From a virus: 25,371 nucleotides of DNA. A program made the position numbers and the translations under genes. Below the pieces are notes generated by a model. It was not told the origin of the DNA. It worked only from the letters and a program-made list of their open reading frames with translations, and made no database searches. Below are positions 1 to 25,371 of this stretch, one piece after another. The stretch's first letter is position 1, and every line of letters starts with the position of its first letter. The stretch is from IMG/VR virus record IMGVR_UViG_3300035698_020985, positions 1 through 25,371 of that record. One strand, given 5' to 3'.

Positions 1-1224
1 ACCATCCAACCGCAACTCGCCGTTCGTTCCACCCGCTGCCGCCAAGTCGATCAAAAAATTGTTTACTTCAGCAGAACTCAACCCAAGATTTTGGAGATAA
101 ATAAAGTTCAAACTCCATGCTGGCAAAGTGGTTGCGTTGTACACAAGATTCTGGCCAACGTTGTCGTACATATAATACCGCAACAAGTTGGTCATTGTTT
201 TCAACGCCCCGATATCTCCAGTGACTTGTGTCTCGAAGAGATAAAGTTGGGCCATGTTTGTCAATCCAGAAAGCGAAGCAATGTCCCCAGACACGTCGGT
301 GTAGTGCAAATAAAGTTGGTTAAGCACTGACATACCAGCAAGACTAGCAATGTCCCCATATACAGACCCACCTTGCGGCGATTGCATACGCAACCGCACC
401 ATATTTGTATTGCCGGAAAGATTGGCGATGTCGCCTTCAACGGAATTATTTTTCAAATACAGATGGGTCAGTGTGGTCAGCCCACTAAGGCTCGAAAGAT
501 TTCCAGACATGGCGGCGTTTTCGGCAAGAAATTGTCTCAAGACTGTGCATCCAGCGAAAGAACCAATGTCGCCAACAATACCGGCGTGCATTGGGGTATT
601 CAAATTTACCAATTTGGTGAGCCCAGAAAACACAGAAACATTACCAGAAATCATGGTGCCCCCAGCATGGAACCTTATCATATTTGGGAACTTCGAAAGC
701 GCCGAAATGTCCCCAGTCATGCCGGTATTGTAAATCATCATGTACGAAAATGCCGGGTCTAGTTTGTCTACCATGTCGCCAAGGTCGCCATAAATCCATG
801 CCTGATTTATTATAGACAGGTACTTCATATTTTCGAGACTGCCGAAAAGGTTTATTCCATACTGTCCAGTTGCGCCATAGTTATGAATGTACGTGTGCCA
901 AGCCCCATCACAAATCGCCGGTGTCGTTGTGCTGTCGCCCCAATCAATGTCAACAGCGGGTGTTCCACCGGACGCTATTGCCATCTTGATTGATGTGGCG
1001 TTCAAGGTGGATTGGTCGGTATAGCATAGCGGGGCCGCACCGATTTCCACTTTTACTTGGTCACCAGCGCCTCTCTTGAAAGCCAAATAGGGCGTGTCTG
1101 AGTCATCGGAATCCATCCAAAGGCCCAAGTCCCCAACGCGCTCAAGTGTCGGCTCAGCCGCCTGGGAATAGGGTCTGATGGGGGGTATCACCGGGCCTGT
1201 CTCATCTACGTATTTGACGGTCAA
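1..1224 (-). CDS. Leucine-rich-repeat surface/adhesin protein, 3' end outside window
   Basis: An uninterrupted minus-strand frame of 408 codons runs to base 1 with no stop, so the gene continues past the left edge. Residues about 70-130 hold a PKD-like element (VDIDWGD, then HTY and GQYGINLFG), the type often placed before BspA-like leucine-rich repeats. From about residue 130 there are eight or more repeats of 22-26 residues with the pattern L..LSGLTNM..LYL.....VSGDI; the GDI/GNL/GNV codons recur near bases 706, 639, 566, 499, 428, 350, 283 and 211. LRR solenoids bind proteins or glycans, so a virion-surface receptor-binding role is inferred from this fold and from the tailspike just upstream. 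The start is uncertain: TTG at 1224, two bases after the previous stop and behind a purine-rich GAGAGGCGGG, is preferred to GTG at 1251, which has no ribosome site. LRR family is fairly sure; function is not. Confidence 0.8.
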   Translation of the reverse strand, partial: MTVKYVDETGPVIPPIRPYSQAAEPTLERVGDLGLWMDSDDSDTPYLAFKRGAGDQVKVEIGAAPLCYTDQSTLNATSIKMAIASGGTPAVDIDWGDSTTTPAICDGAWHTYIHNYGATGQYGINLFGSLENMKYLSIINQAWIYGDLGDMVDKLDPAFSYMMIYNTGMTGDISALSKFPNMIRFHAGGTMISGNVSVFSGLTKLVNLNTPMHAGIVGDIGSFAGCTVLRQFLAENAAMSGNLSSLSGLTTLTHLYLKNNSVEGDIANLSGNTNMVRLRMQSPQGGSVYGDIASLAGMSVLNQLYLHYTDVSGDIASLSGLTNMAQLYLFETQVTGDIGALKTMTNLLRYYMYDNVGQNLVYNATTLPAWSLNFIYLQNLGLSSAEVNNFLIDLAAAGGTNGELRLDG

Positions 1225-1225
1225 C

Positions 1226-2743
1226 TTAATCCCGCCTCTCGACTCGAACACCGTTGGCAACGTTCACAGCGAGATCACCGTCAGACCCAAAATCAGTTGC
1301 CCAGGTAAGCACAGATGCACCGTCATTTATTGTCGCATCGCCAGACGCTCCTGTGAGCAAACAAGTATCGTCAACGGTGACATAAGAACCCATCCTGGCG
1401 TTCACACCATAACCGGTGTTGGTGCCACCACAGTCAGTGACCCGGAGTTGACAGTATGACTCGACGAGAATTCCACCCAGTGTATTCCCATCCACACTAG
1501 ACGTTCCTGTACCCCCCATCGACGCGACATAATACCCCGCCTGATTATTGCCTAGCTCACCGACATGAATTCCATAGCCCCCATTGTCTTCAAAGAACCC
1601 ACCGTCAATGTCAGCATAAAAAGGACCGTTGACCCAGATACCGTCGTCTCCGTTGCCACTCGCCGCGTACCTTTCGCCATTGAAATAATCCATACTGCCC
1701 AGCATGATCCCCGTACTGTAATTGCCGTATGCAAAACACCCGTCGAAATATCTGATGGATGGACATTTTTGAAAGACAAATCCAATCCAAGAAGTATCGG
1801 CGTAACATTCAAAAATGTTGAGTTCGTCGCATCCTTGAAATAAAAATCCGTAAGATGCAAACGCCACACCCTCAGAATAAATTCGCTGAATCGTCCCGCC
1901 GACGGTGTTGTAACAATTCACCCCATACGCAATTGAGGTATCCGTAAGATCCAATTTGAAATCCTGGATCGTCCACCGAAGCGAGTTCGATGCTTGGATA
2001 TTTTTGACGGCAATCAACGTAGTCGAGTCAGGACCGGCTGCATTCAATGTGGTTTTCTGTTCCAGAATTTCGTAGTCCTGGCCTGACGCATTCACCGCGG
2101 ACTTGCTAGTGAGTTCAATTTGTGTTTTTGTATTCGAGTATACCATCCCGTAATCCGTACCGACCTTCACCAGCTTGCCGCGCAAGTCGTTGACGGTCCA
2201 CGACTGTCCCGAGTCTTCGAGATAATATTTATCACCCGCAGTTGCGGTACCTGTCGTGGTTCCAGATGCTAACGTCGGTGCACCAAGGAGTGGTTTGATA
2301 AGCAACGACGCAGTGTCCGCTAGGTTGCGTTGTTCCAACAAAAATCCATCAAACGTAGCCTCTTCTTGGACATCGACAATGATGTCATGACCAGTGGAAA
2401 AATATGTCGGAATCTTCTCAAGTGCAGCTTGAATAGTCAGTAGCGCGTTACCAACCGATAGACCGTCGTTGCTGTCATTGCCGGTAGAGCGCACGTACAG
2501 CGTTATACTTTCACTTGTTGCACCAACCCCACTCAACAAACTCCAACTAGTAGAACCTGAATCAAGTTTACGCCAAAGCGGTTTCGGCAACACATCATCC
2601 TGCAAATAAAACGTTCCCGCTGGTGCTCCATTTACGTTTGCAAGCGCAGACGCGTTAGGATCTCCTGTGGCGTCTGTAGCACCACGAAGCATAACCGGGC
2701 GTAGTGGCAGTTCCGCGTATACAAAATCTTCAAAAGCGCCCAT
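1226..2743 (-). CDS. Parallel beta-helix tailspike-like protein
   Basis: This 505-residue protein has the look of a phage tailspike. A short N-terminal stretch (about 1-75: MGAFEDFVYAELPLRP, then FYLQDDVLPKPLWRKL) resembles virion-anchoring segments. Residues about 80-110 (LYVRSTGNDSNDGL, then ALLTIQAALEKIP) match the entry to right-handed parallel beta-helix proteins of the pectate-lyase type. The rest is rich in Gly, Asn, Asp and aromatic residues in short repeated turns such as YGFLFQGC, IGFVFQKC, TGIMLGS, DGIWVNG and YGIHVGE, as expected of stacked beta-helix coils. Such proteins bind and often cleave surface polysaccharide; no catalytic residue can be assigned by eye. Its ATG overlaps the stop of the preceding Ig-like gene by one base (TAATG), so the two are probably translated together. 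Fold call is good; the substrate is unknown. Confidence 0.8.
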   Translation of the reverse strand: MGAFEDFVYAELPLRPVMLRGATDATGDPNASALANVNGAPAGTFYLQDDVLPKPLWRKLDSGSTSWSLLSGVGATSESITLYVRSTGNDSNDGLSVGNALLTIQAALEKIPTYFSTGHDIIVDVQEEATFDGFLLEQRNLADTASLLIKPLLGAPTLASGTTTGTATAGDKYYLEDSGQSWTVNDLRGKLVKVGTDYGMVYSNTKTQIELTSKSAVNASGQDYEILEQKTTLNAAGPDSTTLIAVKNIQASNSLRWTIQDFKLDLTDTSIAYGVNCYNTVGGTIQRIYSEGVAFASYGFLFQGCDELNIFECYADTSWIGFVFQKCPSIRYFDGCFAYGNYSTGIMLGSMDYFNGERYAASGNGDDGIWVNGPFYADIDGGFFEDNGGYGIHVGELGNNQAGYYVASMGGTGTSSVDGNTLGGILVESYCQLRVTDCGGTNTGYGVNARMGSYVTVDDTCLLTGASGDATINDGASVLTWATDFGSDGDLAVNVANGVRVERRD

Positions 2744-4287
2744 TATACAGTCTCTTCCAATGTAATATAGTAAGTTCCAGTAGCATTCTGATCGACTAGA
2801 TTTTGGTCACATAACCACATATAATTCCCGGTCGGGTCTAGATTGCCACCAGAATCTACAATAGTGTACTGCCATGCTGTTGCTGTCTTATCTGCCCGGT
2901 ACGTCAATACCTGCGCTCCCAAATCGACTGCTGTCAATTTAGCAGTAGTAACCACATTTGTACCTATTGGTGACAGATGACTGAACGCAGGGAACGTACA
3001 GTTACGTGCAACGAACCCACCAAGAATATAGTTGGAATCGCCCGTAATCGTAGTTTGCGCCGTTGCAGCATTATTTGTCGCCACAAGGTTTGACCATGCG
3101 TGCGTTCCTTTTGTATCTGTGTCTGCAACATTCATTGTAGCGGTCCACGTCTTTGGGCCGCCACTAAACACACCCATAGTACCAGCACCCGGAACTTCAT
3201 CGAGTGTGGGTGCCACGTATAGATTCTGATTCGACGTAAGCGTAATTGTATAGTTTACCCCAGCGGCAGAAGATCGGAGACGGGTGTACTGCTCAGCCAC
3301 ACTAATTGTAGGAGCAACATTAGCAATCTCTAAATGATCATTATATGTAGCCGTTGCATCATTTGCAGCGCGATTTGCAACACACCGGAAATTATCTACC
3401 GAGTCATTGTATGTTCCAGCAATTCTAGTAACTACCTTTGCAGCCGCATACACAGCGGGATTTGCAGGATCAAGATCTCCGTTTTGCGATGAGTACAGTA
3501 GCGTGTCGAAATCACTAACCGCCAAGTTTACTGTAGCCTGTTCGCTGGCTTTCAATGCAGCTTGACCACCAGGGTAAACGATGGATGTAAACACGAAGCT
3601 TGGGTACGTCTGGTCAAGTACGCGTGTGTTATCTGATAGCTTGTTTGCGCCTTCTGTCCCAAACGCATTCTTTGCTACAGCCTGTGCATACACCGTGCCC
3701 GCATTGCTCGACACAGTTCCATTGAATGAAAACGTGCCATCGCCCGCAAGTGCCTGCCACGCGGATACATCAAAAATACCGTATGCGTTTAACTTGATAG
3801 AATCACCCATGCCACCATCGGTAGTACCTGTGACCTGTACTGTATCGCCTGCCTTTAGCTCTGTCTGACTTCCTGGGTAGGCACCAACAACAAATGTAAA
3901 CACAGTAGGCCCACCACCCTGAATAGAGACATCAACTGTACTGAAATTTCCATCAGTAACATTTGTTGCAATGATACCACCTGTAGGATCCACAGATGCT
4001 GCTACCCCAGAAAACCGACGTACATCGCTTGTGATTTGGCTAAGTGTTACAGATACACCGTTTACCGAAACAACCGGCTGCCACAAACTTGCGCTCCCGT
4101 TTACTTCAACGGTTACATCAACGGTAGTTGTGTCCGTGTCAATACTAGCTACAACTTTATCTGCAGGGTCCGTCCCAGCTACATATGTAGGTGTTACAAT
4201 TCCAGCAGCGGCAGGTGTAACATCAGTAACGAAAATCGCACCGACATCGCCGCCACCAGCACCTTTAAGCACTACTGATCTACCCAT
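2743..4287 (-). CDS. Ig-like repeat virion protein
   Basis: A protein of about 514 residues, rich in Thr, Ser, Val, Ala and Gly and almost without charged helices, as in strings of immunoglobulin-like beta domains on phage virions. Two segments about 100 residues apart (near residues 128 and 230) share the pattern F.F....YPG.Q..LKA....V, evidence of tandem domains. Later stretches (NVAPTISVAEQYTRLRS, then YTITLTSNQNLYVAP) continue the same style. Many phage Ig-like domains make weak contacts with cell-surface sugars. The start is taken as the ATG at 4287; an in-frame TTG at 4296 lies too close to the AGGG ribosome site. The gene is followed directly by the tailspike (TAATG overlap), suggesting they belong to one adhesion structure. 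No enzymatic motif is seen. Confidence 0.65.
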   Translation of the reverse strand: MGRSVVLKGAGGGDVGAIFVTDVTPAAAGIVTPTYVAGTDPADKVVASIDTDTTTVDVTVEVNGSASLWQPVVSVNGVSVTLSQITSDVRRFSGVAASVDPTGGIIATNVTDGNFSTVDVSIQGGGPTVFTFVVGAYPGSQTELKAGDTVQVTGTTDGGMGDSIKLNAYGIFDVSAWQALAGDGTFSFNGTVSSNAGTVYAQAVAKNAFGTEGANKLSDNTRVLDQTYPSFVFTSIVYPGGQAALKASEQATVNLAVSDFDTLLYSSQNGDLDPANPAVYAAAKVVTRIAGTYNDSVDNFRCVANRAANDATATYNDHLEIANVAPTISVAEQYTRLRSSAAGVNYTITLTSNQNLYVAPTLDEVPGAGTMGVFSGGPKTWTATMNVADTDTKGTHAWSNLVATNNAATAQTTITGDSNYILGGFVARNCTFPAFSHLSPIGTNVVTTAKLTAVDLGAQVLTYRADKTATAWQYTIVDSGGNLDPTGNYMWLCDQNLVDQNATGTYYITLEETV

Positions 4288-4323
4288 AACTGCCAATCCC
4301 TAGCTATCGTGTGTAAGACACAG

Positions 4324-5190
4324 CTAGACAAACACACTACTAAGCATACGACTCCAAAAGCCACTGGGCATAGCGGATAGCTGACGTGCGGCACGGACAC
4401 CACCAGGCATCCACTGGAACATAACCATTCCTTTAGAGCGGAACTGCTGTTTGAACTTCATAGCATTGCCATCGAATCTAGTTATCAAAGTATTTAATAA
4501 CCCTGAAATCTTACCCCAATGGTCAATAACTAAACTATTACCCCCAAGAGAATAATTGTAATCTGTATCAATCGCAAAGATACCTTGGGATTCCAGTGCA
4601 GCTATTACAGCAGCATCCGTAAGGATCATGCCGTATGGTCCCCATGGGAATGTAACAGGAGTAAACGCAGTATATGGGGGGATCAAGTTTATGTATTGTG
4701 CACCGCGCTCTAAGTAGTAAATAAGATGTTTGTCATCATATCCATAAAAGAAGTTTACTGCAGGCTCAAACTCTTCCTTATCCATATTTTCTATATCATC
4801 AGATATAGATTTTCTTGCCTTGTCCACCTGTACACGCAGTGCAGCCGCCCGCGCAAACATCTTAGATGGGGCACTCTTTACATATATATTATTTGTGATC
4901 ACATCACCAGCAAGCACACATTGCCACGACGCAAGGTATTCAGAAGGATATGCAGCGGTGTCCAGAGAATATTGATAAACACCGCAAGCTGCACGCGTGA
5001 TTCCAACGCCACCAGTACTGTCAAACGTAGTCGAAACTTTTACAGTGTCGTCTCCTATATAAATGAGATTGAACGTACTGGTACCAACAACATCGACAAG
5101 TTCCTCTGTTTTCGGATCTCGTACAAATGTTGTAAGTAATTCAGTAGTTCCCTTTCGCAACACATCAAAATCGGTAAAAGATTGAGGCAC
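4324..5190 (-). CDS. Unrecognised virion-associated protein with N-terminal beta domain
   Basis: A 288-residue protein starting with GTG behind a good ribosome site (AAGGAG, five bases away). Residues 1-105 look like a beta-sandwich adaptor: DFDVLRKGTTELLTTFVRD followed by a strand-rich segment ending TNNIYVKSAP, the style of N-terminal domains on phage baseplate and fibre-associated proteins (BppU-like). Residues about 106-145 are a basic/acidic helix (ARAAALRVQVDKARKSISDD). The C-terminal half has aromatic clusters (FFYGYDDKHLIYYLERG, PPYTAFTPVTFPWGPYGM) and ends in a hydrophobic helix. It lies between the acidic protein and the Ig-like protein, so a connector, baseplate or neck role is plausible. 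I do not recognise the family with confidence. Confidence 0.6.
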   Translation of the reverse strand: MPQSFTDFDVLRKGTTELLTTFVRDPKTEELVDVVGTSTFNLIYIGDDTVKVSTTFDSTGGVGITRAACGVYQYSLDTAAYPSEYLASWQCVLAGDVITNNIYVKSAPSKMFARAAALRVQVDKARKSISDDIENMDKEEFEPAVNFFYGYDDKHLIYYLERGAQYINLIPPYTAFTPVTFPWGPYGMILTDAAVIAALESQGIFAIDTDYNYSLGGNSLVIDHWGKISGLLNTLITRFDGNAMKFKQQFRSKGMVMFQWMPGGVRAARQLSAMPSGFWSRMLSSVFV

Positions 5191-5199
5191 GGCTACTCC

Positions 5200-5610
5200 T
5201 TACTGGAAAAGCTCTGATACTTCTTCCTCTTCGTCTTCCATTATTTCAGGTTCTAATTCTTCCTCTGCTTCTTCCTCATCCTCTTCTTCATCTTCCCATT
5301 CAAGCTTATCTTCTATAAACTTCTCCAAACCAGATAGCTCATCTTGTTTTTCCAGTTCGACTGCCTCTTCCTCTTGTTCAAACTCGATGCCTGTTCCGTG
5401 CATATAACTTGCAAGTGAGTAATGGAAATCATCAATCACGTCTGCAACAGCTTCCAAGATCTCACCTAATTCTCCAAGTTCACGTTCCTCTAACGCAGTG
5501 CCTAGCCCATAGATAACTTCTAAACGCTTTGCGATATCATCTGACTGTTCCTGAACAGTTCCGAGCAGTTCGACTACCTGATCAAGATCGTATGCTCTCT
5601 TTTTGGGCAT
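5200..5610 (-). CDS. Small strongly acidic coiled-coil protein
   Basis: A 136-residue protein. The chosen ATG (MPKKRAYDLDQ) lies five bases after a perfect GGAGG that sits within the last codons of the upstream gene; an in-frame GTG at 5622 would swallow that ribosome site and is rejected. Residues about 5-70 are helical with heptad-like leucines (VVELLGTVQEQSDDIAKRL). From about residue 75 on, the protein is dominated by Glu and Asp, with runs such as WEDEEEDEEEAEEELEPE. No known enzymatic motif is present. Acidic tails in phage assembly proteins often belong to chaperones or to proteins that mask basic or DNA-binding surfaces, but this is only inference here. It is almost contiguous with the DUF5659 gene, one base apart. 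Confidence 0.7.
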   Translation of the reverse strand: MPKKRAYDLDQVVELLGTVQEQSDDIAKRLEVIYGLGTALEERELGELGEILEAVADVIDDFHYSLASYMHGTGIEFEQEEEAVELEKQDELSGLEKFIEDKLEWEDEEEDEEEAEEELEPEIMEDEEEEVSELFQ

Positions 5611-5611
5611 C

Positions 5612-5839
5612 TTAGCCTCCACTAAACATGATCTTCTTCAGATCACGAACCGCGCCGTCAAAGCGCCGTGCTTCAGAATTTATAAAATCAGCTTGCAATG
5701 TCTGCGCTTGATGATCCCCTAAGTTCATAATGAATTTGAATGTTTTACCCAATTGTTTTGCGTGCATTAATTCACAACCACGCATAACCAAATAGGCTGC
5801 TAAACTCAAATCATTAGTAACAAACTGATTTTTTTCCAT
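5612..5839 (-). CDS. DUF5659-like small protein
   Basis: A 75-residue protein with the pattern of the DUF5659 family: FVTNDLSLAAYLVMRGCEL, then KTFKFIMNL, then INSEARRFDGAVRDLKKIM. In that family a beta strand, a helix with AAYL..G, a second strand of the form .F.F and a C-terminal basic helix make a compact domain of about 70 residues found in phages and phage-derived loci; its function is unknown. The ATG is preceded by the 12-base element CGAAACGAAAAG at 5862-5851 and a weak AGG. The 3' end holds the GGAGG that serves the next gene, so the two are probably co-translated. Length fits a complete domain. The family assignment comes from pattern memory, not a search. Confidence 0.7.
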   Translation of the reverse strand: MEKNQFVTNDLSLAAYLVMRGCELMHAKQLGKTFKFIMNLGDHQAQTLQADFINSEARRFDGAVRDLKKIMFSGG

Positions 5840-5850
5840 TATCGTACCTG

Positions 5851-5862
5851 CTTTTCGTTTCG
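5851..5862 (-). promoter_or_regulatory. CGAAACGAAAAG leader element, copy 1
   Basis: One of three identical 12-base elements (others at 7558-7569 and 24177-24188), here 11 bases before the ATG of the DUF5659 gene. In all copies it reads in the direction of transcription and abuts or overlaps the ribosome-binding purine tract, so it would be in the mRNA leader. Confidence 0.5.
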
Positions 5863-5881
5863 GTAAATATCAATTAGATCG

Positions 5882-6817
5882 TTACTGCATAGGTGCCTGG
5901 GTACCTGGATGCTGCTGTACCCACTGATCGATAATCACCTGTCGTTGATCTTCTAAATTAGCATTAGGATTCTGTTGTGTTTGTTGGTCCAGCGCGTTCA
6001 CGAATTCATCGTATACATCAATCTCTAAAAGCGTACTGATATCGGGACCAACATTTAGGCTTGGTCGATCATGCTGGATGTCTGGGTACATTTGTGCGAC
6101 ATTCCAAAGATCAGCAACAAATGCGACTCGTCCTTGTTTATCTGTAGTTACAAACATCTCAATTTCGTCGTGTTCATCTCTCACAATTTCTGTAATTTCG
6201 AATTCATCTTCTGGAAACAAGCTATGCCGTATAATATTTCCAGCGTCCAATGCTTCAAGAGCTGAATGTCCCCTTGCTTTAATTTCCAATTCATAAGCTT
6301 TTTTGTTCAAATTGGATGCTACACTCTTGATTTCACTCTTTCCCTTGGTCTTCGAAAGGATAAATTCGCTATAAAGATAAAATCCCAAATCCTTTACACG
6401 GGCGTTTACAAATGCAACTACCTGCCGAACATCTTTGATGTCCGCTGCGCGTTCTAGCATAGAAATAAAGTTGTTCTGGGTGATGCCTCGAACGGTGTAC
6501 CACTGTTTATGCTTAGGATTATTGGCGTGATTATCCTTAACCTTTTGGATAAAAGTCCCAAAAGATGTATCTGCTCCACATTTAAGCAGTTTAACATTGC
6601 CATCAAATGTAAGGAACAAGAAACGGTGTAGGCTTTCATACCACTCAGCGGGACATTCGATATCAGCTTTCTTTGCAAACTCTAATATCTTATCGATGTC
6701 TCCATCCATTTCTTCCCAAAAGACAGTCCAACCGGCCCTGTGTTCATCAGGAAAATGATAAAAATTATAGGGTGGTTGTTTGGTCCATTGATGCTTTTCA
6801 GCAGTAAGCAATGGCAT
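5882..6817 (-). CDS. Unrecognised phage protein, 311 residues
   Basis: The ATG follows a strong ribosome site (AAGAGGAG, six bases away) just past a terminator-like hairpin. The N-terminal part has a dense aromatic segment (QPPYNFYHFPDEHRAGWTVF) followed by acidic helices (EEMDGDIDKILEFAKKADI). The middle is mixed alpha/beta with basic stretches, and the C-terminus is Gln/Asn/Pro-rich (VNALDQQTQQNPNANLEDQ to the final PGTQAPMQ), probably disordered. No signal peptide, membrane segment or catalytic motif is evident. Position between the capsid block and the adaptor/adhesin block suggests a connector, tail or tail-assembly role. I do not recognise it. Confidence 0.65.
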   Translation of the reverse strand: MPLLTAEKHQWTKQPPYNFYHFPDEHRAGWTVFWEEMDGDIDKILEFAKKADIECPAEWYESLHRFLFLTFDGNVKLLKCGADTSFGTFIQKVKDNHANNPKHKQWYTVRGITQNNFISMLERAADIKDVRQVVAFVNARVKDLGFYLYSEFILSKTKGKSEIKSVASNLNKKAYELEIKARGHSALEALDAGNIIRHSLFPEDEFEITEIVRDEHDEIEMFVTTDKQGRVAFVADLWNVAQMYPDIQHDRPSLNVGPDISTLLEIDVYDEFVNALDQQTQQNPNANLEDQRQVIIDQWVQQHPGTQAPMQ

Positions 6818-6839
6818 TATAAACTCCTCTTTTCAAATA

Positions 6840-6863
6840 GGAGGGGAGCGGATGCTCCCCTCC
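6840..6863 (-). terminator. GC-rich hairpin between two structural genes
   Basis: Ten-base perfect stem GGAGGGGAGC / GCTCCCCTCC with a four-base loop, lying 12 bases after the stop of the 6876-7547 gene. It is followed by CTATTTGAAAAG rather than a true T-run, so it may be a partial terminator, a processing site or a 3'-end protector. The free 3' arm could also pair with the next gene's GAGGAG ribosome site, giving a possible translational effect. Confidence 0.55.
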
Positions 6864-6875
6864 TCTATTCAAATC

Positions 6876-7547
6876 TTACTTGCTTAACGCTGCTTCTACT
6901 GGGTCAGTCCCTTCCAACTCTGCTACTTCATCCTTCAAAAGCATGCTCTGCCGATCCTTAGCCCAGTGCTTAACCCCACTATAAACACCATTCATCATCA
7001 GATAGTTATAATCATCCATCGTTAGAACGGCTTCCTGCTCCATTAGCTGCTCAAGGGCTTCGTGCTCAGACACTGCAGCATGTTTAGCCTTTAGGCAAAT
7101 ATCGCCAAGCTTGGGGTTTATTTCTACATTTGCCGATGATGGTTTCCTTACTGCCATTTCTTCAGGTTTCATATGGGTGAACTTGCTAATCTTGTCTTCC
7201 ACGATCTTTTTACGAGACCGGTTCTTCTCGTAATAAGCTTCGGCATTTGCTGGATCTTGTAGTTCCAGGGCTTCCGACCGCACGAGCTTGAATAGATCCA
7301 TGCAGTCACCCAAAAGCTTAGGAGTAACCTGATCTGTCAAACACACAGGGTCTTTTCCGGGGGGAATAACAACTGTGTCAATCATGTTGCCCGATCCAAC
7401 CTGGAGAACGATATTCCCAGCTTCCTTACCTGTAAGCTCGCCAGATCTGTTTGTTACCCATATTTCATCGCCTTCGGCAATAAGGTTCTGCAGGGTAAGT
7501 CTACGTACTCTTGCTGATTTCACGTTCTTCGTTTCCTTCGCGGTCAT
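6876..7547 (-). CDS. Unrecognised structural-region protein, 223 residues
   Basis: Starts with ATG behind AAGGAG and behind the second copy of the CGAAACGAAAAG element. Residues about 15-75 look like a small beta-rich domain (LTLQNLIAEGDEIWVTNRSG, then NIVLQVGSG, then DTVVIPPGKDPVCLTDQVTP), perhaps a beta-barrel. Residues about 75-220 are mainly helical and charged (RSRKKIVEDKISKF, EHEALEQLMEQEAVLT) and end with a conserved-looking DPVEAALSK tail. No enzymatic signature is visible. It is the first gene after the rho-independent terminator that closes the capsid block and is flanked by hairpins on both sides, so it may be controlled separately. Its location suggests a head-completion or neck role, unproven. 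Confidence 0.65.
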   Translation of the reverse strand: MTAKETKNVKSARVRRLTLQNLIAEGDEIWVTNRSGELTGKEAGNIVLQVGSGNMIDTVVIPPGKDPVCLTDQVTPKLLGDCMDLFKLVRSEALELQDPANAEAYYEKNRSRKKIVEDKISKFTHMKPEEMAVRKPSSANVEINPKLGDICLKAKHAAVSEHEALEQLMEQEAVLTMDDYNYLMMNGVYSGVKHWAKDRQSMLLKDEVAELEGTDPVEAALSK

Positions 7548-7557
7548 TTTACTTCTC

Positions 7558-7569
7558 CTTTTCGTTTCG
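7558..7569 (-). promoter_or_regulatory. CGAAACGAAAAG leader element, copy 2
   Basis: Identical to the copies at 5851-5862 and 24177-24188. It ends 10 bases before the ATG at 7547 and runs straight into the GGAG ribosome site. Confidence 0.5.
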
Positions 7570-7619
7570 TTACTTTACAGCAATCCCCTATGGACTACTG
7601 CTCAATTTCATCCTATTCT

Positions 7620-7625
7620 ATTATA
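7620..7625 (-). promoter_or_regulatory. Possible -10 element (TATAAT)
   Basis: The only sizeable intergenic stretch in the window (7548-7736, about 190 bases) holds a perfect TATAAT on the minus strand, about 75 bases before the ATG at 7547 and downstream of a real terminator, where a new promoter would be useful. The hexamer 17 bases upstream (GTAATT) is a poor -35 match, so the call is weak. The rest of this gap, apart from the terminator and leader element, shows nothing. Confidence 0.3.
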
Positions 7626-7680
7626 TTACCTGGAAAAAACTTAATTACTGTTACAAAATTTGAGATAAGCTTAGTTTATA

Positions 7681-7713
7681 AATAAAAAGGCATACCCCTG
7701 TAGAGTATGCCTT
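7681..7713 (-). terminator. Rho-independent terminator closing the capsid block
   Basis: On the minus strand a nine-base perfect stem AAGGCATAC / GTATGCCTT with a nine-base loop is followed at once by TTTATTTAT, continuing the stem's final T residues into a U-tract. It begins 24 bases after the stop of the basic protein gene. This is the most convincing terminator in the window. Confidence 0.85.
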
Positions 7714-7736
7714 AGTTATCACTAATGATTGTTTAT

Positions 7737-8171
7737 TTACTCAGAATTCGAAATTCTTTGCTTTCTAGCGTGTCGCCGGGCATCTTTACCACTTCTGCGT
7801 GTTTTTCTTTCAGCACGCAACGCTTCTAATTTACTAGCGGCTTTCTTGCGATTGGCAACAATAGTCTTCAGGCGTCTTTTCAATGTAGCTTTTCTAACCT
7901 CAGAAGAACGCCGAGCCTTCACTGTGGCAGCTCGTGCTTTAGCTTTTTTTGTAGCGGGCGTAGCTTTATGAACTGTCGCTAGCCGCTTTTTAGCTTCTTG
8001 TTGGATTCTAGAAAGAGCGCGTTTTACTAAGGGAATCTCACTGGCAGTTGCTTTCATCAGCCGATTAGCATAGTAATCTACTTTCTCTGCTAAGTCAGCA
8101 AACCCAGCTTTCTCTAGTTCGCTAGCCGCAAGGTCCAATTGATCCTGCGAAGCAATCCTATCAAATTTCAT
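7737..8171 (-). CDS. Histone-like basic protein with short helical head
   Basis: 144 residues, ATG behind AAGGAGG. Residues 1-45 form a helical hairpin (MKFDRIASQDQLDLAASELE, then KAGFADLAEKVDYYANRLMK). Residues 55-144 are very basic: 33 of 90 are Lys or Arg, in alternating Ala/Lys/Arg runs such as ATKKAKARAATVKARR, like histone H1 tails or other nucleic-acid compacting proteins. It directly follows the major capsid protein, separated by a strong hairpin, and is closed by the terminator at 7681-7713, so it is probably made late with the capsid. An internal DNA-condensing or capsid-lining protein is a reasonable inference; a ribosome- or RNA-binding role is also possible. No homologue is claimed. 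Confidence 0.7.
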   Translation of the reverse strand: MKFDRIASQDQLDLAASELEKAGFADLAEKVDYYANRLMKATASEIPLVKRALSRIQQEAKKRLATVHKATPATKKAKARAATVKARRSSEVRKATLKRRLKTIVANRKKAASKLEALRAERKTRRSGKDARRHARKQRISNSE

Positions 8172-8206
8172 TTCAATCCTCCTTCAGTAAAAAGGTGTAG
8201 ATACAA

Positions 8207-8241
8207 GTAGACCACCTGGGAGATTGCTCCCAGGTGGCTAC
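8207..8241 (-). terminator. Strong hairpin after the major capsid gene
   Basis: A perfect 11-base stem (CCACCTGGGAG at 8212-8222 with CTCCCAGGTGG at 8227-8237) encloses a four-base loop, with a further GTAG/CTAC pairing across a bulged base. On the minus strand it lies about 26 bases past the capsid stop. It is followed by TCTACTTGTATC, not a clean T-run, so leaky termination or 3'-end stabilisation fits better than full stop. Confidence 0.65.
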
Positions 8242-8266
8242 ACTAATCGATACAGCTAGTTACTCG

Positions 8267-9403
8267 TTATACCTTGGTGCCTTGTGCAACACCAGCGGGA
8301 TTCACGAGTACCTGTGAAATCAATTCGTACCAGAACCAGCCCTGGCGCGGTCGCCCTTCCATGAACTCATTTACGGGCTCAGAGAATAGCTCAACACGAA
8401 TGGGCATACCACCCAGATATTCTGGGGCGGTAGTAGCTACAACTTCACCAGGCTGCAGGATTTCAAATGTCTGCGTGCCAGCGGTGGTTACGATCATAGC
8501 ATTCAGAACGGTTCCGATATAACCAGCCATGATCAATTCGCGCTGGGTTACGGGATCGACTTGCTGTGACAGTGTGTTCACCAAGTCAGATACTTCCTGA
8601 CGATGGATGATAAATTTGTCACAAATCAAACGGTGACGTTCAATCTGGTAACGCATACCTTCCAGCGCTGCCAAGTTCAATGTGGCGAAGAACGTGGTAG
8701 TGTTGGTGGCGTTTGCACCAGACTGCAGAAGGTTCATGAGCGCCAGATCCTCTTGGTACTCAATGCTCATACGTGCACGATCCTGCACACGAGCCAGGAT
8801 ATCATACTGCGCACGATACTTATCCTTGATCTCAATCGAAGGATAGGCCGTAACTTCAAACTCGGGTGGGTAGATGTAACGTCCCTCGACAACGGACTGT
8901 GGGGTCTGACCATCTTCTGCGATCACCCAACCACGAACATACACGTCCTTGTCGTAACGTACAACTTCCCCAGCCTTCACGGCTCTGGGCGCAAAGATTT
9001 TGCGAGCCAGACCCTCATAGTCGATAACTTCCTTGATGGGGTTTAGAAGGCCCTGGCCAACCTGGCGGAACCCTTCACTTGAAGGATCGGAGAACGCCTC
9101 ACGGAGGATAGCATCGCTTTCCACTCCGCTCATGCCCTCGCCAGCATAAGAAGCGGTACGCGCAACATCATAAGTACCGTCAGCCATACCGTCCAGCAGG
9201 TGCTTAATCTTTCCGAGAACGTCGCCGTTGTCACTAGCGTTAATCTCGCCTTGGTTGTTGAACATACGCTCAGAAGCAGAAACCTGCAGGTTACCTGATC
9301 TCTGAACTTTACCTACGTTCATTGGGTTGAATGGTTCTCCGGTTTTACGATCTACCGTTTCCACACCGGAAGCTTGCTTGCTGGTGTAAGGGTTAAACTT
9401 CAT
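8267..9403 (-). CDS. Major capsid protein, HK97 fold
   Basis: 378 residues, ATG seven bases after a perfect AGGAGG. The composition and segment order fit HK97-type capsid proteins: a charged, probably mobile N-terminal region (1-110), a central helix and E-loop-like region around 145-180 (GEVVRYDKDVYVRGWVIA and VVEGRYIYPPEFEVTAYPSI), a long helix (YDILARVQDRARMSIEYQED), then a P/A-domain region with KFIIHRQEVSDLVNTL, TAGTQTFEIL and a C-terminal YLGGMPIRVELFSEPVNEF / GWFWYELISQVLVNP. The peptide around 242-256 and the terminal segment are typical of capsid proteins with an associated prohead protease, which is present two genes upstream of it. Hairpins on both sides may set its expression level. 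Cleavage of the N-terminal arm by the protease is likely but not shown. Confidence 0.88.
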   Translation of the reverse strand: MKFNPYTSKQASGVETVDRKTGEPFNPMNVGKVQRSGNLQVSASERMFNNQGEINASDNGDVLGKIKHLLDGMADGTYDVARTASYAGEGMSGVESDAILREAFSDPSSEGFRQVGQGLLNPIKEVIDYEGLARKIFAPRAVKAGEVVRYDKDVYVRGWVIAEDGQTPQSVVEGRYIYPPEFEVTAYPSIEIKDKYRAQYDILARVQDRARMSIEYQEDLALMNLLQSGANATNTTTFFATLNLAALEGMRYQIERHRLICDKFIIHRQEVSDLVNTLSQQVDPVTQRELIMAGYIGTVLNAMIVTTAGTQTFEILQPGEVVATTAPEYLGGMPIRVELFSEPVNEFMEGRPRQGWFWYELISQVLVNPAGVAQGTKV

Positions 9404-9438
9404 AATACATCCTCCTTAGACAAATGGTTAAAAATAGT

Positions 9439-9463
9439 GGTTAAGACTCCCGGTGTCTTACCC
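9439..9463 (-). terminator. Weak hairpin before the major capsid gene
   Basis: In the 64-base gap before the capsid gene, TAAGAC / GTCTTA (six bases, extendable by GG/CC across a bulge) forms a short stem with a seven-base loop, followed on the minus strand by ACCACTATTTTT. It could be an attenuator or mRNA processing site; the stem is short. Confidence 0.4.
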
Positions 9464-9467
9464 TAAA

Positions 9468-10187
9468 TTATGAAGCCACCGTAATCTGCTGTACTGCCAA
9501 GAATGGGTCATTAGCAGTCGGAACACCAATTACACGACCGCATATACTTGTGAATCCAGACACGGTAGTCCACTGACTGCTGCTATTGGCGTAAAGCGGG
9601 GCATTCAGAGTGTAAGTCTGGTTCACATCGTACTGATCGGTATGAAGCTTTGCATCACCTTCGGCAATAGTGATCTTACCAGAACCCAAAGTGTCGTTCG
9701 CTTGCCTATCATAGTTCTGCCCAGAAGCGGTCCACTGAGTAGATACATTGTCCCAGTAAATTTCTGCATTCTGCAGGGTATAGGAGTACCAAATCACAAC
9801 AGAAGCCAGTGCGGCGATAGCGCCACCGGCCAAGCGTGTAACTACACCATTTGTGGTCGATACAGTATAGTCAACTCCCTGAGTATAAACTGTACCTGTG
9901 GTACTTGTTACCTTAATGAAGGCAGTTGAAAGCACGTTACCCTTGCTTAGGTTGATAGTACCTGCTGCCACAAACGTTCCGCTTTCAATAGCGGTACGCA
10001 GGTAACTCAGCGCACTATCTTTCCAGAACGTTCCAATAGGAACAGTGCCGGAAGCCGCAGTAGTTGCGACTGTTACGCCTGCTGCGTTGGTTGTCAGGAA
10101 GGCAACCATGCCTGCCCAGATATTGACGTTGGAGTCTACTGAGTAAAACGGACGGTCAAATGCGTACCCTCTTTTTTTATCTAGCAT
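9468..10187 (-). CDS. Putative head decoration/stabilisation protein
   Basis: 239 residues, ATG behind AGGAG. The sequence is nearly all beta, Thr/Ser/Ala/Val-rich, with few charges, e.g. FLTTNAAGVTVATTAASGTV, GTVYTQGVDYTVSTTNGVVT and AALASVVIWYSYTLQNAEIY, which resembles beta-sandwich or beta-tulip decoration proteins that coat capsids. The N-terminus (MLDKKRGYAFDRPFYSVDSN) is short and basic; the C-terminus GRVIGVPTANDPFLAVQQIT is a typical closing segment of such proteins, which often end with a statement of the same kind of repeated strand. It lies between the scaffold-like gene and the major capsid gene, the usual place for a decoration or head-stabilising protein. Family not confirmed. 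Confidence 0.6.
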   Translation of the reverse strand: MLDKKRGYAFDRPFYSVDSNVNIWAGMVAFLTTNAAGVTVATTAASGTVPIGTFWKDSALSYLRTAIESGTFVAAGTINLSKGNVLSTAFIKVTSTTGTVYTQGVDYTVSTTNGVVTRLAGGAIAALASVVIWYSYTLQNAEIYWDNVSTQWTASGQNYDRQANDTLGSGKITIAEGDAKLHTDQYDVNQTYTLNAPLYANSSSQWTTVSGFTSICGRVIGVPTANDPFLAVQQITVAS

Positions 10188-10249
10188 GTTACTTTCTCCT
10201 CGATTAAACTTGTCTTAATTTATTCAAAAAAACAAAGTGTTAGACTTAT

Positions 10250-11932
10250 TTATGAACGATCCAGTTGCACTCCGTGCAATTTGGGTTTTGGCAATGCGCT
10301 GGCGATCTTTGAAGCAAAATCTCCAGAATCTGCGTCACTAGCAGTAGACAGTGGCAACGAAGCATTATGGGCACGCGCCCGAAGAGCAACGGCCCGTTTA
10401 TGTACATCACTGTCTTCTACTTCGGATGCAGTTTTGGGGGGCTTTGTTTGCAGTTCACCAATCTGAGATTCCATTTCTACAAAAGCTTCGGTACTCATAT
10501 CCAGGAACTCAGCGGTCTTTGCCAATGTAACTTCGAAGTGCTCAGCCGCTGCATGATTGAAAGTAGCTTCAATAACCTTTTCAGGGTTAGGGATATCCAA
10601 ACCCTTCAAAGCTTCATACCAAGCTGCTTTGAGCGGATTGTCGGTTAGGTTTTTCTGTTGAGCAGAAAGTGCTAGACGAAATGCCCGAATAAACTGACGA
10701 CGAACGTCAGGCATAGAAGCGGTAGCTTCAGTAGGCACGCCCTCTTCTTCAGTAACCACGTCTTCAGCAGCATCGTCTTCACCAGCTTCGTCTTCAACAA
10801 CTTCTTCGGTGGAGTCTTCAACAGGCGCAACGCCATCTTCTTGAGCTTCAATATGTGTTTCGTCTCCTGGCGTAGGCTCTTCCTCTTTCTTCTTCATAAA
10901 CGGAGGCATCTTCTTTTCTTCTTTGTCCTTCATTTTTGGCTTCATCTTGATAGGCATCTTGGGTTTATCATCGCCAAGGTCATCGCCAAGGTCACCTTCC
11001 TCTTTCTTCTTTTTCAAAAATTCCATAGGAAGCGCAGCATATTTATCCATAGCTTCTTCAAGACCCAGCTCACGGACATCATTAATCACTGCTTCTGCAA
11101 ACTCCCGTGTTGAAAAGACTTCTTCAGTGTCAGCGGTAGGCTTGAGTGTATAGAACACCTGATCGTTATGCTTATTTACGATTGCCCACTCATCACCCGC
11201 TGCGTTAAGATCCATGGCCATATCGGATGCTTTCAGGCGGTACGGACCCCAATCATCTGGTTCGTCCTTCAGTTTGGTAATCGTTGGTGCGGGTACTTGT
11301 TGCTTGTATTTCTTGTTAGGCATCTCTTTCATTTCATACGTCAATTCTTTTGCCTGAAGGCGTTCCTTCCGCGCTTTTCGAAGTTTTTGCTTATCGGACA
11401 TTTTATGTCCCTCCTTGCTTACAATAAGACTATCGTCACCGTTACCCAAACCAAACTCAGAGGAAGACGATCCATCATCATCTTCGTCTTTCACCTCTTC
11501 AAACTTATTTTCGAAATCAGTAGGACCACCCTTATCTTTCTGTATAGTGTTTACTAGTTTGTTTATAGATTTGGTTAGTCCTTCTACTTGATCGCTAATT
11601 CCTGTTACCTTCTCATCCAACTCGTTAATCTTGTTCTCAGTCTCTTTCTGCTTACGGATGTCCTTCTCTACATCTTGCTCAATTTCCTCTTTGGGTTTAG
11701 GTGCGCCAGGAGGAGCCCCAGGAGGTGCACCTGGGGGTGCGCCAGTCGGTGGCCTGCCTGGTGGTTTTGGAGCGCCGGGAACAGCCCCTGGATCAAGCGG
11801 TGCACCCGGTGGAGCTAATCCTGGGGGTGCTACTGGGCCTGGAGCGGGTGGCTGACCCATCGGGGCTACTTGTGCTTGCTTTGTCAAGCGCTTGGCCTTT
11901 TTTGCTACGCGGGCACGCAGTCCGTGTGACAT
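10250..11932 (-). CDS. Scaffold-like internal head protein, low complexity
   Basis: 560 residues, ATG nine bases after AAGGAG. Order of parts: basic N-terminus (1-20), Pro/Gly/Ala-rich linker (about 25-80) built of PPGAP units, a heptad coiled coil (about 82-132: EEIEQDVEKDIRKQKETENK, then INELDEKVTGISDQVEGLTK), a mixed region around 200-310 with a small folded part (WGPYRLKASDMAMDLNAAGD), a Lys/Met/Pro stretch, a Glu/Asp/Thr/Val stretch near 360-405, then a helical C-terminal domain (DVRRQFIRAFRLALSAQQKN onward). Lying between prohead protease and capsid genes, with a coiled coil and disordered linkers, it is most likely the scaffold or a core protein degraded by the protease. No domain family was recognised. 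Confidence 0.65.
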   Translation of the reverse strand: MSHGLRARVAKKAKRLTKQAQVAPMGQPPAPGPVAPPGLAPPGAPLDPGAVPGAPKPPGRPPTGAPPGAPPGAPPGAPKPKEEIEQDVEKDIRKQKETENKINELDEKVTGISDQVEGLTKSINKLVNTIQKDKGGPTDFENKFEEVKDEDDDGSSSSEFGLGNGDDSLIVSKEGHKMSDKQKLRKARKERLQAKELTYEMKEMPNKKYKQQVPAPTITKLKDEPDDWGPYRLKASDMAMDLNAAGDEWAIVNKHNDQVFYTLKPTADTEEVFSTREFAEAVINDVRELGLEEAMDKYAALPMEFLKKKKEEGDLGDDLGDDKPKMPIKMKPKMKDKEEKKMPPFMKKKEEEPTPGDETHIEAQEDGVAPVEDSTEEVVEDEAGEDDAAEDVVTEEEGVPTEATASMPDVRRQFIRAFRLALSAQQKNLTDNPLKAAWYEALKGLDIPNPEKVIEATFNHAAAEHFEVTLAKTAEFLDMSTEAFVEMESQIGELQTKPPKTASEVEDSDVHKRAVALRARAHNASLPLSTASDADSGDFASKIASALPKPKLHGVQLDRS

Positions 11933-11961
11933 TGTGGAAACTCCTTATTTAGTTATTATCT

Positions 11962-11969
11962 TATTTATA
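11962..11969 (-). promoter_or_regulatory. Possible T4-late-type promoter octamer (TATAAATA)
   Basis: Minus-strand TATAAATA, the T4 late promoter consensus, sits 30 bases before the scaffold ATG in the 81-base gap after the protease. Two more minus-strand copies (13199-13206, 20411-20418) lie inside genes and one plus-strand copy is at 7677-7684. The region is AT-rich and no T4-type late sigma gene is in the window, so chance is a real alternative. Confidence 0.25.
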
Positions 11970-12013
11970 ATGAAAATTGTTAAACTTCCGTTAGAATATT
12001 TTGAAAGTTTATA

Positions 12014-12904
12014 TTATAGTAGTCGATCAGCTAATCTTAGCATAGCTTCAGGAAGTTTACCGGCGTTTTTACTAAAGAACCTGGCAACTTCATGCTGGTC
12101 TGAATCAGTAACCAACGTAGAAAGTAAACTAAAGGCTGCACGAGGCTGCCCTTGTTGCATCTTTCTAGCAGCGTATTTCAAGAGAGCTTGTGTTTTTGCT
12201 TTAGGGTCAGCAGGGTTACCAACTACAGACAACTCCTGGTATTCTACTCCTAAACAATCTTCATAAATAAGCTCACCATCAATCGAAGACATCTTATACC
12301 ACTTCAAGTGATCACACAGTTCTCTATCCGTGTTAGCAATAGGCGAAGTACATTTACTGTAACTGCACTTTACTTGTTCACAAATACATCCCATAGAGAA
12401 CGTATCAACGTCACCACTCAACAGACTTTCTGCTAAAGGAGGATCTTTCGTAGCGTCCATAGCAACTACAGTAAGCACATGCTTATCATCATCCCGTGCT
12501 GTTACATAATGCGCATCAGGAATATAGCCACGCGCAGCCTTCGGGTCGTCTGCAGCATGCTCAATATGGAGTGGATCATTGCGGAAAGTCTGGAAGACTA
12601 AACAACGATGATTATATGAAAACCGTGTAAGCTCGTCATGCCTGAAATTATCACCGTTGTTATTTGGCTCATCAGCAGTGACTGCACGCGGTACAGGAAA
12701 GATATAATCATTGATGTTATCTGATATATTGTAAACTTTAGATACTGCTTTGAGAACATCTTTTGATAAGATATTCAGAGCAGTCTTCACCGCGTCATCT
12801 TCTTGCGGTGTCATGTCATCATTTTGGGCTGCTCTCTTACTAAATTTTCCAGACGATTCATAGACACTAACGATAGGAGTTTGAGCGGTTTTATAAAACG
12901 GCAT
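12014..12904 (-). CDS. Prohead (head maturation) serine protease
   Basis: 296 residues with the pattern of phage prohead proteases of the HK97/herpes assemblin type. Catalytic candidates are the His in NDPLHIEHA (H116, possibly H113) and the Ser in DTFSMGC (S170), followed by the usual closing strand ELSVVGNPADPKA at about 224-236. Between these is a Cys-rich insert (C173, C175, C180, C185, C197 with H199) that may hold a metal; similar Cys-rich inserts are known to me in some large-phage prohead proteases. The enzyme cuts scaffold and capsid precursors during head maturation. Its ribosome site AGGAGAG can be hidden in a hairpin (12908-12952). Next downstream are the scaffold-like and capsid genes, the classic order. 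Confidence 0.82.
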   Translation of the reverse strand: MPFYKTAQTPIVSVYESSGKFSKRAAQNDDMTPQEDDAVKTALNILSKDVLKAVSKVYNISDNINDYIFPVPRAVTADEPNNNGDNFRHDELTRFSYNHRCLVFQTFRNDPLHIEHAADDPKAARGYIPDAHYVTARDDDKHVLTVVAMDATKDPPLAESLLSGDVDTFSMGCICEQVKCSYSKCTSPIANTDRELCDHLKWYKMSSIDGELIYEDCLGVEYQELSVVGNPADPKAKTQALLKYAARKMQQGQPRAAFSLLSTLVTDSDQHEVARFFSKNAGKLPEAMLRLADRLL

Positions 12905-12907
12905 AGT

Positions 12908-12952
12908 TCTCTCCTGTAAACATAAGGTTTACAACCATAGGTACAGGAGAGA
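12908..12952 (-). promoter_or_regulatory. RBS-sequestering hairpin with competing alternative stem
   Basis: In the leader of the protease gene an 11-base perfect inverted repeat (TCTCTCCTGTA / TACAGGAGAGA) pairs the ribosome site AGGAGAG and ends three bases before the ATG. A second stem, GTAAAC / GTTTAC with a five-base loop, shares three bases of the 3' arm and cannot form together with the full first stem; if it forms, the ribosome site is exposed. This looks like a two-state translational control element, though the trigger is unknown. The 70-base gap shows no clear promoter. Confidence 0.5.
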
Positions 12953-12974
12953 GTATAAACTGATATTAGATCAA

Positions 12975-13154
12975 TTATTTAACTGTTGATTCTTCTTTAT
13001 CAGAAGGGGGATCTTTGGAGTCAGTCTGTAGATTTGCAGGAACTAACGTCTTCCCACAGCTAGGGCACGCAGTAATATGCCCCTTAATCTCATGACCACA
13101 GCTACATTTAATTTCCTTAATAGGAGCTATTCCTCGTTTACTAAAGCCCATCAT
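12975..13154 (-). CDS. Small zinc-ribbon protein
   Basis: 59 residues. The start is taken as ATG at 13154 (six bases from GGAGG), since a longer frame from 13187 would begin inside the previous gene with no ribosome site and the ATG at 13160 directly abuts GGAGG. The core KCSCGHEIKGHITACPSCGK has C.CG and C..CG knuckles, a zinc-ribbon fold. The rest is Lys/Ser/Pro-rich and probably disordered. It overlaps the end of the Cas4-like nuclease gene by 14 bases. Zinc ribbons of this size often bind nucleic acid or act as adaptor proteins; the exact job is unknown. Confidence 0.72.
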   Translation of the reverse strand: MMGFSKRGIAPIKEIKCSCGHEIKGHITACPSCGKTLVPANLQTDSKDPPSDKEESTVK

Positions 13155-13956
13155 TTTCATCCTCCAAGCAATGCCGCCTGAAATCACAAAAACGGCAATA
13201 TTTATACTTGAAATTTTGCCTGAAATCGCAGCCGTTCTTTAACTCCTGGTCAACTTTCAAGTATTTTTCTTTAGCTTCTTCCATCATTTCATCTGAAATA
13301 TCGTATGTATGAATCCCTTTTTTAGAATCCACATACTTCAGATACAGATACTGCCCTTTGATTTGATCTGCATCTGGTAACGTTTGACGTAACCATATCC
13401 CATATGAAGGAATTTGTACAGAAGACAGCTCAGCCTTTTTACTTGATGGGCTTCCTGATTTGTAATCAACTACTCTGTAGGACCCTTCTTCCAATGAATC
13501 GATTCTATCAGCCTTTAGCCAAACAACAACACCATCGAATGTAATTTTGGCTAGCTTTTCAACTTGAAATACATTTGGAACATCATTCGTTTTCAAGTGT
13601 TTTAGATATTTAGTCATCATCATTTTTATTGAATATAGGTCTTCCTTTGTAATTACACCTTTTTTTATTTTATCGTAGGCTTTGTAAGATGCAACAGCAG
13701 CCTTGAAATGGCGGCCTATTTCTTTCCTATGGTTGTATTTGGGATCGCTCATTTGCTCTTTATGTAGCTCTTCTAACACCTTGTGTGCAATATTCCCGAT
13801 AAGGAAGTACCTGTTTTCGGCAGGTATAAATGGTGGAGCAAGGTATCTGTACACGAAGAGGCGGCGACATCCGTTAAATGTGTCAACTTTTGATGGAGAG
13901 AGTGTTAGAGTAGTTGGGTCTTTGACTACTTTGCGCTTACATGACTTTTTAACCAT
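13141..13956 (-). CDS. Cas4/AddB-like PD-(D/E)XK nuclease with predicted 4Fe-4S cluster
   Basis: 271 residues; ATG seven bases after GAGAGG. All landmarks of the RecB-family nuclease are visible in order: C30 (FNGCRRLF), H58 (GNIAHKVLEEL), D150 (LKADRID), D164 and K166 (RVVDYKSG), then Q181/Y185 (VQIPSYG), and a C-terminal cysteine set C254-x2-C257-x5-C263 which with C30 matches the 4Fe-4S arrangement of Cas4 and AddB. Such proteins act as DNA exonucleases, or trim ends in recombination and spacer acquisition. No cas1, cas2 or array lies nearby, so a phage recombination, host-DNA degradation or end-processing role is more likely. It begins 31 bases inside the metallopeptidase gene's end and overlaps the zinc-ribbon gene, so the set is co-translated. 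Confidence 0.85.
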   Translation of the reverse strand: MVKKSCKRKVVKDPTTLTLSPSKVDTFNGCRRLFVYRYLAPPFIPAENRYFLIGNIAHKVLEELHKEQMSDPKYNHRKEIGRHFKAAVASYKAYDKIKKGVITKEDLYSIKMMMTKYLKHLKTNDVPNVFQVEKLAKITFDGVVVWLKADRIDSLEEGSYRVVDYKSGSPSSKKAELSSVQIPSYGIWLRQTLPDADQIKGQYLYLKYVDSKKGIHTYDISDEMMEEAKEKYLKVDQELKNGCDFRQNFKYKYCRFCDFRRHCLEDENDGL

Positions 13957-14591
13957 AAGAGAACCTCTCGAAATGCAGCATGCGTTTGCGGATACGTTTT
14001 GTATTTTCGAAATAGTGTCTGTACTACACGATCATAATCCCTACACATCCAATAATACTTGCTTGTAGTAAAATATCCTGCTAAATTCTTTGCATCCGTA
14101 CAAGCATTGTACTGCGTACCACCAAAAAAACTGTGCAAAATCATATTCATAGCGTAACCGCTAGTCTCAATACGGGTTCTTCCAGGGGATCCCCACGGGG
14201 CTACACACACCAAGAAAGCTAAAAAGAACAAAAAGTAAAGATTAATGAACGCAAACAGTGACAATAAACTAAACACTGCTAGTATTTGTGGAAAAAGATA
14301 CTTAAACTTATATAGTGATGTGTTTGCTTCATCACACATGTGCACAAACTCATGGGCACACACAACAAGCGCTGAGTGTGGGTTAGACTCAATATAAGGC
14401 TGTGTGGGCACATACACAGTAGTACCGATAGTAGTTATGTACCTAGTCATAAACCCCTTATTAAAGAAAAGGATAAGCCCCAGAAATCGCATAAACATGC
14501 TTTTATCTTTTGCTTTTATTTTCGCATTCGGAAACCGTGCAAGAACAACATTATCCCAAAAAGAATAGAACTGGTATATAGTAACGTTCAT
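13926..14591 (-). CDS. Membrane-anchored HEXXH zinc metallopeptidase
   Basis: 221 residues. The motif HEFVH at 80-84, preceded by hydrophobic LVVCA, is a standard HEXXH zinc site; E142 in RTRIETSGYAM is a plausible third ligand, as in gluzincins (M48-like). Residues about 99-132 form two hydrophobic membrane helices (YLFPQILAVFSLLSLFAF and INLYFLFFLAFLVCV) between the motif and E142. No N-terminal signal peptide is evident. The ATG overlaps the amidase TGA by four bases (ATGA), so the two are co-translated. An envelope or processing protease that aids lysis, or acts on host membrane proteins, is possible. The exact family is not recognised. Confidence 0.75.
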   Translation of the reverse strand: MNVTIYQFYSFWDNVVLARFPNAKIKAKDKSMFMRFLGLILFFNKGFMTRYITTIGTTVYVPTQPYIESNPHSALVVCAHEFVHMCDEANTSLYKFKYLFPQILAVFSLLSLFAFINLYFLFFLAFLVCVAPWGSPGRTRIETSGYAMNMILHSFFGGTQYNACTDAKNLAGYFTTSKYYWMCRDYDRVVQTLFRKYKTYPQTHAAFREVLLWLKSHVSAK

Positions 14592-15106
14592 CCGTAGATA
14601 TCCTTTACATGTTTAGCAATAGATACTTGAAGGTCACTCAATGAAAGATTATCCTTTAGATATTGACGAAATAACATCATTGGAATGTTGGGGCATGTCT
14701 TGGACGTGTGTGGATCCTCATAGTGACCCAGCACATCATTCAGTGTAAGATCAAAATGGGTAGTCAGGTTCTTCAATAGTGCTTTTGCTGTTTCGAGTTG
14801 TTTGTCCGTGAATGCTTTTTTACCAACCAAACAAATTCCAATAGAACTGCTATTTCTACCGGCAACGTGAGCACCAGTTTCACTATCGTCAAATAGCGGG
14901 TCATCATCGAGGTGTCGCCCCGCTTCGATTTGGCCATCCAAAAACTCCCAATAATCAACATCAGCAAAGGGTCTACCATTCAAAATTATGTAATGGTAAC
15001 CAACTGCTGCCCAACCGAGTTTCTTATGCCACTCATCAAAAATCAAAACGCTACCCCAAGGGGTAGCTGAGCAATGCACGAAGATATTTTTCAATCTCCC
15101 AGCCAT
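14588..15106 (-). CDS. T7-lysozyme-like N-acetylmuramoyl-L-alanine amidase (endolysin)
   Basis: 172 residues, complete. The zinc ligands of the amidase_2/PGRP family are in place: H11 (FVHCSAT), H128 (LGHYEDP) and C138, with the catalytic Tyr (GYHY, Y38) and K136 (SKTCP) spaced as in T7 lysozyme (H17, Y46, H122, K128, C130). The enzyme cuts the amide bond between MurNAc and the stem peptide, releasing progeny phage. No signal peptide is present, so it needs a holin or similar for export; a holin candidate lies at the right edge. Its T7 counterpart also inhibits host-type phage RNA polymerase, but no such polymerase is seen here. It follows the portal gene after 10 bases and runs into the metallopeptidase. 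Confidence 0.92.
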   Translation of the reverse strand: MAGRLKNIFVHCSATPWGSVLIFDEWHKKLGWAAVGYHYIILNGRPFADVDYWEFLDGQIEAGRHLDDDPLFDDSETGAHVAGRNSSSIGICLVGKKAFTDKQLETAKALLKNLTTHFDLTLNDVLGHYEDPHTSKTCPNIPMMLFRQYLKDNLSLSDLQVSIAKHVKDIYG

Positions 15107-15116
15107 GCTGAACCTC

Positions 15117-16931
15117 TTACTCCCCAGTTAATAGCCCGGAGCCTGCTAAGGGAACGTCCTGAAGGAGGAGGTCTTCCCGACGATTAATTCCTTCTTCAAA
15201 TTCCAAATCGTCCATTGTCTCTATAACATCACGAACATCTACTTTATTTTCAGTATCAGCTAGATCATCCAATCTGCTTTCTAGCTCGTCTCGGCTACTC
15301 GCCATATAAGGGTTATTGGACCCAAACTTCTTTTGCTGAGAAGCGGGGGGTGGTATAGGGGGCTTCGCACCAGGAGCGCCTGGGGCACCAGGAGCACCCG
15401 GCTTAGCAGGGGCTTGTGGGGGCTGTGGCACTCCATATATTTCCGGGTTCTCTTTCTTGTATTTCCGTTCCTCTGCAATATTCTTTCTTTCAGTATCAGT
15501 ATCTATGCCAGCACCAGACGCGTAAGTGCGCTCAGAAAGAATTCCACGCTCTTTCAAATCACGCCATACATTAAGAATAGCGACATCCTGTGTTGGTTCT
15601 AAGCTCTTGTGCCATTTGAGGCTAGGAACAATCAATTCCCGTTCTTCCATCGGGCGCTGGACGCGAATTCTATGTTCAATCTCACAACGAGGGCGTCTGT
15701 AAAATTCGTGAATCTCAGCAATAGGGGCACAAATCTTTTTTATAATCCAATCATCTTCAAAGCGTAATCTTAGGGAAGACAGGCGCTCCATCAAAGTTTG
15801 TAAACCAGCAACCGCAGCCGCGAAAGATGTTTCACCAACTAGGAATGACTTGGCTACGCCTAACCCAAGTAGCTTCACACGTTCTATGAAATCCCATTCA
15901 CGAGAGATCAGCAGCATTCGATCAGAAACCCCAACCAACTCTGCGGTTACATTATGATGCATAATGATCGCTGCAAGCGGATCAGCTTCTGCCATGCTCA
16001 GCATTTCAGCAAAGGCTACTTCGTCTTCTTCATCAGGCAACCAACCACTGTTTGGATCACCCAATTTGAAAATACGTAATGGAGCGGCATTCCGCTGGGC
16101 AACTGCGAGTGACGCATTCACAATAAAATCTTCGTACATAATTACACGGAATAATCTTGTGTATAAAGATGTTCCACGCACATCTGTAGAAGAATTCAAA
16201 CGAGGCAAATAGGTAGTATTCAAAGCGTCTAGTGGCACTTCTCTGTTCATCCTAAACGCATTTATGATTTCTTTAGGAATAACCTTCTGCAATCTTCGGA
16301 TTCTAGGATCGGTAGTATTGATTAATCTTTTTATTTCCGGTGTAGGTAGCAGGGAAAGCAATGGCTGCTCAATTGCTAGACCTATCCCGTCCACTTTAAC
16401 ATAATCAGGGTTATGCGGGATGACCCGATCCCAAATTCCCTGCGTGGAATTGAATATATTATGGAGTACAAGCTCTCCGGTGATCATGTAATCACGAGTA
16501 AATGACGGAAGTTTCGAAACCAAGTTCAATTTCGTAAACATATCCTCGTACACATGCCGTATATGCTTGTCATCGATCCCCATAAGATCAAATTGGGACC
16601 ACGGCAGTTCTGCGTACATATCTGTTGCGGCAGCGATTGCGGGATCTCTTTTATATACTTCCCGCCAAATAGAGTTAGCTACTACTCTATTTTTGGGGTA
16701 GTAAAATTTATCTGGAGTGGACCATCTATAATCGTAATACAGTGGTGACTGCGCTAAGGATTGGCCCCCACCACCGCCCATGCTACCACCAGCACCCGAC
16801 GCCCCACCCATAGTCTGTGCGGTTCTACGGATAGGCCCGTGCGCTTTAGTATAGATAACGTTTGGACTGTGCACAATTGGTGCAGCGGCCTTTTTGCGAC
16901 TAGATGCTTTCTTTTTTATTTTTTTAGCCAC
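15117..16931 (-). CDS. Portal protein
   Basis: 604 residues, GTG start overlapping the previous stop by one base. The basic N-terminus (KKIKKKASSRKKAAA) and a Gly/Ser-rich linker (about 41-57) precede a body typical of portals: PLYYDYRWSTPDKFYYPKNR, VYKRDPAIAAATDMYAELPW, TRDYMITGELVLHNIFNS, then an alpha-helical crown-like half with RRPRCEIEHRIRVQRP and YKKENPEIYGVP. The C-terminus holds a collagen-like PGAPGAPGAPGA linker and an acidic tail (about 540-600). Twelve copies form the ring through which DNA enters and leaves the head. It is separated from the terminase by several accessory genes, and is followed by the amidase. Assignment is good from overall pattern; the two low-complexity linkers are unusual for the family. 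Confidence 0.82.
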   Translation of the reverse strand: MAKKIKKKASSRKKAAAPIVHSPNVIYTKAHGPIRRTAQTMGGASGAGGSMGGGGGQSLAQSPLYYDYRWSTPDKFYYPKNRVVANSIWREVYKRDPAIAAATDMYAELPWSQFDLMGIDDKHIRHVYEDMFTKLNLVSKLPSFTRDYMITGELVLHNIFNSTQGIWDRVIPHNPDYVKVDGIGLAIEQPLLSLLPTPEIKRLINTTDPRIRRLQKVIPKEIINAFRMNREVPLDALNTTYLPRLNSSTDVRGTSLYTRLFRVIMYEDFIVNASLAVAQRNAAPLRIFKLGDPNSGWLPDEEDEVAFAEMLSMAEADPLAAIIMHHNVTAELVGVSDRMLLISREWDFIERVKLLGLGVAKSFLVGETSFAAAVAGLQTLMERLSSLRLRFEDDWIIKKICAPIAEIHEFYRRPRCEIEHRIRVQRPMEERELIVPSLKWHKSLEPTQDVAILNVWRDLKERGILSERTYASGAGIDTDTERKNIAEERKYKKENPEIYGVPQPPQAPAKPGAPGAPGAPGAKPPIPPPASQQKKFGSNNPYMASSRDELESRLDDLADTENKVDVRDVIETMDDLEFEEGINRREDLLLQDVPLAGSGLLTGE

Positions 16932-17140
16932 TATGCCAACCCAAATCTGTCTGAGTTACAGAGTCTCCAAACACACTCTGCATCAAACTCATTTGAAATA
17001 CAATCTCTACAATCTGCATGACCAGAAAACGGGCAGGCACCATCTACGAATTTAACCAGATCTACAATCTCGCATGGCGGCGCAAACGCCATTTCACCAA
17101 TACGATCTGGGTAAACATAAGCTTGTGACCTGTCACGCAA
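16931..17140 (-). CDS. Small Cys-rich protein
   Basis: 69 residues when the TTG at 17140 is used: it lies four to five bases after AGGAG, whereas the upstream GTG at 17209 has none and would extend 77 bases into the preceding gene. Cysteines cluster in GACPFSGHADCRDC and DAECVWRLC, with a nearby His and one more Cys at the start of the mature part (PPCEIVDL), enough to bind a metal. The stop overlaps the portal GTG by one base, so it is translationally coupled to the portal. The family is not recognised; adaptor or assembly help for portal is only a guess. Confidence 0.6.
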   Translation of the reverse strand: MRDRSQAYVYPDRIGEMAFAPPCEIVDLVKFVDGACPFSGHADCRDCISNEFDAECVWRLCNSDRFGLA

Positions 17141-17375
17141 CGTTTCTCCTAAAGAACTTACTCTCTTTAGAAGCAATTCTACGGACAGTTGCAATATCAA
17201 CAGCCGCACCCATGTTAAAAACTGCCTGTAATGCGGCTTCTCTGGCCTGTGAGTCCGTCAGCCCATATGAACGCAACATCACTAAGGCATTTGTAATCGG
17301 CCCTAGAAAGACAACACCATCGTCGCCTGCATCCAAAGTGAACATTTTGGAAACTCTATCGTAGTATAGGTACAT
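17133..17375 (-). CDS. Small unrecognised protein, 80 residues
   Basis: ATG six bases from AGGTGAGG. The protein is compact and mostly alpha/beta: MYLYYDRVSKMFTLDAGDDG, then FLGPITNALVMLRSYG and a helix REAALQAVFNMGAAVDIATV, ending in a basic RRNVA. No membrane segment or motif is visible. It overlaps the next small Cys-rich gene by eight bases (TTGCGTGA) and precedes the portal, so the three are probably made from one transcript. Function unknown. Confidence 0.6.
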   Translation of the reverse strand: MYLYYDRVSKMFTLDAGDDGVVFLGPITNALVMLRSYGLTDSQAREAALQAVFNMGAAVDIATVRRIASKESKFFRRNVA

Positions 17376-17398
17376 TCCTCACCTCATTACCATTATAC

Positions 17399-18547
17399 TT
17401 AGAGAGCTTTTAAAGCTTTCTGAACGGATGCAGTTATTTGCTGTTTATCTGCATTCGCTAAAAATCCTGAAATAGCTTGAATGCTATTGTCCAGGCTAGG
17501 AACCAGTGTAGTTTCCCACATATGCATGAATTCTTTAGTACTTTCCCATGACGCTACAGCCCATTGAACGGCAGCCTTCTTCCATTCACCTTCTTCTTTT
17601 CCAAACTTTGCAAACCGCTGTACATATTCGCTAGCTTTAATATTACGTTGCTTAACTCCGTATAAATGCCCCTCTAGCTTAGCTGTAATATTAGGAAAGG
17701 TGTTGTCTAAAAAGTCAATAATGTTCGTATCTGTAAGTGCCGCGCCTTTTCTAATTTCATCATGAAGTGTAGCAAGCACAGTGCCTAATTGAGTATGAAA
17801 TAGCTCGGTAATTTCGCTGTCTATCTGGCTTTCTCCAGTAAGTGATACCTGTAAATACTGTGCAAAATCACGCTCTTCCTCTGATTTAGGTTTCCACTTA
17901 CCAACCTCTTGTTCCCATTGCCCATGTATCTTAGCCGCTTCTCTCTTTACCTCATCGGAACTCTGCCGAAGACTTGCTATAGTTGATAGCGCAATATCAA
18001 CGGATTCAAGCGCAGGTTCTACCACCTGACTTTCTACAAAAATAGGCTCACGCTGATCAGTAGATAGTTTATAAAGCATGTTAGCTGCTTTACATCTAAG
18101 TACATGTGCTTCCCGTAGTGTGCCAGTAGCTACATGGTCTATTTGATCTTCTAAAACGGCTGTGTTGCCAATACCAGCTAAATCAACAGTAATATGATCC
18201 ACGTACTTTTCTACAAGAATTCCAGTAACACCACTCGCCAACTTTACTTCTTGGCCCATTTTTAAAACCGAAAAGGGGCCTTCATTAAGCACCTTACTTG
18301 CGTACTCCTTTGTTTCTTTGAGTGCATACGTAATGACACTTTTTGGGTAGTCTGAGTCTTCCAGCACAGATTCAATTTCGTCCCATGTCCAACCCATCAT
18401 CCAGTAAGCCTGTGCAGATTGCTTTGCTTCATCTTTAAGATCTACAGCCTCTTGCGCAATGATAATATGGTTATCTTTGCCAGCGCTTACTCGTTGTGCA
18501 AGCCCCCGTACAAAAGAATCACCATCCATTTTGTTAGTCGTTTTCAT
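17399..18547 (-). CDS. Unrecognised helical protein, 382 residues
   Basis: ATG overlaps the stop of the DUF192 gene by one base (TAATG) with GAGG seven bases before. Residues about 30-90 are helical and contain an aromatic AYWMMGWTWDEIE segment. Residues about 96-140 look like a small SH3/KOW-like beta barrel (KMGQEVKLASGVTGILVEKY, then ITVDLAGIGN). The remainder (about 150-382) is long amphipathic helices with Trp-rich patches (HGQWEQEVGKWKPKSEEERD, VQWAVASWESTKEFMHMWET). No catalytic motif is seen. Coupling to the DUF192 protein and proximity to terminase and portal suggest a head-assembly or DNA-packaging accessory role. Not recognised. Confidence 0.62.
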   Translation of the reverse strand: MKTTNKMDGDSFVRGLAQRVSAGKDNHIIIAQEAVDLKDEAKQSAQAYWMMGWTWDEIESVLEDSDYPKSVITYALKETKEYASKVLNEGPFSVLKMGQEVKLASGVTGILVEKYVDHITVDLAGIGNTAVLEDQIDHVATGTLREAHVLRCKAANMLYKLSTDQREPIFVESQVVEPALESVDIALSTIASLRQSSDEVKREAAKIHGQWEQEVGKWKPKSEEERDFAQYLQVSLTGESQIDSEITELFHTQLGTVLATLHDEIRKGAALTDTNIIDFLDNTFPNITAKLEGHLYGVKQRNIKASEYVQRFAKFGKEEGEWKKAAVQWAVASWESTKEFMHMWETTLVPSLDNSIQAISGFLANADKQQITASVQKALKAL

Positions 18548-20217
18548 TAGAATTCCTCTTCTTCTTCTGAAGAATTTTCACTAATTATTTCTCTGATTAC
18601 CGGAAGCCAAGATTCCGCGATGCTCATGTCTTTTGATGCTGAAGACTGCTCTTCTTCATATTCTTCTGATTCCTGTAAACCCATTGGACTATCACCAGGA
18701 GCTAATTGCCCATGTGGGTATCCTGGCATATATTTTCCGTTATCGATATCTTCAAGCAAACGTTCTATTGCTTCCAGTTCATCCAAAGAAATGTTATCTT
18801 TACTCTCTCTACTCTGGACTGCATAAATTGGGTCACCTTGACCACCATGGTATTCACTTAGCAGTTTGAACAACTCAAATATATCATGCTCTCCAGCGTA
18901 ATCTGGGAGACTTAGATCATACTCAGCGGGCAGTGGAGCTTCTACACCGCCCAGTTGTGCGTCAATTCGCGTATTGATCTTACAAATAGACCCTACTTTG
19001 ATGTCGGCTTTTTTACACATCCCACCAGCTATTTCGAGCACCGCGCTCGTTTTTGGGTAGGACCACCACTCATGCGCGCCAGGTTCAATATTCGCAACCA
19101 CCTTCCCTACCTCAAGGCCGTTTGGGGATTCCAGCAAAAATACGATATCAATAGGGAAAGCCACTGATCCCATATGGAAGGTAACACTGCCTTCCTCTTC
19201 AAATGGGAAAAATAATCCTTCGGCAGTGTCTAGTGCGTCAAACACTTCTAACCCGGCTGCTTTCTGAAGAGGCGTTTCTGCAACATACGATAAAAACTTT
19301 GCACCATTCTCAAATTTAATATTTAGCTTTTCTTTATCAGAGTAACCGATTCGGGCAACCGTTGTAGCGATTTTCGCTGTCTTTACTTTCCTCGGCTTTT
19401 TAGAAGCTGTCTCTAATCCAGATGGGCCTGACTCAAACTCGATCTCCCGCGTACCAGAAGGCATAGCCTCTACAGGAGACTCTTCAAGTGTAGGATCAAC
19501 CTTTTCAAATCCACTTTGAATGCCTTTGTACAACTCAGTAAATATATCAGCAAGAATAGTGGGATCGAAAATCTTAGCAATAGCGTTCGTTATACGTTGG
19601 TTAATTGGAAGGGATGCAGAAGGATCAATCTTCAAAAACTCATTCTGCAAATCAGTGTTATTGATGAGTGCATCTTCTGGAATCTGATTGCCATAGGCAT
19701 CGATAAGCTGCATGACTGAGCGCTGTGCTTGCTCATAGTTGTTAAAGTCTTGTGCAGTAAGACCAACAGAGGCGAGCAGCGCTACGAATTCATTACCACT
19801 ATCCAGAGATGCTTTCCACCGTTTCCAAGCAGGAAAGAACTCATCTTCAAATTCCTGCATATCTTCGATAGTTTTGTTTAGATGAAAAGAAGCGGTTTCC
19901 TGCACGGGTGTCACCTGTGTCTTCTTAGACTTTTGAAATTTATCTGTATTCTTATGTGTCCGATGCTTCGTATCTTTCACATCATTCACATTTGGGTTCT
20001 TTATCCGTTGTATTACTTCTTGCTGGTATTGCTGCCCAACACCTTTTACTAGTTTATACTCTTTTTCGATAAGCCAATCAGACAACTCATTTAATACAGA
20101 ATCGTCAGTGACACCATGACAAGCAGTGTGATAATCATTCTCACTGATATACCCTTGGGAACTTGCCAAGAATGCAAAATGAGATTTAAGTGTAGCTAAA
20201 TGTGCCATAGTAACCAC
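18547..20217 (-). CDS. Large virion-region protein with DUF192 domain
   Basis: About 556 residues. Residues about 308-415 match the DUF192 fold: FLSYVAETPLQKAAGLEVFD, then GLFFPFEEEGSVTFHMGS, FPIDIVFLLE (D357 corresponds to the conserved LD.(I/L)F site), and VLEIAGGMCKKADIKVGSIC. DUF192 is widespread in bacteria, often as a small secreted or chaperone-like protein; its biochemical role is unclear. The flanks are unusual: a helical N-terminus (about 5-55), a basic stretch (about 73-100), helical residues 110-245, and an acidic C-terminal tail ending in EENSSEEEEEF-like residues. Start may be GTG at 20217 or ATG at 20208 (GGTGG five bases before); both are in frame. It is coupled to the next gene by TAATG overlap. 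Function unknown. Confidence 0.7.
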   Translation of the reverse strand: MVTMAHLATLKSHFAFLASSQGYISENDYHTACHGVTDDSVLNELSDWLIEKEYKLVKGVGQQYQQEVIQRIKNPNVNDVKDTKHRTHKNTDKFQKSKKTQVTPVQETASFHLNKTIEDMQEFEDEFFPAWKRWKASLDSGNEFVALLASVGLTAQDFNNYEQAQRSVMQLIDAYGNQIPEDALINNTDLQNEFLKIDPSASLPINQRITNAIAKIFDPTILADIFTELYKGIQSGFEKVDPTLEESPVEAMPSGTREIEFESGPSGLETASKKPRKVKTAKIATTVARIGYSDKEKLNIKFENGAKFLSYVAETPLQKAAGLEVFDALDTAEGLFFPFEEEGSVTFHMGSVAFPIDIVFLLESPNGLEVGKVVANIEPGAHEWWSYPKTSAVLEIAGGMCKKADIKVGSICKINTRIDAQLGGVEAPLPAEYDLSLPDYAGEHDIFELFKLLSEYHGGQGDPIYAVQSRESKDNISLDELEAIERLLEDIDNGKYMPGYPHGQLAPGDSPMGLQESEEYEEEQSSASKDMSIAESWLPVIREIISENSSEEEEEF

Positions 20218-20228
20218 CGTTCCTGAAA

Positions 20229-20825
20229 TTAATCATCTTTCTTTTCGGACCTTTTTCTAGAATAAGATCGTTTAGACTTTTCTTCTTTATCTTTCTTTTT
20301 GGAACGCTTGCTAGAGTAAGATCGTTTCGGTTTGTCTTCTTTCTTATCAATAATTTTTTCAACTGGATCTTCTTTCTTATCAATAATTTTTTCAACTGGA
20401 TCTTCTTTCTTATTTATAATTTTTTCAACTGGATCTTCTTTCATAGGTTCAACCTTAGTCTGCGGTTTTTTATACTTTTTATCTGTTGGTGCTTCTTTAT
20501 CCTTTAAATCAATCACTTTTGGTTTTGCTTGTAGTTTTGCAGTGGATTTAGGAGCACCTGGCTTTGGCATAGCCTTCGTAGCTGGTGCGTTGGGGCTAAT
20601 AACTGTAACCTTCTTAATTGGGGCTTTCGGAATTGCCACTGCTGAATCGTGCACTAAGTGTAGCGCATTAACAGCAAATAAATGCTTTAGCACCACGTTT
20701 GCGTTTATCCATTTGCGTGAACAGACCGTATCCAAATCAACCGTTTTCCCTGATGTCAAAGTAATACTTCCCTGCATTAAATCAATAGGAAGGTTACCTG
20801 GAGTCATATTTTGAACTTTATACAT
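20229..20825 (-). CDS. Low-complexity protein with small N-terminal domain and tandem repeats
   Basis: 198 residues, ATG behind AGGGG. Residues 1-61 make a small beta-rich domain (MYKVQNMTPGNLPIDLMQGS, then TVDLDTVCSRKWINANVVLK and LHLVHDS). From about 65 the chain is Pro/Ala/Lys-rich, including PKPGAPKSTAKLQAKPK. From about 125 it holds 11-residue repeats EDPVEKIIDKK (three copies) and then KRSYS.KRS.KK motifs twice, ending in a very basic tail. These parts are probably disordered and could bind nucleic acid. The gene sits between terminase and the DUF192 gene, 11 bases from the latter. Not recognised. Confidence 0.65.
   Translation of the reverse strand: MYKVQNMTPGNLPIDLMQGSITLTSGKTVDLDTVCSRKWINANVVLKHLFAVNALHLVHDSAVAIPKAPIKKVTVISPNAPATKAMPKPGAPKSTAKLQAKPKVIDLKDKEAPTDKKYKKPQTKVEPMKEDPVEKIINKKEDPVEKIIDKKEDPVEKIIDKKEDKPKRSYSSKRSKKKDKEEKSKRSYSRKRSEKKDD
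20335..20443 (-). repeat. 33-base tandem repeat in coding sequence
   Basis: Three head-to-tail 33-base units (20335-20367, 20368-20400, 20401-20433) and a partial fourth (to 20443). Units 1 and 2 are identical; unit 3 differs in a few bases. Each encodes EDPVEKIIDKK or IINKK in frame, so copy number can change without a frameshift. Confidence 0.9.
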
Positions 20826-20836
20826 GATAGTACCCC

Positions 20837-20848
20837 TTTCTGCAGAAA
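20837..20848. promoter_or_regulatory. 12-base perfect palindrome TTTCTGCAGAAA
   Basis: Lies 12 bases before the ATG at 20825 and next to its AGGGG ribosome site, in the 54-base gap after which terminase ends. It could be an operator or simply chance; no protein is known to bind it. Confidence 0.3.
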
Positions 20849-20879
20849 ATCTTACCCCGATATAGTAACTAATATTTAA

Positions 20880-22865
20880 CTAACGTCTTGATCCTTTTGG
20901 TTCTAAATGGATTACTTGCCCAATTTTTCTACCCCTACTACCACGAATTCTTTGTTTACTTTGCGCTTTTTTCAACTCAGGGATAGAAATAACTTCCTCT
21001 GGATGGAGCAGTAGCCGGTGCACCCCCACATAACATTGGACCATATCATTTGAACCCCCAGGAGGATGATCCACCTTTACGCCATCATCATTCAGCCGCT
21101 TAAGTTCCCAAAGCGCTTTAGCGCACGGCATATTCCTAGCGATTGATGGATCAATAAACTCATTCTCCCGGACAGGGAAACTTAACTTGTTTGATGCCAT
21201 AGAGCTAACAAAACGAACGTGGTCATCCCTACTCAAGTTTTTTTGAAAAGCTAAGATTCTTCCAGTTCTCAATTGGTGGATTTGCTCAGTAGAATTCCAG
21301 CGATCATACGATAAGTATCTTATCGATAATGTGCGGTTCAACTTCAAAATAATATTGGTCATAGCCGGAAAATACACTTCCCGTGGAGGCAACCCCTGCT
21401 TGTTATTTTTATGAATAGGGCGGCATTCAATTGCACCGTCAATTACAACCACCTCATCCTCAGTTAAATGACCAATTGCCAAACAAAAACTATCCTGACG
21501 CTGGCCAGGGTCACAATGAATGACATACTCAACCAAATTCTTATACTTTATATCCAGTACTTCTGGCTTTACGTAACTAAATGTAAAATCCCCCAGGCAC
21601 TCATCAAAGAATACTTCCCGTGTAAGTACAGTTGAAGATCTCTCTTTATCCACGCAGATTTCTATAATGGCGGTATTCGCAATCAATGGGTTTTCTGAGC
21701 CTGGTGGATTAGCCCCGTAATCACGCTCTGCCCCAAGTGGGTCAGTTGCGTACTCGTCTGCCAAATCTTCCTTAGTGATATCTGGGTTGAACTCCCATGT
21801 AGTCCGATGGAACGCAAACATCCTATCGCTGCTATCCGCTTGCTTCAAAAGCAGCATGGATTTATCATCTTCGAACATGGGTGATGAAATACAAAACATA
21901 CGAGCATCAGGCACGTTATAGATGCCCTGCTTACGTAGGCGCTCCACCGACGCCTTGATCGTAATCAAACTACGCTTCAATACCCTGTACACTTCCGTCG
22001 CACTACGTTTACTATCACCAGCGTCCATACGACTAAGCTCATCTATGACCGCGAAAATTCTAGTCTTTCCAGCAATCGAACCGGAGTTTGAAGTCAAAGA
22101 TTTGATTCGAATATGTTTTTCTTTAAAATGGATAGACTTTTCTGTAGCCCAATAAAGCTCTCCCCTACGTAAATCATTATCCAAAATCTCCAAATCCAAA
22201 AGTGCACGTCTGTAGTTTTGAAACCACGGAGAGTTATCGTAGAACCCTCTGAAATGCCCATAGATTGTTTCGCTTGCTTGCTCACCAGAAGCAGCAACAA
22301 ACGCCCCGTCAATCTCCTGACTCTTTACTAATCCAAGCTGCGCTTGAAGGCCATCTACGCATAATAGCTCATGGATAATCGCAGCGCTCATACACGCAAC
22401 AAGCACAGACTTTCCACCACGCATACCTACAACGCCGATCAATTCATTAAAATTATTGAACACCCGTGGATTCTGCATCTTATTGAAGCCGCACTTTGGG
22501 CAGAGATTGTACCTGAAAAGTACTTGTTTATTACGTGCAGCCTGCGCGACACTCTCATCAACAGTTACCATCTGAGCATCTATATTAGAATGAATATCGT
22601 CAATATCATTACATTTAGGGCAAAGCAACTCAAAGAAGTCACGAGCCACAACGAACTGCGGGTAGTGAAGCGGAGGCCCATCTAGGAATTTCTCTGTTTC
22701 AATGAATTCTAATGCGTTGGGTGCCAGTTCTAACTGGACTCTACCCCGGCTACGGGGCTTTACTTGAATGTGCCCATCTAACAGCCCGGAGATTCCATCG
22801 AAGATATTGCTTTTCTTATCTTCACTCTGTGGGCCAATCTGCATTGAAACAACATCTTTACTCAT
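20880..22865 (-). CDS. terL: Terminase large subunit (packaging ATPase/nuclease)
   Basis: 661 residues, complete. The ATPase half has Walker A GVVGMRGGKS (144-153), Walker B FAVIDE (271-276) and the coupling motif CISSP (325-329). The RNase H-like nuclease half has its three acidic residues at D452 (IHCDPGQRQDS), D521 (LSYDRWNS) and D607 (GGSNDMVQ). An unusual pair of CPKC knuckles (C82, C85 and C122, C125) forms a likely zinc site inserted before Walker A, so the N-terminal segment may bind DNA or the portal. The enzyme cuts concatemeric DNA and pumps it into the prohead. The ATG overlaps the end of the zinc-ribbon/WYL gene by eight bases. No small terminase is recognised in the window, and the portal is four genes downstream. 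Confidence 0.93.
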   Translation of the reverse strand: MSKDVVSMQIGPQSEDKKSNIFDGISGLLDGHIQVKPRSRGRVQLELAPNALEFIETEKFLDGPPLHYPQFVVARDFFELLCPKCNDIDDIHSNIDAQMVTVDESVAQAARNKQVLFRYNLCPKCGFNKMQNPRVFNNFNELIGVVGMRGGKSVLVACMSAAIIHELLCVDGLQAQLGLVKSQEIDGAFVAASGEQASETIYGHFRGFYDNSPWFQNYRRALLDLEILDNDLRRGELYWATEKSIHFKEKHIRIKSLTSNSGSIAGKTRIFAVIDELSRMDAGDSKRSATEVYRVLKRSLITIKASVERLRKQGIYNVPDARMFCISSPMFEDDKSMLLLKQADSSDRMFAFHRTTWEFNPDITKEDLADEYATDPLGAERDYGANPPGSENPLIANTAIIEICVDKERSSTVLTREVFFDECLGDFTFSYVKPEVLDIKYKNLVEYVIHCDPGQRQDSFCLAIGHLTEDEVVVIDGAIECRPIHKNNKQGLPPREVYFPAMTNIILKLNRTLSIRYLSYDRWNSTEQIHQLRTGRILAFQKNLSRDDHVRFVSSMASNKLSFPVRENEFIDPSIARNMPCAKALWELKRLNDDGVKVDHPPGGSNDMVQCYVGVHRLLLHPEEVISIPELKKAQSKQRIRGSRGRKIGQVIHLEPKGSRR

Positions 22866-23418
22866 CTTTTTCTTTCAGTTTATCTTCAATCGGATAGCGT
22901 GGCTCATACGCATAGGACTGCTTTTCTACGTAAGACATTTTTCCTATTTTAAAAGTGCGAATACCGCCACTTTCTAAATCATAAGCAAATAAAATTGTTT
23001 CTCCATTTTTAGTTGTAATTTTGTATGGCTCTGCATTCCGAGAAGATTTGTTATTGTCAGAAGCTACATAATCAAAACTAAGAACCGAGGTTTCCTTCAT
23101 AGATTTTCGAATTACTGCTAAGGTAGAATGCATCGATTCCTTTTCTAAAGGCTTTTGTCTTGGAGATTCTGGTTGATCAGACGCTCGATCCCTAAGCGTA
23201 ATCATTGAAAGTTTTTTAACTGGTTCTTTTTTAGACGTGGTGGTTTCCGGTAACTTAGTGAACGTGCTTATTGATCCGCACTTTCGGCACGTAAATGTAG
23301 TTCTGTCTTTTTCTGGCTCAGTTAATTCAAGTTTATTGGACTTACAGCTAGGGCATACTTTACCTACCTTAGCTAACGCTTGGCGGTTTTTAGATCTTTT
23401 ATGGTAGATATAGGTCAC
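22858..23418 (-). CDS. Zinc-ribbon plus WYL-domain protein
   Basis: 186 residues, GTG start with AGGTGAG five bases before. Residues 20-50 are a C4 zinc ribbon (C22/C25 in VCPSCKSNK; C44/C47 in FTCRKCGS). A disordered linker (about 55-95) leads to a C-terminal domain (96-175) with the WYL pattern: VIRKSMKETSVLSFDYVA, EPYKITTKNGETILFAYDLE, GGIRTFKIGKMSYVE. WYL domains sense nucleic acid or small ligands and are common in transcription and defence regulators. The GTGA overlap with the RmlA-like gene and the eight-base overlap with terL tie all three together. A regulator of late genes, packaging, or host DNA-damage response is possible; the target is unknown. Confidence 0.8.
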   Translation of the reverse strand: MTYIYHKRSKNRQALAKVGKVCPSCKSNKLELTEPEKDRTTFTCRKCGSISTFTKLPETTTSKKEPVKKLSMITLRDRASDQPESPRQKPLEKESMHSTLAVIRKSMKETSVLSFDYVASDNNKSSRNAEPYKITTKNGETILFAYDLESGGIRTFKIGKMSYVEKQSYAYEPRYPIEDKLKEKDE

Positions 23419-24167
23419 TTAGTCTCACCTGACATCATTTGATTTGCAAACCATAAACTTGAATGTGTGCCAGCATCTGTCCAGCCCTTTTCCATAGTCG
23501 AATATTGCAGTTCACCCCATTCCAAATATTTGTTATTTACATCAGTAATTTCAAGTTCACCTCTACCAGAAGGCTGTAGAGAATCAATTATATCAAAAAC
23601 TTTTTGATCATAAAAATAAACTCCAGTAACAGCAAAATAACCTGTGTACTCGTTATTGTCATGTAACCTATTCAGTTCCGCTGCATCTGGTTTTTCAACG
23701 ATCTCTCTAATTCTCTTATCGTTGTCGGTTACAGCTATTCCAAATCTGTCCAAATTAGAAACAAGTTTCAAAATTATTCTGGCACCACGTTCCTGTTTAT
23801 TAAATTCATTAGCCCAAAGAGTCAAATCATCTTCAAATATATTATCTCCGAGAATAACACACATGCGCTCACCATAGCAAAACCCACGAGCCAAGCCTAG
23901 CGCTTGTGCAATGCCCCCCGCATCATCTTGGACCTTATAGGTGAATGTACAGCCAAAGTCCTTCCCAGAGCCCAGCGTTTGGACGATAGACCCCATATGA
24001 TCGGTGCCGGTTACAATAAGAATGTCTGTGATTCCTGCCGCTACCAGTTTCTCGATAGGGTAGAAAATCATAGGCTTTTGGCCCACAGGTAATAAATGCT
24101 TGTTCGTGCAGGTAGTTAAGGGAAGTAGCCTAGTGCCATTGCCCCCTGCCAGCAGAATACCTTTCAC
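23415..24167 (-). CDS. Glucose-1-phosphate thymidylyltransferase-like sugar nucleotidyltransferase
   Basis: 250 residues from the preferred GTG at 24167, six bases after GAGG; this gives KGILLAGGNGTRL, the normal start of RmlA-type enzymes. An in-frame upstream GTG/TTG-started extension to 24239 reads through the previous stop region and is rejected, and the ATG at 24173 abuts its ribosome site. Motifs: LAGGNGTRL (6-14), K23 in TNKHLLPV, LGDNIF (D108), VEKP (158-160), RGELEITDVN (202-211) and WTDAGTHSSL (D231). The family joins a nucleoside triphosphate to glucose-1-phosphate, the first step to dTDP-rhamnose and related sugars. No rmlB, C or D is present here, so it would feed a host pathway or glycosylate a virion or host part. 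Slightly short of the usual 290 residues. Confidence 0.88.
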   Translation of the reverse strand: MKGILLAGGNGTRLLPLTTCTNKHLLPVGQKPMIFYPIEKLVAAGITDILIVTGTDHMGSIVQTLGSGKDFGCTFTYKVQDDAGGIAQALGLARGFCYGERMCVILGDNIFEDDLTLWANEFNKQERGARIILKLVSNLDRFGIAVTDNDKRIREIVEKPDAAELNRLHDNNEYTGYFAVTGVYFYDQKVFDIIDSLQPSGRGELEITDVNNKYLEWGELQYSTMEKGWTDAGTHSSLWFANQMMSGETK

Positions 24168-24176
24168 TTGCATCCT

Positions 24177-24188
24177 CTTTTCGTTTCG
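24177..24188 (-). promoter_or_regulatory. CGAAACGAAAAG leader element, copy 3
   Basis: Identical to the copies at 5851-5862 and 7558-7569, lying directly after the stop of the signal-peptide protein and 9 bases before the GTG at 24167. Confidence 0.5.
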
Positions 24189-24189
24189 A

Positions 24190-24609
24190 TCACTTAACCA
24201 AATATACAACCGTGACTGTTGCGGCTGTTCCCAGCACAAGGCCAGCGGAAAACCACATATATTGATTATTATACCAGGCGTCCTGGTTAGTTATTTCTTT
24301 TTGTAATCTGACATTCTCTGTAATTAGAAATTGCTTTGTTTCCAAAAGAGTAAAATTTGCTGACGTTAGTGTAGCGATTTCTGCGTCTTTGATCTTCACA
24401 AGATCTTTGAATTTAGTTATCTCTAGTGTTAATTTAGGAAGATCTATTCGGTATTGCAGTAATGTTTGTGCATCCGCAGGAAGGAATCCTACATATTCTT
24501 TTCCGTCTATCTTACAGTTTTGAATATCGAGGACAGGGGGATCATCTGCCAATGCAGTACAAGGAAAAATGCAGGTGAAAATCAAAATGAAAAGTAACGC
24601 CTTGCGCAT
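24190..24609 (-). CDS. Signal peptide, coiled coil and C-terminal TM protein (spanin-like)
   Basis: 139 residues, ATG behind CAGGT. The first 22 residues are a signal peptide (MRKALLFILIFTCIFPCTAL, cut likely after ALA before DDPP); the Cys in it does not match a standard lipobox. Residues about 50-105 are a charged, heptad-like coiled coil (RIDLPKLTLEITKFKDLVKI, ENVRLQKEITNQ) and the last 25 are a TM segment (WFSAGLVLGTAATVTVVYLV) ending in Lys. An N-terminal export signal, periplasmic coiled coil and C-terminal TM is the topology of a unimolecular (T1 gp11-like) spanin, which fuses inner and outer membranes at lysis; that needs a lipid anchor, which is unclear. It is preceded by a second TM plus coiled-coil protein one base upstream, so the two may work as a pair. 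Confidence 0.6.
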   Translation of the reverse strand: MRKALLFILIFTCIFPCTALADDPPVLDIQNCKIDGKEYVGFLPADAQTLLQYRIDLPKLTLEITKFKDLVKIKDAEIATLTSANFTLLETKQFLITENVRLQKEITNQDAWYNNQYMWFSAGLVLGTAATVTVVYLVK

Positions 24610-24610
24610 A

Positions 24611-24958
24611 TTACCTGATTCCTATTTCTTTGAACTTAGCAATAATTTCATCTGCGGTCATATCTGGTTTCAGTTTAGTTTCTAAAGACTTTTCTATTTC
24701 GTAGATATCTGAAGAAATCTCTTTGTCCTTCTTTTGCAGTTCCCGCAATTCTGCCATATCTGTATCGTATTTTATTTCCAGACGTTCGATCTGTAACCGT
24801 GCACGCAGAATGGCAATTTGGTTTTCAAGCGCACGAATTTTCTTATTCTTCCTGCCCCACCAAAACACCAGAACAGAAAGAATCACAATAACTAAAACGA
24901 GCAAGAAAATCTTAAAGTTATTGCTAATCCACTTCAATATTTGTTTGATCGTAGCCAC
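24611..24958 (-). CDS. N-terminal TM plus coiled-coil protein (i-spanin-like)
   Basis: 115 residues, GTG start one base after the previous stop. A single N-terminal TM helix (about 14-34: NFKIFLLVLVIVILSVLVFW) is followed by a basic stretch RKNKKIRALENQ and a long coiled coil (about 40-95) with leucines and acidic residues. This is the topology of Rz-type inner-membrane spanins and also of many unrelated membrane-anchored coiled coils. It lies between a holin-like protein and the signal-peptide protein, in an arrangement that suits a lysis cassette. No family signature beyond topology is visible. Confidence 0.6.
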   Translation of the reverse strand: MATIKQILKWISNNFKIFLLVLVIVILSVLVFWWGRKNKKIRALENQIAILRARLQIERLEIKYDTDMAELRELQKKDKEISSDIYEIEKSLETKLKPDMTADEIIAKFKEIGIR

Positions 24959-24959
24959 G

Positions 24960-25371
24960 TTACTTCTTCTTAGCAGGTTTCTCTATGGCTGCAGGTTTCT
25001 CTGGTACTACGGGTGTACTGCCATTCTTTCGTGCGATCACCGCAGGAATAGCTATTACTGTGTTTGCCGCTAAGTAAATAATTAGGCACCACTGCATCCA
25101 ACTAACCCAAACGGCAGAAGTTAGAAACGTAACTTCACCCTTTGGAATAAACAATGCTACAGAGATGTTTGCAATAAACAACAGTGCCAAAAACATTTTC
25201 CTGCCACCGAAGAAATTGAAAAACTTATTCGAACCATTCGTTACTTTAGCACCGTTGCGCTGCATAGCGTCTGGAATGGCCTTTATGGCGTTCGCTCCCA
25301 AATAGATAGCTAAGACCCATTCGAGTGCCTGTACCCAGTCAGCGTCTGCAAATAAGCCAGAATAAAAAGCA
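24960..25371 (-). CDS. Holin-like multi-span membrane protein with duplicated TM segment, 5' end outside window
   Basis: The frame is open from the right edge (codon boundary at 25370) to the stop, giving 136 visible residues, so the start lies outside the window; an internal TTG at 25301 is not the true start. Three hydrophobic segments are visible. The first (WVQALEWVLAIYLGANAIKA) and third (WVSWMQWCLIIYLAANTVIA) are similar, sharing WV....W.L.IYL.AN...AIP, which is a clear internal duplication; the second is MFLALLFIANISVALFIP. The C-terminus is Lys/Pro-rich (IEKPAKKK), as in many holins. Together with the two spanin-like proteins immediately downstream this suggests a lysis or membrane-targeting cassette. 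Holin function is inferred, not proved. Confidence 0.6.
   Translation of the reverse strand, partial: AFYSGLFADADWVQALEWVLAIYLGANAIKAIPDAMQRNGAKVTNGSNKFFNFFGGRKMFLALLFIANISVALFIPKGEVTFLTSAVWVSWMQWCLIIYLAANTVIAIPAVIARKNGSTPVVPEKPAAIEKPAKKK

Follow-up and report, generated by a model that had tools for sequence, protein, structure and literature searches.

At the left edge of the window, by which we mean the whole 25,371-bp stretch analysed here (the linear IMG/VR record IMGVR_UViG_3300035698_020985), a leucine-rich repeat (LRR) gene directly follows a gene for a spike, raising the question of how the LRR protein is built and what it could do for the phage. We therefore characterized its domains, its neighbouring genes, and its relatives in other phages.

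Gene frame and domain order

A preliminary description of the DNA had proposed a 408-codon open frame at this edge, with no strand named, and the frame was confirmed on the minus strand, as were all window features given below. It runs from a TTG start codon at 1224–1222 to base 1 (1..1224) and contains 408 codons and 0 stops. Because the record is linear and the frame is open to base 1, the contig edge truncates the gene. The sequence AGGCGG lies just 5' of the TTG, which starts one base past the TAA stop codon of the spike gene (1226–1228). The protein opens with a short leader and a module of ~47 residues; a linker then leads to a PKD-like element, after which come nine LRR units and the beginning of a C-terminal cap. 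The assignment of the gene was based on the open frame, a match to LRR_4, a period test, and a table of the units. The suggested extension of the contig to find the stop codon did not succeed: no overlapping or closely related contig was found with the LRR protein among the viral contigs or with the PKD–LRR part among the bacterial genome contigs, and neither set contained a close homologue with the exact module–PKD–LRR architecture.

The PKD-like element (..DIDWGD..HNYGATGQYGINL..) spans residues 91 to 135 (820..954). A profile built from the PKD elements of five other phage proteins scored 23.8 bits on it, compared with a best score of 12.2 in 2000 shuffles, which upholds the earlier proposal of a PKD-like element; Pfam PKD gave no match to the element at E ≤ 1. 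At the other end of the protein, residues 375 to 408 (1..102) form the start of the cap and are truncated by the edge. Four further phage PKD proteins, with the window sequence left out, supplied the C-terminal caps for the cap profile, whose positions 2 to 34 of 61 matched residues 375 to 407 with 18.8 bits (best of 2000 shuffles, 10.3). This match places the natural end of the protein probably ~27 residues past the contig edge, for a probable full length of about 435 residues. A scan of the viral contigs with the C-terminal cap returned no matches, although the contigs L037 and L045 and two cyanophages carry the cap.

Sequence and predicted fold of the LRR units

Nine LRR units of 23 to 28 residues, opening with GDI, GNV, GNL, or GDL, occupy residues 146 to 363 (136..789) and were defined by LRR_4, the period test, the unit table, and a structural model. 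The preliminary description had given at least eight units of 22 to 26 residues; the count holds, and the length range was slightly narrow. Pfam LRR_4 matched with an E value of 1.4e-8 (35.2 bits against a cut-off of 27), and the autocorrelation at a lag of 23 residues gave a mean BLOSUM62 score of +0.35, compared with a maximum of −0.05 over 1000 shuffles. In a phmmer search, the protein matched LRR proteins of solved structure, namely the plant LRR receptor kinase MIK2 (2e-14) and internalin B (~1e-6). No Pfam match to LRR_5 or DUF285, the BspA-type LRR families, was found in the protein at E ≤ 1. A tblastn search of isolated phages with the LRR protein gave weak matches (best E value 4e-4), nearly all to unannotated records labelled Listeria phage.

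The first AlphaFold2 model, computed from the single sequence with no homologues, was poor (pLDDT 51). A second model of residues 75 to 408, built on three sequences (the window protein and two helper sequences), reached a pLDDT of 68 and a pTM of 0.68, with a pLDDT of 80 to 90 in the central repeats. It aligned with LRR ectodomains with Z scores of up to 23.3 over 294 residues (rmsd 3.8), and among the structure matches listed, all of the top entries were LRR proteins. The residues after the PKD-like element are thus predicted to adopt an LRR-type solenoid fold, as had been proposed earlier.

The suggestion that the repeats expand or contract to change host range found no support at the DNA level. 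TRF detected no tandem repeats in the gene at a minimum score of 30, and the best pair of units was 64% identical in DNA; ongoing expansion or contraction is without support because the units are no closer than this, and we discarded the idea that slippage of the repeats switches host range. The proposed comparison of repeat number was possible for distant homologues only, with nine or more units in the window, roughly four in L037, and none clear in L045. The GC3 of the LRR gene was high (0.53) and the same as that of the capsid gene (0.53), so base composition gave no sign of a recent import.

The N-terminal module ends its protein in ten other contigs

Residues about 15 to 62 (1037..1180; YSQxxEPTL..WxDxxDSDxxYLxFxRGxGDQVKVE) form a module that ten viral contigs also carry at ≥55% identity; two of these contigs contained the same ORF. 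The module consensus is VYSQDxEPTL..KMAIWIDTDDSNRVYLIFRRGxGDQVKVEL (window 1180–1037, minus strand; L047–L056). In all ten well-matched contigs the module was the end of its protein, followed by 0 to 2 residues, and the proteins bearing it were otherwise unrelated, including a collagen-like protein, a 1174-residue protein, and small stand-alone proteins. Among the cases found, only the window had in-frame sequence after the module. In the nearest relative (L004/G003, portal 90% identical), the module is a stand-alone gene of 76 amino acids right after a homologue of the window spike; in L019, a 37% homologue of this spike is followed by the bare module. A search of isolated phages for the module yielded nothing convincing (best E value 0.2 over 32 residues), and no match to a named family was seen. 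The module may represent a widespread domain of fibre tips or caps. Since it ends proteins elsewhere and is continued in frame only here, the LRR part looks like an in-frame fusion onto the module; in the simplest reading of these sequences, a PKD–LRR gene was joined in frame to a module gene beside the spike gene.

Neighbouring genes and the variable region

The gene preceding the LRR gene (1226..2743) encodes a beta-helix spike of 505 amino acids (NosD, E value 2.6e-5; Beta_helix, 1.7e-4), in agreement with the tailspike that had been described as the neighbour of the LRR gene. Next to it lies a gene for a 517-amino-acid protein of the phiKZ gp145/PhiPA3 gp165 type (2743..4296; phrog_15433, E value 1.7e-77). 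This gene had been labelled Ig-like in a row of spike, Ig-like, and LRR genes; the gene order stands, whereas the label does not, as the protein belongs to a family labelled tail sheath. The PHROG label is itself doubtful, because the PhiPA3 homologue gp165 adjoins tail-fibre genes and because relatives of the phage have a separate sheath-like gene (phrog_2839, E value 1.6e-5; L020:16626–17987). A composite adhesion device, as proposed from this row, is suggested by the gene order only.

The capsid, portal, and terminase genes group the phage with uncultured contigs (L002–L015) and, more distantly, with virus Rctr197k and Bacillus phage G. The last conserved gene before the region that varies among these phages is g4 (4324..5190), a connector-like gene with a weak connector match (phrog_17327, E value 0.01) that is 54 to 85% identical in relatives. 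The window has the phiKZ gp145-like gene, the spike gene, and the LRR gene after g4. In the six relatives that reach that far, roughly 1 to 12 kb of sequence, different in each, separates g4 from neck-like genes and a sheath-like protein; the neck and sheath gene order past the window edge is taken from these relatives only. The stretch in relatives includes other surface-type proteins, one of which has a G8 domain. Because the stretch after g4 differs across relatives, the region appears, from sequence comparison, to behave as a swap site at which surface proteins are exchanged wholesale between related phages. The spike–module pair of the nearest relative is located elsewhere, near 73 kb of G003, which would fit a movable pair. 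Among 14 portal relatives, most of whose contigs are fragments, no LRR protein was found by protein search except for the module in G003, and LRR_4 was found in none; the phiKZ gp145-like gene was likewise not detected in the 14, many of them fragments. Large ORFs in the variable region of relatives (L021–L022 and L027–L028) begin with signal-peptide-like sequences, which is odd for virion proteins.

Comparison with other solenoid proteins

LRR solenoids had been called uncommon as receptor-binding modules of phages, and this statement needs correction, as cultured phages already provide cases of LRR-type proteins: S-CBWM1, S-SKS1, a Klebsiella P2-like tail protein I, in which LRR_5 was found, and pir03. 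The putative tail protein gp104 of S-CBWM1 and the PKD domain-containing protein SWZG_00142 of S-SKS1 resemble the window protein in having a WGD-type PKD element, solenoid repeats, and a C-terminal cap whose first part is matched in the window. However, their repeats are DUF285/BspA-like, they have no end-cap module, and their hosts are cyanobacteria, whereas the window protein combines plant-type LRRs with the module. The S-SKS1 protein was a phage match of the window model, and its gene has the portal gene on one side and the prohead protease gene on the other. Beyond the window, a GDI-type LRR was found only in IMGVR_UViG_3300005613_000454 (L037:3038–4366), which shares the PKD element, GDI-type repeats (GDIASLAGM..), and, as far as the window reaches, the cap; there, an unrelated protein encoded in a head–tail gene cluster, after a probable capsid gene (labelled by eye), carries the PKD–LRR–cap part as an extension, with roughly four repeats compared with nine. 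In L045, it is yet another protein that precedes a PKD element and a cap, and no clear LRR separates these two; the gene lies just before genes for an S49-type protease and a probable capsid protein (labels by eye).

Repeat solenoids also occur in tail genes, as in tail protein I of Klebsiella phage ST16-OXA48phi5.4 and a tail protein of Escherichia phage ESCO5, but these have BspA-type repeats, other anchors, and Big_2 where the window protein has PKD. ORF 287 of Vibrio phage pir03 contains a BspA-type solenoid (PMC7765460); it is similarly a repeat solenoid in a phage protein and differs in its repeat type and anchor. Internalins (InlA and InlB) and the plant receptors MIK2 and RGFR1 have LRR solenoids with LxxLxxLxL..xGxI units as in the window; they are cellular proteins with known ligands, and only the fold and the repeat pattern are common to them and the window protein. 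The class of phage LRR solenoids is thus already known, with the plant-type repeat being the rarer form among the cases seen, and the LRR add-on represents an uncommon variation on a type of part that a few other phages also have.

Proposed function

We favour, with a probability of roughly 0.6, the reading that the gene encodes a virion-surface adhesin, in which the module seats the protein, the PKD–LRR–cap part is fused behind it, and the LRR grips the host surface beside the spike. The first ~60 residues correspond to the module that ends phage fibre-like proteins elsewhere and would most likely dock the protein on the neighbouring spike or on a fibre. Behind the module, sequence and model show a PKD-like element, a predicted solenoid with nine or more turns, and a C-terminal cap cut by the edge, added by what looks like an in-frame fusion. 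The PKD element would space the solenoid, whose concave face, judging from the fold class and the gene order, may recognize a protein or a glycan, either of the host or of what surrounds it; such binding would help to keep the particle in place as the beta-helix spike acts on surface polysaccharide. A fusion of this kind would mean that an entire LRR ribbon can be acquired by phage surface proteins through fusion to a small end-cap module that otherwise unrelated phage proteins carry.

Distinctly less probable is a second reading, in which the protein is a decoration-type adhesin that tethers the particle to mucus, biofilm, or polymers in the environment, a role already suggested for Ig/PKD proteins on phages, instead of binding a receptor of the bacterial host. 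This reading is plausible because several PKD–solenoid–cap relatives (S-SKS1, L045, and L037, the last two with labels assigned by eye) are encoded in head or head–tail clusters and because modular adhesins of the Ig/PKD type can attach to epithelium: adherence to epithelial cells rose when Ig-like and PKD-bearing proteins were displayed on a phage (PMC13370021), a result that also fits the favoured reading. The position of the variable region, after a connector-like gene here and before neck-like genes in relatives, is also compatible with it. However, with a beta-helix spike as the immediate neighbour and a module that is found at the ends of fibre-like proteins, a tail or neck spike fits better than a capsid face. 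If a missed stop codon or a frameshift in the assembly had fused two separate genes, one for the module and one for the PKD–LRR part, the module would end its protein here as it does in all ten relatives, and a PKD-repeat gene does lie two genes after the module in L030. We regard such an artefact as unlikely, given that the frame is clean across the module–PKD joint and that the error would have to be one wrong base that abolished a stop codon or restored the frame. Least probable of all is a non-virion protein made in the infected cell and directed at the host or displayed on the cell. Some large variable-region ORFs of relatives do start in a signal-peptide-like manner (L027:13156, L027:15450, and L022:5764, judged by eye), but the LRR protein lacks such a start; it begins with the fibre-end module, and its gene comes immediately after the spike gene.

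A more specific form of the host-surface adhesin is a two-ligand adsorption device, in which a protein-binding LRR of the plant-receptor type sits on a spike tip module beside a glycan-directed spike and serves as a swappable cassette; we offer it as a speculative and rather improbable proposal. If the LRR does bind a host protein, it would represent a modular phage recognition scaffold and a tractable system for studying the acquisition of new binding folds.

Other genes in the window

An Amidase_2 gene (14588–15106; E value 8.1e-14) lies among the head genes, adjoining the portal gene, and is kept in most relatives, with no match in L007, L008, and L010. A sugar-nucleotidyltransferase-like gene (23415–24239; RfbA-like by eye) near the terminase gene has no match in L005 and is kept in L007, L009, L011, L014, and L015. 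The gene at 20229–20825 encodes a protein with a tandem KEDPVEKIIDK repeat.

Follow-up and report, generated by a model that had tools for sequence, protein, structure and literature searches.

This locus raises the question of why a phage should place an amidase, a membrane protein with an HEXXH motif, a nuclease and a zinc ribbon between two of its head genes, and of what the membrane protein does there. The window, i.e. the whole stretch of DNA analysed here, is a virus record of the IMG/VR type with a length of 25,371 bases. It is that of a tailed phage whose tail is contractile, as seen from a match to tail sheath proteins (1.7e-77); its predicted head and tail genes all lie on the minus strand. 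Between portal and head protease we found four overlapping open reading frames on this strand, at the positions given for them in the initial annotation:

15117-16931, minus strand: portal protein, upstream flank of the run (PHROG 16240, 1.8e-81)
14588-15106, minus strand: T7-lysozyme-type N-acetylmuramoyl-L-alanine amidase (Amidase_2), 172 amino acids (Pfam 8.1e-14; PHROG 822, 4.5e-28)
13926-14591, minus strand: HEXXH membrane-hairpin protein, 221 amino acids, from an unnamed viral family of putative zinc metallopeptidases (no Pfam match)
13141-13956, minus strand: PD-(D/E)XK nuclease of the RecB/AddB/Cas4 type, 271 amino acids (PDDEXK_1, 1.6e-26; PHROG 69 exonuclease, 1.5e-19)
12975-13154, minus strand: small zinc-ribbon protein (CxCG...CxxC), 59 amino acids, with GGAGG 6 nt upstream of the ATG at 13154
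12014-12904, minus strand: head maturation protease, downstream flank of the run (PHROG 18299, 5.6e-37)

The identities originally assigned to the four genes (amidase, HEXXH membrane protein, Cas4-like nuclease and zinc ribbon) were correct, and the reported overlaps were confirmed as well: the amidase and HEXXH genes share the 4 nt ATGA, the HEXXH and nuclease genes 31 nt, and the nuclease and zinc-ribbon genes 14 nt, if the ATG at 13154 is taken as the start of the zinc-ribbon gene. Its longest open reading frame spans 13187-12975, with homologues pointing to a start at 13151 or 13154. The 4-nt overlap of amidase and HEXXH genes recurs in five relatives (L009, L011, L012, L013 and L021), and an overlap of 25 nt between HEXXH and nuclease genes is seen in seven. 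From the overlaps the run had been described as a single translational unit; the overlaps hold, but they alone are no proof of such a unit because every one of the four genes is preceded by a Shine-Dalgarno-like sequence of its own. The count of promoter-like sites in the run region was not above chance, and that of terminator-like sites (7 versus 4.0 ± 2.2 expected) not clearly so.

Viral contigs were scanned with the portal and the protease, which yielded about 17 relatives. Amidase, HEXXH, nuclease, zinc ribbon and protease follow one another in this order in the window and in L009, L010, L011, L012, L013, L018, L019, L021, L104 and L105; the order is thus common to about ten related contigs of viral origin and is not a product of chance. 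Other relatives deviate from it. L014 and L015 keep the order of the run without the amidase. L016 and L022 possess the amidase, and the HEXXH gene is replaced by one for a protein of 400 amino acids with a calcineurin-type phosphoesterase domain (Metallophos, 3.1e-9):

L016:12449-13651 and L022:12449-13651: phosphoesterase-domain protein in the HEXXH slot

No HEXXH homologue was found elsewhere on these two contigs. L017 has different genes between portal and nuclease, and L108 lacks amidase, HEXXH and nuclease genes between portal and protease, where it encodes only the zinc ribbon and, beside it, a protein of 87 amino acids (L108:1812-2075), the smallest version of this slot. Since gene content differs among L014-L017, L022 and L108, the stretch from portal to zinc ribbon is a variable slot, of which nuclease and zinc ribbon form the most stable part. 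The portal gene itself is interrupted in frame by intein-like inserts in two relatives, at nearly the same site: a short one in L021 (11062-11654) and a longer one in L020 (11050-12224).

These observations are best explained if the window belongs to one uncultured myovirus lineage, in which the four-gene run is a conserved late-gene cluster. More distant homologues of portal, protease and capsid occur in Virus Rctr197k and Bacillus phage G (35% and 31% portal identity, respectively), but the HEXXH protein is in neither record, nor did we find in them a convincing nuclease or amidase homologue of the window type beside the portal. Between terminase and portal, the window encodes a protein of 556 amino acids (18547-20217) with a DUF192 domain (2.4e-14); this part is retained across relatives while the remainder diverges, and it has further matches in Virus Rctr197k and near the HEXXH gene in L003. 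Adjoining the terminase is a gene (23415-24239) that we take, by its sequence, to encode a glucose-1-phosphate thymidylyltransferase-like protein and that is kept in L014, L016, L018 and L021.

The amidase, nuclease and zinc ribbon of the run have complete sets of active-site residues and are ordinary members of known families. In the nuclease, D150-R-x-D153, D164-Y-K166 and Q181xxxY185 are invariant among 14 nucleases, as are C30, C254, C257 and C263, a four-cysteine Fe-S set as in RecB/AddB/Cas4. The protein hence resembles the Fe-S PD-(D/E)XK nucleases Cas4, AddB and RecB in its D..D-YK and QxxxY motifs and its four cysteines, but differs from them in sitting in a head module. Against the Cas_Cas4 profile it scores 20.1 bits, below the cut-off of 22.7 bits, and PDDEXK_1 matches better. 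Among the genes of the window that could be named, none stood out as a cas gene. Cas4-like genes have been reported earlier from huge phages (PMC7162821). The four cysteines of the zinc ribbon are invariant in 13 sequences. Nuclease and zinc ribbon co-occur in all relatives in which both positions could be read, except for L108 with its zinc ribbon alone, and the shared DNA-processing role proposed for them is plausible.

The amidase belongs to the same fold family as the T7 lysozyme-type amidases (Amidase_2) and has their full catalytic residue set: H11, H128, K136 and C138 (the zinc ligands H, H and C plus K) are invariant in nine relatives, and the protein is probably an endolysin. Nothing notable distinguishes the window amidase from this group, whereas that of the relative L010 carries an intein: its gene (L010:3579-5135) is split in frame by an intein-like insert with C as the first residue and HN as the last before S, and with a LAGLIDADG_3 match (6.6e-9). 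A related contig of 94 kb has a single Amidase_2 match. No holin or spanin gene is found within the four-gene run. Three small membrane-protein genes at 24190-25301, upstream of the terminase and conserved in relatives, make up a probable separate lysis cassette, the middle one being spanin-like:

24611-24958, minus strand: spanin-like protein with an N-terminal transmembrane segment and a coiled coil (weak PHROG matches to Rz-like spanins, best 0.0028)

The HEXXH protein is the unusual member of the run. Successive scans based on the window protein retrieved overlapping sets of relatives, in 8, more than 80 and finally 102 viral contigs; several of these contigs are 200-459 kb long. The motif was present in 80 of 80 loci in which the gene was read. 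An alignment of 74 members has nine invariant columns, among them H80, E81, H84, R138 and E142, and the HEXXH residues, whose conservation had been named as decisive for the initial annotation, are therefore invariant in the homologues. The main elements of the protein are the following:

14340-14354, minus strand: HEFVH motif, residues 80-84, with H80 and H84 as proposed zinc ligands and E81 as proposed catalytic residue (invariant in 74 of 74)
14202-14312, minus strand: uncharged membrane hairpin, residues 94-130 (helices 94-115 and 118-130 in the model, joined by a very short loop)
14166-14168, minus strand: E142, proposed third zinc ligand, in the helix that follows the hairpin (the same in all 74 sequences; R138 lies four residues earlier)

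The downstream glutamate motif of the family reads R138xxxE142xxxY146, and the combination of HEXXH with such a glutamate, as in gluzincins, can be read from all 74 sequences. Searches by tblastn with three different members detected no relatives in cultured phages, and neither did two pattern scans that covered the genomes of 84,980 cellular species; the latter could miss distant relatives because they require short conserved peptides. PHROG 13834, a group of no known function, weakly matches the window protein (7.8e-5) and 5 of the 74 members. Within the sensitivity of the scans used, this is a virus-specific family without a Pfam model, and our literature search found no published work on a phage-encoded HEXXH inner-membrane protease.

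An AlphaFold2 model of the protein (pLDDT 90.9) starts with a helix and some short strands; next come the active-site helix (71-90) bearing HEXXH, the membrane hairpin and the E142 helix. A second model, from another branch of the family, agrees in layout. Across the 74 sequences, residues 101-132 contain on average 0.28 charged residues, and lysines and arginines average 2.6 before the hairpin, 0.08 in its loop and 2.4 after it. Since the ends of the hairpin, but not its loop, are rich in K and R, these charges suggest by the positive-inside rule that the active site faces the cytosol and not the periplasm.

Among known peptidases, HtpX/Ste24 (Peptidase_M48) shares with the window protein the succession of HEXXH, two membrane helices and a glutamate. 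The active site of HtpX faces the cytosol, as predicted for the viral protein. The latter differs in that ExxAD is absent, with R138-E142-Y146 instead, and in that its hairpin is very short. Assignment to M48 failed: Pfam M48 stays below significance, with 3 of 74 members matching (best E 0.046) and no M48 profile match in the window, and when the family profile is compared with that of E. coli HtpX, the HEXXH stretch alone is aligned (probability 15%). The minigluzincins (proabylysin, selecase/MJ1213) are likewise small, single-domain HEXXH proteins, and MJ1213 provides the best PDB sequence link of the family profile, although below significance (E 0.033, positions 52-108). Minigluzincins are soluble and have no membrane hairpin, in which the viral family differs from them; none was listed among the Foldseek matches of the model. 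Alteromonas phage PT11-V22, a candidate relative from BFVD (probability 0.44), was dismissed after the first 50 kb of its genome gave no profile match.

Could the protein have kept its zinc site and yet be no peptidase at all, serving instead as a scaffold or membrane protein that depends on zinc? Neither PDB nor BFVD yielded a strong fold match. All PDB matches are weak (Z at most 3.9), with the zinc peptidases 4l7a (3.9), FtsH (3.6) and ERAP1 (3.2) among unrelated entries, the second model had no meaningful match, and no sequence family reaches its cut-off, findings that would fit such a protein. However, the catalytic residue E81 shows the same full conservation as the ligands, and there are sub-threshold links to several zinc peptidase families besides that to MJ1213. 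We therefore consider a non-peptidase decidedly unlikely and favour the reading as a putative peptidase.

The HEXXH gene of the window has a history of its own. Between the window and L011, identity is 92% for the portal, 84% for the amidase, 50% for the HEXXH protein, 85% for the nuclease and 92% for the protease; in general, the window HEXXH protein is about 50% identical to its relatives, compared with 75-92% for the flanking genes. At the nucleotide level, identity is about 0.8, drops to about 0.55 across 14650-13900 and then recovers. In the tree of HEXXH proteins, L009, L010, L011, L012 and L031 group together with the window outside (support 100/98), whereas in the tree of the flanking genes the window pairs with L011 (89/93) inside the group (100/99). 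A grouping of window, L009 and L011 was rejected for the HEXXH tree (AU p 0.007). All this strongly suggests, at the level of sequence comparison, that the gene was replaced by another allele; replacement is suggested and not proven because for the flanks a position of the window outside L009-L012 was not quite rejected (AU p 0.094). Fast evolution on the window's own branch, without any replacement, would be in line with an HEXXH tree that holds the window together with all five relatives, which was not rejected (p 0.337). Yet the drop in identity starts and stops at the HEXXH gene, the proteins of L009 and L011 are 87% identical, and dN/dS between relatives is about 0.05-0.1, as in the neighbouring genes, which argues against a general acceleration. 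Together with the rejected grouping, this renders fast evolution quite unlikely.

As to the function of this exchangeable gene, the initial annotation had proposed that the membrane protease could activate lysis or strip envelope proteins; as the amidase's partner in lysis, it would degrade or activate some membrane protein, be it a holin, a spanin or one of the host envelope, at the end of infection. The 4-nt overlap with the amidase gene in the window and the five relatives named above, the late-gene position and the retention of the gene in most lineage relatives read, as expected of a functional partner, speak for this, as do an amidase near the HEXXH relative in L092 (2 kb) and L065 (5-6 kb) and an endolysin 4.5 kb from it in L001. 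On the other hand, each gene occurs without the other: L014 and L015 have HEXXH without an amidase in the slot, with no Amidase_2 anywhere on the 91-kb contig of L014, and L016 and L022 have the reverse. Outside the lineage, the neighbours of the HEXXH gene are those of replication and nucleotide metabolism, such as DNA polymerase III alpha, dUTPase, IMP dehydrogenase (IMPDH), adenylosuccinate synthetase (PurA), Thy1, DHFR, ribonucleotide reductase, DNA methylases and an RNase-T-type exonuclease. Only 1 of 100 neighbour clusters scanned had a Pfam amidase match. On the longer contigs we located amidases and, in 33 contigs, the lysozyme, M15, SLT and PG-binding families. Of the 12 hydrolase-bearing contigs outside the lineage, 3 had a hydrolase no more than 6 kb from HEXXH versus 1.25 expected, which is not above chance (P 0.12). 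Because of these neighbours and the non-significant proximity to hydrolases, the coupling of HEXXH and amidase is a feature of one lineage. As the active site is moreover predicted to be cytosolic and the spanin-like gene lies apart, upstream of the terminase, we regard the proposed role in lysis as rather unlikely. In the large-phage branch, a GIDA/Pyr_redox-like protein of 374-435 amino acids is encoded downstream of the HEXXH gene (L071:8708-9919 and 18 other loci).

The position among head genes (portal and head protease) in the window lineage could also point to virion morphogenesis or DNA ejection, the peptidase trimming, for example, a membrane-associated head-assembly factor. We hold this to be very unlikely: as far as neighbours can be named, the other members of the family are encoded outside head modules, and L016, L017 and L108 share the head genes with no HEXXH gene beside the portal.

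Our own reading, tentative and held with somewhat less than even confidence, is that the run combines a probable endolysin, an exchangeable, cytosol-facing HEXXH...E peptidase and a nuclease/zinc-ribbon pair, with host takeover, defence evasion or exclusion favoured over lysis as the role of the peptidase. The preference is based on its gene-by-gene swapping, its loss or replacement in relatives and its replication and nucleotide-metabolism neighbours in other large phages. According to this proposal, the protein would insert its predicted helical hairpin into the host inner membrane, bind zinc via the candidate ligands H80, H84 and E142, and cut membrane or membrane-proximal proteins from the cytosolic side, its gene being an accessory one with a role in takeover, evasion or exclusion. 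Protease activity, zinc binding, cytosolic topology and the accessory role are what we infer here; the exchangeability of the gene does not identify the target.

To our knowledge, little has been described of phage-encoded, membrane-anchored peptidases. The occurrence of the family in more than 100 viral contigs, many of them 100-450 kb long, and the perfect conservation of its active site point to a shared, so far unrecognised infection step in large phages. It is conceivable, albeit doubtful in this specific form, that virus-only membrane-hairpin zinc peptidases have spread through large phages as a means of disarming, from the cytosolic side, rival phages or host defences bound to the membrane, and are swapped gene by gene between phages as hosts change. 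If the HEXXH protein does cut host membrane proteins, it would offer a direct way of studying the remodelling or disarming of the inner membrane by these large phages.
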